64,000 bases of DNA from Acidobacteriaceae bacterium TAA 166. Its GTDB lineage: Bacteria > Acidobacteriota > Terriglobia > Terriglobales > Acidobacteriaceae. This document shows positions 1 to 64,000 of this stretch, in pieces. Each line of letters starts with the position of its first letter. Position 1 is the stretch's first letter. Where the stretch lies: NCBI GenBank assembly GCA_000421065.1, contig ATWD01000001.1, forward strand, positions 1,232,001 through 1,296,000, written 5' to 3'. Under the pieces are notes generated by a model. The model saw only the letters and a program-made list of their open reading frames with translations. It searched no databases and was not told where the DNA came from. The position numbers and the translations under genes were made by a program.

Positions 1-1
1 T

Positions 2-2074
2 CGCGTAGTAGGTCGAACCCTGGTTGAGGCCGGAGAAGAGACCGTAACCGGCGCGAACGACCGTTCCCTCATAGGGAGTCCAGGCAAGAGCCACGCGTGG
101 CTGGAAGCGGTCGGTGTTCTTGATGGAGCTGCTGTAGAGGGTGGAGATGGGGGGGAAGCTGGTGTTGTTCTTGATGGGGGATGGAGTGACCTGCAGATCC
201 CAGCGGATTCCCATGGTGAGGGTCAGGTTCTGGCGGATCTTCCACGAGTCTTCCGCGAAGGCGTCGAACATCTTCATCCAGAAGTCGTCGAGACCGGCCT
301 TCGCAGGCGGATTGAGAACGTCGATGGTCTGGACGAAGCTGGTGAAGCGATAGCCGGCGAAAGGATCGGTATCGCCCGTTTGTCCACGGAAGCTGTCGAT
401 GGCCCAGTTCTGGAAGTTCGCCTGGTTATTGCTTCCGGAGTAGTTATAGATACCGCCTCCCTGGAAGAGGTTGATCATGACCTCGTGAACCAGATTAACG
501 TCGCCGCCGAACTTCAGGGTGTGGTGGCCGCGGGTGGTCGAGAAGACATCGGTGAACTGGGTGCGGTGCTCGTCCGGCTCCGCGGTACGGGGCAAAGCGT
601 TGGGCATGCCGTAGGTAAAGGTTCCAATGCCTACGCTGGGAGCAGCTGCGTTTGAGCCCGCAGTCTCAAGATCGCGGCCATACTGGAAGTGGACCTGGTT
701 GATCGAACGCTCCGAGATCTGGGTAGTGAGGCCGGCTACGAGGAAGCGCTCGTGGTAGCTGGTGGGACCATTGGTCGAGGGCGAGCTTCCACTGAAGGTA
801 TTCGAGCTGTTGTAGCCGTAGGTCGAATCGAAGTTCGCCCAGTTGAAGTTGACGAACATATCGTTTTTCGAGTTGATGTGCCAGTCGAGACGGGGGAAGA
901 AGATGTCCTGCCGGGATTTGCGTGACGGGGCACCGAATCCATTGTTAAGGATGAACTGAATCGCGGAGGTACACTGGGCCGAGGTAATGGCGGCGGGACA
1001 CTGGGTCGGGGAGATGATGTTTCCCGTGTTCCTCGGGTCGTCGGTCGGCGTCAACGTGACTACATTGTTGTTGTAGTAGAGCGCGTTACCCACGCGACGG
1101 AAGCCGTCATAGGTGAAGAAGTAGAAGAGACGGTCCTTGATGATGGGTCCGCCGACGGATCCGCCAAACTGCTGCTGCTGATGGATCGGCTGCGTCAGCA
1201 GAAAGGCCGCTGCCTGCGGGTTGGTCGTATTGAACTTCGCCGCCCACTTGGTCTGCGGGTCGAGCGCGTTCAAAGTTGGATAGCGCAGGTAGTAGAACAG
1301 GCTGCCGTGAAGGCTGTTGGTTCCGGACTTGGTGATAGCGTTGACCTGTCCTCCGGCGGCCTGACCGAACTCGACGGAGTAGTTCGAGGTCTCGGCCTGA
1401 AACTCCTTGATCGCTTCGAGCGAGTAGACGTAGGGAGCGCCCGATGCGCGGCCACGGGCCTCGGAGAAGAGCATCTGGTTGTTGTTGGCGCCGTCGACGT
1501 AGTTCTGGTTGTAGAGGCCGGAGATGCCGCGGAAGCTGACCAGGCCGCTGCCGCCGTCGGGCGAGACGTTCGGGGTGTTCAGAACGAAGGCGCTCCAGTT
1601 ACGGCTGTTGACGGGAAGATTGCTGATCAGCTGCTGGCCGATGGTCTGCGAGACCTCGGTCTTCTCGGTGTCGAGGATCGGCGTCTCGCTGGTGACCACC
1701 ACTTGAGTTGCGGCCGAGGCGGGCGGCAAGGCGGCATCGATGGTCAGAGTCTGGCCGACGGTCAGCAACAGGTCCTTACGATCCACCTTGCCGAAGCTGT
1801 CGCCGCCGGCGATGACCTCATAGTGGCCGGGCTGAAGAAAGTTCGCCAGATAATTTCCGGAGGCGTCGGAAGTCAGGATGCGGGTGACACCGGTATCGGT
1901 GTTGATGATCGTGACCTTGGCTCCCGACACGACCGCGCCGCTGTTATCGGTGACCGTGCCGGAAATATTTCCTACACCCGAGGTTTGGGCCCAGCCCGGA
2001 ATCGCTGCCGAGACAGCAAAGATCGCCGCCACGGCTGGGATTAAAAGGCGTTTATAAGCAGAGAGAACGCTCAT
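2..2074 (-). CDS. Oar-like TonB-dependent receptor, 5' part (cut by window edge)
   Basis: The minus-strand reading frame is open from ATG at 2074 to the left edge (691 codons seen). It starts with a signal peptide (hydrophobic stretch ending AIPGWAQ), then a carboxypeptidase-regulatory-like beta-sandwich (GNISGTVTDNSGAVVSGAKV, about residues 35-115), then a TonB plug (about residues 125-250, with GISGLYNQNYVDGANNNQ) and the start of an outer-membrane beta-barrel (DRLFYFFTYDGFRR and later strands). This is the layout of the Oar-like receptors that are expanded in Acidobacteria; they are thought to import large substrates or act as outer-membrane adhesin-like proteins, and the substrate cannot be told here. 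TAGGAG lies about 10 nt before the ATG. The family is usually 1,000-1,200 residues, so roughly a third is missing beyond the edge. Confidence 0.9.
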   Translation of the reverse strand, partial: MSVLSAYKRLLIPAVAAIFAVSAAIPGWAQTSGVGNISGTVTDNSGAVVSGAKVTIINTDTGVTRILTSDASGNYLANFLQPGHYEVIAGGDSFGKVDRKDLLLTVGQTLTIDAALPPASAATQVVVTSETPILDTEKTEVSQTIGQQLISNLPVNSRNWSAFVLNTPNVSPDGGSGLVSFRGISGLYNQNYVDGANNNQMLFSEARGRASGAPYVYSLEAIKEFQAETSNYSVEFGQAAGGQVNAITKSGTNSLHGSLFYYLRYPTLNALDPQTKWAAKFNTTNPQAAAFLLTQPIHQQQQFGGSVGGPIIKDRLFYFFTYDGFRRVGNALYYNNNVVTLTPTDDPRNTGNIISPTQCPAAITSAQCTSAIQFILNNGFGAPSRKSRQDIFFPRLDWHINSKNDMFVNFNWANFDSTYGYNSSNTFSGSSPSTNGPTSYHERFLVAGLTTQISERSINQVHFQYGRDLETAGSNAAAPSVGIGTFTYGMPNALPRTAEPDEHRTQFTDVFSTTRGHHTLKFGGDVNLVHEVMINLFQGGGIYNYSGSNNQANFQNWAIDSFRGQTGDTDPFAGYRFTSFVQTIDVLNPPAKAGLDDFWMKMFDAFAEDSWKIRQNLTLTMGIRWDLQVTPSPIKNNTSFPPISTLYSSSIKNTDRFQPRVALAWTPYEGTVVRAGYGLFSGLNQGSTYYA

Positions 2075-2401
2075 TGTGTTACTGGCTCCTAGAAAGCAAT
2101 CACCGATGATTTAAGGCGGTGAGCAAAAAAGAAAAGGTGGACTGCCCGCAGCACGGCTGTGATATCCGCCTCTAGCGCGGTTCAGATACTAGAAAAATAA
2201 AAACAGGTAATACTTTTAACCTCAGGCCTGAATCTGGCTCCTGTCAAGGAATTTCCATCCAGTTGACAAAACAGGGAATCCCTGATTCCTAACTCGGCCC
2301 TGAGCAAGGATTACATGGGCCAGAACAGACCAGATTACAGACCGGTAAATCGTTTCCTGCGAGTTCCGAAACGGGTCAACGGGTCCACCTCCACGAGGGC
2401 T
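2075..2401. other. Intergenic region between the Oar-like receptor and the DUF2237 gene
   Basis: This 327-bp gap lies upstream of the receptor and downstream of the DUF2237 gene, both on the minus strand. Apart from the ribosome-binding site of the receptor I see no gene. A minus-strand TTGACA (2247-2242) has no well-spaced -10 partner. A short A+T-rich stretch (2188-2220) could hold a promoter, but I cannot assign one. Confidence 0.4.
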
Positions 2402-2812
2402 TCAGTGAAGCGTCTCGGGGATCACAGCATACTGAATCAGTATCTCGAACGGGACGATCGACAGAGTGGCCTCGTGCGTGGCCTCGAGGACGATAGGGCA
2501 GCCACCCCCCGCCTGCTGAACCTCAAGCCAGCGGGAGGCGCAGAGACACCAGCGGTCCCCAGGCTTGAGGCCGGCAAAACCGAACTGAGGCATCGGGGTC
2601 ACCAGGTCGTTGCCGAGCTCACGGGACATACGCAGAAATTTTTCATCCACGATGCAACAGATGGTGTGAACTCCCAGATCGTCCGGCCCTGTCTCGCAAC
2701 ATCCGGTCCGGTAAAAGCCCGTCATGGGCTCGCAACCGCAGACATCGAGGGGCTGGCCCAGAACATTGCGGCCTCGGGCTTTAATGGGTTCCTTGGATTC
2801 GGTGCTGGGCAT
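2402..2812 (-). CDS. DUF2237 family protein
   Basis: A 136-residue soluble protein of the DUF2237 family, whose function is unknown. The family core is clear: RNVLGQPLDVCGCEPMTGFYR near the N-terminus, then CCETGPDDLGVHTICC, FLRMSRELGNDLVTPMP and a C-terminal GDRWCLCASRW. The many conserved Cys residues suggest metal binding or redox chemistry, but this is inference. The frame runs upstream to 2908, but ATG 2812 was chosen because AGAGG sits 8 nt before it and the family homology starts about 14 residues later; the upstream extension reads as non-coding. It runs divergently from the glycosyltransferase at 2946. Confidence 0.85.
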   Translation of the reverse strand: MPSTESKEPIKARGRNVLGQPLDVCGCEPMTGFYRTGCCETGPDDLGVHTICCIVDEKFLRMSRELGNDLVTPMPQFGFAGLKPGDRWCLCASRWLEVQQAGGGCPIVLEATHEATLSIVPFEILIQYAVIPETLH

Positions 2813-2945
2813 GGGGAGACCTCTTTGCGGGGGACTTTCCTTCAGTATCCCACTTCCTCGCCAGAGCCGGTGAGGGGGTACATGAGATAGTAAAAAGAGG
2901 CTCGTCAAAACCTGCAGCCGAGAAGAAGGCGAGGGAGCAGAAGCT

Positions 2946-4103
2946 TTGAAGATTGCGGTGATTACGCAATATTTCCCAACGTCCAGGCAGCCATGGGCCG
3001 GCCACTCCGCCTTTCAGACGCTGCGGCATCTGGCGCAAGGGTCCGAGGTCAAGGTCTTCTATCCCGAGGTCCGATACCCCTCTTTTTTGACCCCAAAGAC
3101 GGCTAGCCGGGAGGGGCTCGACAGGAGCTTCCGGCCGGATGGCATCGCCGTCGAATGGCTTCCCTATCCGGCTCTTCCGATGATCTCGCGACCGATGAAC
3201 GGCTGGTCGTCCTCCCGGCGCCTGCTGGGACCGGTTCGCAGCTTTCAACCGGACGTTATCCTTAATTACGTCGTCTATCCGGATGGGTATGCTGCCCTGC
3301 GGGTCGGACAGACTTTGAAGGTCCCAGTCGTGGTCACGGCGATCGGCTCGGACCTCAACCGGATCAGCGATCGGCTCTCCGGGATGCTGACCCGCAAGAC
3401 GCTGCGGGAGTCGGCTGGGGTCATCACTGTCAGCGCCGATCTCGGCAAGACGGCTGTCCGCATGGGTGCCCGGGCCGAACGGGTTCACCCAATCATCAAT
3501 GGCTGCGACACCTCGGTCTTCTATCCTCGCAGCCGGGACAAGGCGCGCGAGGAGCTGGGGATTGCGCCGGACGAACAGGCTGTCGTCTACGCCGGCCGCA
3601 TGGATGTGAGGAAGGGGCTTCGGGAGTTGATCGAGGCAGCGGTCTCCCTACACGGAGAGCGTCCACGCATGCGTTGTTACCTGGTCGGGGACGGGGCCGA
3701 TGAGACGCTTCTACGAGAGCTGATCGCAGCGAAGGGTGCAGGCGATTACATCAGGATCATGCCTCCCTGCCGGACCGAGGGCATCGCCCGGTGGATGGCG
3801 GCCTCCGATCTGGTGACCCTGCCGAGCTACAAGGAGGGCTGCCCCAACGTCGTGCTCGAGGCCCTGGCCTCCGGGCGGCCGATGGTGGCGACACATGTGG
3901 GAGGCATCCCGGAGCTGATGGATGACGCAAGCGGTCGCCTGATCCCGGCGATGGACGCGCCAGCCCTGGCCACGGCGTTGGATGAGACTTTGGCTCAACC
4001 GTGGTCGGCCGAGGAGATCGCCGGGCGCCATCGCCGCGGCTGGCAGGACGTCGCCGAAGATGTGAAACGGTTGCTGGAGGGTGTTCTCTCCGGGCCGTTT
4101 TAA
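2946..4103 (+). CDS. Glycosyltransferase family 4 protein
   Basis: A 385-residue GT-B retaining glycosyltransferase that would move a sugar from a nucleotide sugar to a glycan or lipid acceptor. The N-terminal Rossmann-like domain (1-180) begins MKIAVITQYFP and contains the acceptor-side loop HSAFQTLRHLA. The C-terminal domain (190-385) has YAGRMDVRKGLRELIEA, LVGDGADE and the E-x7-E nucleotide-sugar motif at E297/E305 within EGCPNVVLEALASGRP. The start is TTG with GGGAG 8 nt upstream. It stands alone, and convergent rocD follows; a mini palindromic repeat lies directly after the stop. The sugar and the acceptor are not determinable. Confidence 0.9.
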   Translation: MKIAVITQYFPTSRQPWAGHSAFQTLRHLAQGSEVKVFYPEVRYPSFLTPKTASREGLDRSFRPDGIAVEWLPYPALPMISRPMNGWSSSRRLLGPVRSFQPDVILNYVVYPDGYAALRVGQTLKVPVVVTAIGSDLNRISDRLSGMLTRKTLRESAGVITVSADLGKTAVRMGARAERVHPIINGCDTSVFYPRSRDKAREELGIAPDEQAVVYAGRMDVRKGLRELIEAAVSLHGERPRMRCYLVGDGADETLLRELIAAKGAGDYIRIMPPCRTEGIARWMAASDLVTLPSYKEGCPNVVLEALASGRPMVATHVGGIPELMDDASGRLIPAMDAPALATALDETLAQPWSAEEIAGRHRRGWQDVAEDVKRLLEGVLSGPF

Positions 4104-4153
4104 AACGATGGCCTGCGCTGGCCGAGCGTAGATTGGCCAGCGCGGCAGCGCAC
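4104..4153. repeat. Mini copy (k) of the dispersed palindromic repeat
   Basis: This sequence starts right after the glycosyltransferase stop. It reads GATGGCCTGCGCTGGCC, a short spacer, then GGCCAGCGCGGCAGCGC. These are the two outer ends of the larger family elements joined with the interior missing. It can fold into a strong hairpin between convergent genes, followed by a T-rich stretch (gtttttc), so it may serve as a terminator. Confidence 0.7.
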
Positions 4154-4167
4154 GTTTTTCGGATCGC

Positions 4168-5415
4168 CTAGAGACTCTCGATCACGGTCTGGATCTTGTC
4201 GCAGGCCCAGAGAAGATCTTCGCGCTCGATGGTCAAGGGAGGAGCCAGACGGATAACGTTATCATGAGTCTCCTTGCAGAGCAGACCTTCCCGCATCAGA
4301 GCCTCGCAGACCGGACGGGCCGGGCCGTCGAGCTCGATGGCGACCCAGAGTCCACGCCCGCGAATCTGGCGAATCTTCGGGCTGCGGATCTGACGCATGC
4401 GATCCATCAGGAGGGCGCCCAGCTCCGCGGAGCGTTCAGCGAGCTTCTCCTCCACGATCACCCGTAACGAGGCGCGGGCGACGGCGCAGGCCATCGGATT
4501 GCCTCCGAAGGTGCTGCCGTGATCGCCGGGATGGATGACTCCGAGGATCTCGCGCGACGTGAGCACGGCGGAGACGGGATAGAAGCCGCCAGCCAGGGCC
4601 TTGCCGACGATCATCATGTCGGGCTTGACGTCTTCATGCTCACAGGCGAAGAGCTTGCCGGTGCGGCCGAGGCCGGACTGAATCTCATCGGCGATCAGGA
4701 GCACGTTATTGGCGCGGCAGAGCTCCGCGGCCTTGCTGAGAAAGCCGTCCGGAGGGATCAGAACGCCGGCCTCGCCCTGGATGGGCTCGACCAGGAACGC
4801 CGCCGTGTTGGGCGTGATCGCCCTGGCAAGAGCGTCGGCGTCGCCGAAGGGAATCACCTTGAAGCCAGGGAGGTACGGCCCGAAGCCGTCACGGTACTGC
4901 TCCTCGGTGGAGAAGCTGATGATCGAGATGGTGCGGCCGTGGAAGTTGTTGGCGCAGACGATGATCTCGGCTTGTCCGTCGGGGATGCCCTTGATCTTGT
5001 AGCCCCACTTGCGCGCCACCTTCAGGGCCGACTCGACCGCCTCGGTGCCGGAGTTCATGGGCAGCACCATCTCGAAGCCGGTCAGGTCGCTCAGCTCCTT
5101 GTAAAAGAGGGGCAGCTGATCGTTGCGGAAGGCGCGCGAAGTGAGGGTGACGCGCTGCGCCTGCTCGAGCATCGCGGCCAGGATGCGAGGGTGGCAGTGG
5201 CCCTGGTTGACCGCCGAGTAAGCTGCGAGAAAGTCGAGGTAACGGCGGCCCTCGACGTCGTAGACCCAGACGCCGGAGGCACGCTCGACGACGACGTCCA
5301 GGGGCTTGTAGTTGTGAGCTCCGTACTGGTCCTCGAGCGCGATCAGGCGCGAGGTCTGCTCATGGGCTTGCTTGGAATCGTCGATCACGTCGTGCTGAAG
5401 AACGGAGACAGCCAT
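4168..5415 (-). CDS. rocD: Ornithine--oxo-acid aminotransferase
   Basis: A 415-residue class III PLP-dependent aminotransferase. Ornithine aminotransferase converts L-ornithine and 2-oxoglutarate to glutamate-5-semialdehyde and glutamate, linking arginine/ornithine breakdown to proline and glutamate. Visible signatures are the ornithine-aminotransferase N-terminus [39 protein letters not shown], the PLP-site Asp in [13 protein letters not shown] (about D243) and the Schiff-base lysine in [10 protein letters not shown] (about K272). The length matches the family. It is monocistronic here; no other arginine catabolic gene is in the window. ATG 5415 fits the family start. Confidence 0.93.
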
Positions 5416-5614
5416 GGAGGGTCGCCTTTTCAGGGTGATGGAGGCTGGATTGCCTTGGTTTTCTCCATTATTTCACGAGCCGTCCAGCTTTCGGAAGCCG
5501 GGGTGATGTACCCCCTCCCGGTCATTTTGCGCAAAGTATTCCAGATATTGGACTTAGGTCCGGACTTGGATGGCAAAGTCCTGATAAATATGGAGTTTAA
5601 AATGCAAGCTATTG

Positions 5615-5660
5615 AAAAAAAAGGATAGGCCGTGGGTGGGATTGGTGGCCTTTCTTTTTT
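5615..5660 (-). terminator. Weak terminator-like hairpin downstream of the ABC-F gene
   Basis: On the minus strand AGGCC and GGCCT pair across a 15-nt loop, followed by ATCC and eight T. The stem is only 5 bp, so this is a weak call. Confidence 0.3.
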
Positions 5661-5760
5661 CTTCCCTACTTATATTTCTAGCAGAACGGAGGAGAGAATC
5701 GGCAAAAGGATCTCTCTTGATTTGTTGCGGTTAGAGGATTTTACGCTTGACAGGATCTTT

Positions 5761-5932
5761 GCGCTGCCGCGCGGACCCACTACGCGTGGAGCGGTCACTT
5801 CGTGACGCGTGTACCGGCTTCGCCGTGGGCCTCCCGTTGGTCGGCGCGAGGATTTTTGCAAACGACCAGCGGGAGTTCTCACCCCTAAGGGAGTACACAT
5901 GTCACGAAAGGGGCGCCCGTACCGGCAGGCCA
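5761..5932 (-). repeat. Full-length copy (a) of the dispersed palindromic repeat
   Basis: In plus orientation it begins GCGCTGCCGCGCGGACCC and ends near ACCGGCAGGCC, so it is reversed relative to copies b, d and h. The left arm has CTACGCGTGGAGCGGTCACT and CCGTTGGTCGGCGCGAGGAT, and the right arm has ACGACCAGCGGGAG and TGTCACGAA. The arms are diverged inverted copies of each other. Confidence 0.85.
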
Positions 5933-5941
5933 GTGTGGTTG

Positions 5942-7579
5942 CTACTTCGCGGCCAGAGCCAGCTGCTGCTGATATTCCTCGTACGGTCCCTTGTGATCGG
6001 TGATGTGGAAGTTGTCGGGGCCGCCTTCGAAGTGCCAGATGCGGGTTCCCGCCTCTTCGATCAGGTCCTGGTCGTGCGTGACCAGGAAGACGGTTCCCTC
6101 GTACTTCTGGATCGCCTGGTTGAGGGCGTTGATGCTCTCGAGGTCGAGATGATTCGTCGGCTCGTCAAGGACGAGGACGTTGGGCTTCTGCAGCATGATC
6201 TTGCAGAAGAGCAGGCGCGCGGCCTCGCCTCCGGAGAGCGCGTCGGTCTTCTTGTTGCCCTCTTCGCCGCGGAAGAGCATCTGGCCAAGGATGCCGCGGA
6301 TGTCCTCCTTGGTGGCCTGCGGGTCGAACTGGTGCAGCCAATCGGCGGCGGTCATTCCCAGGTGGATCGAACCCTTGTGATCCTGCGCGAAGTAGCCGAT
6401 CTGGGCCTCGTGGCCCCACTTCACCATGCCGGAGTCGATGGAGACGTCCTTCTCGTCGACGCCGGGAGCGTTGGCCAAGAGAGCCTTCAGCAGCGTGGTC
6501 TTGCCCTGGCCGTTACGGCCGATGAGGACGACCTTGTCGCCGCGCTGGACGGCCGCGGAGAAGTTGTTGATGACGTGCTCGATCTTTCCGTCGGGCTGAG
6601 CGTAGGACTTGTTGACGTTCTCGAACTCGAGAACATTTTTGCCCGAGGGGCGGATCATATCGAAGCGGATGAAGGGGCGCGCAATGTTGGAACGGGCGAG
6701 CTCGCTGGTGGCGAGGCGCTCGACCTCCTTCTTGCGCGAGTTCACCTGCGAGGACCGCGTACCGGCCGAGAAGCGGGCGATGAAGTCGTTGAGCTGAGCG
6801 ATCTTCTTTTCGCGCTGCTCATTCTGGCTCTCGATGCGGGTGCGGATGCTGGTCTTCTGAAGGACCATGTCGTCGTAGCCGCCGTTGTACGTGATGATGG
6901 TCTCGTAGTCGATGTCGGCGGTGTGGGTGCAGACATTGTTGAGGAAGTGGCGATCGTGGGAGATGGTGATGACCGTGCCGTTATAGCGATTGAGAAAGTC
7001 TTCGAGCCAGTGAATGGATTCGAGATCGAGATAGTTCGTAGGCTCGTCGAGGAGCAGGGCTTCGGGGTTGCCGAAGAGCGCCTGCGCCAGCAGGACACGG
7101 ACCTTCTGGCCGCCCTGCAACTCGCTCATCTTGCGCTCGTGGACCTCGTCGGGGATGTCGAGCCCCTGCAGCAGAACGGCGGCGTTGGCCTCGGCCTCGT
7201 AGCCGTCCTCGTCGCCGACGATGCCCTCGAGCTCGCCCAGGCGGGAGCCGTCCTCGTCGGTCAGCTCGGCCTTCTCGTAGATGCGCTCGCGCTCCTCGAG
7301 AGCCGCCCAGAGGGGCTTGTTGCCCATGATGACGGTGTCGATCACGCGATAGGCGTCGAACTCGTACTGGTTCTGCTTGAGGACGCCGATCTTTTTGGGG
7401 CGGACGACGGTTCCCTTCTGCGCGTCCAGCTCGCCGGTCAGCACCTTCATAAAGGTGGACTTGCCGGCTCCGTTCGGTCCGGTGAGGCCGTAACGACGGC
7501 CGGTGGTGAAGGTCACCGAAACATCCTCGAAGAGGAGCTTCGATCCGTAACGCATGGTGACATTGGAGACAGAGATCAT
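5942..7579 (-). CDS. ybiT: ABC-F family ATPase (YbiT-like)
   Basis: A 545-residue soluble protein with two ABC ATPase domains and no membrane segments, typical of ABC-F translation factors that act on the ribosomal E site. Domain 1 has Walker A GPNGAGKS (34-41), signature SELQGGQKVRV and Walker B ALLLDEPTNYLD. An interdomain linker rich in E, K and R follows (about 245-315). Domain 2 has Walker A GRNGQGKT, signature LSGGEAARL and Walker B VLVLDEPTNHLD. The start (NVTMRYGSKLLFEDVSV) and the VIDTVIMG segment resemble E. coli YbiT more than EttA or Uup. The exact role is unproven; a resistance-type ABC-F is possible but less likely. Confidence 0.9.
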   Translation of the reverse strand: MISVSNVTMRYGSKLLFEDVSVTFTTGRRYGLTGPNGAGKSTFMKVLTGELDAQKGTVVRPKKIGVLKQNQYEFDAYRVIDTVIMGNKPLWAALEERERIYEKAELTDEDGSRLGELEGIVGDEDGYEAEANAAVLLQGLDIPDEVHERKMSELQGGQKVRVLLAQALFGNPEALLLDEPTNYLDLESIHWLEDFLNRYNGTVITISHDRHFLNNVCTHTADIDYETIITYNGGYDDMVLQKTSIRTRIESQNEQREKKIAQLNDFIARFSAGTRSSQVNSRKKEVERLATSELARSNIARPFIRFDMIRPSGKNVLEFENVNKSYAQPDGKIEHVINNFSAAVQRGDKVVLIGRNGQGKTTLLKALLANAPGVDEKDVSIDSGMVKWGHEAQIGYFAQDHKGSIHLGMTAADWLHQFDPQATKEDIRGILGQMLFRGEEGNKKTDALSGGEAARLLFCKIMLQKPNVLVLDEPTNHLDLESINALNQAIQKYEGTVFLVTHDQDLIEEAGTRIWHFEGGPDNFHITDHKGPYEEYQQQLALAAK

Positions 7580-7687
7580 GAGATTACCCTTATTTTACAG
7601 GTTTCCTGGCGTCTTCGGCGGCTGCACAGCCTCGCAGAGTCCGTGTTTCCGCGAGCTTTCATCAAGAAATGAACAGAACGTGACGAC

Positions 7688-8944
7688 TTATCGCGATTCC
7701 GGGGGAGACGCCATCACGCCGGCGTGACCCGGAGGGTCCTTCATGGGATCAGATGACAGCATGGGAGGACCGGCACTCTTTCCCATAAGACGTTCGATGC
7801 CCATTCGAACCGCGTCGGTGCGAAACTCCGTGACATAGGCCAGACCGTAGGCATAGGCCAGAACCACCAGAATGACGACGGCTCCGGAGAGGATTCTCAC
7901 AGGCGTTGGAGACCAGCGGGAGTCCCCCACCAGCAACGACGCGGCGAAGACCAGCAGAGGCAGGTGGGTGGCATAGAGGGTGTAGGAGAAACGCGCCAGC
8001 TCCCGGGAGAGGCGCGGGGAGTGGGAGTTCGCCGGGTAAGCCTCCCGAGCCGAGAGCAGAAGCCACAAGTACCCGAGCGTAAAGACGCCGAGGAGATAGT
8101 CTCCGGCGAAGGGCGAGAGATGCAGCCTTCCCGTCACGAAGAAGATGGGGAGGTAGACCACGGTCGCGGCCAGACGGATGAAGCGCCCCATCCCGGGCGA
8201 AAACGAGGGCGCCGGCAGCTTGAAGAGCAGGACTCCGGCGAGCCAGATGGGGAATCCGAGCAACAGGCCGCCGCGCACAAACCAGGCGATTGCGACGAAG
8301 AGAACAGCGCAGATCAGGCGCAGCTCTTTGCTGGTGCGCGGCCAGAGGGCGATCACCCCCAGCGGGAAGAGGAGGTAGTACCAGAACTCGTTGGCAAGGC
8401 TCCAGAGAGGACCGTTGCTTCCCAGCACCGGCGTAAGGATCGTCTGGAAAAAGAACAGGTTGCTGAAGAAGATCTCCGGCGAGAGACGGTGGGTCACATC
8501 CGGGACGATGTGGTTGACGCTGTGGCCGCTGTAGAGTTGCGGCGCATGGCCAAGATAGATCCCCAGCTTGTCCCAGAGGAGACAGAGCAGAAGCGCGGGC
8601 ACCAGCACGATCCACAAACGTACGAAACGGCGCAGCAGATATCCGCCCCACTGCCATTGGCCGCGCTCGAGAGACCGCAGAACGGTTCCTCCGATAAAGT
8701 AGCCGCTCAGAACAAAGAAGAAGATGACCGCCTGGTGTCCGCTGCTGGTCAGCAGATAAGGCAGAGCCCACCATCGCCGGTCGCCGGGCAGCTGGGGATA
8801 GTCGATGAAGAAGATATTGCGCCAGTGGCCGAGCATGACGAAGACCGCGGCTAGGCCACGCAGGGTGTCGAAGTGAATGGAGGCCCATGAGTCGGCAAAA
8901 CGGACCGGGGTAGCTTGAGTGCGGGGAGGACTCATATCGCTCAT
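7688..8944 (-). CDS. Acyltransferase family 3 (OafA/YrhL-like) membrane protein
   Basis: A 418-residue integral membrane acyltransferase that would acetylate or acylate cell-surface glycans using a cytoplasmic acyl donor. The N-terminal region holds the family motif HFDTLRGLAAVFVMLGH, followed by the conserved FFVLSGYFIGG segment and about ten predicted hydrophobic helices. The tail after about residue 385 is hydrophilic. It lies upstream of the ABC-F gene on the same strand with a 108-bp gap. No clear Shine-Dalgarno precedes ATG 8944; the next ATG (8935) is equally plausible. The acceptor is unknown. Confidence 0.88.
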   Translation of the reverse strand: MSDMSPPRTQATPVRFADSWASIHFDTLRGLAAVFVMLGHWRNIFFIDYPQLPGDRRWWALPYLLTSSGHQAVIFFFVLSGYFIGGTVLRSLERGQWQWGGYLLRRFVRLWIVLVPALLLCLLWDKLGIYLGHAPQLYSGHSVNHIVPDVTHRLSPEIFFSNLFFFQTILTPVLGSNGPLWSLANEFWYYLLFPLGVIALWPRTSKELRLICAVLFVAIAWFVRGGLLLGFPIWLAGVLLFKLPAPSFSPGMGRFIRLAATVVYLPIFFVTGRLHLSPFAGDYLLGVFTLGYLWLLLSAREAYPANSHSPRLSRELARFSYTLYATHLPLLVFAASLLVGDSRWSPTPVRILSGAVVILVVLAYAYGLAYVTEFRTDAVRMGIERLMGKSAGPPMLSSDPMKDPPGHAGVMASPPESR

Positions 8945-9102
8945 TCGGGAGGTGCTGGATCGATCTTCGACCCGACCAAGGCACCGGTCGGGCTGCCTTC
9001 ATTCTAAGCTACGATAGAACAGCAGTTCGGCTTGTCTGGATCGACCTTAATGGAAGCCTTCGCCGAAGGCTATGACTCTTTCGGGGCGAAGGTCCGAAGC
9101 GG

Positions 9103-9151
9103 AAGTCCGGCTTGCACAGGGCTGGTTGGCGCCTGCGCAAGCCGGACTTTT
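9103..9151. terminator. Hairpin downstream of the DEAD-box helicase gene
   Basis: AAGTCCGGCTTGC (9103-9115) is perfectly repeated in inverted form as GCAAGCCGGACTT (9137-9149), with a 21-nt loop. The T-run (TTTT) follows on the plus strand only, so as a minus-strand terminator for the helicase it is imperfect. A second short palindrome (AGCCTTCGCCGAAGGCT) lies nearby at about 9055-9071. Confidence 0.4.
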
Positions 9152-9193
9152 ACCGATTTTCAAGAGATCAGAACGATCGAAAACGGGAACGTC

Positions 9194-10678
9194 CTAACGG
9201 CCGCGATTGCCGCGGCTGGGACGGGAGCCGGAGCTCGCACCACGGGGATGCGAGGCGCTGCGACCCGAGTTCGCCTGATTGCCTCCCGCTGAACCTTTGC
9301 GGCGGCCGCGGAAGCTAGGACGTCCCTGGTTGGCAGACGCCCCTGTCTTCGCTGCCGTCTCGCCACGCCAGGACCGCGTCTCGAGCGCCAGCAGAGCCTC
9401 GAGTCCATCGGCCTTGGCTCCAGCTGCGGGCGGGGCCTGAATGGAGTTGAGATCGAGGGGCTTGTTGCGCTCCTCCTTCTCAAGGTTCTTATCGGCCTCG
9501 CGCCAGTCAAACTTGATGCTGAGCTCGCGCTCCATCTTGCGGGCATCGTGCCGCTCCTGCGGCATGACGAAGGTCGTCGCGACGCCCTTGGCCCCGGCGC
9601 GGCCCGTACGTCCGATGCGGTGAACGAAGTCCTCGCTGGCGTTGGGCAGGTCGTAGTTGACGACGTGCGCGATGTCGGAGATATCGATGCCGCGCGCCGC
9701 CACGTCGGTCGCCACCAGCACCCGGTGTTTGCCCGTGGCAAAGCCCTTGAGCGCCGAGGTTCGCTGCGACTGCGAACGGTCGCCGTGGATCGCGTTCGAG
9801 TCGTGGCCCAGCTTCTCGAGCTTGCGCGCAATGCGGTCGGCTCCATGCTTGGTGCGCGAGAAGACCAGGAAGCTTCCCTGCTCCTCCTGGAGCATCTGGT
9901 TCAGCAGGCCGAGCTTCTGGTCCTGCATCACGGTGTAGGCGCGCAGCTCCACGCGGTCGGAGGGCTTCGAGGTGTTGCCGATCTGGATGCGGACCGGATC
10001 CTTCACGTAGTCACGCACGATCTCCTGAATATTGGCGTCGAGCGTGGCGGAGTAGCACATAGTCTGACGACCGCGCGGAACCGCGGTCACGATGCGGCGG
10101 ATCGCCGGCAGGAAGCCCATGTCGAGCATGCGGTCGACCTCGTCGAGGACGAACATGTCCACCTTCGAGAGATCGATCTCGCGGCGACGGAGGAAGTCCT
10201 CAAGCCGGCCCGGGGTAGCGACCACAAGACGCGGTCCGCGGTCGAGATGGTCGAGCTGCGTGTTCTCCGACAGTCCGCCGCAGATCAGCACGGCGTCCTG
10301 CTTGAGGCCGGGCATCAGCTTGGCGTAGTTGTCGAGCACCTGCATGGCCAGCTCGCGCGTGGGCAGCAGGATCAGGGCGCGGATGGGATTGCGCTTGCCG
10401 CGCGTGCTGGGGGTCGAGGTGGCGTCCAGCTTTTCGAGGATCGGAATCAGAAAGCTCAGCGTCTTGCCGGTTCCAGTCGAGGCGGTTGCGAGGATATCGC
10501 GGCCCTCGAGCGCGGGCGGAATGGCACCGGACTGGACGGGAGTAGGCGTAACGAATCCTGCTGCCGTCAGGCGAGCCTTGAGGGAGTCGGAGAGGTTGAG
10601 TTCGGTGAAGCGAGGGAAGGAGGGGGTGGCGCTCGAGATGGCGTCCAGAGTTTCAGTTACTTCTAAAGTTGAGGTCAA
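9194..10678 (-). CDS. DEAD-box ATP-dependent RNA helicase
   Basis: A 494-residue superfamily 2 RNA helicase that would unwind short RNA duplexes in ribosome assembly or RNA decay. Motifs in order: Q motif (FTELNLSDSLKARLTAAGF...PTPVQ), Walker A ATASTGTGKT, PTRELA, a variant motif II LDEVD in place of DEAD, SAT (CYSATL), and in domain 2 HGDRSQSQR, DVAARGIDI and HRIGRTGRAG. The C-terminal tail (about 420-494) is rich in Arg, Gly and Ser (RPSFRGRRKGSAGGN), an RNA-binding extension seen in RhlE-like proteins. The start is TTG with AGGA 6 nt upstream. A gap of more than 450 bp precedes it, so a long leader is possible. Confidence 0.92.
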   Translation of the reverse strand: MTSTLEVTETLDAISSATPSFPRFTELNLSDSLKARLTAAGFVTPTPVQSGAIPPALEGRDILATASTGTGKTLSFLIPILEKLDATSTPSTRGKRNPIRALILLPTRELAMQVLDNYAKLMPGLKQDAVLICGGLSENTQLDHLDRGPRLVVATPGRLEDFLRRREIDLSKVDMFVLDEVDRMLDMGFLPAIRRIVTAVPRGRQTMCYSATLDANIQEIVRDYVKDPVRIQIGNTSKPSDRVELRAYTVMQDQKLGLLNQMLQEEQGSFLVFSRTKHGADRIARKLEKLGHDSNAIHGDRSQSQRTSALKGFATGKHRVLVATDVAARGIDISDIAHVVNYDLPNASEDFVHRIGRTGRAGAKGVATTFVMPQERHDARKMERELSIKFDWREADKNLEKEERNKPLDLNSIQAPPAAGAKADGLEALLALETRSWRGETAAKTGASANQGRPSFRGRRKGSAGGNQANSGRSASHPRGASSGSRPSRGNRGR

Positions 10679-11150
10679 GGTAGTCCTTCAGTAGGGCCGT
10701 TTGATCGGCGGTGTCCTTCGGTGCAGAACGATGCGCCGGGCGCATCATGGATTCCGGGGTATCAGCTTGCCCTGCATCGGGCATGTACACTGCTGCACGG
10801 CGAGAAAGATCACGATTGATCTTCCATCGAAGCCAGAGCAACCAATGCTGTCTTCCCGTTCTTCGGAGAAGAAGATGGTAATGAGGCGCCACAGTCTCTG
10901 GCCAGATCCCCGGTTCCATATTTGGGATCTTTGCCTGCAACGCTCTCGCATCGTGATTCTCACCGATGCACATACAGAATAACACAGTGGAAGAAGGGAG
11001 CGTGACTTATCTTCTGCCCCCATGCACCTCATATTCCGGGTTGCGTCCCATACGTTACCATCCCAACAGGGATTAGAAATCGAGGTCGTCAGCTATCGAT
11101 GCAACGTGCGAGGCGAGGGGATCCAAAGTTAAGAGAAATACCGGAAGAAA
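10679..11150. other. Intergenic region between the divergent helicase and flippase genes
   Basis: This 472-bp divergent region contains no gene I can support. A 110-codon minus-strand ORF (10653-10985) overlaps the helicase start out of frame and has no recognisable features. Near the helicase there is a GC-rich palindrome, GATGCGCCGGGCGCATC (10730-10746), and a looser one, CCCTGCATCGGGC (10771-10783). These would lie in a long helicase leader RNA, if there is one. Confidence 0.35.
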
Positions 11151-12773
11151 ATGAACTTACCGAAGAATTCGCTCGAGGACCCTTCGGATCGATCTTCATC
11201 GGTCCACTCACCCGCTCCTCCGGTCATCGTCGAAAAGCCTCGAAGTGTTGTCGCTACCTTCGCACGCAACGCGCTCTTCAGCGTAGGACGGCTTTTGATC
11301 GCCACCCTCGTGGCCCTCGTTTTGCCCTCGTATCTGACCCATCGATTGCCCGTTGAAACGTATGGCGCGTGGGTTCTCATTCTGCAGATGGGAGCCTATG
11401 TCGCTTACCTGGACTTCGGTGTTCAGAACGGGGTTTCGAAGTTTGTCGCAGAGTATGAAGCCAGGGGGGATTATCAGGGCGCCAGCCAAAGAGCCAGCGC
11501 CGGACTTGCCATCATGCTGTGGATGAGCCTTGCGGGTGCGCTCCTGACTGTCGTCCTGGCATGGCGCGTCCCTTCACTTTTTCACGAGATGCCTGCAGCG
11601 CTCTATCGAGATGCTCGAATCAGCCTGCTGTTTATCGGCATTTCACTCTCCTTTGGGCTGTTCTGCTCGGTCTACTCTGCAATCTTCCTGGGACTTCAGC
11701 GGTATGCCGTGCCGATGGTCATACTGACGATCAACCGTGTGCTGTTCACAGCTGTTATCTGTTCCGCAGTGTTCTTCCACAGCAGTCTGGCCTTGATGGG
11801 ATTGCTGGCTGCCCTGGTAAATATCTTTACTGGACTGCTGCAGATTGCTGCATGGCGCAAGATGGCGAGCCACATCCGCGTCAGCCTGTATGGCCTCGAC
11901 TACGGCATAGTGAAAAAGATGCTGGCCTACTGTTCGGTTCTTGCGATCTGGACCGCGGGCATGTTGTGCGTGACCGGCCTGGACGTAACGATCGTTGCCC
12001 GGTACGACTTCAGCCAGACAGGCTTCTACTCCATTGCCACCCTGCCGACCAATTTCATGATTTCGATACTTGCGGCTGCACTTGGGCCCTTTCTGCCCAC
12101 GACTTCAGCCTTGAGTGTGCATCATAGTCCGCAGGAGATGGGAGGAGTTTTATCCCGAACGACAAGGTATTCCACCATCCTTTTATTGCTGAGCGGGCTT
12201 CCGCTTTTGGTAGCCGCATATCCCATACTGCAGCTATGGGTCGGCTCGACCTACGCGCTACATACGAGCACCTATCTGCGCATTTTGGTTCTGGCCAATA
12301 TCATCCGGAGCCTCTGCGTTCCCTATGCTACAATGCTGGTTGCGACGGACAGCCAAAGGGTTGCCATTGCAGGCGCTCTGGCAGAGGCTATCGTCAATAT
12401 CGTAGTTAGTATTTACCTTGCGCGCCATATAGGAGCGGTGGGAGTTGCAATTGGAACCTTGCTGGGTTCCTTCGTGAGCGCCACAACGCACTTCGTATTC
12501 AATATGCATTACACCTATTCGAAGTTTTCCATTCCACGAGTGCAGTTATTTCTTCAAGGGGTACTTCGACCCGGCATGATCATGGCGCCATCCCTTCTCC
12601 TGTTTCCCTTCTGGCGGTCTACGACGAATCCATCCCTCAGTCCATGGATGTGGGTTTGCTGGGCGACGACGACACTTCTGATCGCCTGGTTCGGTGGTCT
12701 GACTTCAGAGGAACGCGCCCGTCTCGTGGGGTTCACCAAACGTCGTATGAAGTTGTCGACAAGCTACAGCTAA
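11151..12773 (+). CDS. Oligosaccharide/polysaccharide flippase (Wzx-like)
   Basis: A 540-residue multi-spanning membrane protein of the polysaccharide-transport (MOP/MATE-like) superfamily. It would flip undecaprenyl-linked glycan units across the inner membrane. A short cytoplasmic tail (1-35) is followed by about 12-14 hydrophobic helices. Typical features are the early ARNALFSVGRLLIATLVALVL helix, FGVQNGVSKFVAEYEARGDY, and the later LVLANIIRSLCVPYATMLVATDS. It begins a four-gene plus-strand group with a methyltransferase and two glycosyltransferases, which supports a role in surface-glycan export. GGAAG precedes ATG 11151. The group reads less G+C-rich than its surroundings. Confidence 0.88.
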   Translation: MNLPKNSLEDPSDRSSSVHSPAPPVIVEKPRSVVATFARNALFSVGRLLIATLVALVLPSYLTHRLPVETYGAWVLILQMGAYVAYLDFGVQNGVSKFVAEYEARGDYQGASQRASAGLAIMLWMSLAGALLTVVLAWRVPSLFHEMPAALYRDARISLLFIGISLSFGLFCSVYSAIFLGLQRYAVPMVILTINRVLFTAVICSAVFFHSSLALMGLLAALVNIFTGLLQIAAWRKMASHIRVSLYGLDYGIVKKMLAYCSVLAIWTAGMLCVTGLDVTIVARYDFSQTGFYSIATLPTNFMISILAAALGPFLPTTSALSVHHSPQEMGGVLSRTTRYSTILLLLSGLPLLVAAYPILQLWVGSTYALHTSTYLRILVLANIIRSLCVPYATMLVATDSQRVAIAGALAEAIVNIVVSIYLARHIGAVGVAIGTLLGSFVSATTHFVFNMHYTYSKFSIPRVQLFLQGVLRPGMIMAPSLLLFPFWRSTTNPSLSPWMWVCWATTTLLIAWFGGLTSEERARLVGFTKRRMKLSTSYS

Positions 12774-12839
12774 ACTCAAAAAGAGTTCCCTTCGAGTTCT
12801 GTGCCACCCGGCGACAATCACTGCAGGAAAGGCTGTCGA

Positions 12840-13454
12840 ATGAAGTTTGAGTTGGAGTATGCGTATTGGGCCTCCGTTGCGGGGGGCCTGTTGAAACCGA
12901 AGGTCCCGGTCATTCAGTATGTTCCCAGACATCGCCAGCTCCCTTCCAGAACGTTGCCGGTGGTCTCGGCATGGAAGGGAATCGAAAGTATTCTTGCCGA
13001 TATTCTTGAGCGATTTCAGATTGGTACGGAACGCTGCCTCGAGTTTGGGGTGGAGTTCGGCTACTCAACCGTAGCCTTGTCCTCCTATTTCGACTCGGTT
13101 ACAGGGGTGGATCTCTTCTACGGGGACAAACACACAACCGATAAAAGAGATCTCTTCCATGAGACCTCGAGCCAGCTCTCGGCGTACGAGAATATCAAGC
13201 TGGTACGAAGCGACTATCGAGACTGGATTCGCAAGGACGATGGACCTTACGACATGATCCATGTCGATATTGTTCATACCTATGCAGACACATTCGCTTG
13301 TGGTCTGTGGAGCGCGATGCATTCGAAATGCACCCTCTTTCATGACACGGAGAGTTTTCCCGCGGTCAAGCTGGCTGTCAAGGAGATTTCTCGCCAGACA
13401 GGCAAGAAGTTCTACAACTTCGAAGAAAGTAATGGTCTCGCAATTCTCGTCTAA
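12840..13454 (+). CDS. Class I SAM-dependent methyltransferase
   Basis: A 204-residue protein with a class I methyltransferase fold. The SAM-binding motif I is CLEFGVEFGYSTVALSSYFD, followed by the acidic strand end SVTGVDLFYG and a motif IV-like DMIHVDIVHTYADTFACG. Proteins of this type in glycan clusters often methylate sugars, but the substrate is unknown. GTG 12801 would add 13 residues; ATG 12840 is preferred because AGGAAAGG lies just upstream. It sits 66 bp after the flippase and 20 bp before the next glycosyltransferase, so it is probably co-transcribed. Confidence 0.82.
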   Translation: MKFELEYAYWASVAGGLLKPKVPVIQYVPRHRQLPSRTLPVVSAWKGIESILADILERFQIGTERCLEFGVEFGYSTVALSSYFDSVTGVDLFYGDKHTTDKRDLFHETSSQLSAYENIKLVRSDYRDWIRKDDGPYDMIHVDIVHTYADTFACGLWSAMHSKCTLFHDTESFPAVKLAVKEISRQTGKKFYNFEESNGLAILV

Positions 13455-13474
13455 ATGGTGAGAAGGCAAACGGT

Positions 13475-14329
13475 ATGGCCAGACCAGGCATTCTCACGAT
13501 CATCGTGCTCTACAAGCGTTCTCTGGAAGAGAGTGAGGCGTTTGTATCGCTGCGAACGATTCTGCAGCAACGGCCCGATCTCGCGGAATCGATGAAATTG
13601 TTGGTCTACGACAATTCTCCGACTACGCACGATGTCCCCGCGTTCCCTGCGGAAACTTGCTATGTTTCCGATACGAGCAATGCCGGACTGGCATGCGCCT
13701 ACAATGCAGGATTACAGCTCGCAGGCGACGAGAACATCGATTGGCTTCTGCTGCTGGATCAGGATACGTTACTGACCGAAGCTTATTTGGCAGAAGCAGT
13801 TGCACTCGCGCATTCTGCCGATGGTCGTTTTGATGCCCTTGTTCCGAAGCTAATTGAAGATGGGGTGGTGCTTTCTCCCCACTTGCCGCTTACACTTCGC
13901 CATCCAAAACCGATCGACATTACAACCTATGGAATTTCTGCGAGGGAGCTCCATCCTTATAACTCCGGATCGCTTGTGCGGGTGAGAACGGTACAGCGGC
14001 TCCAGGGCTTTCCGAAGGATTTTCCGATCGACTATCTGGATCATGCGACCTTTCGAATTCTTCAAACCGAGGGCGGGAAGATTTTTGTCATGCGTGCGGC
14101 ACTTGAACATAAGTTATCGAGTAACCATGCAAACAATTCAAATGATCCTTCCGTATTAGCACGACAGAAAAATACATTGCGGGCTGAGCACGCGTTTTAT
14201 CGACGATATGGAACGATTCAGGAGAAGTTTTATCATCATGTTCGCCTTGTATGGCGAGCCTGGAAAGCTCTGCGAGCGGGCTCGTTCAAACAGGGGTATC
14301 TCCTCTTAAAAACAGCTGTCACGCCATGA
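13475..14329 (+). CDS. Glycosyltransferase family 2 protein (rhamnosyltransferase-like)
   Basis: A 284-residue GT-A inverting glycosyltransferase. It begins GILTIIVLYKRS; NAGLACAYNAGLQLA and the metal-binding LLLLDQDTLL (a DXD variant) resemble RfbF/WbbL-type rhamnosyltransferases. No membrane segments are visible. AAGG lies a few bases before ATG 13475. The stop overlaps the ATG of the following glycosyltransferase (ATGA), which indicates translational coupling in a surface-glycan operon. Donor and acceptor sugars cannot be assigned. Confidence 0.87.
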   Translation: MARPGILTIIVLYKRSLEESEAFVSLRTILQQRPDLAESMKLLVYDNSPTTHDVPAFPAETCYVSDTSNAGLACAYNAGLQLAGDENIDWLLLLDQDTLLTEAYLAEAVALAHSADGRFDALVPKLIEDGVVLSPHLPLTLRHPKPIDITTYGISARELHPYNSGSLVRVRTVQRLQGFPKDFPIDYLDHATFRILQTEGGKIFVMRAALEHKLSSNHANNSNDPSVLARQKNTLRAEHAFYRRYGTIQEKFYHHVRLVWRAWKALRAGSFKQGYLLLKTAVTP

Positions 14330-15354
14330 GCCATCCGTTGCCGCAACCCGACACCACACGGCCAAAAGAGGAATCGCCTGCAAAGTCACGAGTTGAGGTT
14401 CTCTTGGCAACCTACAATGGCGAACGCTTTCTTCGCGAGCAGATGGAGTCTATTCTAGGACAGACTCACGGGAGTTTTAGGATCCTGGTTTCGGACGATG
14501 GGTCGAAGGATGGCACCGCGGCAATCCTCAGGGAGTTCTCTGCACGATCTCCCCAAAGTATATCCCTCTTATCTGATAGCACTCCGACGGGACATCCGAA
14601 ACGTAATTTTTTGCGGCTGATGAAAGCATCGACCGCGGACTATCTCTGTTTTTCGGACCAGGACGATATGTGGCTGCCGGAGAAGATCTCGCTCACCATG
14701 CAAGTGATGAAACAGCTTGAAGAACGTCACGGCTTGTCGACTCCGGCCCTGGTATTCACCGATCTGCGCGTGGTCAATGAACGGCTTGAGATCTTGAACC
14801 CCTCTTACTGGAAGCGTGCGGAGGTGCGCCCTGAAAATGTTCATCATCTTTCTCGGCTCCTCGGGGAGAATGTCGTTACGGGATGTACGGTCATGATTAA
14901 CCGCAGCCTGCGCGACCTTGCCATCCAGATGCCGGAGGAAGCAGAGATGCACGACTGGTGGGTTGCGCTTCTTGCAGCCACGTTCGGCGTCTCTGCCATC
15001 GTTCGAGAGGCTACGGTTCTCTATCGTCAACACGCTTCCAACGTCGTCGGATCTTCCGAACAGGACCTGAGCTTGGCCGGCGTTACCACGCGGGTCTTGT
15101 CTAATCAAAACAGACGACAGGAACGCCTGAGGTGCGAACGTCAGGCCGAGGCATTGTTACGGATTCATGGCGAACAGATGCCTGCAGAGAAGAGAGACAT
15201 CCTCGAAGCCTATCTTCTGAGCGGGCGAAGCGAGAGCGCATGGACTCGGATAAGAACGATGGCGCGGTATGGGTTTTTTCGCGGAAGCTTCTTGAAAAAT
15301 ATCGCCACGGCCATCGATCTCCTTCGAGAGAGGTCCATCGCAGATCCTTCGTAG
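14326..15354 (+). CDS. Glycosyltransferase family 2 protein
   Basis: A 342-residue GT-A glycosyltransferase. The donor-binding N-terminus is RVEVLLATYNGERFLREQMESI, followed by ILVSDDGSKDGT, FSDQDDMWLPEKI (the DXD-type metal site) and a conserved MHDWWVALLAATFG segment. This pattern is common in rhamnosyl- and related transferases of O-antigen clusters. The frame extends to 14251, but the ATGA overlap with the preceding gene makes ATG 14326 the better start. It is the last gene of the group; msrA converges on it 28 bp downstream. Confidence 0.88.
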   Translation: MSHPLPQPDTTRPKEESPAKSRVEVLLATYNGERFLREQMESILGQTHGSFRILVSDDGSKDGTAAILREFSARSPQSISLLSDSTPTGHPKRNFLRLMKASTADYLCFSDQDDMWLPEKISLTMQVMKQLEERHGLSTPALVFTDLRVVNERLEILNPSYWKRAEVRPENVHHLSRLLGENVVTGCTVMINRSLRDLAIQMPEEAEMHDWWVALLAATFGVSAIVREATVLYRQHASNVVGSSEQDLSLAGVTTRVLSNQNRRQERLRCERQAEALLRIHGEQMPAEKRDILEAYLLSGRSESAWTRIRTMARYGFFRGSFLKNIATAIDLLRERSIADPS

Positions 15355-15384
15355 ATGTCTTCTTCCCTCTTTCAAGGGACATCT
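15353..15384. terminator. Possible hairpin between convergent gene ends
   Basis: AGATGT (15353-15358) can pair with ACATCT (15379-15384), with an inner CCCT/AGGG helix. It spans the stops of the glycosyltransferase and msrA. There is no clean T-run, so the terminator function is only suggested. Confidence 0.3.
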
Positions 15385-15859
15385 AGATATGACAGCTGAC
15401 CATGCCGCGTTTTTCGAGATACCTCTGGTGATACTCCTCAGCCTTCCAAAATGCACGAGTAGGGGAGACCTGCGTCGCAATTGGATTGCGGTAGGTTCCT
15501 GACGCATTCAGCTCCGTGATCTTGGCTCTCGCCTCGGAGAGCTGCCGCTCGTTATAGGTAAAGATCACCGAACGGTATTGGGTTCCAAGATCCGGTCCCT
15601 GCCGGTTGATCTGTGTCGGGTCATGCATCGCGAAGAAGGCGTCCAGCAGCGCCTCATAGCTGATGCGGGAGTTGTCGAAGCTGACCTGAACCACCTCCGC
15701 ATGGCCAGTGCGGTCAGTACATACATCTTTATAGGTCGGGTGCTCGAGGTCTCCGCCTTCGTAGCCTGCCGCTGTGTCGACGACTCCAATAATTTCATTG
15801 AACTTTGCTTCCACGCCCCAGAAGCATCCTGCTCCAAACGTAGCCTTCTCGATTGCCAC
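15383..15859 (-). CDS. msrA: Peptide-methionine (S)-S-oxide reductase
   Basis: A 158-residue MsrA that reduces the S-epimer of methionine sulfoxide in oxidised proteins. The catalytic GCFWG motif is at residues 11-15 with nucleophile C12. VEAKFNEIIGVVDTAAGYEGG, the HAEVVQVSFD strand and DPTQINRQGPDLGTQYRS are all family signatures. The C-terminus HQRYLEKRGMVSCHI keeps a Cys that could resolve the disulfide. No signal peptide is seen, so it should be cytoplasmic. No msrB is adjacent. Confidence 0.95.
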   Translation of the reverse strand: MAIEKATFGAGCFWGVEAKFNEIIGVVDTAAGYEGGDLEHPTYKDVCTDRTGHAEVVQVSFDNSRISYEALLDAFFAMHDPTQINRQGPDLGTQYRSVIFTYNERQLSEARAKITELNASGTYRNPIATQVSPTRAFWKAEEYHQRYLEKRGMVSCHI

Positions 15860-16156
15860 TCGTGTTACTCCTTTGCTGCAAACTGCACCTTACTGCGGGG
15901 TTAGACCATAGGCCCGGGTTTCAAACGAACAATATCTATTGGATGCTCTTCGATACAGATTTGTCATCACCCGGAAGATGAATAGCGGGGAACATTTTGG
16001 CTGCGGGAACGTGATGCTGTCAATGGAGTCGCAACCCTATCTTTTTATCCATCGCATGGCTCTCTTCCCTCATCGAATGCGAGCGGCCTTTTGTGCGATT
16101 CCGCACCAGCCAGGTACAAGCCAGGCGCTGTGTCTCCCCGATTTTGGGGAGGAAAA
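15860..16156. other. Intergenic region upstream of msrA
   Basis: About 300 bp between the msrA start and repeat copy b. I see no credible gene; a plus-strand ORF (15939-16358) continues into the repeat and looks artefactual. A small hairpin, CTCCCCGATTTTGGGGAG, lies at about 16133-16150. Confidence 0.4.
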
Positions 16157-16343
16157 GCGATGGCCTGCTGGCTGGGGCCCACTACGCGTGGGGCGGTCAC
16201 TTCGTGACGTGTATGTCGGCTTCGCCGTGGGCCTCCCGGCGGTCGGCGCGAAGATTTTCGTAAGCGACTCACTCCGAAGGGCAAATACGCGTCACGAAGT
16301 GACCGCTCCACGCGCAGTGGGCCCGCGCAGCAGCGCTGTTCTT
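16157..16343 (+). repeat. Full-length copy (b) of the dispersed palindromic repeat
   Basis: It begins GCGATGGCCTGCTGGCTGG and ends GGGCCCGCGCAGCAGCGC followed by TGTTCTT. The left arm (CACTACGCGTGGGGCGGTCA) and the right arm (TGACCGCTCCACGCGCAGTG) are inverted copies. The centre has CGGTCGGCGCGAAGATTTTC. Confidence 0.88.
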
Positions 16344-16369
16344 GTAATCAAACGCTAGGTCGATACGAC

Positions 16370-17281
16370 CTAGCCGCGCTTACGGCTCGCGGAACGCGAG
16401 GACGGTGGCCGTCGCCTTGAAGACTTAGGAGGAACGGGCTTCTTAAGCTGTGCGAACTCCGGTGTCTTCTGCTTCGCAACCACCTTCTGCCCCTTCGCCG
16501 CACGGCCAAGCGCCGTGACCTCGCCTGGAGTCAGCTCACGAAACTCTCCCGGAGGAACGTCGAGGCGCAGCGCACCATAACCGATGCGCCGGATCTTTTC
16601 CACGTGATGTCCAATCTCCTCAAACATCTTGCGGATCTGACGATTTCGCCCCTCCGTCAGGGTCAGCTCAAACCAGGGATTGTCGCCTCCCCGAGCCTTC
16701 TCGATCTTCGCCGGAGCAGTAATAATACGGTCACGCCGTCCGCTGCGAATCTCGTCGAGACGTCCACGATCGATCATGATGCCGCGGCGCAGCTGCTCCA
16801 GCCCCTGCTCGGTCGGAACCCCGGAGACCTTCACCAGATAGGTCTTCTCGACCCCGGCCGCGGCCTTCGAGAGCCGGTTGGCCAGGTCGCCGTCGTTGGT
16901 CATCAATAACAGCCCCTCGGAGAGGTAGTCAAGGCGGCCCACAGGGTAGAGGCGCACGCGGTCGCCATGCGGCCCGCGTTTGCTTTCCATCAACTGCATC
17001 ACCGTCGGCCGCTTCTCCGGGTCCACGAGCGTCGTGACATACCCGCGCGGCTTGTTGAGCATGTAATAGCGCTGCTGCTCGCGGCCCTGCAGCAGCTTGC
17101 CGTCGACACGGATGTGGTCCTGGTCGAGGTCGGCGCGCGTCCCGAGCTCCGTCACCACCTGGCCGTTGACCTGAACCCGTCCCTCGAGGATCAGATCTTC
17201 GGCCTTGCGGCGGCTGGCAATGCCTGCCTGGGCAAGAATCTTCTGGAGGCGCTCGCCCCGCGGTTCCGTGGACTCGGTCAT
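16370..17281 (-). CDS. rluB: Ribosomal large-subunit pseudouridine synthase (RsuA/RluB family)
   Basis: A 303-residue pseudouridine synthase. An S4 RNA-binding domain (RLQKILAQAGIASRRKAEDLILEGRVQVNGQ, about 10-60) precedes the catalytic domain with PVGRLDYLSEGLLLMTNDGDLANRL, where the Asp of GRLD is the catalytic residue, and GRNRQIRKMFEEIGH. The tail after about 260 is Lys/Arg/Pro/Ser-rich. The frame extends to 17428, but the first extra residues are read from a repeat copy; ATG 17281 starts just before the S4 domain. rluB downstream of scpB is a common order. Specificity for 23S U2605 is inferred from the family. Confidence 0.9.
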   Translation of the reverse strand: MTESTEPRGERLQKILAQAGIASRRKAEDLILEGRVQVNGQVVTELGTRADLDQDHIRVDGKLLQGREQQRYYMLNKPRGYVTTLVDPEKRPTVMQLMESKRGPHGDRVRLYPVGRLDYLSEGLLLMTNDGDLANRLSKAAAGVEKTYLVKVSGVPTEQGLEQLRRGIMIDRGRLDEIRSGRRDRIITAPAKIEKARGGDNPWFELTLTEGRNRQIRKMFEEIGHHVEKIRRIGYGALRLDVPPGEFRELTPGEVTALGRAAKGQKVVAKQKTPEFAQLKKPVPPKSSRRRPPSSRSASRKRG

Positions 17282-17367
17282 CTCTCTATTAGACCAGTTT
17301 TCTTGAGAGAAAACAGAGCAAACCATCCTGGCTTGCCCCAGTCGTATCGACACCTTTTGGGGGGGTA

Positions 17368-17479
17368 AAGAACAGCACTGCCGCACGGGCGGCAGTCCAC
17401 TTCGTGACGTGTATACCGCCTTCGGCATGGGCCTCCCGCTGGTCGGCGCGAAGAGCTGTGGGCCTGGCCGGCAGACCGT
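17368..17479 (-). repeat. Partial copy (c) of the dispersed palindromic repeat
   Basis: In plus orientation it begins AAGAACAGCACTGCCGCACG and ends GGGCCTGGCCGGCAGACCGTC. It keeps one inner arm (CACTTCGTGACGTGTATACC and CCGCTGGTCGGCGCGAAGA), while the opposite arm is missing. It lies between rluB and scpB. Confidence 0.8.
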
Positions 17480-17493
17480 CAGCCTGAATCCGG

Positions 17494-18621
17494 TCAGGGC
17501 TTCGGCTCTTCCACGGGCTCCGCCTCAGGCTGATCCTCCTCCTCGGTGAGCTCGTCATCCAGGGGATCGTCGACCGAATCGGGGCTGCCGTCGGCCTGCG
17601 GGAGATGGGTGTGGCGCTCCGGCTCAAGCTCCTCCGGCGTCTCGGGAACAGGATGCTGCTCGCCGCCGCCGTCTTCAACCTCCGCCGCGGCGGGAGTGGC
17701 CTCCATGGGAATCTCCTCCTGCTCCGCCAGCTCGCTGGCCATCTTCTCGAACTCCTCGATCGACGGCAGCTCGTTAATATCCTTGAGACCGAAGCGCAAC
17801 AGAAAATCCTTGGTGGTCTTGTACAGGATAGGCCGGCCGATCACCTGCTTGCGTCCAGCGGTGGTCACCAGCTTGCGCGTCATCAGCGAGCCGAGCACTC
17901 CGCCGGAGTCGACACCGCGAATCTCCGAGACCTCGGGTGCCGTGACCGGCTGCTTATAGGCGACCACAGCCAGCGTCTCCAGCGCCTGCAGGGAGAGCTT
18001 CAGGGGCGGCTTCAACGACTTTACAAATCCGCGAACCGCGTCATGATACTCGGGCTTGGTGGACAGACGATACCCTCCGGCGACCTCGCGTATCTCCAGC
18101 CCGCGATCTCCCCGCGCGTAGTCGCCGATCAGCTGCTCCAGCAGCGACCGGAAGTACTCGCGCAGACGGCGCGTTCTCTCCTTCTCTTCGCGAGACTCTC
18201 GCACCAGCTGCTGGTCCTGGGTCTCTTCAGCCGCAGCCTGGACCGTACTTTGGGCCGTCTCCTGAAGCGGCTCCTCAGCAGCCGCTTCGGCCGATCCTTC
18301 CGCTTTCTCCAGAGTGTCTCCGTCCGGAGCGGATTGCGTCGGCTCTGCGACCGGTTCCTGCGGAACGGCCAATTCTGTCTCATCGACGGTTTCGACGATG
18401 ATCTCGCCGTTCAAGCCTTCCACATCCGTATCGCTCCCGGTCGCCAGCTGGAGCTCCTGTGCGGCCTCCTCCTGAGCTTCCAGCGCAAGGGTTTGCTGGG
18501 CCTGGGCGATCTGGTCAAGCTCGGCCTGGCCCTCCTGCCCCAGAAGGCCCACCAGCTGGGTCAGGGTTACGGGTTCTTCCGATGCATAGATGACGGCTTC
18601 AATCTTTGCTTTGAGGCTCAT
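17494..18621 (-). CDS. scpB: Segregation and condensation protein B with a large acidic insert
   Basis: ScpB is the winged-helix kleisin partner in the SMC-ScpA-ScpB condensin that compacts and segregates chromosomes. Here it is 375 residues, while the family is usually about 180-230. The start SLKAKIEAVIYASEEPVTLTQLVGLLG is canonical, then an Ala/Gln/Glu-rich insert of roughly 110 residues (about 33-145) interrupts the first winged helix. The fold resumes at LREYFRSLLEQLI and GGYRLSTKPEYHDAVRGFV, with the second winged helix LSLQALETLAVVAYKQPVT...ISEIRGVDSGGVL-type sequence. The C-terminal about 85 residues are acidic and look disordered. It is separated from scpA by pit. Confidence 0.9.
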   Translation of the reverse strand: MSLKAKIEAVIYASEEPVTLTQLVGLLGQEGQAELDQIAQAQQTLALEAQEEAAQELQLATGSDTDVEGLNGEIIVETVDETELAVPQEPVAEPTQSAPDGDTLEKAEGSAEAAAEEPLQETAQSTVQAAAEETQDQQLVRESREEKERTRRLREYFRSLLEQLIGDYARGDRGLEIREVAGGYRLSTKPEYHDAVRGFVKSLKPPLKLSLQALETLAVVAYKQPVTAPEVSEIRGVDSGGVLGSLMTRKLVTTAGRKQVIGRPILYKTTKDFLLRFGLKDINELPSIEEFEKMASELAEQEEIPMEATPAAAEVEDGGGEQHPVPETPEELEPERHTHLPQADGSPDSVDDPLDDELTEEEDQPEAEPVEEPKP

Positions 18622-18725
18622 TGCCTTTGAGTGTATAAGAACGCCCGCGTAGAAAGCCGCGATCTACCGGCATTCCAGACGCGTTTTGCACAGAATCTCA
18701 CATCCCCACAGACGCCAAAAGAGCC

Positions 18726-18748
18726 GGGGCGGAGAAAATCTCCGCCCT
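18726..18748. terminator. Hairpin downstream of pit
   Basis: GGGCGGAGA (18727-18735), a 3-nt AAA loop, then TCTCCGCCC (18739-18747). It lies between the pit stop and the scpB start. T-runs are weak on both strands, so termination is probable but not certain. Confidence 0.5.
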
Positions 18749-18775
18749 GTTTCATGCAGCAATTCCGGTTTCGAT

Positions 18776-20380
18776 TTATTTGGCAACCAGGTTGAACAGC
18801 CAGTAGAGGACTCCCGAAAGAATCGCCGCAGCCGGAAGCGTGAAGACCCAGGCCAGCGCGATGTCGCGGATGGTTGAGACCTGCAGGCCGCTCTTGTTCG
18901 CGGCCATGGTTCCGGCGATGCCCGAGGAGAGCACATGCGTCGTACTGACAGGCATTCCATAGTTATCGGCCGCGAGGATGGTGGCCATCGCCATCAGCTC
19001 GGCAGAGGCTCCCTGCGCGTAGGTCAGGTGAGTCTTGCCGATCTTTTCGCCCACCGTCACCACGATGCGTTTCCAACCCACCATGGTTCCGAGACCAAGC
19101 GACAGGGCGACGGCTACCTTCACCCAGGTCGGGATGAACTTGGTCGAGCGATCGAGGAAGGCGCGATAGTTGGCGAAGACCTTTTTATCCTGATCGCTGA
19201 TCTTGGGACCAAACTTCGGAACCAGCCGCATCGTCTCGCTGACCAGGTACATCTGGTTGCGGACGTTGGCCTGCATCTCGGAGGGAACCTTTGCGAGCGC
19301 GCCGTAGCGGGTCACCTCGTTCTCGATGTCGTTGACGGTCTGGCGAAGGGCCAGCATCGTCGTGGGCTTCCATTGGTGATCGGAGACAAAGTCCTCCAGC
19401 TCAGCGCCTTCGTCGGCGATCACGGCGTTCTTATCGATGTAGTTGCCGAGGCTTCCGGAGACCTCCTGCGAGACCGCGCTGAAGGTCTGGACCTGCGAGG
19501 CGGTTACGGCGTGGTTGAGGGCGTAAGCCGTGGGGACAGTTCCGACCAGAATCAGCATGATCAGGCCCATGCCCTTCTGTCCGTCGTTCGATCCGTGGGC
19601 GAAGCTGACGCCGGTGCAGGTGAGCACCAGCAGGGCGCGGATGTAGAACGGCGGAGGCTCGGTGCCCTTGGGAGCCTCGTAGAGGCGGGGATCGCGCAGC
19701 AGCAGCTTGAACAGCCCGAACAGGAGCGCCGCGCCGATGAAGCCGACCACGGGCGAGAGCAGAAGCGCCTTGAAGACCTTGGTCACCTGCTCCCAATCCA
19801 CGCCGCTCACGCCGCTTTTGCCGTGCAGGAGCTGGTTGGTGATGCCGACGCCGATGATCGATCCGATCATGGTGTGCGAGCTCGAGGCGGGAAGGCCACG
19901 CCACCAGGTGGCCAGATTCCATATGATCGCAGCGGCCAGCAGGGCGAAGACCATGGCAAAGCCCGAGCCCTTGCTGACCTTGAGGATCAGCTCGACCGGA
20001 AGCAGCGTAATGACCGAATAGGCCACGGCGCCCGAGCTGGTCAGCACGCCGACAAAGTTCCAGAGACCCGACCAGACTACAGCGATGTGCGGCTCCAGTG
20101 AGTGCGTATAAATCACCGTAGCAACTGCGTTGGCGGTATCGTGGAAGCCATTGACGAATTCGAAGCCCAGAGCGATCAGCAATGCGACGCCGAGCAGGAT
20201 GTACGGAAAGATCGACCCGCTATGAACGATGGAAAGATCGCCCCAGAGCTGACTGATGATGTAGCCAAGTCCCGCCAGCAGCAGCACTCCAAAGAGGATG
20301 CCGCCAATTTTGCCAGGCGATGACTTTTTGAGTTTCTCGTCGAGGAGAGAGCTTGAGGGTAGAGTGGCTGGCGTTGCCAT
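18776..20380 (-). CDS. pit: Inorganic phosphate transporter, PiT/PHO4 family
   Basis: A 534-residue low-affinity phosphate (metal-phosphate) symporter with about ten membrane segments. The two inverted PHO4 signatures are seen: GFEFVNGFHDTANAVATVIYTHSL near the N-terminus and ISTTH-type AADNYGMPVSTTHVLSSGIAGTM near the C-terminus. Between them are GLPASSSHTMIGSIIGVGITN and SFAHGSNDGQKGMGLIM. A soluble loop (about 310-420) lies between the halves, as in bacterial Pit proteins. GTG 20389 is possible, but AGGTGA is well spaced for ATG 20380. It interrupts the scpA-scpB pair and has its own 229-bp upstream region. Confidence 0.93.
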   Translation of the reverse strand: MATPATLPSSSLLDEKLKKSSPGKIGGILFGVLLLAGLGYIISQLWGDLSIVHSGSIFPYILLGVALLIALGFEFVNGFHDTANAVATVIYTHSLEPHIAVVWSGLWNFVGVLTSSGAVAYSVITLLPVELILKVSKGSGFAMVFALLAAAIIWNLATWWRGLPASSSHTMIGSIIGVGITNQLLHGKSGVSGVDWEQVTKVFKALLLSPVVGFIGAALLFGLFKLLLRDPRLYEAPKGTEPPPFYIRALLVLTCTGVSFAHGSNDGQKGMGLIMLILVGTVPTAYALNHAVTASQVQTFSAVSQEVSGSLGNYIDKNAVIADEGAELEDFVSDHQWKPTTMLALRQTVNDIENEVTRYGALAKVPSEMQANVRNQMYLVSETMRLVPKFGPKISDQDKKVFANYRAFLDRSTKFIPTWVKVAVALSLGLGTMVGWKRIVVTVGEKIGKTHLTYAQGASAELMAMATILAADNYGMPVSTTHVLSSGIAGTMAANKSGLQVSTIRDIALAWVFTLPAAAILSGVLYWLFNLVAK

Positions 20381-20437
20381 AATCGTCACCTGTAAAGAAT
20401 TTTTAGGCTTAGGTGAGATCGAAGATAGGCTGAGGAT

Positions 20438-20459
20438 GAGAATAGAACGTTAATAGAAC
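20438..20459 (-). promoter_or_regulatory. Candidate Pho-box-like direct repeat upstream of pit
   Basis: On the minus strand GTTCTATTAAC is followed directly by GTTCTATTCTC: two GTTCTAT heptamers with an 11-nt period, 58-79 nt before the pit ATG. PhoB boxes have this layout (7-bp direct repeats, 4-bp spacers), though the heptamer differs from the enterobacterial CTGTCAT. The assignment is inference from position and architecture. Confidence 0.35.
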
Positions 20460-20609
20460 ATGAAGATCCCGGCTATTCCCCGGTTATAGGGGCTTTCCCC
20501 TCAACGTTTGGAGATAGAATTGTGCAATATTTTGCATAATCCATGGCTCATTTTTCTGCCATGAATGCACTTCCATCAGAGCTTGCAGCGAACAGCAGAG
20601 ACGATCGCT

Positions 20610-21635
20610 TCAGCGCCAGTCGTCACGGGCCTGCTGCTGGTCGGCGACGACCTGGTCGAACTGGTCGGTCTTCTTGATAAGGATGTCGCCCTGCTTCACC
20701 GGCTGGTGCAGCAGAACCGCCTGCAGACGCACCAGCTCCAGCATGGCCAGGAACATGCAGATCAGGGCGCGCTCGGTGTGGGTGTTGTGCAGAAGCCGCC
20801 GCAGCGAGACGGGCTTGTCCTCCATCACCAGGCGCCGCTTCACGTAGTCGATCATCTGGGCTACCGTGACCGACTCCTCATCCACATCGAGCACCGGACG
20901 CTTCCGCATGCGGCCGAGGATGTCCTGAAAGACCCGGACCAGATCGACGGTATCGGCCGCGATCTCACGCTCGGCGGCGGCCGATTCACGGAACTCGCGC
21001 ATGCCGGAGCTGGTCCAGGTGGCCTCCTCGATCTGCTGCTTCTGCAGCAGCATCTGGGCTGCGGCCTTGAAGCGCTCATGCTCGAGCAGCCTCTCCACCA
21101 GCTCGCGCCTTGGGTCCTCGGACTCCCCGCCCGTCACATCGGAGGGATCGCGTGGCAGAAGCATCTTCGACTTGATGTGAATCAGCAGCGAGGCCATGTA
21201 GATGAACTCGCCGGCGGCGTCGACATCGGTCTGCTTGAGTCGATGCGTGTATTCGAGGAACTGCTCCGTGATCCGGGCGATGGGAATGTCGTAGATGTCG
21301 ATGTTCTGCTTGCGAATCAGGTCCAGCAGAAGATCGAACGGGCCGTCGTAGACGAGCCCCACTGTCACCGAAAAGGGCGACTGCGAGGCCTCGTCCTTGC
21401 CCTTATCCCGCTCCTTGCCCTTGTCCCTATCCCTGGCCGCAGGACGCTTCGGCTCGGGTGCAGGAGCAGGGTGCTTGAGCGCAAACGGCTCCTGGGCCGC
21501 ATCTTCGGCCTGCTGCTCCAAGATCGGCTGATCCGGAATCGGCTGTTCCGGGACTTCGGGCTCGACACGGCTCTGTGCCGACGTCTCTTCCGGTTGACCG
21601 GTTATCTCTTCGGGTTGGAGAGTTTCATCGCTCAT
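20610..21635 (-). CDS. scpA: Segregation and condensation protein A with an N-terminal extension
   Basis: ScpA is the kleisin subunit that bridges the SMC heads and binds ScpB. The kleisin N-terminal domain starts at about residue 88 (FSVTVGLVYDGPFDLLLDLIRKQNIDIYDIPIARITEQFLEY), followed by AGEFIYMASLLIHIKSKMLLPR. The C-terminal winged-helix part is VSLRRLLHNTHTERALICMFLAMLELVRLQAV. The first about 85 residues form a Glu/Pro-rich then Arg/Asp/Lys-rich extension not found in typical 240-280-residue ScpA. The start overlaps the trpS stop (ATGA), so the two are translationally coupled. Confidence 0.92.
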   Translation of the reverse strand: MSDETLQPEEITGQPEETSAQSRVEPEVPEQPIPDQPILEQQAEDAAQEPFALKHPAPAPEPKRPAARDRDKGKERDKGKDEASQSPFSVTVGLVYDGPFDLLLDLIRKQNIDIYDIPIARITEQFLEYTHRLKQTDVDAAGEFIYMASLLIHIKSKMLLPRDPSDVTGGESEDPRRELVERLLEHERFKAAAQMLLQKQQIEEATWTSSGMREFRESAAAEREIAADTVDLVRVFQDILGRMRKRPVLDVDEESVTVAQMIDYVKRRLVMEDKPVSLRRLLHNTHTERALICMFLAMLELVRLQAVLLHQPVKQGDILIKKTDQFDQVVADQQQARDDWR

Positions 21636-22807
21636 GAACGAAGACCTACCGCACTGCGAACCTGCTGCATGGTTTGATTGGCGCGAACCGCGGCTCGCTC
21701 GCCTCCCTGCCTCAGAATCTCCTCGACCTCAACGAAGTTCGCTTCATAATAACGGCGCCGCTCCTGAAGGGGAGCCAGATGCTGGACCACGGCGTCGGCC
21801 AGCCATCCTTTGCACTCGATACATCCTATGGCCGCCGTAGTGCAGCCTTCACGCGCCTCTTGCTGAACCTTCTCCTCGGAAAAGACCTTGTGCAGATCGA
21901 AGACCGGACAGAGATCGGGGTTACCGATATCCTCGCGGCGAACGCGCGCGGGATCCGTCACCATCGTCTTCAGCTTGGCGCGAACCTCGGACTCCGGATC
22001 GGAGAGGAGAATGGTGTTCCGGTAGCTCTTGGACATCTTGCGGCCGTCCGTTCCGGGCAGCTTCGGGGAGGGCGTCAGCAGAACGTCCGGCTCGGGAAGA
22101 ATCTCATGCCGGCCGAAGCCGGTGAGCTTCCTGGTCTGCTTGGCCGCCTCGAAGAGCTCGTGCGCCGAGAAGCTGGACTTCGTCTTATCTCCGGAGATCT
22201 TACGCGCCTTCTCCTCGATCGCCCCCATCTCCCACGGCCTGGCCTCCGGCGAGAGATAGAAGTCGCCGGGGTAGAACTGATTGAACCGCCGGGCCACTTC
22301 ACGGGTCAGCTCGACGTGCGCGATCTGGTCGGCTCCCACGGGAACGTATCGCGGCGTGTAGAGCAGGATATCGGCCGACTGCAGCAGGGGATATCCAAGA
22401 AATCCGTAGGTTGCCAGATCCTTTTCCTTCAGCTGCTCCTGCTGATCTTTGTAGGTGGGAACGCGCTCCAGCCAGCTTAAAGGAGTAATCATGGAAAACA
22501 GGACATTCAGCTCGAAGTGCGCCGGCACATGGCTCTGAACGAACAGAGTCGACAGATTAGGGTCGAGTCCGGCGGCCAGAAAGTCAAGAATCACCTGGCG
22601 GGTATTCTCGGCGAGCATACTCGTATTGGCGTAGTCGGTCGTCAGCGCGTGGTAGTCCGCGATGAAGAAGTAGCACTCATACTCATGCTGCAGCTTGACC
22701 CAGTTGTAGAGCGCGCCCATGTAGTTGCCCAGGTGCAGCTTGCCGGTGGGGCGCATGCCGCTCAAGATACGCGGCCGGGATGGGGAGACAGGGGTCGAAT
22801 CGGTCAT
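21632..22807 (-). CDS. trpS: Tryptophan--tRNA ligase
   Basis: A class I aminoacyl-tRNA synthetase that charges tRNA-Trp. The HIGH-type motif is in RPTGKLHLGNYMGAL and the KMSKS loop in GRKMSKSYRNTILLSD. Other family signs are the Trp-pocket and dimer region YPLLQSADILLYTPRYVPVGADQIAHVELTREVA. At 391 residues it is longer than the usual 325-340, because of an insert of about 45-50 residues (SPEARPWEMGAIEEKARKIS and on) between the Rossmann fold and the KMSKS loop. It is preceded by a site-2 protease gene 49 bp upstream and coupled to scpA. Confidence 0.95.
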   Translation of the reverse strand: MTDSTPVSPSRPRILSGMRPTGKLHLGNYMGALYNWVKLQHEYECYFFIADYHALTTDYANTSMLAENTRQVILDFLAAGLDPNLSTLFVQSHVPAHFELNVLFSMITPLSWLERVPTYKDQQEQLKEKDLATYGFLGYPLLQSADILLYTPRYVPVGADQIAHVELTREVARRFNQFYPGDFYLSPEARPWEMGAIEEKARKISGDKTKSSFSAHELFEAAKQTRKLTGFGRHEILPEPDVLLTPSPKLPGTDGRKMSKSYRNTILLSDPESEVRAKLKTMVTDPARVRREDIGNPDLCPVFDLHKVFSEEKVQQEAREGCTTAAIGCIECKGWLADAVVQHLAPLQERRRYYEANFVEVEEILRQGGERAAVRANQTMQQVRSAVGLRS

Positions 22808-22856
22808 GATGCTTCAGATAGAGATGATACGGGAAACTCCCCAACGAGAGCGATGC

Positions 22857-23558
22857 CTACAGTGAGGCCAGGATGCTGTCGAAGGTCGATTGCAGAGGGT
22901 AGAGGAAGGCCCGGAAGATGAAGCCTCCCGCCACCAGCATGAAGATCCACAACGCAAACATCCCCATGCGGTCATAGACCTGAAGCGCCCCAGCCGGCAG
23001 GAAGTGCCGCAGAATGCGGCTGCCGTCCAGTGGAGGAAACGGAATCAGGTTGAAGACGAACAACAGAAGGTTAATCAGGATGATGAAGTAGAGCAGAAGC
23101 GCGACGGGAAAGAGCCCGGGAAGGTTCTCCGTCGAGACCCCGGGAAAGTGCATCGCCAGGGCCATCGCCGTGAACACCGCCACCGAGCCTCCCGGCACCG
23201 CGTGCTTGATGATCAGCAGCAGCACCAGCGCGATCGTCGCCAGCACAAGATTGCTCGCCGGCCCGGCCAGCGTCACCAGAATGTCGTCGCGCCGATAATT
23301 CTTGAAGTTCCTCGCGGTCACCGGAGTCGGCTTGGCCCAGCCAATCAGCGGCCAATGGTAGACCAGCGCGATCAACGGCATCAGTACCGAACCGAACAGG
23401 TCCAGGTGCTTGATCGGGTTCAGGGTCACGCGCCCCAGCATGCGGGCCGTCGGATCGCCCAGCCTCCATGCCGTCCAGGCATGCGCGCACTCATGCACGC
23501 TGAAGGCGAGGATCAGCGCAAACACCTGGAAGAGGATCAGAACAAAATCCTGGTTCAT
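22857..23558 (-). CDS. Site-2 protease family membrane metalloprotease (M50)
   Basis: A 233-residue integral membrane zinc metalloprotease of the compact M50B type, without a PDZ domain. The HExxH zinc motif is HECAH (22-26) in the first helix; the third ligand lies in the variant FPPLDGSRIL (equivalent of NPDG) near residue 175. The GPASNLVLATIALVLL helix is also typical. Members cleave membrane-bound substrates or signal-peptide remnants; this target is unknown. It lies just upstream of trpS on the same strand, an arrangement common in several phyla. Confidence 0.9.
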   Translation of the reverse strand: MNQDFVLILFQVFALILAFSVHECAHAWTAWRLGDPTARMLGRVTLNPIKHLDLFGSVLMPLIALVYHWPLIGWAKPTPVTARNFKNYRRDDILVTLAGPASNLVLATIALVLLLIIKHAVPGGSVAVFTAMALAMHFPGVSTENLPGLFPVALLLYFIILINLLLFVFNLIPFPPLDGSRILRHFLPAGALQVYDRMGMFALWIFMLVAGGFIFRAFLYPLQSTFDSILASL

Positions 23559-23645
23559 TCCTTTAGCCTAAAGGAATTTTCTCCAGACGTCGGAAAAGTA
23601 TCGTTCCTGTCCCATCCTCTCTTCAGTCCCTTTCCCACCGGTGGG

Positions 23646-24497
23646 CTATGCCTTCGGCTGCTCCTGCCCTGAAGTCTGCGCCTCGGGCCGTTGTCCGGAG
23701 GTCTGCTCTCCCCCATCCTTCTGCTTCTTCACCTTCGCCGGAATCCCCACCGAGACCACATTCGCGTCCACCGGCTTGGTCGCCAGCGCTAACGCGCCCA
23801 GCATCGCATTCTCGCCGATATTCGCTCCCGCCAGTACGGTCGAGTGATACGTCAGCCGCGCCCGTGGACCGATCTCGGTCTTCTTGTTGGTCACATCCGA
23901 CTGTTGGTTGATGTTGTGCGTGTGCGAGTAGACATTCGCGAAGTCCGAGATGCTCGATCCTTCGTGGATGACGATCTCGCCGCGATCGTCCAGAAGAACA
24001 TTGCGGTGAATCGTACAGTTGTCCTCGATGGTGAGGTTATAGCCGAAGCTGAATTCGACGTTCTGGAAGATCTTCACGCCCTTCCCGATCGACTTGAAGA
24101 TGTGGTGCCCGAGCATGCAGCGGAAGCGAAAGCCCAGCCACTGATTCATCCCCAGCGGGGAGCGGTCGAACATCAGCCAGAACCAGATCAGCGGCTTGCG
24201 AAGCAGATACTTCTCGGCGTCAATATCGCCGTAGTACTCCGGCTCGAGCGTGATGTTGCGCGGGTCCAGCGTCTCGTTGATGACACTCGTCGCCAGCTCG
24301 CTGTTCAGGGTCGCCGGAACCTTGCCGCCGTGCATCCTGCCCATATAGATCTGGTAGAGCTCGTCCCGCACGATCTCGGCCCGGCGTTCGAAGTTCTGGT
24401 GCCGGTTGAACTCTTCATTCAGCTGCGACAACCAGCGGCGGTAGATGGCTTCGGCTTCGGGAGTCGGCTTCAATTCGCGATAGTTATACTCAGGCAT
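23646..24497 (-). CDS. Left-handed beta-helix (hexapeptide) acyltransferase
   Basis: A 283-residue acyltransferase of the LbetaH superfamily. The N-terminal about 120 residues are alpha-helical (WLSQLNEEFNRHQNFERRAEIVRDEL). The hexapeptide coils begin at FKSIGKGVKIFQNVEFSFGYNLTIEDNCTIHRNVLLDDRGEIVI and include the catalytic-type histidine in YSHTHNINQQ. A hydrophilic tail rich in Gln, Glu and Pro follows (about 255-283). Members transfer acetyl or other acyl groups to sugars or other small acceptors; the substrate is not evident. It ends 88 bp from the site-2 protease start. Confidence 0.85.
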   Translation of the reverse strand: MPEYNYRELKPTPEAEAIYRRWLSQLNEEFNRHQNFERRAEIVRDELYQIYMGRMHGGKVPATLNSELATSVINETLDPRNITLEPEYYGDIDAEKYLLRKPLIWFWLMFDRSPLGMNQWLGFRFRCMLGHHIFKSIGKGVKIFQNVEFSFGYNLTIEDNCTIHRNVLLDDRGEIVIHEGSSISDFANVYSHTHNINQQSDVTNKKTEIGPRARLTYHSTVLAGANIGENAMLGALALATKPVDANVVSVGIPAKVKKQKDGGEQTSGQRPEAQTSGQEQPKA

Positions 24498-24539
24498 CTC
24501 TCTCTCTTTTCTTCGAACTCTACGGCCAGGCCGCTCAGG

Positions 24540-25283
24540 CTATTCGATGGCGAAGACCGCGTAAACGGTCGCCGTTTTTTCAATCTCGCGAGGATTAATC
24601 GCCAATGGCTCAACCTTATCCATCGGAGCGTTGGCGACCGACATCCGCATCACCATCGGACGCGGACCGCTCGGCTGCACCTCGTTGCTTGCATAAAGCA
24701 GCACCCCCAGCTTCGCATTCAGGCTGGTCGCCATCTGCTCGGCCTGGGCGCGCGCGCTCTTCAGAGCCTTGGCCGCCGCCTGTCCCTCCGGCGTCTTCTC
24801 GTCCTTGAACCCCCATTCGATCTGGCCGGAGTTGTTCGCTCCCGCCTTCACCGCCAGGTCCAGCGTCCTGGCCGCATCCTCGGCTCCGAGCTTCACCGTC
24901 CAGCTCTGCTGCACCTGGAACTGGCGCTGCGCCTTCTGCGCCTCGGTCAGCTTGTCGAGTTGGTAGTTCTGGACCGGCGTCACCTGCTGGTTCTCGCTCT
25001 GGATCGCCTCTTTTGGAATCCCGGCGCCGGTCAGCGCCTTCACGATCGCATTCGAGGCCCGCGAGCCGTTGGCATAGGCGGTGCTGCTGTCGGGCCCGTA
25101 GGCGATGAAGCCGATGTGCAGCGTCGCCTGGTCGGCGATGGCGGTCACCTTGTCGGTCGCCGTAATCGCAATGGTGCGGTTCTCCCGGTTCACCTGGATC
25201 GTCTGCGAGAACCCGGCAGCGGCAGAGGTCATCATTCCTACAGCCAGCATTACAACCGATGTTGCCCCGCGGAATCGAATCAT
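24540..25283 (-). CDS. SIMPL-domain (DUF541) secreted protein
   Basis: A 247-residue exported protein. The signal peptide is the first about 28 residues (MLAVGMMTSAAAGFSQ), followed by the SIMPL/DUF541 domain (TIAITATDKVTAIADQATLHIGFIAYG, AQAEQMATSLNAKLGVLLYASNEV, C-terminal VYAVFAIE). Family members form oligomeric periplasmic or surface assemblies; the function is poorly known. The ATG overlaps the stop of the upstream 60-residue gene (ATGA). Confidence 0.9.
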   Translation of the reverse strand: MIRFRGATSVVMLAVGMMTSAAAGFSQTIQVNRENRTIAITATDKVTAIADQATLHIGFIAYGPDSSTAYANGSRASNAIVKALTGAGIPKEAIQSENQQVTPVQNYQLDKLTEAQKAQRQFQVQQSWTVKLGAEDAARTLDLAVKAGANNSGQIEWGFKDEKTPEGQAAAKALKSARAQAEQMATSLNAKLGVLLYASNEVQPSGPRPMVMRMSVANAPMDKVEPLAINPREIEKTATVYAVFAIE

Positions 25284-25462
25284 ACGTCTTCTCCTGTCTT
25301 CTGCATTAGATCGGCGAGCGTCTCTTTATGTTTCGGGTGGTCGCTGCGTTTTTGCTTCGGATCGGGCAGAACGCGCTCCGGGGGAGGCGTCCCCACGCGA
25401 TCGCGCGCATTCGATTTAACCGCCTTCACCGCGGAAAAGACCTTCTTCCTCGACTTGCTCAT
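25280..25462 (-). CDS. Small basic hypothetical protein
   Basis: A 60-residue Lys/Arg-rich protein (SKSRKKVFSAVKAVKSNARD; C-terminus KETLADLMQKTGEDV) with no membrane segment or signal peptide. I do not recognise it. The stop overlaps the SIMPL gene start (ATGA), which supports real translation. The frame extends 6 codons upstream to 25480; ATG 25462 is chosen because the basic MSKSRKK start looks natural. Confidence 0.6.
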   Translation of the reverse strand: MSKSRKKVFSAVKAVKSNARDRVGTPPPERVLPDPKQKRSDHPKHKETLADLMQKTGEDV

Positions 25463-25604
25463 CTCGATCCGCCCCAGCACTTTCCAGCATCTCTGCGGAC
25501 GCCTAAGCGATTATGCAATACTCTGGTACCAATGGTCCGGTAAACGCCGGACCGCACGAAGGAAACGCGGCTCAAACCAAGCCGCTGACCGCCGAGGTGC
25601 AGGA

Positions 25605-25877
25605 ATGGAAGAACGGGATTTTTTCGACGAACGTCCGGAGCAGCGTACCCACACCATGACCTGCCCCCACTGCGGGCAGGCAGGCGAATATGAGCTGGGT
25701 TGGATCGTGCGAAGAAAGAAGAACCAGCTTCCCCGCGGAGCCGATGAGCGCGATCGAGCGCGCTTCGCCAAGGCGCAGAGCTACATGGTGCGCCGCGACG
25801 ATATGGTGGGCTGCAAAAACGTCCGCTGCCGCAAGCGCTTCGACGTGATGGGCATCCAGTCCGTCGCCTTCATCTAA
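25605..25877 (+). CDS. Small zinc-ribbon-like protein
   Basis: A 90-residue hypothetical protein with CPHCG at residues 20-24 and a second Cys pair, C70 and C75, in the segment VGCKNVRCRKRFD. This suggests one zinc ribbon. A charged stretch (RRKKNQLPRGADERDRARFAK) separates the two halves. The frame runs 1.7 kb upstream through antisense sequence, but GAGGTG lies 5 nt before ATG 25605, and only this end reads as a compact protein. It is divergent from the small basic protein gene. The function is unknown; nucleic-acid binding is possible. Confidence 0.65.
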   Translation: MEERDFFDERPEQRTHTMTCPHCGQAGEYELGWIVRRKKNQLPRGADERDRARFAKAQSYMVRRDDMVGCKNVRCRKRFDVMGIQSVAFI

Positions 25878-25890
25878 AAACCTACTTTTA

Positions 25891-26131
25891 AAGACGATGG
25901 CCTGCCGGCCGGGCCCACTACGCGTGGGGGCGGTCACTTCGTGACGCGTATTTGCCCTTCGGGTTGGCGGCTCCCGTTGGTCGCTTGGAAACATTCTTGC
26001 GCCGAACCGGAGGGAGGCCCAGGGCGAAGCCGGTATACGCGTCACGAAGTGACCGCTCGTACCGGGGTCCCCACAAACAGGTCTTCGTTTGTGGGGTGGC
26101 CGAGTATAGTGGGCCCGCGCGGCAGCGCCCG
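25891..26131 (+). repeat. Longest copy (d) of the dispersed palindromic repeat
   Basis: It begins AAGACGATGGCCTGCCGGCC and ends GTGGGCCCGCGCGGCAGCGC. Both inner arms are present (GCGGTCACTTCGTGACGCGT and ACGCGTCACGAAGTGACCGC). At about 26067-26098 the right arm carries an extra hairpin, CCCCACAAACAGG...TTTGTGGGG, absent from other copies. It fills most of the 408-bp gap between two plus-strand genes. Confidence 0.9.
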
Positions 26132-26285
26132 CTTTACATATGAGCCGCAATTCAACTACGCTTTCCGCGCAGCACGACGAACGCATTGGCGAAGACCTGC
26201 AACCTCGGAGCGAGAAGCTATGTTTTAATGACAGAAGCTGCTTTCTCGATCCGAAAAGAAGACGCAGGGAGAAGACAAGAGACCC

Positions 26286-26570
26286 ATGGCGAACACGCTG
26301 CTGCCCATCGAAGAACGGAACCTGACCCCGGAAGAGGTCGAACACCTGGATCGCCGCCGCCGTCGCGGTCAGCTCTTTCTGGTGATCGGCTGCCAGTGCC
26401 TCATCGTCTTCACCCTGGTAACGCTCTGGGCAGGACAGGACTGGACGCTCTCGCCGGGCATGGCGCACCCCATGGTCTACTGGGATGCCATCACGGGAAC
26501 CCTGGCGGCGATCTTCCTTCTCAACGGCATTCGGCTGCGCCGCGGCTCCAACGAGTTCATCAGCTACTAA
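26286..26570 (+). CDS. Small two-helix membrane protein
   Basis: A 94-residue protein. A cytoplasmic basic segment (EEVEHLDRRRRRGQ) is followed by a first helix (LFLVIGCQCLIVFTLVTLWAG) and a second (AITGTLAAIFLLNGIRL), and it ends RRGSNEFISY. I do not recognise a family. It lies 82 bp upstream of the FeS oxidoreductase gene on the same strand, so it may belong to that transcription unit, but its role is unknown. GGGAGAAGA precedes the start at a loose distance. Confidence 0.65.
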   Translation: MANTLLPIEERNLTPEEVEHLDRRRRRGQLFLVIGCQCLIVFTLVTLWAGQDWTLSPGMAHPMVYWDAITGTLAAIFLLNGIRLRRGSNEFISY

Positions 26571-26652
26571 GAACCTCGTCGGCCTCGGAAGATTGTTCGG
26601 TGAAGCGAGCGCAAGGCGTCAGAAGTGATGCCTCACTCGCGGACAGGCTCGA

Positions 26653-28662
26653 ATGGTGAGAGAGGTGCTTCAGGTGGCTGTCGTGGCCCGCATGTCCGCG
26701 GGCTCTGTTCCTCTTCTCCAGCTTCCTGCCCCACATCCCCCTTCCAGGCTGGCTGAACCCGGGCAGTTTTCCGGGATCGAGTCGACGTTTCTTGCCCTCC
26801 TGATCTTTGTCTCGGCCGGCCTCTTCCTCTGGCGCTTCGGCCCTATCCTCTGCACCATCCTTCGCTCGAAGAAAGCCCCCTCCTTCTCGCTGAGCCCCCT
26901 TGGCGGCCGCGTCTGGAACTTCTTCTGGGAGGTTCTCTGCCAGGGCAAGGTCATCCGGCAACGTCCCCTGCCCGGCCTCGCCCATGCCTTCGTTTTCTGG
27001 GGATTCCTGGCCTTCGCCGTGGTCAGCCTCAACCACCTTGCTACCGGCTTCAGTCTGGGCTTCTTTCCTCCCACCAGCATCGTGGGCCGCTTTTACTTCG
27101 TCTTCGCCGCCGTATGGGCTCTGCTGGTGGCCATCTCGATCGCCGGTCTCTTCGTCCGTCGCTTCTTCGTGCGTCCCGTCTGGCTGGGCGAAAAGCTCTC
27201 CTACGAGTCCGGCTTCATCGCGCTTCTCATCTTCCTCCTGATGGTCACCTACCTCGGAGCCTTCTTTGTCGCCGACGGCTCGACCGCAGCGAAGGCCCTG
27301 TGGTGGGTCCACACGTTATCCCTGCTGGTCTTCCTCCCGCTGATCCCGCATACCAAGCACCTGCACCTGGTCCTGAGCCCGGTCACCGTCTTTCTCAAGA
27401 ACGACGGCTTCTCCAAAATCCCTTCGCTTCAGGGCGACGAAGACTTCGGTCTGGTTGCAGGCAAGGACCTCACCCAGATCATCTCACTCCAGACCTACAG
27501 CTGCGTCGAGTGCGGCCGCTGCACCGAGCACTGCCCTGCCGCCAACACCGGCAAGGTCCTCAATCCGAAGGAGATCGTCCTCGGCCTGCGCACTTACCTC
27601 AACGAGTTTGGCCCCGCCTCCGACACCGCGCTGCTGACCGAATCCCGCATCGCCTCGCCCGACAATCCGCCCGCAAAGTACCTCAGCATGAAGGCCGCCT
27701 TCGAGTGCACCACCTGCGGGAGCTGCGAGTATCAGTGCCCGGTCGGCATCCAGCATCTTCCTGTGATTATTGGACTTCGCCGCGGAGCGACCAACACCGG
27801 AGCGTGGGAGGACAGCTACGGCACCAAGCTCTTCCTCGCCCTCGAAAAGAACGGCAACGCCCTGGGGATGAGCTCGACCGAGCGCGACAAGTTCGTCCAG
27901 AAGCAGGGCTTCCCCATCTTCGACGGCAGCCAGGAGTACTGCCTTTGGCTGGGCTGCATGGGTGGCTACGACCCCAAGGGCCGCGAGATTATCGCTGACT
28001 TCGCCCGCGTGATGCGGTACCTGGGCACGAGCTTCGGCGTGCTCAAGAAAGAAAAATGTACCGGCGACCCCGCCCGCCGCCTGGGCAACGACCTCGTCTT
28101 CCAGACCTTGGCCGAAAGCGGTCTGAAGACGTTCGAGATGGCCAAGGTCCAGAAGATCGTCGCCATCTGCCCGCACTGCGTCCGTACCATCGCCACCGAC
28201 TGGCGCGAGTTCGGCGTCGCACCAGAGATTGAGCATCACTCCGAGTTCATGGCCCGGCACAAGGATAGGCTGCCGAAGCAGACCGGCGACAGCATCGTCT
28301 ATCATGACCCCTGCTATCTAGGCCGCTATCGCGATATCTACGAGGAGCCCCGCGCCGTCGTCGCGCAGGCCGGGTCGCTGGTAGAGGCACCCCGGTCGCA
28401 CGAGCGCAGCTTCTGCTGCGGCGCTGGAGGAGGACTCGTCTTCCTCGGCGAGGAACAGGGCGAGCGCGTCAGCCATGTCCGCGCGGAGGAGCTGGTCTCG
28501 ACCGGAGCCGACATCGTCGGGACCGCCTGCCCGTTCTGCAATACCATGTTCCGCGATGCGATGTCGGCGGTCAGCGAAGCGCCGCCTAAGCTTCTGGATA
28601 TAGCCCAGTTGACCGCACGCGCCCTGCCGGCATCCGAGTCACAGGGACCGCAGCCGTTTTAA
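26653..28662 (+). CDS. Membrane FeS oxidoreductase, ETF:menaquinone oxidoreductase type
   Basis: A 669-residue fusion protein. Residues about 30-250 form a NarI-like cytochrome-b-type domain with about 5-6 membrane helices (FIALLIFLLMVTYLGAFFVAD). Then comes a dicluster 4Fe-4S ferredoxin domain (CVECGRCTEHCPA and CTTCGSCEYQCPV) and two CCG/heterodisulfide-reductase-like modules (CLWLGCMGGYDP, AICPHCVRT, HDPCYLGRY, SFCCGAGGG). Proteins of this build encoded next to etfBA move electrons from acyl-CoA dehydrogenases through ETF into the (mena)quinone pool (the EMO type described in Geobacter). etfB starts 47 bp downstream. The start is GTG/ATG-uncertain: the frame opens at 26653, but homology begins some 30 residues later. 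Confidence 0.87.
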   Translation: MVREVLQVAVVARMSAGSVPLLQLPAPHPPSRLAEPGQFSGIESTFLALLIFVSAGLFLWRFGPILCTILRSKKAPSFSLSPLGGRVWNFFWEVLCQGKVIRQRPLPGLAHAFVFWGFLAFAVVSLNHLATGFSLGFFPPTSIVGRFYFVFAAVWALLVAISIAGLFVRRFFVRPVWLGEKLSYESGFIALLIFLLMVTYLGAFFVADGSTAAKALWWVHTLSLLVFLPLIPHTKHLHLVLSPVTVFLKNDGFSKIPSLQGDEDFGLVAGKDLTQIISLQTYSCVECGRCTEHCPAANTGKVLNPKEIVLGLRTYLNEFGPASDTALLTESRIASPDNPPAKYLSMKAAFECTTCGSCEYQCPVGIQHLPVIIGLRRGATNTGAWEDSYGTKLFLALEKNGNALGMSSTERDKFVQKQGFPIFDGSQEYCLWLGCMGGYDPKGREIIADFARVMRYLGTSFGVLKKEKCTGDPARRLGNDLVFQTLAESGLKTFEMAKVQKIVAICPHCVRTIATDWREFGVAPEIEHHSEFMARHKDRLPKQTGDSIVYHDPCYLGRYRDIYEEPRAVVAQAGSLVEAPRSHERSFCCGAGGGLVFLGEEQGERVSHVRAEELVSTGADIVGTACPFCNTMFRDAMSAVSEAPPKLLDIAQLTARALPASESQGPQPF

Positions 28663-28709
28663 CGCAGACTCCAGATGGGCACCGTCGCAATCTCGCAGGA
28701 GGAGAATCA

Positions 28710-29477
28710 GTGAAGATCGTCGTAGCCATCAAGCAGGTGCCTGAGCGGGATGCTCCGGTCCACATCGCCGCCGAGGGCCGGTGGATCGACGAGGGCGACC
28801 TGAACTACACCATCAACGAGCCCGACGCCTACGCCCTCGAAGAGGCTCTGCATCTGAAGGAGAAGGTCGGTTCAGGCGAGGTGATCGTAGTCTGCGCCGG
28901 GCCGGAACGCGTCCAGAGCACCCTGCGCGAGGCGCTGGCTAAAGGGGCCGACCGCGCCATCCACATCGAGGCCGACGATCTCGGCTCTCGGGATACCCTG
29001 GGCATCGCCCAGATCCTCGCCGAGGCGATCAAGACCGAATCTCCCGACCTGGTCCTCACCGGGCTGCAGTCCGACGATCTCGGCCTCGGCCAGACTGGCG
29101 TGGTTCTTGCCGAGTTGATCGGAGTTCCGCACGCGACCATCATCCTGCAGGTCGAGCCCTCGGGAGACGGCATCAAAGTCAAACGCGAGCTCGAGGACGG
29201 ATGGTTCCAGCATGTCGAGATGCCTCTGCCCGCGCTGCTGACCATTCAATCCGGCGGCAACAAGCTGCGTTACGCCACCCTGATGGGGATTAAGAAGGCC
29301 AAGACCAAGGAGCTGAAGACGGTTGCCGCTGCGGCCTCCAGTGGTGCGCCGTCCATCACGCTCGAGCGCGTGTACCTGCCGGAGAAGCAGAAGAAGACCG
29401 AGATGTTGACCGGCTCCCCGGCAGAGGTTGCGGCCAAGATCGTCGAGAAGCTGAAGTTTGAGGTGAGGGTGCTATGA
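28710..29477 (+). CDS. etfB: Electron transfer flavoprotein subunit beta
   Basis: A 255-residue ETF beta subunit, which with EtfA carries FAD and AMP and collects electrons from acyl-CoA and other dehydrogenases. The N-terminus MKIVVAIKQVPERDAPVHI, INEPDAYALEEALHLKEK and the segment GLQSDDLGLGQTGVVLAELIG are family signatures. The start is GTG with an excellent AGGAGG about 6 nt upstream. The stop overlaps the etfA start (ATGA). The placement behind the FeS oxidoreductase gives a complete route from ETF to quinone. Confidence 0.95.
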   Translation: MKIVVAIKQVPERDAPVHIAAEGRWIDEGDLNYTINEPDAYALEEALHLKEKVGSGEVIVVCAGPERVQSTLREALAKGADRAIHIEADDLGSRDTLGIAQILAEAIKTESPDLVLTGLQSDDLGLGQTGVVLAELIGVPHATIILQVEPSGDGIKVKRELEDGWFQHVEMPLPALLTIQSGGNKLRYATLMGIKKAKTKELKTVAAAASSGAPSITLERVYLPEKQKKTEMLTGSPAEVAAKIVEKLKFEVRVL

Positions 29478-30466
29478 GCGGAGTTCTGGTGGTGATGGAA
29501 CAGCGCGGCGGCAAGTGGAACCGCATGAGCTTCGAGGCTCTCGCCGCGGGCCAGCAGCTCGCCGCAAAGCTGGGAGTCGAGTGCTCGGCAGCAGTGATGG
29601 GTGGACCAGGCGTAGATGCGCTGGCCACCAAGCTTACTTCGAAGAAGCTCGCCAAGGCATATACCGTGCAGCATGATCTGCTCATGGACTACACCGCCGA
29701 CGGCTATATCGCGGCTCTTCAGCAGTTGATCGAGCATGCAGGGCCTGACTACATCCTCTTCCCCCACACCTATCAGGTGCGCGACTTCGCTCCTGCCCTT
29801 GCGACGCGTTTCAAACAGGTGCTGATCAGCGATGTCATCGCGATTGGCCATGATTCCGTCGGCTCTGCGGGACCGATCTTCGTCCGTCAGCTGTTCCAGG
29901 GCAGGCTCAACGGCAACTACCGGCATGCGGCCTCCGGCCCCTGCTTCGTCTCGGTGCAGGCCGGAACCTTCCGGGGCGACGCCGTCGAAGAAGGAACTGC
30001 CTCAGCGGAAAGCTTCTCCCCGCAGCTGACGCCCGACCAGCTGCGATCGAAGCCCGGCGAGCCCTTTCGCGAGGCCGCCCAGACCGTCGATCTGAGCTCC
30101 GCCCCGGTGATCGTCTCGGTAGGGCGCGGCATCGGCGAGCAGGAGAATCTCGGGATCGTCGAGGAACTGGCCCAAGCGCTGGGAGCAGAGCTGGCCGCCT
30201 CGCGGCCCATCTGCGACAACGGCTGGCTGCCGATGGAGCGGCAGGTGGGAAGCTCCGGCCAGACGGTCGCACCGAAGCTCTACCTCGCTGTGGGAATCTC
30301 GGGAGCGATCCAGCATCTGGTGGGAATGAAGGGCTCGAAGTCCATCCTCGCCATCAATAAGGACAAGAACGCGCCGATCTTCGAGGTCGCGGATTACGGT
30401 GTCGTCGGCGATCTCTTCGAGATCGTCCCGGAGCTGACGAAGGCCATTCAGGCCGCAAAGGCCTGA
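29474..30466 (+). CDS. etfA: Electron transfer flavoprotein subunit alpha
   Basis: A 330-residue ETF alpha subunit. The N-terminal domain ([29 protein letters not shown]) is followed by the C-terminal FAD-binding domain with [72 protein letters not shown] sequence and [32 protein letters not shown]. All FAD-site elements (GRG, SRP, GxSG, NKD) are present. It overlaps etfB by 4 nt. It ends about 180 bp before moaA, which probably has its own promoter. Confidence 0.95.
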
Positions 30467-30540
30467 CCTGGCGCTGCCCGCTCTTCTCCCTGTTCAGCGA
30501 GACCAGATCGGAGGGATCGCGATTCCCTTGCGTTGCGTTC

Positions 30541-30634
30541 TATACTGAAAGACTGAAGGCTTTGCTCCTCCTGCTTCACTTTCAAGGCCGCGCATCCAAG
30601 ATCCAATATGTATTGATTTTCGGATATGTATTGA
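30541..30634 (+). promoter_or_regulatory. Putative moaA upstream control region with an 18-bp-period direct repeat
   Basis: A TATACT (30541-30546) could be a -10 box, but its -35 is weak. Closer to moaA, ATATGTATTGA occurs twice (30606-30616 and 30624-30634) with an 18-bp period. No molybdenum-cofactor riboswitch is recognisable. Confidence 0.3.
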
Positions 30635-30647
30635 CATTGAAAAGGCC

Positions 30648-31727
30648 ATGGCGACCCTCTCCTTCCCTCGACCGCAAGCTGCGACCCTGGCCGGTGAGCC
30701 TCGGCAGGAACGTCTGCGCGACCGCTTTGGCCGCGCCATCACGGACCTGCGCCTCTCCGTCACGGACCGCTGCAACTATCGCTGCGTCTACTGCCGCACG
30801 GGAGAGGAGGGAGCGATTTACTCCGAGCTCGCGACCGAAGATTACCTGCGCATGGCGCGGATCCTGATCTCGCTCGGCATCGAGAAGATTCGACTTACCG
30901 GAGGAGAGCCTTTACTGCGGTCCGGTCTGGTGGAGATGGTGCGGGAGTTGGCGGAGCTGCGTACGGCCTTTCTTCCAGATGGAACTCCGACTGCCACAGG
31001 GCAGCCGGTCGATCTGGCGCTGACGACGAACGGCCATCTGCTCGATCTGCTCGCCGAGCCTTTGAAGCGGGCCGGACTGGGACGCGTGACCGTCAGCATG
31101 GACGCGGTCGAGCCGGAGACCTTCGCCGCGATCACGCGGGTTCCGAAGAGTTTCGAGCGCGTTCTCTCCGGCGTTCGGAAGGCGGCGGAGGTCGGCCTCG
31201 GCCCGGTCAAGATCAACTGCGTTCTGCTGCGCGGCTTCAACGATCACCAGATCGAGGCCTTCGCCGAGTTCTCGCGCCGCGAGAGCGTGATCGTGCGGTT
31301 TATCGAGTTCATGCCGCTTGAAGAAGATCGTAGCTGGAGACCGGATACCGTCGTCCGTATGGAGGAGCTGATCGATCGCCTCAACGCCTTTCGCCCCCTG
31401 GTGGAGCTGCCTCCCCATGCGGCCAGCGAGACAGCGCGGCGATACACCTTCGACGATGGATTGGGCGAGATCGGCGTCATCGCTCCTGTCTCGCGGCCCT
31501 TCTGCGGCCACTGCAGCCGCATCCGCATCACGTCGGACGGCAAGCTGCGCACGTGTCTGTTCTCGCAGAGCGACTATGACCTTTACGGAAGGATGCTGCG
31601 CGGTGGAACCGATGAGGAGCTGCGAGCGTATATCCGTGAGATTGTGTTTCAGAAAGAAGAACGTCATCACATCGGGGAACCGGGGTTCGAGAAACCCTCG
31701 CGCAACATGGTTCACATCGGTGGGTGA
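30648..31727 (+). CDS. moaA: GTP 3',8-cyclase (molybdenum cofactor synthesis)
   Basis: A 359-residue radical SAM enzyme that converts GTP to 3',8-cyclo-GTP, the first committed step of molybdopterin synthesis. The N-terminal cluster motif is CNYRCVYC (C42, C46, C49). The GGEP motif is in LTGGEPLLRSGLVEM. The C-terminal cluster comes from PFCGHCSRIRITSDGKLRTC. The protein ends in Gly-Gly, the tail known to be needed for MoaA activity. A short insert (PDGTPTATGQPVD) sits after the GGEP region. No other moa or moe gene is nearby. The stop abuts the following GAF-GGDEF gene. Confidence 0.95.
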   Translation: MATLSFPRPQAATLAGEPRQERLRDRFGRAITDLRLSVTDRCNYRCVYCRTGEEGAIYSELATEDYLRMARILISLGIEKIRLTGGEPLLRSGLVEMVRELAELRTAFLPDGTPTATGQPVDLALTTNGHLLDLLAEPLKRAGLGRVTVSMDAVEPETFAAITRVPKSFERVLSGVRKAAEVGLGPVKINCVLLRGFNDHQIEAFAEFSRRESVIVRFIEFMPLEEDRSWRPDTVVRMEELIDRLNAFRPLVELPPHAASETARRYTFDDGLGEIGVIAPVSRPFCGHCSRIRITSDGKLRTCLFSQSDYDLYGRMLRGGTDEELRAYIREIVFQKEERHHIGEPGFEKPSRNMVHIGG

Positions 31728-31804
31728 GATTTGCTGTGACTCCTTCCTTTCTATCCCTTCGTGGGGCAGGAGGCAGGACCTGGGTTCGATTGAAAGAGGG
31801 ATCT

Positions 31805-32878
31805 GTGTTGAAAGAACGGCGCCCGTTCGAGGTGATCGATAGCCGTCAGCTGGACCACCTTCGGGTGTTCCACGATGTGGCTCGCGCGTTGACATCGAGC
31901 CTGGAGCTTGAAGAGATTTTGAGCGCGATCATGAACAAGATGGCGCAGTTCTTCGGGCCCGAGCGATGGTCGATGCTGATGGTTGACGAAAAGACGAATC
32001 AGCTGTTTTATGCGATCGCAGTCGGCGAGAACGCGGAGAGCCTGCGCGGCCTGCGCGTCCCCATCGGCGAGGGGGTCGCCGGGTGGGTCGCCCAGACGGG
32101 AAATCCTCTGGTGGTGCCGGACGTTCGGCTGGATCCGCACTGGGCAGCGTTCGCGGCCAAACATCCGGACCTCAACATCCAGTCGATCGCCTGCGTTCCG
32201 GTGCGCTCCGGGGACAAGACGCTGGGCGTCATCCAGCTGCTGAACAGCAAGCTCGACCTGCTCTCGGAGTACTCGATCTCGTTCCTGCGCATCCTGTGCG
32301 ACTATGCCGCGATTGCGATTCAGAATGCGCGGTCGATGACGCTGATTCAGGAGCTGACGATCACCGACGACTGTACGGGGCTCTTCAATGCGAGGCATCT
32401 GTACACCATGATCGAAGAGGAGGTCGCGAAGAAGGGGGAGTTCAGCCTTCTGTTTATCGACCTCGACCGGTTCAAGTCGGTCAACGATACGCATGGGCAT
32501 TTGATCGGAAGCCGCCTGCTGTCGGAGGTCGGCAACCTGATGCGAAGGTCGCTGGGGCCGGCGAGCTCGGCGTTCCGCTATGGCGGCGATGAATTTGTCG
32601 CCATGTTCCCGGGCCTGGGCAAGACGGCCGCGCTCGCGGCGACCCTGACGCTCTATGAGGATCTCCGCCGCAGCCGTTTTCTCGAGGGCGCAGGGCTCTC
32701 TCTGGGTCTTTCGGGAAGCTTCGGCCTTGCGACCTTCCCGGAGGACGCAAACACGGTGCAGACTATCCTGCGCGCCGCCGACGAGATGATGTACGCCGCC
32801 AAGACGACTCGGGACAACATCGCCGTCGCGGGCCAGGGACTGTTAATGAACCGGCCCAAGCTGCCGGGGTCGCGCTAG
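31805..32878 (+). CDS. GAF-domain diguanylate cyclase (GGDEF)
   Basis: A 357-residue cytoplasmic signalling protein. A GAF domain (about 20-180: LTSSLELEEILSAIMNKMAQFF, PIGEGVAGWVAQTGNPLVVPDV, SIACVPVRSGDKTLGVIQLLNS) is fused to a GGDEF domain (about 195-345: DDCTGLFNARHLYTMIEEEV, LLFIDLDRFKSVNDTHGHLIG, active site YGGDEFVAMFP). The intact GGDEF suggests c-di-GMP synthesis from two GTP. I see no clear RxxD I-site upstream of it. The frame is open from GTG 31724, overlapping the moaA stop, but GAGGG at 31796-31800 favours GTG 31805 or TTG 31808. Confidence 0.87.
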   Translation: MLKERRPFEVIDSRQLDHLRVFHDVARALTSSLELEEILSAIMNKMAQFFGPERWSMLMVDEKTNQLFYAIAVGENAESLRGLRVPIGEGVAGWVAQTGNPLVVPDVRLDPHWAAFAAKHPDLNIQSIACVPVRSGDKTLGVIQLLNSKLDLLSEYSISFLRILCDYAAIAIQNARSMTLIQELTITDDCTGLFNARHLYTMIEEEVAKKGEFSLLFIDLDRFKSVNDTHGHLIGSRLLSEVGNLMRRSLGPASSAFRYGGDEFVAMFPGLGKTAALAATLTLYEDLRRSRFLEGAGLSLGLSGSFGLATFPEDANTVQTILRAADEMMYAAKTTRDNIAVAGQGLLMNRPKLPGSR

Positions 32879-32893
32879 GGCGCGTCGAGATAA

Positions 32894-32925
32894 AAGGCAA
32901 GCGCTGCCGCGGGGGCCATCGCCTT
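32894..32925. repeat. Mini copy (l) of the dispersed palindromic repeat
   Basis: AAGGCAAGCGCTGCCGCG joined to GGGGCCATCGCCTT, that is, the two outer ends of the family element with the interior missing. It lies between convergent genes and touches the stop of the minus-strand gene. Confidence 0.6.
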
Positions 32926-33991
32926 ACTGATCCGGACGCCGCGGCGTCAGCGCGAAGGGACGCTTCGGCTGTGGCAGAATCGCGTCGCGATTGGCGGGCG
33001 CCGCGGGATGGATCCCGAAGTCCCAGACGCCGAGGTTGACCTCGCGGTCCGAGAGCACCTCCATCAGGGCGTACTCGCCGAAAGTGAGGGACTGGCGTGG
33101 GGTGAGCTTCATCCAGTGGCCGCCGGGAAGCACCTCGACGGCAGTCTCGACGACGTCCTCATCCCGTTTTACCCCGCCCAGCATGCCGATCTGGAACGAG
33201 GAGACGATGCGCGATCCGGTACGCACATCGGCTCGCACAATGACGTAACGGCTCGCGGTGGGGTCGAAGGGAGCGTCTTTGATGGCGCTCGAAGCTCCGT
33301 GAGTATCGACCGTGATCGGAGTGCTGCCATCGGGCTTAACTGCCTCTCCCAGACGGATGTAGATCACCGGGGTATCGACGTGCAGCTGCACCAGGGAGCG
33401 CTCTCCCTTGATCTGCACCAGTTGGTGCGAGCTCGAGAGCGGATTGACCACGGCCTTCAGGATGTTGTGCGCCGTGTTGTGGTTCAGCTCGCCGTCGGAC
33501 TGCGCCAGGGGTACGAGCTGCGGCTGCCCCTGGAAGGTGTCGAAGGCCAGTATGTTGTCGAGGTCCGGCAGGCGCAGGTCGGGCGCGACCTCGGGGGTCA
33601 TCGCGGCTCGATCGGCCTCCTCCTTGAGCAGCTCAGGGTCGATCGCCGGTGCGGAGCCGGGCGACGGGGAGCCGTCCCCAGCCTGCTGGGAGTGGCGCTG
33701 CTCCCAGCGCTTGGTGGCATCGAAGTCGACCAGGTTGGCGGGAATCTCCTCCTCCGCTCCCCCGCGCTCGGCCGAGACGTACCGGACTATATCGCCAACC
33801 ATGCGGTAACTCATGACAATCTGGTAGCTTCCGTCCTTCAGAATCAGACGAGTACGGTGCGGAGTAGAGGCCTCGGCCGGCGGCAGCGGTCTTTGCCCGG
33901 ACTGTGCCGCCAGGACCAGCCCTCCGGCGCACGAGACCGCAAAGAGCAGCAAAACAAGGAACTTTGTGCAAACAAGCTTCGTCTTATTCAT
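32924..33991 (-). CDS. Hypothetical exported protein
   Basis: A 355-residue protein with a signal peptide or N-terminal anchor (VCTKFLVLLLFAVSCAGGLVLA). It starts in its mature part with LILKDGSYQIVMSYRMVGDIVRYVSAERGGAEEEIPANLVDFDAT, a short domain that recurs in acidobacterial exported proteins. Low-complexity sequence (about 110-150) follows, then a beta-rich C-terminal domain (LVQLHVDTPVIYIRLGEA, SRYVIVRADVRTGSRIVSSFQIGMLGG). No catalytic motif is evident and no function is proposed. GTG 34006 is an alternative start; ATG 33991 gives a cleaner signal peptide (MNKTKLVC). Confidence 0.75.
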   Translation of the reverse strand: MNKTKLVCTKFLVLLLFAVSCAGGLVLAAQSGQRPLPPAEASTPHRTRLILKDGSYQIVMSYRMVGDIVRYVSAERGGAEEEIPANLVDFDATKRWEQRHSQQAGDGSPSPGSAPAIDPELLKEEADRAAMTPEVAPDLRLPDLDNILAFDTFQGQPQLVPLAQSDGELNHNTAHNILKAVVNPLSSSHQLVQIKGERSLVQLHVDTPVIYIRLGEAVKPDGSTPITVDTHGASSAIKDAPFDPTASRYVIVRADVRTGSRIVSSFQIGMLGGVKRDEDVVETAVEVLPGGHWMKLTPRQSLTFGEYALMEVLSDREVNLGVWDFGIHPAAPANRDAILPQPKRPFALTPRRPDQ

Positions 33992-34117
33992 AGAACCTGA
34001 TTCCACAGTGTAGCGGCAGCCACTCGATTAGACGGTGGCTTGCGGCGAAGAGCATGGGGCCGCCGATTTGGGAGTTGGCCCTGGTTTGTGCTAAACAGGA
34101 GAGATAGACGCTCCTTA

Positions 34118-34480
34118 ATGCGAACGCTTTTCCAACTCGGTCTGCGGGAACACCGTCCTCTCTGGCTGCGCGTGCTGGCCCTGTTTTGCATCGTCGCCGT
34201 CTGTGCCATGAGCACCGCGCAGATCGCGCACACCCATGCCGGGTCTCATCCGTTAAAGCAGAGTTCGCACCACAACGCCCCCACAACGGACGATCATTGT
34301 CCCTTGTGCGTGGCCATGCACTCAGCACTGGCGGCCCCCCAGCACTATGCTCCCGAACCGACTCTCACGACCCATCGGCTGGACTCTGTCGCTGCGGAAG
34401 CGGCCCGTATCTTCCGCTGGCGCTTCCAGATGGCCTCGCGTCCCCCACCTGCCGGAGACATCGCCCAGCTCCACGGCTAG
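34118..34480 (+). CDS. His/Cys-rich DUF2946-like small exported protein
   Basis: A 120-residue protein. After REHRPLWLR there is one hydrophobic helix (VLALFCIVAVCAMSTAQIA), then a His-rich stretch (HTHAGSH, SSHHN) and the motif DDHCPLCVAMHSALA. This is the pattern of DUF2946-type periplasmic proteins often found beside metal-related TonB receptors. Metal binding is inferred from the His and Cys residues. The frame extends to 34040, but ATG 34118 directly precedes the compact protein. It lies 124 bp upstream of the TonB-dependent receptor and is probably co-transcribed with it. Confidence 0.7.
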   Translation: MRTLFQLGLREHRPLWLRVLALFCIVAVCAMSTAQIAHTHAGSHPLKQSSHHNAPTTDDHCPLCVAMHSALAAPQHYAPEPTLTTHRLDSVAAEAARIFRWRFQMASRPPPAGDIAQLHG

Positions 34481-34604
34481 TCCCGCAGGTCACGAACGTT
34501 CCGGAAGCACTCCATCAAGTCCCCGAACCATCGTTCCCTGTCCTCGTCAGCGGCATCTCTTTTCGATTGCCTCTCTCTTCCAAGTACGACAGGAGTCTTC
34601 TCTT

Positions 34605-37334
34605 ATGCGCAGGCCCGTTTCTTTACGCCTTCTCTCAGTTCTCGTTCTCTTCTTCACCTCGCTTCTTCCGCGGGCTCATGCCTTTCAGAGCAGCTCCGGC
34701 ACACTTTCCGGAGCCGTGACCGATCCCAGCGGCGCGGTCGTACCCGGCGCGACGGTTCAAATCGAAAATCACGTCAGCGGCTACATACGCACCGCGACGA
34801 CCGACGCGTCCGGACAGTACCGTTTCTACAATGTTCCGTTCAATCCCTATCACATCACGGTAACGGCCAAGGGCTTCGACCCGGTCAACTCGGTCATCGA
34901 TGTGAAGACCATCGTGCCGATCGTCACTCCCCTCCAGCTCAACCTGGCCGGAACCGCGACCACGGTCGATGTCGATAGCGGAGCCGACCTGATCGAAACC
35001 GATTCGACCTTCCACACCGACGTCGACCGCTCCGTGATCGACAAGATGCCGATCGAGAGCCAATCCTCCTCGCTCAGCTCCATCGTGACCCTCTCTTCGC
35101 CCGGCGTCGCCGCCGACTCGAACGGCCTCTTCCATGGCCTGGGCGACCATGCGGAAAACTCCTTCTCGGTCGATGGCCAGCCCATCACCGACCAGCAGAG
35201 CAAGGTCTTCTCGAACCAGCTGCCAGCCGACGCCGTTCAATCGCTTGAGGTGATCGGAGGAGCTCCGACCGCCGAGTATGGCGACAAGACCAGCCTCATC
35301 ATCAAGGCGACCACCCGATCCGGCCAGGGAGTCACCACGCCGCACGGCAGCCTCGCCTTCGACTACGGCACCTTCGGCACCGCAAGCCTCGACGGCAACG
35401 TCGCGTACGGCGGACCGAAGTGGGGCAACTTCCTCGCCGTCAGCGGCCTGAACTCCGGCCGCTTCCTCGACGGCCCCGAGTTCCAGACCCTGCACGACAA
35501 GGGCAACCAGGAAAACATCTTCGACCGCGTCGACTTTCAGCTCACCAGTGCCGATTCGCTGCACACCAACCTGCAGTACACGCGCTCCTGGTTCCAGACG
35601 CCGAACTCCTTCGATACGAACAGCGTCTTCGATCAGAACGGCAACTTTATCGGAAGAGCCGATCAGCGCTCGAAGATCGAGACCTACAACATCGCTCCCA
35701 CCTGGACGCACCTGATCAACCAGTACAGTGTGTTCAATCTCGGCGCCTATATTCGCCGCGACGGCTACAACTACATCCCCAGCGGCAATCCCTTCGCCGA
35801 TCTCGGCCCCATCCAGCAGGAGACCGTGCAGCAGTATCGCACGCTGACCAACACCGGCATCCACTCCGATCTCTCCTGGGCCAAGGGCATTCACAATGTG
35901 AAGGTGGGGGCGGTCTATCAGCAGACCTTCCTGCGTGAAAACCTCACCACCGGCCTGGTCGATCCCGCCCTCAACGCTCCCTGCGTCGACTCCGATGGAA
36001 ATCCCGTCAACGGCTTCAGTGATCCGGGCCAGTGCGGCGCTTCCGGGCTGACCTCCAACGATGCCTTCAATCCCATCCTGCTTCCCTACGACCTGACCCG
36101 GAGCGGGGGACAGTACACCTGGCACGGACGGACCGACGTGAAGCAGCTTGCGCTCTACGCGCAGGACCAGATCACCAAGGGCCCCTGGCTGCTGAACATC
36201 GGCCTGCGCGGCGACTTTTATAACGGCCTTGCGGTGCAGAAGATGGCCGAGCCTCGTGTGGGCCTCTCCTACAACATCAAGCGGACCAACACCCTTCTCC
36301 GCCTCTCTTATTCGCGCGCGCAGGAGACTCCCTTCAACGAGAACCTTGTGCTCTCCACCAACGGCTGCTACGATCCCGTCATCCAGGGCGTCTTCCAAAC
36401 GCTGGGCGCCTGCACGCCCGCACCCTTCAATCCCGGCTTCCGCAACGAGTTCCACGCCGGCTTCCAGCAGGCCTTCAGCAGGCACCTCGTCATCAGCGCG
36501 GAGTACATCTGGAAGTACACCCATAACGCGTATGACTTCTCCGTCTTCGGAGCAACCCCGATCACCTTCCCGATCGAGTGGAAGAACTCGAAGATCCCCG
36601 GCTTCGCCCTTCGCGCGAATGTACCGGAGACGCATGGCATCAGCGCGTTTGTCGTGATGTCGTCGGTGGCGGCCCGCTTCTTCAACCCGCAGGTTGGAGG
36701 CGTCGGCGCAACCCCTGGAACTCCGGGTTCGAACTTCCCCTTCCGCATCGATCACGACGAGCGCTTCAACGAGACCGCGCATATCCAGTACACGCTGCCC
36801 TTCCATAAGAGCACCTGGTTCGGGTTCAACTGGCGCTATGACAGCGGTCTGGTCGCCGGCGCGACGCCCTGCTACAACACCACCGATCCGAACAGCGGAT
36901 GCGCGGACTTCTCCTTTGACGCCAATGGCAACCCCTTGACGATCAACGGACAGCCCGCCATCGACCTGTCCAGCCTGACCGCCGACGAGCAGTTCCAGGC
37001 GGGCCTGGCCTGCGGTGGTGTTCGCGCCACGCCGACCGCGGCTCTTCCCAATGCCTGCCTGGCCTCGCAGCTTACCTCCAGCCTTCTGAACATCCCGGCT
37101 CCTGGAACCGAGAACGACGATCACAATCCGCCTCGCGTTCAGCAGCGCAGCCTTTTCGATATGGCGCTGGGAGAAGACAATCTCTTCCATGGGGATAGAC
37201 ACAAGGTCGGTCTGCGCGTGACCGCGGTCAACGTCACCAACAAGTATGCTCTGTACAACTTCCTCTCGACGTTCTCGGGAACGCACTACGTCACCCCACG
37301 AGCGATTACGGGAGAGTTGAGCTACAGCTTCTAA
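34605..37334 (+). CDS. TonB-dependent receptor with carboxypeptidase-regulatory-like domain
   Basis: A 909-residue outer-membrane receptor. The signal peptide is MRRPVSLRLLSVLVLFFTSL...RAHA. A carboxypeptidase-regulatory-like domain (SGTLSGAVTDPSGAVVPGAT, about 33-115) is followed by the plug (about 120-245, with GLGDHAENSFSVDGQPITDQ and SLEVIGGAPTAEYGDKTSL) and a beta-barrel ending in the aromatic ITGELSYSF. AGGAG lies 10 nt before ATG 34605, although the frame opens at 34347. It sits between a His/Cys-rich DUF2946-like gene and a MerC-domain gene and is followed by a strong terminator. The context suggests metal or metal-complex uptake; the substrate is not shown by the sequence. Confidence 0.9.
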   Translation: MRRPVSLRLLSVLVLFFTSLLPRAHAFQSSSGTLSGAVTDPSGAVVPGATVQIENHVSGYIRTATTDASGQYRFYNVPFNPYHITVTAKGFDPVNSVIDVKTIVPIVTPLQLNLAGTATTVDVDSGADLIETDSTFHTDVDRSVIDKMPIESQSSSLSSIVTLSSPGVAADSNGLFHGLGDHAENSFSVDGQPITDQQSKVFSNQLPADAVQSLEVIGGAPTAEYGDKTSLIIKATTRSGQGVTTPHGSLAFDYGTFGTASLDGNVAYGGPKWGNFLAVSGLNSGRFLDGPEFQTLHDKGNQENIFDRVDFQLTSADSLHTNLQYTRSWFQTPNSFDTNSVFDQNGNFIGRADQRSKIETYNIAPTWTHLINQYSVFNLGAYIRRDGYNYIPSGNPFADLGPIQQETVQQYRTLTNTGIHSDLSWAKGIHNVKVGAVYQQTFLRENLTTGLVDPALNAPCVDSDGNPVNGFSDPGQCGASGLTSNDAFNPILLPYDLTRSGGQYTWHGRTDVKQLALYAQDQITKGPWLLNIGLRGDFYNGLAVQKMAEPRVGLSYNIKRTNTLLRLSYSRAQETPFNENLVLSTNGCYDPVIQGVFQTLGACTPAPFNPGFRNEFHAGFQQAFSRHLVISAEYIWKYTHNAYDFSVFGATPITFPIEWKNSKIPGFALRANVPETHGISAFVVMSSVAARFFNPQVGGVGATPGTPGSNFPFRIDHDERFNETAHIQYTLPFHKSTWFGFNWRYDSGLVAGATPCYNTTDPNSGCADFSFDANGNPLTINGQPAIDLSSLTADEQFQAGLACGGVRATPTAALPNACLASQLTSSLLNIPAPGTENDDHNPPRVQQRSLFDMALGEDNLFHGDRHKVGLRVTAVNVTNKYALYNFLSTFSGTHYVTPRAITGELSYSF

Positions 37335-37343
37335 CCCACACAC

Positions 37344-37381
37344 AAAAGGCGCGGCGGCGAAGTTTATCGCCGCGCCTTTTT
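37344..37381 (+). terminator. Rho-independent terminator after the TonB-dependent receptor gene
   Basis: AAAAGGCGCGGCGGCGA and TCGCCGCGCCTTTT pair around AGTTTA with a small bulge, followed by another T. It lies 9 bp after the receptor stop and before the MerC-domain gene. Confidence 0.85.
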
Positions 37382-37428
37382 GCGCCTCGGAGTTCGTCTC
37401 ATCTCACCCCAAAGGAATCGAAGAACCA

Positions 37429-37872
37429 ATGCGTTCCGGACTACTCTCTTCCCACGCCCCTGTGCGCCGCCACGCCGATCTCGCCGGCGCCATGGCCTCG
37501 GGAATCTGCCTTCTCCACTGCCTGCTGACCCCCTTCGCGCTTAGCCTGTTCCCCAGCCTGGTCTCGTATCTTCCCGGCGACGCGTGGTTTCACCGCGTTC
37601 TGGCTGCGGGAATTGTCCTGCTGGGCGCGGCCGCCTTCGTGCCCGGCTACCGGCTTCATCGTCAACGGCCGCTGCTCGCTCTCATCGCTTTGGGAATGGC
37701 GCTCATTCTCTCCGTCGCCTGGTGTGGCGAGACGCTGGGCCGGACCGCCGAGCTTGGGCTCAGTCTCTCAGGATCGCTCATGCTGGTGACCGCGCACCTG
37801 CTCAACCATAGCTTCTGCAGAGCTTGCAGGCGCTGCGATCACGAAGATACATGTCATACGAGCGGAATCTGA
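37429..37872 (+). CDS. MerC-domain membrane protein
   Basis: A 147-residue protein with four hydrophobic helices. The first helix carries the MerC metal-binding motif GICLLHCLLTPF, with Cys, His and Cys. The C-terminus is rich in Cys and His (HSFCRACRRCDHEDTCH), a possible second metal site. MerC proteins are known from mercury operons, and related chromosomal ones accompany metal-responsive TonB receptors. No merA, merR or merP is present, so mercury resistance is unlikely; zinc or copper handling is a reasonable guess. A terminator lies between it and the receptor, and repeat copy e starts 3 bp after the stop. Confidence 0.85.
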   Translation: MRSGLLSSHAPVRRHADLAGAMASGICLLHCLLTPFALSLFPSLVSYLPGDAWFHRVLAAGIVLLGAAAFVPGYRLHRQRPLLALIALGMALILSVAWCGETLGRTAELGLSLSGSLMLVTAHLLNHSFCRACRRCDHEDTCHTSGI

Positions 37873-37875
37873 TCG

Positions 37876-38070
37876 AAGACGATGGCCGGCCGGGCCCACT
37901 GCGCGTGGGGCGGTCACTTCGTGGCGCGTGGATCGGCTTCGCCGTGGGCCTCCCGTTGGTCGGCGAGAGGATGTTTGCAGGCGACCAACGGGAGCCTCGA
38001 CCCGAAGGGGGTATACGCGTCACGAAGGGTAGGGTGGCCGAGCACAGTGGGCACGGCCGGCCGGCCATTA
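37876..38070. repeat. Copy (e) of the dispersed palindromic repeat, with two ends of the same type
   Basis: It begins AAGACGATGGCCGGCCGGGC and ends GGGCACGGCCGGCCGGCCAT, so both ends are of the GATGGCC type; other full copies have one GATGGCC and one GCGCTGCC end. The inner arms are CACTTCGTGGCGCG and CGCGTCACGAAGGG. It fills the gap between the convergent merC-like and pqqE genes. Confidence 0.87.
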
Positions 38071-38074
38071 AGCT

Positions 38075-39166
38075 CTAATCCCGCCAGATAGGAAGCACCT
38101 CAGGCTGCGAGACACGCAGCTCCATCAGCAGCCCATGATGTGGGCTCAGGCTGCACACAGGATCGATCGCGTCCGGGTCGCCCGTCAGCATGAAGGCCTG
38201 GCAGCGGCAGCCGCCGAAGTCCTTCTCCTTGCGCGGGCACGAGAGACAGGTGTCCGACATCCACGCGTCTCCACGAAAGCGCTGGAACGCGGAGGATGAG
38301 TTCCAGATCCACTCCAGATCGTGCTCGCGGACATTGTCGAACGTAAGCCCGGGAATCACCGCGGCCGAATGGCACGGCAGCGCCTGGCCCGCCGGATCGA
38401 TCAGCATCATCTGGCGGCCCCAGCCACCGACGCATGCCTTGGGAAAGCTTCCAAAGTAGTCGGGAAAGACGGCCTCGAGATGAATCTTTCCCTTGAGCCG
38501 CTCCTTTGCCGCCTCGACGATCGGCAGCGAGCGCATCACCTGCTCCTCGGTCGGCATCAGCAGCGAGCGGTTCTTGAGCGCCCAGCCGTAGTACTGGACG
38601 TGCGCGATCTCGAGGCGATCCGGACCGAGCTCCTCGGCCAGCGCGATGAACTCCTCGAGGTGGTCGAGGTTCATGCGATGCACCACAAGATTGATCGTGA
38701 AGGCCAGCGGATACTTCTTCAGCACGGGCACCAGGGCCAGCTTGATCGCGTGGGCGCGCGTGCCCGCGATGTGATTCGCCGCCATCTCTTCGATGTCCTG
38801 AAAGCTGAGCTGCAGATGCTCGAGCCCAGCCTCGACCAGCGCAGCCAACCGCTCTTCCGTCAGGCCGACACCGGACGTGATCATATTGATGTAGAGTCCG
38901 GCGTCGCGGCCTGCCCGGATCAGTTCCGGCAGATCCCTGCGCGCCAGGGGCTCGCCGCCGGTCAGGTGAAGATGCAGAACGCCCATCTGCGCCGCCTGCT
39001 GAAAGACCCGCTTCCAGTCCGCCGTCGAAAGCTCCGTTTCCGCGCGCTGCATCTCGATGGGATTCGAGCAGTAGAGGCAGTGCAGGGGGCATCGGTGAGT
39101 CAGCTCCGCAATCAGCGAAAGCGGAGAGCCCGGCTGGGGCGACGGATTGGACGATATCGAGCTCAA
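38075..39166 (-). CDS. pqqE: PqqA peptide cyclase (radical SAM)
   Basis: A 363-residue radical SAM/SPASM enzyme that forms the Glu-Tyr carbon-carbon crosslink in PqqA, with PqqD as peptide chaperone. The SAM-cluster motif is CPLHCLYC (C26, C30, C33). LHLHLTGGEPLARRDLPELI is the GGEP region. The C-terminal SPASM auxiliary cluster Cys lie in KACVGGWGRQ, PCHSAAV and the segment CLSCPRKEKDFGGCRCQAF. The length fits PqqE. The ATG overlaps the pqqD stop, and it is the last gene of the pqqABCDE operon. Confidence 0.96.
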   Translation of the reverse strand: MSSISSNPSPQPGSPLSLIAELTHRCPLHCLYCSNPIEMQRAETELSTADWKRVFQQAAQMGVLHLHLTGGEPLARRDLPELIRAGRDAGLYINMITSGVGLTEERLAALVEAGLEHLQLSFQDIEEMAANHIAGTRAHAIKLALVPVLKKYPLAFTINLVVHRMNLDHLEEFIALAEELGPDRLEIAHVQYYGWALKNRSLLMPTEEQVMRSLPIVEAAKERLKGKIHLEAVFPDYFGSFPKACVGGWGRQMMLIDPAGQALPCHSAAVIPGLTFDNVREHDLEWIWNSSSAFQRFRGDAWMSDTCLSCPRKEKDFGGCRCQAFMLTGDPDAIDPVCSLSPHHGLLMELRVSQPEVLPIWRD

Positions 39167-39423
39167 GCCCTTACGACTCCTCGCTGTTGAAGGCGTGAGA
39201 GCACATTGAGCACATCGCTCTCGATCTCCTTCGCATCGGCGCCCTCAAACTGCGCCACCAGCTCTGTAACCACAGTGGTTACATTCTTATTCCCGTCCAG
39301 CTTCGACAGGATCTCGCGCGTGGGGCCGGTCAGGTTGAGGGTTCCCTCCGGGATCAGCAGGATGCTGTCGGTCGGGTGCAGACGGCATCCGGGAGCCAGC
39401 TTCGGGGTCGAGTTCAGATCCAT
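39163..39423 (-). CDS. pqqD: PQQ biosynthesis peptide chaperone PqqD
   Basis: An 86-residue RiPP recognition element that binds the PqqA precursor and presents it to PqqE. KLAPGCRLHPTDSILLIPEGTLNLTG-type sequence and the helical end VLNVLSRLQQRGVV fit the winged-helix PqqD fold. A complete stand-alone protein, not fused to PqqC or PqqE as in some genomes. It lies 15 bp after pqqC and overlaps pqqE by 4 nt. Confidence 0.95.
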   Translation of the reverse strand: MDLNSTPKLAPGCRLHPTDSILLIPEGTLNLTGPTREILSKLDGNKNVTTVVTELVAQFEGADAKEIESDVLNVLSRLQQRGVVRA

Positions 39424-39438
39424 TCTTCGTGCCTCTCT

Positions 39439-40191
39439 CTACTCGCAGTCCGGGACAAAGGCGTCCGGAGGAGTATTTCCCGGCGTCACATATGCGTAAT
39501 CGATCGCATCCAGCTGCGCCCACAGAATTGCGCACTTCGCCTCGAGCGCCCCGATCACCTGCTCCTGCTCGGCGCGGGTCTTGGCGTGGGTCGAGACGTA
39601 GTCCAAAGCAAACTCCGCGTCCTCCGGAGCCTGCGTCAGGCGGCCTTCAAAGTAAGCCAGCCCTGGCGTCAGGAACGGATAGTGGAGCTTCAGCTGGTCC
39701 ATGCGCAGCGAGATCAGGTCGCGCGAGAAGAGCTCCGTCAGCGAAGAGGCGACAGCGATCAGCAGGGAGTGGTCGCGCACCAGAGCAAGGTAGGCATCGA
39801 CAGCGTAGCGCACGCCGGGAAGAACTCTCGTGCAGGGCACCACCTGTTCTCGGCTCACGCCCGAGGCCTGCGCCAGCTGGATCCACTTCTCCACACCGCC
39901 GTAGCCGTCCTGATCGCCATCGTGATCGAGAATCCGTTTGCGCCACGCCCGCCGAAACGCCGGATCGTCGCTCTTGGCCAGGATCAGCGAATCCTTGATC
40001 GGGATGCGGCTCTGGTAGTAATAGCGATTCAGCGTCCAGGCCTGCAGCTGCCCGCGCGTCAGCTCGCCGCGGTGCATGCGCAGGTGAAACGGATGCTGAT
40101 GGTGATAGCGCCGCGCGCCGACGTCCTTGAGCCGCGCCAGCAGCTCCTGCCGGGTCAGCAGAGTCGTCTCTTCCGCCAGAGTCATGTTCAT
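39439..40191 (-). CDS. pqqC: Pyrroloquinoline-quinone synthase PqqC
   Basis: A 250-residue cofactorless oxidase of the TENA/heme-oxygenase-like all-helical fold that performs the last step of PQQ formation, ring closure and 8-electron oxidation. Motifs include RYHHQHPFHLRMHRGEL, QAWTLNRYYYQSRIPIKDSLIL, DGDQDGYGGVEKWIQLA and TELFSRDLISLRM, carrying the conserved His, Tyr and Arg of the active site. The frame extends to 40230; ATG 40191 is chosen because it overlaps the pqqB stop (ATGA) and starts the family homology. Confidence 0.96.
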   Translation of the reverse strand: MNMTLAEETTLLTRQELLARLKDVGARRYHHQHPFHLRMHRGELTRGQLQAWTLNRYYYQSRIPIKDSLILAKSDDPAFRRAWRKRILDHDGDQDGYGGVEKWIQLAQASGVSREQVVPCTRVLPGVRYAVDAYLALVRDHSLLIAVASSLTELFSRDLISLRMDQLKLHYPFLTPGLAYFEGRLTQAPEDAEFALDYVSTHAKTRAEQEQVIGALEAKCAILWAQLDAIDYAYVTPGNTPPDAFVPDCE

Positions 40192-41102
40192 GATCGATCC
40201 AGTTGCCATCCGTCGTCCGCTATCTCCCACCCTGCCTCGATCACAGCCCGATACGCATCGCGGCGCGGATCGAGGATCGGATTGGTGTTGTTGATATGGA
40301 CGAAGATGCGCCGTTGAAAGTCAACCTCGCGAAGCAGCGCAATGGTCCCGTCTTCGCCGCCCAAGGGAACATGCCCAATCGCCCGGGCCATCGGCGTTCC
40401 CGCATGTGTGCAGTTCAACTCGGCATCGCTCCAGAAGGTCCCGTCGACGAAAGCCGCATCCGCGCCACGATAGAACTCCTTCAGCTCAGGAGTAATCTCG
40501 GGAACGGTCGGCGTGTAGGCGATGCGGCGTCCTTCATGCTCAAGCAGGAGTCCGAGACTCGCCTGTCCCGTCTCGCCCGTATCCAGCTCACGCGCATAAA
40601 ACGGGAGCGATCCCGCCAGAGGAATCGGCGTGCATCGAATCCCCGAGTGGCCGAGCTCAAACGGCTGGCCAGGAACGATCTCGACCCACGCAAGCTGGTT
40701 CGGCACCCGCTCCAGCATGCGAAAGAAGCTGTTTGCCTCCAGCGTCTTCCTCACCAGGGCCGTCGCATAGAGCGTCAGGGGCTGAAACTCCCGCAGCAGA
40801 AGAACACCCAGGATCTGGTCGAGATCGGCGCTGGTCAGCACGATGCCTCGGATCGGCGTACTGCGCCGGCCATTTCTGGGATCAGGTTGAAGCTCAGGGT
40901 TCGCTTCGATCTGGAAGCGGAGATCAGGCGAGGCGTTCAAGAGGTACCATCCCTCCCCATCGCTCGATACAATCGCCTGCAGCTGCAGCCGCGGCTTTAC
41001 AGTCTCTGGAGACTCTCGAGCGAGAGCACAAAGGGAACACGCGCAGTTCCACTGGGGAACACCGCCACCGGCGGCAGTCCCCAGCATCTTGAAATGCAGC
41101 AT
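40188..41102 (-). CDS. pqqB: PqqB, metallo-beta-lactamase-fold hydroxylase of PQQ synthesis
   Basis: A 304-residue metallo-hydrolase-fold protein thought to hydroxylate the tyrosine in the crosslinked Glu-Tyr intermediate. Family features are the start LGTAAGGGVPQWNCACSLC (whose CxCxxC residues form a structural zinc site), IRGIVLTSADLDQILGVLLLRE and GHVPLGGEDGTIALLREV. The usual HxHxDH is altered to SADLDQ here, as is typical of PqqB. It begins 11 nt after the pqqA stop and overlaps pqqC. Confidence 0.95.
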   Translation of the reverse strand: MLHFKMLGTAAGGGVPQWNCACSLCALARESPETVKPRLQLQAIVSSDGEGWYLLNASPDLRFQIEANPELQPDPRNGRRSTPIRGIVLTSADLDQILGVLLLREFQPLTLYATALVRKTLEANSFFRMLERVPNQLAWVEIVPGQPFELGHSGIRCTPIPLAGSLPFYARELDTGETGQASLGLLLEHEGRRIAYTPTVPEITPELKEFYRGADAAFVDGTFWSDAELNCTHAGTPMARAIGHVPLGGEDGTIALLREVDFQRRIFVHINNTNPILDPRRDAYRAVIEAGWEIADDGWQLDRS

Positions 41103-41112
41103 CTTTTAAAGT

Positions 41113-41193
41113 TTAGAACTCTGCGGGAGCGTAGCAGTTGATCTCGCAGGCAAGGTTGACTTCTTTGAAATCAGGACGGGTCCAGGTCTTCAT
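41113..41193 (-). CDS. pqqA: PQQ precursor peptide PqqA
   Basis: A 26-codon gene immediately upstream of pqqB. The peptide reads MKTWTRPDFKEVN, LACEINCY, APAEF. E17 and Y21 have the E-x3-Y spacing of the residues that become PQQ. GGAG lies 8 nt before the ATG, and the stop is 11 nt from the pqqB start. Two Cys (C16, C20) next to the crosslinked residues are an odd but not unknown feature. It is easily missed because of its length. Confidence 0.93.
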   Translation of the reverse strand: MKTWTRPDFKEVNLACEINCYAPAEF

Positions 41194-41253
41194 TTCGATA
41201 TCTCCTGTTGCTGAAATAAATTCGCGGGTTCGACGCTTCCCTCACCCACCGGA

Positions 41254-41282
41254 ATTGTACCTAAACAGTTAGACGCCTGAAA
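41254..41282 (-). promoter_or_regulatory. Candidate promoter of the pqq operon
   Basis: The minus strand has TACAAT (41259-41254) as -10 with TTTCAG 17 bp upstream as a weak -35. Transcription would start about 55-60 nt before the pqqA ATG. The -10 is good and the -35 is poor. Confidence 0.35.
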
Positions 41283-41314
41283 AGCGGCGAGGACGCGAAG
41301 CGACAGTTAAATGA

Positions 41315-42787
41315 CTATTTGCGCCTCCAGCGAACCCCATCTTTCGAATCCTCGATCAGGATTCCCTTCCCTAACAGGTCGTTACGGATCGCATCGGCCC
41401 GGGCAAAGTTCCGGGACTTCTTGGCCTGGGTTCGTTCCGCTACCAGCCGGTCGATCTCCTCATCCGAAAATGAAAGATTCTCCACCAGCTCCGGCGCGGC
41501 CTCGCTCAGACGTCCTTCCGCCTCGGCCCAGCCCAGGGCGGCCCGGGTAATCTCTGCATCGTTGTCCTTCAACACCGCGAAGACCCCGTCGAAGAGGTCC
41601 AGCACGCGCAGAATCTCGCCTACATTTCCCGCCCGCAGCGTTCCCGCATCGGCAGCCGAGTTCGCCGCCCGCACCAGATCGAAGACCGCCGCCCGGGCCT
41701 CGGCCGTGTTCAGGTCATTTGCCAGCGAGGCCGTGTATCCCTGCTCGGCCCTGGCCGTAGCCGCCGCTACAGCCTCGTCCCTGCCCTCGGCGAATCCGCC
41801 CTTCAGCATGCGCTGATGGAAAGTGCGCAGGCGATCGATGGCGTTGGTCGATTCCGTCAGAGACTCGAAGGTGAAGTTCATCTGGTGCCGGTAAGGCACC
41901 GAGATCAGCAGAAAGCGGATGGCCGAGGCGCGATAGCCCTTCAGCAGAAGATCACGCAGCGTGTAGAAGTTCCCCTCGGACTTCGACATCTTGCGCCCCT
42001 CCACAAGGAGAAAGCGCACATGCATCCAGTGCCGCGCGAAGGTGTGGCCGGTAGCCGACTCCGACTGCGCGATCTCATTCTCGTGGTGAGGGAACATCAG
42101 GTCCTCGCCGCCGCAGTGCAGGTCTAAGGATTCGCCCAGATATTTCAACGCCATGGCGGAGCACTCGATGTGCCAGCCCGGACGGCCGCAGCCGAGCGCC
42201 GTATCCCAGCTCTGCTCGCCCGGCTTGCAGGCCTTCCACAGGGCGAAGTCGCGCGCCGCATCCTTCTCGTACTCGTCCACGTCGACGCGCGCGCCGTCCT
42301 CGATGCCCTCAAAGTCCTTGCGCGAGAGCTTGCCATACTCCGGAAAACGCGCGATGCGGAAGTACCAGCTGCCGTCCTCGGTCTGGTAGGCGATATCTTC
42401 CTGGGCGAGTTTCTCGATCAACGTCACCATGTCCGCAATGCAGGCCGTGGCCCGGGCGACGATATCCGGCTCTTCAATCCCCAGGGAGCGCGAATCCTCA
42501 AAAAACGCCTTCTCGTACTTCTCCGTGTACTCGGAGATAGGCTTGCCCGCGGCCGAGGCATTGCGGATGATCTTGTCGTCCACATCGGTGATGTTCATCA
42601 CGAACTTTACCGTCATGCCCTGCTGCTTCAGAAAGCGTCGCAGAACATCCACGTGCAGGAAGGTGCGGAAGTTGCCGATGTGACCATAGTCGTAGACGGT
42701 CGGTCCACAACAATACATGCGCAGCTCGGGCGCGCCTGCCGGTTCGAGCGGCTCGATCCTGCCGCCCAGGGTATTGAAGAGCTCCAT
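41315..42787 (-). CDS. cysS: Cysteine--tRNA ligase
   Basis: A 490-residue class I synthetase that charges tRNA-Cys. The start MELFNTLGGR aligns with the usual start of the family. The zinc and HIGH region is MYCCGPTVYDYGHIGNFRTF, the zinc-binding WHIECSAMALKYLG follows, then DLMFPHHENEIAQSE and KMSKS in GRKMSKSEGNFYTLRDLL. The C-terminal helical part (about 340-490) binds tRNA. The frame opens at GTG 42796, three codons earlier; AGGA lies 11 nt before that GTG, so either start is possible. Confidence 0.95.
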   Translation of the reverse strand: MELFNTLGGRIEPLEPAGAPELRMYCCGPTVYDYGHIGNFRTFLHVDVLRRFLKQQGMTVKFVMNITDVDDKIIRNASAAGKPISEYTEKYEKAFFEDSRSLGIEEPDIVARATACIADMVTLIEKLAQEDIAYQTEDGSWYFRIARFPEYGKLSRKDFEGIEDGARVDVDEYEKDAARDFALWKACKPGEQSWDTALGCGRPGWHIECSAMALKYLGESLDLHCGGEDLMFPHHENEIAQSESATGHTFARHWMHVRFLLVEGRKMSKSEGNFYTLRDLLLKGYRASAIRFLLISVPYRHQMNFTFESLTESTNAIDRLRTFHQRMLKGGFAEGRDEAVAAATARAEQGYTASLANDLNTAEARAAVFDLVRAANSAADAGTLRAGNVGEILRVLDLFDGVFAVLKDNDAEITRAALGWAEAEGRLSEAAPELVENLSFSDEEIDRLVAERTQAKKSRNFARADAIRNDLLGKGILIEDSKDGVRWRRK

Positions 42788-42908
42788 CGTTGCCACGTGC
42801 GCTTATGTCCTGTCTTGAGCCGAGCGAAGCAGCGCGGCGCCGACCTTTCCCTTGGAATTTCCTTGTCGATTCTATCCGAATCAGGCTGATTTTCTTATTC
42901 GACGCGTT

Positions 42909-43065
42909 AAAGACGATGGCCTGCCGGCCGGGCCCACTACGCGTGGAGCGGTCACTTCGTGACGCGTATTGGGCCTTCGGCGTGGGGCTCCCGTTGGTCG
43001 CTTGCGACCAGCGGGAGGCCCATGGCGAAGCCGGTATACGCGTCACGAAGTGACCGCGGCAGCGC
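42909..43065 (+). repeat. Compact full copy (f) of the dispersed palindromic repeat
   Basis: This is the clearest palindrome of the set: AAAGACGATGGCCTGCCGGC at one end and GACCGCGGCAGCGC at the other. Its inner arms (TCACTTCGTGACGCGTAT and ATACGCGTCACGAAGTGA) mirror each other around CTCCCGTTGGTCGCTTGCGACCAGCGGGAG. It sits between cysS and tsaD. Confidence 0.9.
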
Positions 43066-43072
43066 ATATATC

Positions 43073-44308
43073 CTAGCCGCCACCCAGCCGAAGCTGCGGG
43101 GTCGCCCCCATCGTCTCCGAAGCAAACTTCCCCGCCACAAACTTCGGCCAGGCCGCCGCTGCGATCATCGCCGCGTTATCCGTCGAGAGCGCCAGCGAGG
43201 GAAACGCCACCGGCAGGCCTCTGCGATCCGCCTCGGCCTGGAACCTGCGGCGCAGCTCACTGTTCGCCGCCACGCCGCCCGAGACCACGATCCCATGCGC
43301 CCCAAACATCTCGGCCGCTGCAAACGCCTGACGCAGCAGGTTCCCCACCACGGCGTGCTGGAACGACGCAATCAGGTCGAGCGTCCGGGCATCGCAGAGC
43401 GCGGTGGCTTCATCCGATCCTGGCCTCCACTCCGGGTGCTCGGCCAACGCCCTGCGGCGAGCCTCGATCTCCTCCCGCATGCCATGCGTCTCGATATACC
43501 GCAGCACGGCGGTCTTGATGCCGCTGAAGGAGAAGTCGAAGCTCGGCCCCTCCTGACGCACTGGCGCCTTCTTATTTTTGACTGGACCACCCTCCCAGCT
43601 CACCCGCGGCTTGATCGGCCCGAACCGAAACGGCACCGCCTGCGGATCCCCCCGCCGCGCCAGCAGATCGATCCATGGCCCTCCGGGATACCCCAGCCCC
43701 AGCAGCTTCGCCACCTTGTCGTACGCCTCGCCCGCGGCGTCATCCACGGTGCGGCCCACGTTGCGATAGCGCCACACCGCACCAGCCTGCTCGGCAAGAT
43801 AAAGATGCGTGTGCCCCCCCGAGACCACCAACGCCAGCAACGGAAGCTCCATCGCCCTCCCGGAGCTCTGCCGGGCCTCCATCAGCACAGCGTGGATATG
43901 ACCCTCCAGATGGTTGACCCCGATCAGCGGCTTGCCCAGACCGAAGCTCAGCGCCTTGGCGTACGTAATCCCCACCAGCAGCGCCCCGGCCAGTCCCGGC
44001 CCTTCGGTAACGGCGATCGCATCCACCTCATGAAGTGTGACGCCCGCCTGCGCCATAGCCTCGCGCACCACCGGAACCACGTTGCGCAGATGCTCGCGCG
44101 AGGCCAGCTCCGGGACCACGCCGCCGTAGTTGGCGTGCAGGTTCATCTGCGAGGCCACCACGTTCGACAGCACCTCGCCACCGCTCCGCACCACCGCCGC
44201 CGCCGTCTCGTCGCACGAGCTCTCGATCCCCAGAATCAGATCACAGCCCAGGCTCCCGCCCAGCTTTCCGCCCGGCGATCCTGCCTCGTTCTGGCCCGCA
44301 TCGCGCAT
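43073..44308 (-). CDS. tsaD: tRNA N6-adenosine threonylcarbamoyltransferase
   Basis: TsaD transfers threonylcarbamoyl from TC-AMP to A37 of ANN-decoding tRNAs, forming t6A, with TsaB and TsaE. The ASKHA-fold signatures are [17 protein letters not shown], the metal-binding [41 protein letters not shown] and ISGGV-type [16 protein letters not shown]. The protein is 411 residues against a usual 330-345. Inserts around NKKAPVRQ and [20 protein letters not shown] account for part of this. ATG 44308 is preferred over 44347, because the longer form would overlap the divergent nucleotidyltransferase start. Confidence 0.94.
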
Positions 44309-44330
44309 CTCTTTATCATAGGGGACGAAG

Positions 44331-45794
44331 ATGGCCGATCTAAACAACCCGGCATACCAGGCAGCCCGCGATATCGCGGCCGTCCTGCGCTCCGCGGGCC
44401 ACCAGGCCTACTTCGCGGGAGGCTGTGTGCGCGACCTTCTGCTGGGCCTCGCCCCCAAGGACTACGACGTCGCCACCAGCGCCACGCCCGAGACCGTCCT
44501 CTCCCTCTTCCCAAATAAAAAGACCCTGACCGTGGGCGCGCATTTCGGGGTCGTCCTGGTCTGTGAACCAAGGAACAACGACGGGGAGCCGAAGAATGGC
44601 GACACCGAAGGCATCCAGACCGAGGTCGCCACCTTCCGCCACGATGGAGCCTACACCGACGGCCGCCGCCCCGACGCCGTCCGCTTCTCGACCAAGGCTC
44701 GCGAAGACGTCCTGCGCCGCGACTTCACCATCAACGGCATGCTGCTCGATCCCGCGATCTACGATGCCACGGGCGACGCCGCCCAGGCCACGCTCGACTA
44801 CGTCGGCGGCCGCGACGATCTCACCGCCCGCACCCTCCGCGCCATCGGCGATCCCCTTCTGCGCTTCACCGAAGACAAGCTGCGCATGCTCCGCGCCGTC
44901 CGCTTCGCCGCCCGTCTGGGCTTTGCTATCGAGCCCGGCACCGCCGCCGCCATCCGCCAGCTTGCTCCGCAGGTCACCGTCGTCAGCCCCGAGCGCATCC
45001 GCGACGAGATCACCCTCATCCTCACCGAGGGCGGTGCCCGCCGCGGCTTCGAGCTGCTCGACCAGCTCGGCCTGCTTCCGCACATCCTGCCCGAGATCAC
45101 GAAGCTCCACGGCGTCGAGCAGCCCCCCGAATACCACCCCGAGGGCGACGTCTGGATCCACACCCTTCTGCTGCTCGAAAAACTTCCCCCCGGGGCTTCG
45201 CCCACCCTCGCCTGGGGAGCCCTTTTGCACGACGTCGGCAAACCCGCCACCTTCCGTGCCCCTGACCCCGCCGATCCCCACGACCGCATCCGTTTCAACG
45301 GTCACGTCGAGGTCGGCGTCCGCATCGCCGAGACGATCCTCGCGCGGCTTCGTTTTTCCAACGAAGAAATTATGCAGATCGCCGCGCTGGTCAAAAATCA
45401 CATGCGCTTCGGCGACATAAAACATATGCGCGAGTCCACCCTGAAGCGCTTCCTTCGTCTCCCATGCTTCGACGAGCACCTCGCCCTGCACCGTATGGAC
45501 TGCCTCTCCTCGCACGGCGACCTTAGCCTCTACAACTTCGCCAAAGAACGATACGAGACCGCTCCCGCCGAATCCATCCAGCCCAAGCTTCTGCTCACCG
45601 GGCGCGAGCTGATCGCCGCGGGCTACCCTCCCGGACCGAAGTTTAAAAAGATGCTCGAGGCCGCCGAAGATGCCCAGCTTGAAGGCGCCGTTACCAGCGA
45701 GGCGGAGGCGCTCCAATTTGTGCGCGAACGCTTTGGGCTGCCCACAAAGTGGGCAGACCTGCCGGCCGGGCCTGTCCTTAAGCCCGTAAAATGA
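44331..45794 (+). CDS. CCA-adding tRNA nucleotidyltransferase / poly(A) polymerase family
   Basis: A 487-residue class II nucleotidyltransferase of the type that adds or repairs the tRNA 3' CCA end. The head domain has [25 protein letters not shown] (GG and D-x-D metal site), then [17 protein letters not shown] and the neck [22 protein letters not shown]. An HD phosphohydrolase domain follows (LLHDVGKP and VKNHMRF). The template-type EDxxR cannot be assigned safely, so full CCA addition rather than A- or CC-only addition is inferred. The last residues ([11 protein letters not shown]) are encoded by a sequence resembling the end of the dispersed repeat. The start is divergent from tsaD. Confidence 0.88.
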
Positions 45795-45800
45795 GTCTCG

Positions 45801-47900
<2,100 letters not shown>

Positions 47901-47924
47901 GCTGGATCGAACTTTTCAGGGGGG

Positions 47925-48008
47925 AAGAACAGCGCTGCCGCGCGGGCCCACTGCGCGTAGGGCGGTCACTTCGTGACGCGTAGTGGGCCCGGCCGGCAGG
48001 CCATCGCC
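47925..48008 (-). repeat. Half-length copy (g) of the dispersed palindromic repeat
   Basis: AAGAACAGCGCTGCCGCGCG at the left and GTGGGCCCGGCCGGCAGGCC followed by ATCGCC at the right, with a single inner CGGTCACTTCGTGACGCG between. It looks like an element with the central loop region deleted. It separates the convergent prolyl oligopeptidase and trpF genes. Confidence 0.85.
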
Positions 48009-48022
48009 TTTCCTCAAAATCT

Positions 48023-48691
48023 TCAATGGCGACTTTTTGCAATCCGCAGAAACTCCGCCAGGCGGGCAGCATCTTTACGCCCCGGCGAGGCCTCCACGCC
48101 ACTGACCACATCCACGCCCCACGGCTGCAACTCATCAATCGCCTCGCGAGCGTTCTCGGGCCGCAGGCCCCCGGCGACGATCAATCGCAGCCCCGGTGCC
48201 GCCTCGTGCAAGACCGCAGCCGCAGCCTTCCAATCGAACGCAACCCCGGTTCCCCCACCCGCCGAACCCAGCCGCGAGTCCACCAATACACGGTCGATCC
48301 TTCTGGCCGCCGCAATCTCCCGCAGCTCCTGACGAAGCCGCACGCTGCTATCCGTTCCCACGACCCAGTGCAGCGCCTGAAGGATGCTGACGTCTTCGCC
48401 CAGCATTCTACCCAGCCGGTCGATCAGCGCAAGGTCGAGCCCGCCATGAAGCTGCACGGCATTTATACCGGCCTCATGAACGATCGCTGCAATCTGCTCC
48501 GCATTGTGGCTCTCCACCACGCCCACACGCTCGATGAAGGATGGCAACTGCGACGTGATCGCTGCCACCTGATCCGGCGTCACACGGCGTTTGCTCTCCG
48601 TGAAGATGAACCCCAGGGCATCGGCACCCAGCTCAATTGCAAGCTTCGCGTCTTCCAGGTTCGTATTGCCGCAGATTTTGACCCAGGTCAT
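48023..48691 (-). CDS. trpF: Phosphoribosylanthranilate isomerase
   Basis: A 222-residue TIM-barrel enzyme that isomerises phosphoribosylanthranilate in tryptophan synthesis. The N-terminal WVKICGNTNLEDAKLAIELGADALGFIF carries the catalytic Cys. INAVQLHGG, VLVDSRLGSAGGGTG and LIVAGGLRPENA are the phosphate-binding and active-site loops. The frame opens at 48739, but ATG 48691 matches the family start. It lies 25 bp after trpC. Only trpC and trpF of the pathway are present in this window. Confidence 0.94.
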   Translation of the reverse strand: MTWVKICGNTNLEDAKLAIELGADALGFIFTESKRRVTPDQVAAITSQLPSFIERVGVVESHNAEQIAAIVHEAGINAVQLHGGLDLALIDRLGRMLGEDVSILQALHWVVGTDSSVRLRQELREIAAARRIDRVLVDSRLGSAGGGTGVAFDWKAAAAVLHEAAPGLRLIVAGGLRPENAREAIDELQPWGVDVVSGVEASPGRKDAARLAEFLRIAKSRH

Positions 48692-48716
48692 TGCATCCCG
48701 CCTATCGCTTGCGCGC

Positions 48717-49526
48717 CTATCGCTGCGCGCGGTCGGCATACTCGCGTCCGAGCAGTCCAGCCAGCGCCGCTCCAGGATCGGTTTGCCGCATCAACGCCTC
48801 GCCCATCAGAAATGCGTCATAGCCCGCATCGCGCAGACGCACGATCTCCTCGGCGTCTTTCAGGCCACTCTCGGCCACCTTGATGGCTTTCGTCGGTATC
48901 GATTCCAGCAGGGCGAACAGCAGCTCCGGATGCATCTCGAAGGTGCGAAGATCGCGGCTGTTCACGCCGATTACATCGAAGCCCAGACCGTTGGCCCGCT
49001 CCAGCTCCTCCGCCGAATGCACCTCGCACAAAACATCCAGCTCCAACCGCTGCGCCTCGTTGCGCAGCTCATCGAGCGTATCGTCCGTGTGCGCCGCCAC
49101 AATCAGCAGAATCGCATCCGCACCCGAGGCGCGGGCCTCAAGGATCTGAAACCGGTCGACCATGAAGTCCTTCCGCAGGCAGGGAATTTCAACGACAGAC
49201 GAAACCGCCTCAAGATCGTTCAGTGATCCCTGAAAGAACTTCTCGTCGGTGAGCACCGAGAGCGCCGCCGCTCCCCCCGCCTCAAACCCCCTGGCCAGAG
49301 CAGGCGGATCGAAGTCGCCGCGAATGAGCCCGCGCGACGGCGAGGCCCTCTTAATCTCCGAGATGATCGCCGGACGGCTCTGGCTCACCTGCCGCAGACG
49401 TGCCGTGAACCCACGCGGCATACGCGCCATCGCCTTCTTCTCGAGCGAACTCAAGTCGACGACCGTCTTCCGTTCCTTCACCTGTACGGCCGTATGGGCT
49501 AGGATCTCGTCGAGTCGGGTCGGCAT
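48717..49526 (-). CDS. trpC: Indole-3-glycerol phosphate synthase
   Basis: A 269-residue TIM-barrel enzyme that closes the indole ring. It begins TRLDEILAHTAVQVKERK and contains PAIISEIKRASPSRGLIR (catalytic Glu and Lys), AALSVLTDEKFFQGSLNDLEAV, PCLRKDFMVDRFQILEARASGADAILL-type sequence, FDVIGVNSRDLRTFEM and AESGLKDAEEI. The frame extends to 49589; ATG 49526 begins the family homology. It is co-directional with trpF and probably in one transcript. Confidence 0.95.
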   Translation of the reverse strand: MPTRLDEILAHTAVQVKERKTVVDLSSLEKKAMARMPRGFTARLRQVSQSRPAIISEIKRASPSRGLIRGDFDPPALARGFEAGGAAALSVLTDEKFFQGSLNDLEAVSSVVEIPCLRKDFMVDRFQILEARASGADAILLIVAAHTDDTLDELRNEAQRLELDVLCEVHSAEELERANGLGFDVIGVNSRDLRTFEMHPELLFALLESIPTKAIKVAESGLKDAEEIVRLRDAGYDAFLMGEALMRQTDPGAALAGLLGREYADRAQR

Positions 49527-49591
49527 ATCTCTTGATTCTAAATGGCTGGTCGAGGCCGTGCAGGGGCTTCGATCCTCCCCCTCAGCCAAGC

Positions 49592-49626
49592 AAAAAAAAA
49601 TAAGCGCACAATGCGCTTATTTTTTA
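49592..49626. terminator. Bidirectional terminator between tRNA-Leu and trpC
   Basis: TAAGCGCA and TGCGCTTA form a perfect stem around a CAA loop, flanked by nine A on the left and a T-run on the right. It can terminate tRNA-Leu transcription on the minus strand. Confidence 0.88.
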
Positions 49627-49655
49627 TTCCCATTCATTCACACTGCAAAATCTTA

Positions 49656-49742
49656 TGGTGCCGAAGGGGGGACTCGAACCCCCACACCCTTGCGAGTACA
49701 TGGACCTGAACCATGCGCGTCTGCCAATTCCGCCACTTCGGC
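49656..49742 (-). tRNA. tRNA-Leu (CAG anticodon)
   Basis: The minus strand reads GCCGAAGTGGCGGAATTGGC at the 5' end and closes with the matching CTTCGGC, A and a genome-encoded CCA. The anticodon arm CATGG-TTCAGGT-CCATG gives anticodon CAG, which decodes CUG. A long variable arm (TACTCGCAAGGGTG) is typical for class II tRNA-Leu. The T arm is GGGGGTTCGAGTCCCCC. All stems pair. 87 nt with CCA. Confidence 0.97.
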
Positions 49743-49773
49743 AACGGTCGTTTACACCCTGCCTAGGGCAGAC

Positions 49774-49802
49774 ACCGTAACCGCGAGACTTAAGTTTCGC
49801 AA
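49774..49802 (-). promoter_or_regulatory. Candidate promoter of tRNA-Leu
   Basis: TTGCGA (49802-49797) and TACGGT (49779-49774) on the minus strand with a 17-bp spacer, about 32 nt upstream of the tRNA 5' end. Confidence 0.4.
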
Positions 49803-49865
49803 AGCACAGGCCCTGTGTCAATTCAGCGGCTCATCTAAAATAAAGTCGCAACGAAAAGGACCCCG

Positions 49866-50132
49866 ATGAAGGAAGAATCCCCCAAAAAGACATCTCTGCA
49901 AGCCATCAGCGCAGAGATCATTCCGGCCAACCTCGCGATCGAGATGCGCACGCTTGCGCACGAGCTCAGCAATGCGCTCGAGATCATCGTCCAGACCAGC
50001 TACCTGCTCGGAACCGTGGGGCTGAAAGAGCCGGGTTCGGACTGGCTGCGCATGATGGATAGTGGCGTCCGCAAAGCCATGGACACCAACCTCGCCCTGC
50101 GCAACTACATCAAAGCCCACGCCGAACCGTAG
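49866..50132 (+). CDS. Small protein with a histidine-kinase H-box-like helix
   Basis: An 88-residue protein without membrane segments. The segment LAHELSNALEIIVQTSYLLG (H32, E33, N36) looks like the H-box of a histidine-kinase dimerisation domain (LAHELNNPL type), followed by a second amphipathic helix (WLRMMDSGVRKAMDTNLALRNYI). There is no ATPase domain, so it could be a phosphotransfer or decoy DHp protein. It converges on a receiver-domain gene only 7 bp away, which makes a functional pairing plausible. This is inference from the motif and the neighbour; it could also be an unrelated helical protein. Confidence 0.65.
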   Translation: MKEESPKKTSLQAISAEIIPANLAIEMRTLAHELSNALEIIVQTSYLLGTVGLKEPGSDWLRMMDSGVRKAMDTNLALRNYIKAHAEP

Positions 50133-50139
50133 CCCTACT

Positions 50140-50673
50140 CTATCTCGCAGCCTTCTTTGCCGCAGGGCTCTTCGCTGCACTTTTGACGGAAGACTTCTTT
50201 GCAGCCGTCTCGCCGGCCCTGGTCCCCTTCGTCACGGTCTTCTTTGCAGCGCTCTTCTTCTCCGCCGTCTTTTTCGCTGCGGGCACAGACGGGAGCTTCG
50301 AGCGCTTGGAGTCATGGGACTTCATCAAACGATCGATCTGCTCGAGCAGCATCCGCGTATGCATCGGCTTCACCAGCATGCGGTCCGCTCCCATCTCCTG
50401 CCAGTCCTCTTCCGCCAGCGGAAAAGCCGTCAGCAGCGCCACCGCGGGCCGATACTCCGCCGAACGCGCGGCCGCGATCACGGCAGCCCCTGCCTGGTCG
50501 CTCTCCATGCGCATGTCGCTGATCACCATGTCGTACTGATGCGAACGCAGCTTCAGCTTTCCTTCGCGTCCCGAGGCGGCCGTATCCACATCGAAACCAT
50601 TAATCTCCAGCACAGCCTTGAGGGTCAGCAGTACCGCAACCTCATCATCGACCAGCAAAATACGCTTCTTCAT
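50140..50673 (-). CDS. Response-regulator receiver with a histone-H1-like Lys/Ala tail
   Basis: A 177-residue protein. The receiver domain (1-122) has the acidic pair D9 and D10 in ILLVDDE, phospho-acceptor D53 in VISDMRM, T82 in ALLTAF and K102 in MLVKPM, so phosphorylation chemistry looks intact. After about residue 125 there is no output domain but a roughly 50-residue Lys/Ala/Ser tail (PAAKKTAEKKSAAKKTVTKG and so on) resembling histone-H1-like or HU-type tails, which could bind DNA or RNA. The frame opens at 50718; ATG 50673 directly precedes the receiver. The role and the cognate kinase are unknown. Confidence 0.82.
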   Translation of the reverse strand: MKKRILLVDDEVAVLLTLKAVLEINGFDVDTAASGREGKLKLRSHQYDMVISDMRMESDQAGAAVIAAARSAEYRPAVALLTAFPLAEEDWQEMGADRMLVKPMHTRMLLEQIDRLMKSHDSKRSKLPSVPAAKKTAEKKSAAKKTVTKGTRAGETAAKKSSVKSAAKSPAAKKAAR

Positions 50674-50974
50674 CTTTTCTCTCTTCTCCCTGCCTGCAAC
50701 GCGATTCCCGCCACTCACTGTCCAGACATATCGTTCCTACAATATACAAAGCGCGGGAGACGGTGGGCCGCCGCGGTCCATCTCCACGGAACGCCTGCTC
50801 AAAGACAGCAGGTATAACAGTACGAAGCCTGCTTCCGGTGCCGCGAACCCCACCCGCTGTCGGCTCCCGTCCACGCATCATTCCAGGCTGAGTCTGCATC
50901 CTAAGAAGTGCTATACTTCAGCGTGCGGCGCCATCTTCAGGCCCCGACGCTAAACTTTAAAACAGAAACGCATG

Positions 50975-50992
50975 GCAGGCCCGTCGGCCTGC
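50975..50992 (+). promoter_or_regulatory. Leader hairpin just before the infC ribosome-binding site
   Basis: GCAGGCC (50975-50981), loop CGTC with flanking bases, and GGCCTGC (50986-50992) form a 7-bp perfect hairpin ending 3 nt before the GGAGG of infC. It may modulate initiation. A TATACT at 50912-50917 could be the infC -10 box. Confidence 0.45.
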
Positions 50993-51006
50993 TGTGGAGG
51001 CGACCT

Positions 51007-51615
51007 ATTCCACCGATCGATAAACGCTCCGCCAAGTCTTTCATCCGCACCAACGAACGAATCCGCGCCCGCGAAGTCCGCGTCATTGACGAAAACGGCG
51101 AGCAGCTCGGCGTCATGGCACCTTTCGAGGCCCTCAAGATGGCCCGCGAAAAGTCCCTCGATCTGGTAGAGATCTCCCCCAACGCCGTCCCTCCCGTCTG
51201 TAAGATTCAGGATTACGGCAAGTTCCTCTACGAGAAGGACAAGAGCGATCGCGCCGCCCGCAAGAAGCAGAAGGTCATCACCATCAAAGAGGTCAAGTTC
51301 TCCGTCACCGTCGACGAACACGATTACCAGACGAAGAAGAATCAGGCTGTGCGCTTTCTCAACGAGGGCGACAAGGTAAAGGCCTCCCTCCGCTTCAAGG
51401 GCCGTCAGATGGCCCACCGGGACCTGGGTTATAAGATCATTAACCGTCTCATCACGGATATCGGTGAGTCCGGCGTGGTCGAGTTCATGCCTCGCATGGA
51501 AGGCACCACCCTGCACGCGATCCTTGCTCCCTCGAAGAAGAGCGAGCCGGCGGTCAAAAAACCGGCAACGGCTCCCGTCAAGCCAGAGACCACCTCTCCC
51601 GCCGCGCAAGCCTAA
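51007..51615 (+). CDS. infC: Translation initiation factor IF-3 (apparent AUU start)
   Basis: A 202-residue IF-3, which binds the 30S subunit, prevents 50S joining and checks start codons. The N domain is SFIRTNERIRAREVRVIDENGEQLGVMAPFEALKMA-type sequence, followed by the linker KIQDYGKFLYEKDK and the C domain KEVKFSVTVDEHDYQTK...HRDLGYKIINRLI. No in-frame ATG lies near the start; a strong GGAGG (50996-51000) is 6 nt before ATT 51007. Non-canonical AUU starts are known for infC and allow autoregulation by IF-3. GTG 50908 is the only usual start codon upstream and would add 33 implausible residues. A short Ala/Pro/Lys tail follows the C domain. rpmI and rplT do not follow. Confidence 0.9.
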   Translation: MPPIDKRSAKSFIRTNERIRAREVRVIDENGEQLGVMAPFEALKMAREKSLDLVEISPNAVPPVCKIQDYGKFLYEKDKSDRAARKKQKVITIKEVKFSVTVDEHDYQTKKNQAVRFLNEGDKVKASLRFKGRQMAHRDLGYKIINRLITDIGESGVVEFMPRMEGTTLHAILAPSKKSEPAVKKPATAPVKPETTSPAAQA

Positions 51616-51624
51616 TGCCTGCCG

Positions 51625-51660
51625 AACGGCCTCCTATAAAAGGAGGCCGTTCTTCTTTTA
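51625..51660 (+). terminator. Rho-independent terminator of infC
   Basis: AACGGCCTCCT, loop ATAAA and AGGAGGCCGTT form an 11-bp perfect stem followed by CTTCTTTTA, 10 bp after the infC stop. Confidence 0.9.
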
Positions 51661-51962
51661 ATCTGCGCAACTGAATGACTCAGCAGGGTTTCTGGACTTA
51701 TCTCTCTTCCGGAAACACGCCTTCGCGCGCCTCTTTCCCCTCTCATTCAAGCCTTATCGCGGGCGCTGAAGAACAGTGCTCAGCCTGCCCTCGTTCGCTT
51801 TTACATGCGAGGGGTTGCCGGCGCGAACTTTTCAGGCTAAGTAATCAAGTTTCGCAGCAATCAGGTCTCCAAAGCTATTGAATCCCTTCTCGCCACCCTG
51901 AAACCAAGTCCATTACGTCAGTAACAGAAGATCTTAAATATATTCACATATAACTCATTTTA

Positions 51963-51992
51963 TTGGACTTATTTCTAGTCAGATCATATGTT
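51963..51992 (+). promoter_or_regulatory. Candidate promoter of the peptide array
   Basis: TTGGAC (51963-51968) and TATGTT (51987-51992), spacer 18 bp, lie in a markedly A+T-rich stretch about 60 nt before the first peptide gene. Confidence 0.4.
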
Positions 51993-52052
51993 TACTCCAG
52001 TCGCCTTGTCCAGTGAAAAAAAATGCAAGGTCGATAAAAACAGGAGTTTTTT

Positions 52053-52220
52053 ATGAACCTTCCGGTCCGTCTTGCTGTTATTGCTCTCGTTCTCACTGGT
52101 GTGTTTGCTTCCTCCAAGACCCAAGCCGCCTCTGTCAGCACGATCACGTTCGTCCGCAACAGCGCCCTACCCACTCCCATGTGCGCTCCCGATGATCCCA
52201 ACGCCTGCGGTCTCCGCTAA
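52053..52220 (+). CDS. Small secreted two-Cys peptide, copy 1 (diverged)
   Basis: A 55-residue preprotein. The signal peptide (MNLPVRLAVIALVLTGVFAS, cleavage likely after TQA about residue 25) is followed by a mature part of about 30 residues. It differs from the four downstream copies in the leader and at SVSTITFVRN, but the core SALPTPMCAPDDPNACG is identical. It ends in LR, without the ARGRK tail. The two Cys (C44, C52) bracket a 7-residue acidic-Pro loop and could form a disulfide in the periplasm or outside. CAGGAG lies 6 nt before the ATG. I do not recognise the family. Confidence 0.85.
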   Translation: MNLPVRLAVIALVLTGVFASSKTQAASVSTITFVRNSALPTPMCAPDDPNACGLR

Positions 52221-52267
52221 GGGTCGACGTTAGTTCCTAAATTTATTACTTCCCAGGAGATATCCCC

Positions 52268-52450
52268 ATGAAGCTCGTATCCCGCATCGCCATCGCCGCC
52301 GCCTTCGTCCTCACCGCCGCCTTCACCTCCACCCAGGTCTCGGCCGCTTCCGCCAACAAGATCACCATCGCCCGTGACAGCGCCCTGCCCACCCCCATGT
52401 GCGCTCCCGACGATCCCAACGCCTGCGGTATGGCTCGTGGCCGTAAATAA
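52268..52450 (+). CDS. Small secreted two-Cys peptide, copy 2
   Basis: A 60-residue preprotein. It starts MKLVSRIAIAAAFVLTAAFT with a classic Sec signal peptide; cleavage is predicted after VSA (residue 26). The mature peptide of about 34 residues includes ANKITIARDS, then the core ALPTPMCAPDDPNACG (C45, C53) and the basic tail MARGRK. CAGGAGAT lies upstream. It differs from copies 3-5 only at residues 3-4 of the leader (LV in place of SI) and at A29 (shared with copy 3). The function is unknown; a disulfide-looped signalling, toxin-like or surface peptide are all possible. Confidence 0.88.
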   Translation: MKLVSRIAIAAAFVLTAAFTSTQVSAASANKITIARDSALPTPMCAPDDPNACGMARGRK

Positions 52451-52484
52451 CCAATAAGTTTTTTATCCCCAAGGAGATTTCCCC

Positions 52485-52667
52485 ATGAAGAGCATCTCTC
52501 GCATCGCCATCGCCGCCGCCTTCGTCCTCACCGCCGCCTTCACCTCCACCCAGGTCTCGGCCGCTTCCGCCAACAAGATCACCATCGCCCGTGACAGCGC
52601 CCTGCCCACCCCCATGTGCGCTCCCGATGATCCCAATGCCTGCGGTATGGCTCGCGGCCGTAAATAA
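52485..52667 (+). CDS. Small secreted two-Cys peptide, copy 3
   Basis: A 60-residue preprotein (MKSISRIAIAAAFVLTAAFT leader). The mature part has A29 as in copy 2. The core PTPMCAPDDPNACG and tail MARGRK are unchanged. AAGGAG lies 9 nt before the ATG. Synonymous differences from copy 2 (GATGAT, AATGCC, CGCGGC) with no change in the mature peptide suggest purifying selection on the peptide. Confidence 0.88.
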   Translation: MKSISRIAIAAAFVLTAAFTSTQVSAASANKITIARDSALPTPMCAPDDPNACGMARGRK

Positions 52668-52702
52668 CCAATAAGTTTTTTATTCCCCAAGGAGATTTCC
52701 CC

Positions 52703-52885
52703 ATGAAGAGCATCTCTCGCATCGCCATCGCCGCCGCCTTCGTCCTCACCGCCGCCTTCACCTCTACCCAGGTCTCGGCAGCTTCCACCAACAAGATCAC
52801 CATCGCCCGTGACAGCGCCCTGCCCACCCCCATGTGCGCTCCCGATGATCCCAATGCCTGCGGTATGGCTCGCGGCCGTAAATAA
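52703..52885 (+). CDS. Small secreted two-Cys peptide, copy 4
   Basis: A 60-residue preprotein identical to copy 3 except A29T (mature segment STNKITIARD). The spacer and Shine-Dalgarno are the same as before copy 3. The nucleotide sequence of the 5' two thirds is shared with copy 5 (CTCTACCCAGGTCTCGGCAG), which points to a very recent duplication. Confidence 0.88.
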   Translation: MKSISRIAIAAAFVLTAAFTSTQVSAASTNKITIARDSALPTPMCAPDDPNACGMARGRK

Positions 52886-52920
52886 CCAATAAGTTTTTTA
52901 TTCCCCAAGGAGATTTCCCC

Positions 52921-53103
52921 ATGAAGAGCATCTCTCGCATCGCCATCGCCGCCGCCTTCGTCCTCACCGCCGCCTTCACCTCTACCCAGGTCTCGGCAGC
53001 TTCCACCAACAAGATCACCATCGCCCGAGACAGTGCTCTGCCCACCCCCATGTGCGCTCCCGACGATCCCAACGCCTGCGGTATGGCTCGTGGCCGTAAA
53101 TAA
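52921..53103 (+). CDS. Small secreted two-Cys peptide, copy 5
   Basis: A 60-residue preprotein, same protein as copy 4. Its DNA is a mosaic: the first part follows copy 4, the end (GACGATCCCAACGCC, CGTGGC) follows copy 2, with private silent changes between (CGAGACAGTGCTCTG). It ends the array; a long hairpin follows 5 bp after the stop. Confidence 0.88.
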   Translation: MKSISRIAIAAAFVLTAAFTSTQVSAASTNKITIARDSALPTPMCAPDDPNACGMARGRK

Positions 53104-53107
53104 GTCG

Positions 53108-53158
53108 CCTTGGGGAGATGGTGAATTCAATATGTATTTTTTTGCACAATCTCCCCAA
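53108..53158 (+). terminator. Long hairpin at the end of the peptide array
   Basis: TTGGGGAGAT (53110-53119) and ATCTCCCCAA (53149-53158) pair perfectly around a 29-nt loop with a T-run inside it. There is no T-run after the stem, so it may be a 3'-protective or regulatory structure rather than a classical terminator. Confidence 0.5.
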
Positions 53159-53227
53159 ATAGATGTTGTCTGCCAATCTGCGATGGGCTAGCCTATCTAG
53201 TAAGGTTTGTCCTGCGGAGAAGGACAC

Positions 53228-54169
53228 ATGGCGCACAATTTTCTTCTTCTGGATCTGTTGTCTTATCTCGAGCCGATGTTCTGCGTTTTAGCGTTAGTCA
53301 CGCTTTTACGCAGCAAGGCCGCAGGAAGTTTTGTTTATCTGGTTGCCCTCCTCTCTGTAAAGATTGGATCGTCGCTTATCTGTCTGCCATTGCTTTACTT
53401 CTGCAATCGGGGTATCGAATGGCATGTGGCCTATCAGGTTTATTTTTACGTTTATTGGATCAGCTACGCTTTTGAAGCCATCCTGTCCCTGATGGTCATC
53501 TACAGCATCTTCAAGCTGGCGATGGCTCCTCTCAAAGGACTGCAAACGCTGGGAACGCTGGTCTTTCGATGGGTTGCCGTCATTTCGATCGCGGTGGCGA
53601 TCGGTGTCGCGCTGAATCCCCACATGACCGGCGTCAAGTTCATGGTGGCCATGGTCACGCAGCTTCAGCAGACCTCCAGCATCCTGACACTGTGCCTTCT
53701 CTTGTTTGTCTGCTTCGCGGTTCGCCCCATGGGGCTGTCTTACAGAAGCCGCATCTTCGGAGTTGCATTCGGGCTTGGCTTCTTAGCTACGACCGATCTG
53801 GTTCGTGCCGCATGGCTCTCCCGCAGCTCCGACATGAACTCCACAGTGAATATCGTCAGCGGAATCTCCATCTGCCTTACACTCTGCATCTGGTCGACCT
53901 ACTTCGCCTTCCCCGAGGAGAAGCGGCGCCTGATCGTCCTTCCAACAACCTCGCCCTTCCTTCGCTGGAACCAGATCTCCATGGCACTGGGCGATGAGCC
54001 CGGTTACGTCGCGGTGGGTGGAATTCCTCCCGAGCTCTTTGCTCCTGCTGAGCTCGAGGTGATGCGTCGCGCCTCGGAGAAGATGACGTCTTCCCACGAG
54101 CTTCCCGCCGATTCTTCGGGAAATCCCGCCATCGGCGGATCCAGCTCCATGCGCTCCATTCCCGCTTAG
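53228..54169 (+). CDS. Seven-helix membrane protein of unknown function
   Basis: A 313-residue integral membrane protein with about seven hydrophobic helices (first YLEPMFCVLALVTLL, last ISICLTLCIWSTYFAF) and a roughly 85-residue soluble C-terminal tail (from PEEKRRLIVLPTTSPFLRWNQISMAL onward) ending in a Ser/Pro/Gly-rich stretch. I recognise no catalytic motif; proteins of this shape seem to be a paralogous acidobacterial family. GGAGAAGG lies 5 nt before ATG 53228, seven codons inside the longest frame. It follows the peptide array by 125 bp on the same strand, so it may be a partner, but this is only positional. Confidence 0.8.
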   Translation: MAHNFLLLDLLSYLEPMFCVLALVTLLRSKAAGSFVYLVALLSVKIGSSLICLPLLYFCNRGIEWHVAYQVYFYVYWISYAFEAILSLMVIYSIFKLAMAPLKGLQTLGTLVFRWVAVISIAVAIGVALNPHMTGVKFMVAMVTQLQQTSSILTLCLLLFVCFAVRPMGLSYRSRIFGVAFGLGFLATTDLVRAAWLSRSSDMNSTVNIVSGISICLTLCIWSTYFAFPEEKRRLIVLPTTSPFLRWNQISMALGDEPGYVAVGGIPPELFAPAELEVMRRASEKMTSSHELPADSSGNPAIGGSSSMRSIPA

Positions 54170-54255
54170 TTCTTCCGCTTCTCATTGTGCTCTTTCGACA
54201 GCCTCTTTGTGCTCTGTCGACAGACTCGACCGATTTCAATCGCTCGAGGAAACAG

Positions 54256-54288
54256 AAAGGCCGCCCGGTTAGGGCGGCCTTCTTATTT
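54256..54288. terminator. Bidirectional terminator between the 7-TM gene and rpsA
   Basis: AAGGCCGCCC, loop GGTTA and GGGCGGCCTT form a 10-bp perfect stem. T-rich sequence follows on both strands (CTTATTT on plus, TCTGTTT on minus). Confidence 0.85.
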
Positions 54289-54306
54289 AGTTGCGATTCA
54301 AGAGGA

Positions 54307-56241
54307 TTACTCGCCGAACTCCGAACGCTTCCAGTTGATGAGATCGCCCAGAGTCGTGCTGCTCGAAGAAGAGGACGACGAGGAGGAACCCTTGTGGTCG
54401 CGCTCCTTGTAGCTCTCCACCTCGGCGCGGCTGGCCTCTTCGCCCACAGCGCGGATGCTCAGGCCGACCTTCTTCTCGTCCTGGTTCATCTTCACGATGC
54501 GGAACTCATGTTCGTCGCCGACATCGAGCTTCACCGGGGTGCCATGTTCGTCCACGGCCTCGGAGATGTGGCAGAGCCCCTCGACTCCCTCGGCGATCTC
54601 GACGAAGGCGCCGAACTGCGCCGTGCGCAGGACCTTGCCCTTGATGACATCGCCCACGCGGTGCTGCGCGAAGAAGGTATCCCAGACATCGGGCTGCAGC
54701 TGCTTGACGCCCAGCGACAGGCGCCGGTTCTCGGGCTCAACGCCCAGAACAACAGCCTTGACCTTCTCGCCTTTCTTCAGGACCTCGGAGGGGTGCTTGA
54801 TGCGCTTGGTCCAGCTCAGGTTCGAGACGTGAACCAGGCCATCGATGCCATCCTCAATCTCGATGAAGGCGCCGAAGTCGGTCAGGTTGCGGACGCGGCC
54901 CTCGATCACAGCACCGGTCGGGTACTTGTCCTCGAGCTGCTCCCACGGATTCTCCTGAAGCTGCTTCATGCCCAGCGAGATGCGGCGGTCGTTGGGGTTG
55001 ACGCTCAGGATGATGGTATCCACCTCGTCGCCGGGCTTGACCATCTTCGACGGATGCTTCATCCGCTTGGACCAGGTCATCTCGGAGACGTGAACCAGAC
55101 CCTCGATGCCCTGCTCGAGCTCGACGAAGGCGCCGTAGTCGGTGACCGAAAGGACGCGGCCGCGAACCTGCGCACCGATCGGGTAGCGCTCAGTGGCGTC
55201 GAGCCACGGGTCAGGCGTCAGTTGCTTGAAGCCGAGCGAGACGCGCTGCTTGTCCTTGTCGAACTTCAGCACCTTCACCTGGATCTCGTCGCCGACGTTG
55301 ACTAGGTCGCGGGGATGCGTCAGACGGCCCCAGCTCATATCGGTAATATGGAGCAGGCCGTCGAGGCCGCCCAGATCGACGAATGCGCCGTAGTCGGTCA
55401 AGTTCTTGACGGTTCCGGTCAGCACGCTGCCCTCTTCGAGCGTCGCCAGCGTCACCGACTTCTTCTCGTTCTGCTCCTCTTCGAGCAGCTCCTTGCGGCT
55501 GATGACGACGTTTCCGCGCTTCTTGTTCAGCTTGATGACGCGGACTTCGATCTCGGTTCCGATGTAGCCGTCCAGGTTGCGGACGGGACGAATCTCGACC
55601 TGCGATCCGGGCAGGAACGCCTTGATGCCGATGTCGACGGTCAGGCCTCCCTTGACGCGACTGAGAACCATTCCCTTGACGGGAACCTTCTCGTTGGCCG
55701 CGGCCTCGAGCTTGTCCCACACCTTGTGGCGCAGAGCCTTCTCGTAGCTGACCAGGTAGCCGCCACCCTCGGACTCCTCACGCTCAACGACGACCTCAAC
55801 CTGGTCGCCGGGCTGGAACTTGGGAGCGCCGTTGATATCCAGCACCTGTTCCAGAGGAATGAGACCTTCAGACTTGAGCCCAATATCGATAACAACATGC
55901 TTGTCCGTGATCTTGACGACTGTGCCAGTGACGATGGCTTCCTCAGCGGTCAGGCTCTGCGCGGCTGCGGATTCGGCCGCCTGTTCGCGGTCGAAGTTCG
56001 CCAACGCCTCGGCAAAGTCGGCGGAGTCGTAATCGGGCTCGTGCTCAACGGCGGCTTCGAACTCGGTCGCGACGGCGACCGGGTGCTCGATGGACTCGCT
56101 CTGAGCGATCTCATGCTGCTGGTTAGGGGTGGATTCAGAAGACAGCTCGACGTTCTCAGCTGTCGCTTCGTGCGCTAGGACTTCCAGTTCGGTGGTCAGG
56201 GGTTTGCTCTCGGTTGGATCGAAATGATGGTTATCGGCCAT
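54307..56241 (-). CDS. rpsA: 30S ribosomal protein S1
   Basis: A 644-residue S1 with six S1 (OB-fold) repeats, which helps the 30S subunit bind and unfold mRNA. The repeats are seen as GTVVKITDKHVVIDIG, GMVLSRVKGGLTVDIG, GTVKNLTDYGAFVDLGGLDG, GRVLSVTDYGAFVELEQGIEG, GRVRNLTDFGAFIEIEDGIDG and GKVLRTAQFGAFVEIAEGVEG. An acidic N-terminal extension of about 95 residues precedes the first repeat. A run of ten Ser lies near the C-terminus (KGSSSSSSSSSS), followed by TTLGDLINWKRSEFGE. The frame opens at 56448; ATG 56241 is chosen because the extra 69 residues read as untranslated leader. Confidence 0.94.
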   Translation of the reverse strand: MADNHHFDPTESKPLTTELEVLAHEATAENVELSSESTPNQQHEIAQSESIEHPVAVATEFEAAVEHEPDYDSADFAEALANFDREQAAESAAAQSLTAEEAIVTGTVVKITDKHVVIDIGLKSEGLIPLEQVLDINGAPKFQPGDQVEVVVEREESEGGGYLVSYEKALRHKVWDKLEAAANEKVPVKGMVLSRVKGGLTVDIGIKAFLPGSQVEIRPVRNLDGYIGTEIEVRVIKLNKKRGNVVISRKELLEEEQNEKKSVTLATLEEGSVLTGTVKNLTDYGAFVDLGGLDGLLHITDMSWGRLTHPRDLVNVGDEIQVKVLKFDKDKQRVSLGFKQLTPDPWLDATERYPIGAQVRGRVLSVTDYGAFVELEQGIEGLVHVSEMTWSKRMKHPSKMVKPGDEVDTIILSVNPNDRRISLGMKQLQENPWEQLEDKYPTGAVIEGRVRNLTDFGAFIEIEDGIDGLVHVSNLSWTKRIKHPSEVLKKGEKVKAVVLGVEPENRRLSLGVKQLQPDVWDTFFAQHRVGDVIKGKVLRTAQFGAFVEIAEGVEGLCHISEAVDEHGTPVKLDVGDEHEFRIVKMNQDEKKVGLSIRAVGEEASRAEVESYKERDHKGSSSSSSSSSSTTLGDLINWKRSEFGE

Positions 56242-56554
56242 GGTGAATGCGTACTCCGGAACCCAAGGAACCCATTCCATCGCGGGCGTCTTTCTTTCGG
56301 GAACGCTCAGCCGGTCTTGGGGAGACTGGCCTCCATTCCTGATCGAGTGCGCAGGTAGGAACGAATTTTGACATCTAGCAGAAGGAGCGGCTGCACTTGG
56401 GTCCCACACGCAGAGGCTCGTATTTAACGATAGAACTTCACTCTGCATACGTCAACCGAACCAGCCTTATCACTCCCAAGGTTTTACCGCATTCTCAACA
56501 TCCGGCCCCGCTCGCTGTGCTCTCCCCGGTTCGCTGCCGCTATACTCGCCTCAA
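56242..56554. other. rpsA leader / divergent intergenic region
   Basis: This 313-bp region lies between the divergent rpsA and HIT genes. It contains the rpsA promoter candidate at 56427-56455 and would give rpsA a leader of about 180 nt. No gene is seen. Confidence 0.5.
56427..56455 (-). promoter_or_regulatory. Candidate promoter of rpsA
   Basis: TTGACG (56455-56450) and TATCGT (56432-56427) on the minus strand with a 17-bp spacer, about 180 nt before the rpsA ATG. Confidence 0.5.
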
Positions 56555-57130
56555 ATGGATCATCTCTGGACCCCCTGGCGCTATGCCTACATCACCCGCA
56601 GCGATCCTCAGGCCCGCACCGGCGTTCCGCCGGAGCTTACCGGCTGGCCAGCCGCCGAAGACAAACACTGCGTCTTCTGCAACCTGATCGCCGCCACCGA
56701 CTACGCCATCGCCCACGGAATGCCTGCCGAGGCGGCCGAACGCGCCTCCCACCTGGTCTACCGCGGGCAGCACTGCTTCCTCTGCCTCAACGCCTACCCT
56801 TACGCTACCGGCCACGTCCTCATCCTGCCTTACCTGCACACGGACTCTCTCGCCGCAGCTCCCCAGGAGGCCGCCCACGAGATGATCACCCTCGCCCAGC
56901 GCGTCGAGCAGGTCTTCCGCTCCGTCTATCAGCCCCACGGCATCAATCTTGGCATGAACCTCGGCGAGGCTGCCGGTGCAGGCGTCGCCGGACACATCCA
57001 TCTGCACGTCCTTCCTCGCTGGATTGGTGATACCAATTTCATGACCGTCACCGCCGAGACCCGAATCCTTCCCGAGCCGCTCGACATCACCTGGAAGAGA
57101 ATTCGTGAACAGATGGAAAAAACTTCTTGA
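56555..57130 (+). CDS. HIT-family hydrolase/phosphorylase
   Basis: A 191-residue histidine-triad protein. It starts MDHLWTPWRYAYITR, the usual start of Ap4A-phosphorylase-like HIT proteins. CVFCNLI is the zinc-type motif, NAYPYATGHVLILPYLH follows, and the triad is HIHLHVLPRW (H-x-H-x-H). It would hydrolyse or phosphorolyse dinucleoside polyphosphates or related nucleotides. It is transcribed divergently from rpsA. Confidence 0.9.
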   Translation: MDHLWTPWRYAYITRSDPQARTGVPPELTGWPAAEDKHCVFCNLIAATDYAIAHGMPAEAAERASHLVYRGQHCFLCLNAYPYATGHVLILPYLHTDSLAAAPQEAAHEMITLAQRVEQVFRSVYQPHGINLGMNLGEAAGAGVAGHIHLHVLPRWIGDTNFMTVTAETRILPEPLDITWKRIREQMEKTS

Positions 57131-57225
57131 AAACCTGGAAAATGGTGCAACACTTATCTTCCGGGATCCATCCTAGAGCTTAGTTCCCCTGTAAAGATCG
57201 GGAAATTCACCCCTCCGAGGGCTTC

Positions 57226-57513
57226 ATGAACATTCCAGGAAAAATACCCCCGTCCTCCGTCCGGTCCGGGCCTTTCGCGCCTCCCTCTGTTGGGACACGC
57301 TGCCCCGAACCGCGCCTCTACTTCATCGGAGCCGGCGCCCGCCGCTCTGATGCCGAAAAACGTATCCTCGCGCTCTTCCCTCATGAATCTGAAGATGCGC
57401 GCCTCACCGGTGAGACACGCTCGCTCTATCGCAGGCTGCTCGCGCTGAATCTCCCTATCGTCTGCGAGTCGGCCACGAGCCCACGCGTCGAGACGATCGA
57501 AAAGATTGCCTGA
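57226..57513 (+). CDS. Hypothetical small protein
   Basis: A 95-residue protein. A Pro-rich start is followed by PRLYFIGAGARRSDAEKRILALFPHES and a helical end RSLYRRLLALNLPIVCESAT. No family is recognised. GAGGG lies 4-5 nt before the ATG, and a terminator follows 30 bp after the stop. An ORF of similar length covers the same DNA on the other strand (57154-57522); the plus frame is preferred because of its Shine-Dalgarno and more protein-like composition. Confidence 0.5.
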   Translation: MNIPGKIPPSSVRSGPFAPPSVGTRCPEPRLYFIGAGARRSDAEKRILALFPHESEDARLTGETRSLYRRLLALNLPIVCESATSPRVETIEKIA

Positions 57514-57544
57514 GTTCAACAAACTGCTCGCTCATCCTGCGAAA

Positions 57545-57577
57545 AAGACCCTGCCAAACCAGGGTCTTCCTGTTTAA
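57545..57577. terminator. Bidirectional terminator
   Basis: AAGACCCTG and CAGGGTCTT pair around CCAAAC, with T-rich sequence on the right (CCTGTTT) and a run of five T on the minus strand. It lies between the convergent genes at 57513 and 57587. Confidence 0.8.
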
Positions 57578-57586
57578 CCTGCAACC

Positions 57587-58138
57587 TCATCCCATTCCAT
57601 GCGTTTTGACCGGCACCGGCTTGGGAGTACGGATCGCGGTTGCCTCAAAGCTGGTAATCTTCCACTCTCCCGAAGAGAGATGTTGATAGACCCGGGTATA
57701 CCGGTAGTTCCCCTTCGTGGAGTCTCCTTCGTTGATGCCCTCCACGTTGGCCTTGCAGGTGACGATCGCCACCGCCTCCAGCACCTTCACCTTGCAGTCG
57801 TCCAGATCGATCTTCGTAATTACCAGCTGCCGCTTGCGGATGCGGTCTAGTTGCTGGGCCTTTGTGCTCACCTGACCATACATCGAGATCCCGATGTAGT
57901 CGTCCGAGAGCATCCGATCCAGCGTAGAGACATCTCCAGCCAGCTGTGCCGTGCGCCACTTCTCTTCAAGCGCCTCCACCTGGCGCTTCAGATCATGCTT
58001 CTTCCGGTGACTCTCATGGCTCTCCCCAGCCGGCTGCTGCGCCATCACCGGGCCGATTGCAAATCCGGCCAAAAGGACCGCAACTTTCCAGCCCTGTACG
58101 GAGGTCAAACCACTGCGAGATGAGATGAGACGAGCCAT
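57587..58138 (-). CDS. Exported NTF2-like (DUF4440/SnoaL-type) protein
   Basis: A 183-residue protein. The signal peptide is about residues 1-33 (VAVLLAGFAIGPVMAQ), then a charged linker (ESHESHRKKHDLKRQ), then the cone-shaped NTF2-like domain: LEEKWRTAQLAGDVSTLDRMLSDDYIGIS, TKAQQLDRIRKRQL, YRYTRVYQHLSSGEWKITSFEAT. Such domains bind small molecules; no catalytic set is clear. The function is unknown. Confidence 0.85.
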   Translation of the reverse strand: MARLISSRSGLTSVQGWKVAVLLAGFAIGPVMAQQPAGESHESHRKKHDLKRQVEALEEKWRTAQLAGDVSTLDRMLSDDYIGISMYGQVSTKAQQLDRIRKRQLVITKIDLDDCKVKVLEAVAIVTCKANVEGINEGDSTKGNYRYTRVYQHLSSGEWKITSFEATAIRTPKPVPVKTHGMG

Positions 58139-58225
58139 AAGCGTACCGGATAGTAGATCGGTATGTCTCCCGGAGTCAAAACAACTTTTAGCGGCATCTT
58201 TTCTTTCTTCGCGCCGAGGAGAAAC

Positions 58226-58513
58226 TCAGCACACAGTTGTCAGATTTTCTACCTGCCGCTCCCGCATCTTCTGGTACAGCCCACCCACAGCGTACTGCTG
58301 GAAGTGGGGCGTGTTGCGGTGAGCCTCCAGCGCGGCCTCGTCGGCATACTGCTCATAGATCATCACCGTCGTCGAATCCCCCTCGACGAAGTGCGGAACA
58401 TACGTCACGCACCCAGGCTCCTTCCGCGACTCTCGCGTCAGGTTGCGCAGAATCTCCGCAATCTCATCGTGGTCCGAGGAGTCGAACCGCATCCGCACCG
58501 CAAAGCTGATCAT
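58226..58513 (-). CDS. Putative quinol monooxygenase (ABM domain)
   Basis: A 95-residue dimeric alpha/beta-barrel (ABM) protein. FAVRMRFDSSDHDEIAEILRNLTRESRKEPGC, TVMIYEQYADEAALEAHRNTPHF and YQKMRERQVENL are typical of the YgiN-like group. Members oxidise quinols or handle reactive small molecules; activity is not shown by the sequence. It lies 61 bp upstream of the purA stop on the minus strand. Confidence 0.87.
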   Translation of the reverse strand: MISFAVRMRFDSSDHDEIAEILRNLTRESRKEPGCVTYVPHFVEGDSTTVMIYEQYADEAALEAHRNTPHFQQYAVGGLYQKMRERQVENLTTVC

Positions 58514-58574
58514 CGCTCTCTCCTATTCCACCGAACTTTATCGCCAAACCTGATTGCCAGGCTGGCCGCCCATC

Positions 58575-59885
58575 CTATCCCCTCAAGACCGCTTCAAACT
58601 CCGGCAAAGCCATCGTCTGGTCGCGGTCCGGCCCAGTCGAGACCATGCCGATCTTCGCCTTCGACTCCTTCTCGAGAAAACGGAGATACTCCTGCGCGCG
58701 CTGCGGCAGCTTGTCCCACTCGGTAATTCCCTCGGTCGACTCCTGCCAGCCCTTCAGTGTGGTATAGACCGGCTCGATCGACTCAAATCCGCGAATATCC
58801 GCCGGAATCATGTCCGTCACCTTGCCGTCGATCTTGTAGTGGGTGCACACCGGAATCTCCTCGAACGCATCCATCACGTCCATCTTGGTCACTACCAGCC
58901 ACTCGGTACCGTTGATCATGTTGCTGTAGCGCAGCAGCGGAAGATCGAGCCAGCCGCAGCGCCGCGGGCGGCCGGTGACCGCGCCATACTCCTGTCCACG
59001 GGCGCGCAGCAGCTCGGCCGAGGCGTCATTTATCTCAGTCGGGAACGGCCCCTCGCCCACGCGGGTCACATAGGCCTTGGTCACGCCGATCACCGTGCCG
59101 ATCCGCGTCGGAGCAACCCCGGTCCCGGTCACCGCACCGCCCGCCGTCGAGGACGACGAGGTCACAAACGGATACGTTCCGTGGTCAATGTCCAGCAGCG
59201 CACCCTGCGCTCCCTCGAACATCACGTTGCCTCCACGATCTAGCTCCTGATTCAGAAGCACCGCCGTATCCGTTACAAAGGGAGCCACCTGCTCGGCCAT
59301 CTTCGAATACTCCTCGTACATCCCCTTGGGGTCCAGAGGCTCGGTGCCGAACAGAGCATGTGCGATCGTGTTCTTCTCGTCGCAGGCGTTCTTGATGTGC
59401 GTGCGCAGCAACGCTGAATTCAGCAGGTCGACGATTCTCAGGCCATTGCGATGGACCTTGTCCTCGTACGCCGGTCCAATGCCGCGCCGCGTCGTGCCGA
59501 TCTTGGTGCGTCCGGGAGCCGTCTCGGCAGCCAACTCGATCATCCGGTGATACGGCAGGATCACCTGCGCCCGGTTGGAGACGAAGAGCTGGCCGTCCAC
59601 CGGCAACCCCGCCTCGCGCAGCTTCTTCACCTCGCTCAAAAACGCGGCCGGGTCGAAGACCACGCCGTTGCCGATCACACCCTTGCACTCCGGCCGCAGA
59701 ACCCCGCACGGAATCAGCTGCAGCACAAACTTTTGTCCACCAATGATCACGGTGTGTCCGGCGTTGTGACCGCCAGCGTAGCGCGCCACCACGGAGAACC
59801 TCTCCGACAGCACGTCCACAATCTTGCCCTTGCCCTCATCGCCCCACTGGGCGCCCAAAACGACCGCAGATCTCGGTTGACTCAC
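58575..59885 (-). CDS. purA: Adenylosuccinate synthetase
   Basis: A 436-residue enzyme that joins IMP and aspartate using GTP, the first step from IMP to AMP. VVLGAQWGDEGKGKIVDVLSE (P-loop-like, with the catalytic Asp), YAGGHNAGHTVIIGGQKFVLQLIPCG-type sequence, IGTTRRGIGPAYEDKVHRNGLR, MFEGAQGALLDIDHGTYPFVTSS and GRPRRCGWLDLPLLRYS are the family signatures. The frame opens at 59993; GTG 59885 fits the family start. The length matches E. coli PurA. Confidence 0.95.
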   Translation of the reverse strand: MSQPRSAVVLGAQWGDEGKGKIVDVLSERFSVVARYAGGHNAGHTVIIGGQKFVLQLIPCGVLRPECKGVIGNGVVFDPAAFLSEVKKLREAGLPVDGQLFVSNRAQVILPYHRMIELAAETAPGRTKIGTTRRGIGPAYEDKVHRNGLRIVDLLNSALLRTHIKNACDEKNTIAHALFGTEPLDPKGMYEEYSKMAEQVAPFVTDTAVLLNQELDRGGNVMFEGAQGALLDIDHGTYPFVTSSSSTAGGAVTGTGVAPTRIGTVIGVTKAYVTRVGEGPFPTEINDASAELLRARGQEYGAVTGRPRRCGWLDLPLLRYSNMINGTEWLVVTKMDVMDAFEEIPVCTHYKIDGKVTDMIPADIRGFESIEPVYTTLKGWQESTEGITEWDKLPQRAQEYLRFLEKESKAKIGMVSTGPDRDQTMALPEFEAVLRG

Positions 59886-60049
59886 GACGGATATCTCTCC
59901 ACTTGGCTGTTTTTCGTTAGCCGGCCCCGAAGGGGACGTTGATGAATCGGCGCAGAACCCTTGCTCGGAGACAGGAAGGCCTCCGGATCGCAACGCGCCT
60001 CTCTCATCATATCGCGTTCTCCCTCAAACCCTTTGCTCTGCTTTTAGGG

Positions 60050-60086
60050 AAGACAGGTGTTGCCGCGCGGGCCCGAAGGCCATCTC
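60050..60086. repeat. Mini remnant (j) of the dispersed palindromic repeat
   Basis: AAGACAGGTGTTGCCGCGCG joined to GGCCCGAAGGCCATC: both outer ends with the interior missing, diverged. Upstream of purA and of the small gene at 60145. Confidence 0.5.
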
Positions 60087-60144
60087 CTCGAATAGGCCAA
60101 TACCCAACCGTTCCGCTATGATGAGGACCATCGAGGATCGCGGC

Positions 60145-60330
60145 ATGCAAATCGAACTCAGCAGAATCGTCTCCATCGCCGTCATTGTGACCGGTATTGG
60201 TTGCCTGGCCATGACAGCCGCAGGAAACCTCATCGGCCATCACGGAATCGTCTCCGGAGCCGTCCTGATCCTCGGCGGGGTCACCCGGCTCTGGATGAAC
60301 CGGCAAGCCTGCTCCGAAGGAGCAAACTAG
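60145..60330 (+). CDS. Small two-helix membrane protein
   Basis: A 61-residue protein (MQIELSRIVSIAVIVTGIGC start) with two hydrophobic helices (IVSIAVIVTGIGCLAMTAAG and IVSGAVLILGGVTRLW). No family is recognised. GAGG lies 7 nt before ATG 60145; the frame opens 9 codons earlier at 60118. It ends 4 bp before the Rossmann-fold gene and is likely co-transcribed with it. Confidence 0.55.
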   Translation: MQIELSRIVSIAVIVTGIGCLAMTAAGNLIGHHGIVSGAVLILGGVTRLWMNRQACSEGAN

Positions 60331-60334
60331 CTTC

Positions 60335-60994
60335 ATGCGCGTCATTCTTACCGGAGCCACCGGAATGGTCGGCCAGGGCGTCCTTCGCGAGTGCCTGCTC
60401 GATCCCGGCATTACCGAAGTCCTCGCCATCGGTCGTAGCCCCCTCGCCCAGAAGCACCCCAGGCTCCGTGAGCTTCTTCTCCCCGACCTCGGCAACCTCT
60501 CCGGCCACGAGTCCGAGCTCTCCGGCTTCGACGCCTGCTTCTTCTGCGCCGGCGTCTCCTCCGCTGGCATGTCCGAGCAGGAGTACACCCGCATCACCTA
60601 CGACCTCACCACCCGTTTCGCCCATGCGCTCCTTCCCCTCAACCCCTCCCTCACGTTTATCTTCGTCTCGGGGGCAAGCACTGACTCGACCGAAAAAGGA
60701 CGCACCATGTGGGCCCGCGTCAAAGGGCGCACGGAAAATGCCATCCTCACGATGGGATTCAAGGCCGCCTACATGTTCCGCCCCGGCTTCATCCAGCCCA
60801 TGCACGGCATTCGCTCGAAGACCCGCCTCTACCAGATCGTCTACGACCTCACCGGCCCCCTGCTGCCTCTGCTCAAAAAGCCCTTCGGGCGATACATCAA
60901 CACCACCGAACAGATCGGCCGGGCCATGCTCGCAGTCGCCCGCAACAGCTACTCCAAACCCATCCTCGAGATCGCCGACATCAACCGCTTCTAA
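60335..60994 (+). CDS. NAD(P)-binding Rossmann-fold (atypical SDR) protein
   Basis: A 219-residue protein. The nucleotide-binding motif GATGMVGQGVLRECL is at 7-21, with AIGRSPLA at the second strand, CFFCAGVSS, and VSGASTDSTEKGRTMWARVKGRTENAI (atypical SDR, YWAK-like Ser...Lys positions). It resembles NAD(P)H-binding epimerase-like or HIM1-type proteins. The substrate is unknown. It directly follows the small membrane protein. Confidence 0.85.
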   Translation: MRVILTGATGMVGQGVLRECLLDPGITEVLAIGRSPLAQKHPRLRELLLPDLGNLSGHESELSGFDACFFCAGVSSAGMSEQEYTRITYDLTTRFAHALLPLNPSLTFIFVSGASTDSTEKGRTMWARVKGRTENAILTMGFKAAYMFRPGFIQPMHGIRSKTRLYQIVYDLTGPLLPLLKKPFGRYINTTEQIGRAMLAVARNSYSKPILEIADINRF

Positions 60995-61035
60995 GACGTA
61001 TCGACAATTCAAATCTGCGATTCTTTAGAGGAAAG

Positions 61036-61225
61036 GATTGGCCTGCCGGCCGGGCCCACTACGCGTGGAGCGGTCACTTCGTGACGTGTAAACCGCCTTC
61101 GGCACGGGCCTCCCTCTGGTCGGCGTAAAGATTTATACAAGCGACCAACGGGAGCCTTTACCCGAAGGGAGTACACGCGTCACGAAGTGACCGCTGCCCG
61201 CGCAGGGCACCCGCGCGGCAGCGCC
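61036..61225 (+). repeat. Full-length copy (h) of the dispersed palindromic repeat
   Basis: GATTGGCCTGCCGGCCGGGC at the left, CACCCGCGCGGCAGCGCC at the right, with inner arms GCGGTCACTTCGTGACGTGT and ACGCGTCACGAAGTGACCGC and centre AAGCGACCAACGGGAGCC. It fills most of the 310-bp gap between two plus-strand genes; no gene is seen there. Confidence 0.9.
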
Positions 61226-61304
61226 TACTTCATCAAAGAATCTGTCGACACGACCTGGCCAGGAACAAATTGCTCTCCTCGAGTATCCTTGCTGCACTGA
61301 CGCC

Positions 61305-63365
61305 ATGCCCTCCACGCGCCTCCTCTACGGAACCACCGCCTTCCTCTCCGCCTTCCTGCTCTTCCTCATCGAGCCCCTCGCCGCCAAGCAGATCCTCCCC
61401 GTCCTCGGAGGCTCCTCGGCGGTCTGGCTCACCTGTCTGGTCTTCTTCCAGACCACGCTCCTGCTCGGTTATCTCTATGCGCACTGGCTCACCGGCGCGC
61501 CCGACCCCGCGCGCCAGCGCCGCATCCACACCGCGGCTCTGATCCTCTCCCTCATAGCCCTCGCCCTGTCCGAGTTCCTTCATCCCGCCTTCGGCAGCGC
61601 GGCCCACCCCGTCGTCACCATCTTCTGGACCCTCACCCGCACCATCGGACTTCCCTTCCTCGTCCTCGCCTCCACCAGCCCGCTTCTCCAGCTCTGGCTC
61701 TCGCAGCACGAGGCCGACCCAACCGGCCGGCCCGCCCCCGTGTGGTTCCGGCTCTTCGCCCTCTCGAACATCGGCTCCCTGCTCGCGCTCATCGCCTATC
61801 CCTCGCTCTTCGAACCCCATCTCACCCTGCGCACACAGCGCACTCTCTGGGCCGCAGGCTTTTTCCTCTTCGCCCTCCTCGCCCTCTGGCTTACCGCACA
61901 GGGCCGGCCAGCCACCAAACCGCAGCTCGAACACGACGAAGCTCCCCACACGCCGCGCGCACGCCGCTGGCTCTGGTTCCTGCTTCCCATGGCCGCTGCC
62001 ATGCAGTTAAGCTCCGTCACTGCGCACCTCACCATCAACATCGCCGCCATCCCTCTGCTCTGGGTGCTTCCACTAGCGGTCTACCTGATCACCTTCATCC
62101 TCGCCTTCGACCGTCCCGCCTTCTACCGGCGCCCGCTCGTCGTGCGCGTGCTAGTGCTCATGCTGGCCTCGCTCGGCTACGCACTCTCCAAGGCCGACTT
62201 CTCCCTGCCCATCTACCTGACCATCGTCTTCTTCCTCCTCGAGTGCTTCGTCGCCTGCCTCTTCTGCCACGGCGAGACCTACAGCCTCCGCCCCCGGCGT
62301 ACCTCCGAGGCCACTCTCTTCTACCTCCTCATCGCCGCCGGAGGAGCCGCCGGAACCTTCCTCATCGGGATCGTCTTCCCACTCCTCTTCTCCGCCAACT
62401 ACGACCTCGCCATCGCCTTCTTCGTCACTGCCGTGCTCGCGCTCGCCGCCACATGGCCCGACGGCTGGACGCAGAGGCTCCTCTGGACAACGGCCAGCGT
62501 CCTGCTCTTCGCCCTCACCCTCGCGCTCCACGCCTCCATGGGCCGCGGCTCCATGCTTAACATCCGCAACTTCTACGGCAGCCTGCGCGTCACCCAGACC
62601 GTCTCTCCCATCACGCAGTCGCCCATGCGCACCCTCATGCATGGAGCCATCCAGCATGGCACCCAGATCTTCGATCCCGGCTTCAGCCACATCCCCACCA
62701 CCTACTACGGCACCGGCTCCGGCATCGGCCTCGCGCTGCGCTTCTGCTGCGCCGGACGCACCAAGAACATCGGCGTCATCGGCCTGGGAACGGGAACCAT
62801 CGCGGCCTATGGAGGCAAGGGCGACCGCATCCGCTTCTACGAGATCAACCCGCAGGTTCCGCCCATCGCCCACAATCTCTTCACCTATATAAGGGACTCC
62901 TTCGCCGCCATCACCACCGTCCCGGGCGATGCCCGCACCTCGCTCGCCGACGAGCTCAAAGCCGGCGCACCGCAACGCTTCGACGTCCTCGCCATCGATG
63001 CCTTCTCCGGCGACGCCATTCCGCTGCACCTGCTCACCCGCGAGGCGATCCAGCTCTACCGCCAGCACCTCACCCCTAACGGCATCCTCGCCTTCCACGT
63101 CTCCAACCAGTACCTCGACCTCGCACCCGAGCTCGCTCTTTTAGCCCAGGACGCGCATCTCGAGGCTCGCGACGTCATCACCGGCTCGCTCGAGGGCCGC
63201 GGAGAGTTCCGCGCCGAGTGGGTCCTGATGACCGCCGACCCCACCTTCTTTACCCAGGCCGACATCAGCTCCCTCGCCGACCCCATCTACATCAAGCCCA
63301 GCCTGCGGCTCTGGACCGACGACTACTCCAGCCTGCTGCCCATCCTGCAGGCAGGAGGACATTAG
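61305..63365 (+). CDS. Fused MFS-type membrane / spermidine-synthase-like protein
   Basis: A 686-residue protein. The N-terminal about 420 residues contain about 10-12 hydrophobic helices (SAFLLFLIEPLAAKQILPVLGGSSAVW start, typical of the fused family). The C-terminal about 260 residues form a spermidine-synthase-like Rossmann domain: IGVIGLGTGTIAAYG, FYEINPQV, GDARTSLADEL, DVLAIDAFSGDAIPLHLLT. The membrane half is not a proven transporter. The polyamine activity is inferred from the fold; the substrate could differ. Confidence 0.88.
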   Translation: MPSTRLLYGTTAFLSAFLLFLIEPLAAKQILPVLGGSSAVWLTCLVFFQTTLLLGYLYAHWLTGAPDPARQRRIHTAALILSLIALALSEFLHPAFGSAAHPVVTIFWTLTRTIGLPFLVLASTSPLLQLWLSQHEADPTGRPAPVWFRLFALSNIGSLLALIAYPSLFEPHLTLRTQRTLWAAGFFLFALLALWLTAQGRPATKPQLEHDEAPHTPRARRWLWFLLPMAAAMQLSSVTAHLTINIAAIPLLWVLPLAVYLITFILAFDRPAFYRRPLVVRVLVLMLASLGYALSKADFSLPIYLTIVFFLLECFVACLFCHGETYSLRPRRTSEATLFYLLIAAGGAAGTFLIGIVFPLLFSANYDLAIAFFVTAVLALAATWPDGWTQRLLWTTASVLLFALTLALHASMGRGSMLNIRNFYGSLRVTQTVSPITQSPMRTLMHGAIQHGTQIFDPGFSHIPTTYYGTGSGIGLALRFCCAGRTKNIGVIGLGTGTIAAYGGKGDRIRFYEINPQVPPIAHNLFTYIRDSFAAITTVPGDARTSLADELKAGAPQRFDVLAIDAFSGDAIPLHLLTREAIQLYRQHLTPNGILAFHVSNQYLDLAPELALLAQDAHLEARDVITGSLEGRGEFRAEWVLMTADPTFFTQADISSLADPIYIKPSLRLWTDDYSSLLPILQAGGH

Positions 63366-63411
63366 GGCCTGCCGGCCGGGCTCACTGCGCGTGGGACGGC
63401 AGGCCATCGCC
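63366..63411. repeat. Mini copy (i) of the dispersed palindromic repeat
   Basis: GGCCTGCCGGCCGGG, a short spacer CTCACTGCGCGTGGG and ACGGCAGGCCATCGCC: two ends of the GATGGCC type facing each other. It starts right after the stop of the fusion gene and ends just before the convergent gene's stop. Confidence 0.75.
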
Positions 63412-63416
63412 TCGAA

Positions 63417-63875
63417 TCACTGCACCGGAAATACCGCCTCATCATGCGTATTGCAGATGAAGTTCGCCAGGATCCATCCCTGATCGGCCCGGTAGACCAC
63501 GAACTTCGTAAATAGCGGCCCCTTCTCCAACTCCAGCACCATGTAGATGATTCGCGTCCGCGGCCCAAGGTCGTGTGAGTTGATCACCTCATACGACTGC
63601 AAAGGACCATAGAGATCCTGCACTTGGTGCAGAACACTCAGCTGCGCCTGGGCATCCGGATTTCCGTCGATCGGACTCCCCTTCAGCCACGTCTGCACCG
63701 CCGCATCCGGCCCACTGTTCTTATAAGCCTTCAGCCCGGCGATAATGAATCCCGGCAGCGCAGCCGCCTTGGCGCCACCCTCCTGTGCAGCGACGCGCCC
63801 GGGGAGCACTCCGCACAGCACCACCGCCAAAGCCAAAAGCCAGCCTCTGAACCGCAACGTTCGTCCCAGGATCAT
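63417..63875 (-). CDS. Small exported hypothetical protein
   Basis: A 152-residue protein. The signal peptide (GWLLALAVVLCGVLPGRVAAQ) is followed by FIIAGLKAYKNSGPDAAVQTWLKGSPIDG and a beta-rich end (IIYMVLELEKGPLFTKFVVYRADQGWILANF). No family is recognised. The ATG overlaps the coaD stop (ATGA). Confidence 0.75.
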   Translation of the reverse strand: MILGRTLRFRGWLLALAVVLCGVLPGRVAAQEGGAKAAALPGFIIAGLKAYKNSGPDAAVQTWLKGSPIDGNPDAQAQLSVLHQVQDLYGPLQSYEVINSHDLGPRTRIIYMVLELEKGPLFTKFVVYRADQGWILANFICNTHDEAVFPVQ

Positions 63876-64000
63876 CTCCGCCCCGCAACCTTCGCCTTCA
63901 GTCTCTCCACCACCAGGGGTGGAACCAGCGTGGAGACATCCCCGCCCAATTCGAACACGCCCTTGATCAGCCGCGAGCTCACATACGTGTACTTCTCCGC
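63872..64000 (-). CDS. coaD: Phosphopantetheine adenylyltransferase, 3' end only
   Basis: Only the last 42 codons are in the window. They read AEKYTYVSSRLIKGVFELGG, then DVSTLVPPLVVERLKAKV and AGRR. The segment SSRLIKxVFxLGGDVSxLVPPLV is the conserved C-terminus of CoaD, the enzyme that makes dephospho-CoA from 4'-phosphopantetheine. The 5' part lies beyond the right edge. Confidence 0.85.
   Translation of the reverse strand, partial: AEKYTYVSSRLIKGVFELGGDVSTLVPPLVVERLKAKVAGRR

Follow-up and report, generated by a model that had tools for sequence, protein, structure and literature searches.

A tandem peptide-gene array and its adjoining seven-helix membrane protein as a candidate signalling cassette in Acidobacteriota

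In agr and ComX/ComP-type systems, the peptide is sensed at a multi-helix membrane receptor encoded by an adjacent gene, and in RRNPPA systems the receptors are cytoplasmic and the peptide is re-imported. The yeast alpha-factor is produced from a multi-copy secreted precursor, and its receptor, Ste2, is a seven-transmembrane (7TM) protein with an outer N-terminus and an inner C-terminus (N-out/C-in). SecM and MifM are arrest leaders. The Rap-Phr and other RRNPPA systems of the Bacillota encode a small exported propeptide beside its receptor, and RRNPPA propeptides with several pheromone copies exist (PMC11343458).

The window analysed here, a stretch of 64,000 nucleotides from Acidobacteriaceae bacterium TAA 166, contains five small preprotein ORFs in tandem on the + strand (52053-53103) between infC and rpsA, directly followed by the gene for a predicted 7TM protein. 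We put at roughly 60% the probability that the array and the 7TM gene form one peptide-signalling cassette, in which a peptide pheromone is paired with its own 7TM receptor, both from undescribed families. The support so far comprises gene order, conservation, paralogous cassettes and co-variation of the peptide core with the 7TM protein's outer face, and this reading is favoured because it explains linkage, multi-copy precursors, 7TM polarity and co-variation together. The features of the locus, in window coordinates, are as follows.

51624..51652, + strand: terminator-like hairpin 3' of infC (consensus match), likely upstream limit of the unit
52053..52220, + strand: peptide precursor 1, 55 aa, diverged leader; core at 52161-52211
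52268..52450, + strand: peptide precursor 2, 60 aa; core at 52379-52429
52485..52667, + strand: peptide precursor 3, 60 aa; core at 52596-52646
52703..52885, + strand: peptide precursor 4, 60 aa; core at 52814-52864
52921..53103, + strand: peptide precursor 5, 60 aa; core at 53032-53082
53104..53227, + strand: structured spacer separating the array from the 7TM gene and carrying the inverted repeat TTGGGGAGAT...ATCTCCCCAA; z -3.26 against shuffles
53228..54169, + strand: 7TM gene, 313 aa; seven helices predicted, N-out/C-in; cytoplasmic tail conserved; candidate receptor
54256..54282, both strands: terminator-like hairpin in the gap between the 7TM gene and rpsA (consensus match), likely downstream limit of the unit

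Since terminator-like hairpins flank them, the array and the 7TM gene probably share one transcript. An earlier note, made from the letters of this DNA, had proposed five small preproteins with an invariant core at 52053-53103, each with its own Shine-Dalgarno site and a signal-like leader, and the ORFs and repeat analysis bear this out. Tandem Repeats Finder reports a period of 218 with 4.3 copies and 94% matches, and the core SALPTPMCAPDDPNACG is the same in all five copies. Inspection of the individual bases of copies 1-3 places an AGGAG motif 6-8 nt 5' of the ATG, and the stretch upstream of copies 4 and 5 repeats that of copy 3. Judged by motif, all five leaders are Sec-like, combining K/R, a hydrophobic stretch and an A-x-A-like site. 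As the note had observed, the diverged first copy retains the core unchanged: in region 37-53 it differs from the other copies by 3-5 synonymous changes and a single nonsynonymous one, D/N immediately before the core. The coordinates given there for the array were correct; they ended one gene before the end of the unit, the adjoining 7TM gene having been missed. Chance or misreading as the origin of the array was ruled out by the ORFs, the repeat structure, the related proteins and the matches in relatives. Rfam returned no gathering matches in window positions 50500-54500.

The association of peptide and 7TM genes extends well beyond the window. A predicted 7TM gene lies directly downstream of the peptide genes, on the same strand, in 58 of 62 peptide loci spread over 13 genera (57/61 when L010 and L077, which are one place, are counted once), and the intervening gap measures 60-143 nt in 54 of these 58 loci. 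Of the four exceptions, three fall at contig ends (L074, L092, L110); the fourth, L082, is a true exception, with a truncated and an intact peptide copy and no 7TM gene in the 6 kb downstream. The genome carrying it (G029) also holds a complete cassette, L083. Many members of the window's genus keep the cassette between infC and rpsA, which indicates vertical retention; outside the genus, neither infC nor the trp genes, and often not rpsA either, were detected around the cassette at most loci, and the peptide-7TM pair is retained. The earlier note had left the function of the array four-way open; with the overlooked 7TM gene adjoining the array, the choice narrows to one favoured function.

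Homologous small ORFs, whose presence in relatives the note had proposed to search for, were found. At E<=1 the protein search gave 105 related proteins, a number that includes those of the window. Of 61 relatives' genomes, 34 matched the window protein at E<=0.01, all but one of these belonging to the window's genus; the exception, a weak peptide match (G050, L117), failed confirmation. Within the genus, 33 of 37 genomes, the window's own included, have a peptide match, and the peptide profile (A1) matched 38 of 200 genomes of the family and 14 of 79 genera. In Edaphobacter modestus DSM 18101 (L009) the array occupies the same place as in the window, and a leftover of a further core (CAPDDPK...) follows copy 5 at ~7105-7219, a remnant which suggests that array copies are gained and lost over time.

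The core varies across the family (CPPDDPNACGM, CTPGIPTC, CEPGSSTCGF), and the two-cysteine character claimed for the peptide proved general: exactly two Cys follow residue 22 in all 96 intact distinct precursors, two further rows cut by contig ends having been left out. The loop they delimit is 7 residues long in 81 precursors, 6 in 8, 5 in 3, 4 in 3 and 8 in 1. Constraint on the core is likewise upheld, with dN/dS values over 69 precursors of the genus of 0.14 for the core, 0.37 for the leader and 0.64 for the linker. A K or R stands exactly 9 residues before the first Cys in 60/96 precursors; K/R in any 4-residue window there occurs in 69/96 precursors as against 381/665 control windows, so that K/R as a cleavage site is a hint only. 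The suggested mature length of about 30-34 residues may be too long, given that precursors of other clades repeat just a short core. As for the idea that high gene dosage matters, it holds as a tendency only: 24 of 62 loci have 2-6 copies, but 38 have a single one (2 copies in 8 loci, 3 in 9, 4 in 4, 5 in 2 and 6 in 1, at a cut-off of 1e-5, just beyond which the fourth copy of L114 falls). Contig ends or N gaps lie inside the arrays of L087 (G033), L074, L092 and L066, and draft-genome copy numbers are therefore lower bounds. No Pfam or NCBIfam family scored above cut-off for the peptides, in agreement with the note, whose author knew of no named family having this core.

If the peptide is a ligand, its core is expected to follow the outer face of the 7TM protein. 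Partial Mantel tests within the genus (n=32) gave a correlation between core and periplasmic side, given the cytoplasmic side, of 0.476 (p 0.001), and between core and cytoplasmic side, given the periplasmic side, of -0.081 (p 0.76). The corresponding values for the signal peptide were -0.225 with the periplasmic side, given the cytoplasmic, and 0.376 with the cytoplasmic side. Across all 53 loci the core again correlated with the periplasmic side (0.386, p 0.001), and the cytoplasmic side also carries signal and is not silent (0.155, p 0.036). When seven neighbour genes were brought in as controls one at a time (n 13-29), the core-periplasmic correlation ranged from 0.455 to 0.642 (p<=0.002), and the leader-periplasmic correlation from -0.21 to -0.37. 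Because tree-structured data make the partial Mantel test liberal, the more telling result is that core and leader behave differently.

The 7TM protein itself has a marked polarity. Over 56 sequences, mean entropy on the periplasmic side is 2.14 for helix halves and 2.58 for loops, as against 1.49 and 1.59 on the cytoplasmic side and 1.36 for the cytoplasmic tail, its most conserved part; the difference between the variable periplasmic and the conserved cytoplasmic side is significant (p=1.5e-8). Structure models show a seven-helix bundle resembling GPCRs and rhodopsins and are confident (pLDDT 83.2 and 91.4); their best structural matches are GPCRs and microbial rhodopsins, none significant by Foldseek. 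Ste2 (7ad3) appears in the match lists at ranks 13 and 4, below significance; absence of a family name from these lists excludes nothing. An identity as a microbial rhodopsin was rejected, helix 7 of the window protein (206-227) containing no Lys. The invariant residues are G, W, F, Y and S, without His, Asp, Glu or Cys, and no conserved catalytic-type triad was detected in the 56 sequences; a peptide protease or transporter was ruled out on the ground that catalytic-type residues are not conserved. Pfam and NCBIfam gave no family above cut-off for the 7TM protein, Pfam no 7tm match for the five 7TM proteins scanned or for that of L185, and a PDB sequence search no match beyond kinase noise. 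No Pfam TPR or kinase match was obtained on the 7TM protein, nor any kinase match in the ORFs adjoining the window 7TM gene.

Several loci encode further proteins that may lie on the output side. In L119, L153, L158, L182 and L185 the 7TM gene is followed by a gene for a protein of 175-192 aa (175 aa in L119), which has no Pfam name and, judged by eye, one N-terminal hydrophobic stretch. L153, L158, L182 and L185 have an HTH-like gene ahead of the cassette or adjoining it; Pfam HTH_31 scores above cut-off only for that of L182 (27.6 bits), and we take the C-terminal half of this gene's product in the four loci to resemble S24/LexA, without Pfam support. L185 also has an HD-GYP response regulator downstream of the cassette. 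The window clade lacks these neighbours and has a longer, conserved cytoplasmic 7TM tail, which may constitute its output.

These observations bear on an antagonistic role, in which the 7TM protein would confer immunity to the peptide, a bacteriocin-like inhibitor. A small secreted-type peptide beside a membrane protein whose outer face co-varies with the peptide core fits a toxin-immunity pair, and insect antimicrobial peptides include proline-rich multi-copy precursors. We nevertheless consider such a role unlikely, given that the PxPxC..C loop is acidic on average over 93 precursors (mean net charge -1.32, although the mature part as a whole has a mean of +0.98), the locus is retained by vertical descent, the cytoplasmic tail is the most conserved part of the 7TM protein and an HTH-like gene lies upstream in four loci whose neighbours were read. 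PADLOC gave no match of note either, the only one for the peptide being REase_II at E=0.033, which we took as noise.

The pheromone-receptor reading is also supported by paralogous cassettes. All three 7TM family members in the window's own genome are preceded by small signal-peptide ORFs, and the paralogue cores differ from the window core. The paralogue at C1:1516678 is preceded by one ORF ending in ...TGTDPVPPSHPGGHATATTTTIATILGVLYGVVL, and that at C1:1913827 by five tandem ORFs whose Cys-free mature part is TLSGSDPRPNFSSQSTYLYAAMAVLGY or near it. This second five-gene array (G000:C1:1913827; L119, 384-1367 and 1405-2187) has the core TLSGSDPRPNFSxQSTYLYAAMAVLGY, without Cys.

Profiles built on the 7TM protein (A2, A3) matched 38 of 101 genomes at class level and 19 of 119 at phylum level. 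An automatic test for a precursor ORF (30-130 aa, basic N-terminus, hydrophobic stretch, Shine-Dalgarno site, stop 20-150 nt upstream) succeeded in 29 of 49 loci chosen by the 7TM protein alone, and four further precursors recognised by eye (L168, L170, L191, L208), an addition with no counterpart in the null, bring this to 33/49, with none in 16. Other genes in the fetched stretches passed the automatic test in 8 of 552 cases, or 22 of 552 at a looser hydrophobicity cut, rates which may be lowered by some probably spurious members among these 552 ORFs of >=150 aa from a simple caller. The 49 loci leave out repeats (L122, L138), contig-end cases (L211, L222, L217), orthologues from the genus that the peptide count already covers (L124-L137 and similar) and some profile hits; they include the near-identical L154/L155, and L208/L221 from one genome. 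A figure of 61/81 was not used, being partly circular through loci picked by peptide. Outside the class Terriglobia, L208 was the only examined locus with a visible precursor.

Eight of the 33 precursors of these 7TM-selected loci repeat their core internally, 2-5 times. Single precursors contain five NMPVFPTPPAVKTA-like units in L163 (G068), four ADGG(L/S)PMPPP(P) units in L168 (G303), three AAGPWPFPDDSAGGNI repeats in L191 (G054), three DGMTGIPP repeats in L208 (G380), all of them short cores with proline, and two ADG-proline units in each of L169, L183, L185 and L187, while L119 and L161 instead multiply the whole gene (five and four copies). Gene arrays and internal repeats thus both supply each 7TM gene with a short peptide in many copies, which suggests release in excess rather than 1:1 assembly. 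This speaks against the peptide as a non-diffusible small subunit that serves a 7TM transporter or enzyme as a cofactor in the periplasm or as a structural partner, as does the set of invariant 7TM residues described above. Constant linkage and co-variation would be expected of a stable subunit as well, and on balance we hold this explanation to be improbable.

The spacer between array and 7TM gene offers a further element. In 53 loci its RNA is more tightly folded than shuffles (mean z -2.46; z below -2 in 30/53), and the 7TM ribosome site is more paired, with an unpaired value of 0.215 as against 0.363 with shuffled upstream sequence; the window's own site is not more paired (0.26 and 0.26). 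Translational control of the 7TM gene by the spacer is possible according to this modelling. Tight spacers of this kind, together with signal-peptide ORFs of 50-60 codons directly 5' of one gene and proline-rich precursor ends, are also what SecM/MifM-like arrest leaders sensing export and controlling the 7TM gene would look like. However, a ribosome modelled on the last peptide codons fails to free the 7TM site (mean opening gain 0.00; >0.1 in 1/53), which counts against an arrest leader and fits an excess of ligand over receptor. Up to six complete genes, or five cores per ORF, would be useless for arrest, both Cys are kept in 96/96 precursors while loop length varies from 4 to 8, and the core changes in step with the 7TM protein's periplasmic face. 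Regulation by arrest leaders appears very doubtful on these grounds.

For the peptide pheromone and its 7TM receptor we propose the following sequence of events. The leader would be cleaved during Sec export, the two cysteines would close a disulfide loop of 4-8 residues, and the core, perhaps released through further cleavage, would bind the periplasmic face of the 7TM protein. The signal would then exit via the conserved cytoplasmic tail or, in other clades, perhaps via the adjacently encoded one-helix partner protein. Tandem genes or internal repeats would raise ligand output, and the structured spacer would hold receptor output low. More tentatively, and with odds slightly below even, the Acidobacteriota may possess a pheromone-7TM class of their own, in which short secreted peptides that are proline-rich or carry a disulfide loop, made from tandem genes or from multi-copy precursors like that of alpha-factor, act on private stand-alone GPCR-like receptors encoded next door, with several insulated pairs per genome.

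Among soil bacteria the Acidobacteriota rank with the most abundant and the least understood, and little is known of how they signal to one another. The pairing recurs in many of them, and as cell-to-cell signalling it would be unprecedented in bacteria. Both halves of a communication system would then be in hand, their sequences open to synthesis and swapping; the combination of multi-copy precursors with a stand-alone 7TM receptor for the peptide, familiar elsewhere from yeast mating, would exist in bacteria too, and ligand-receptor specificity would become testable from sequence alone. Even if the function is another, the analysis defines two hitherto undescribed gene families that share a module. 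Judged by Pfam and NCBIfam, neither the peptide nor the 7TM protein belongs to a nameable family, and titles and abstract openings of the open-licence literature yielded no paper on the peptide, the 7TM family or their pairing; for these reasons we consider the cassette new in kind.

The cassette shares features with each of the described systems. Like Rap-Phr and the RRNPPA systems, it sets a small propeptide beside its proposed receptor and includes multi-copy propeptides; it differs in that the partner is a predicted 7TM protein without a Pfam TPR match, that co-variation concerns the periplasmic face, and that the hosts are Gram-negative-type Acidobacteriota. With agr and ComX/ComP it shares a multi-helix membrane protein, here a proposed receptor, encoded beside the peptide, but the window 7TM protein has no histidine kinase domain on or beside it, and the cassette combines a Sec-type leader with the lack of a processing protease. 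SecM and MifM resemble it in the signal-peptide ORF directly 5' of a membrane-related gene and in the structured spacer, whereas the cores of the cassette are tandem and internally repeated and a modelled stall leaves the downstream ribosome site closed. With regard to alpha-factor and Ste2, sequence homology is not detectable, no G protein was seen and the fold resemblance is below significance, but the likeness extends to a multi-copy precursor and a 7TM protein of N-out/C-in topology, both predicted here.
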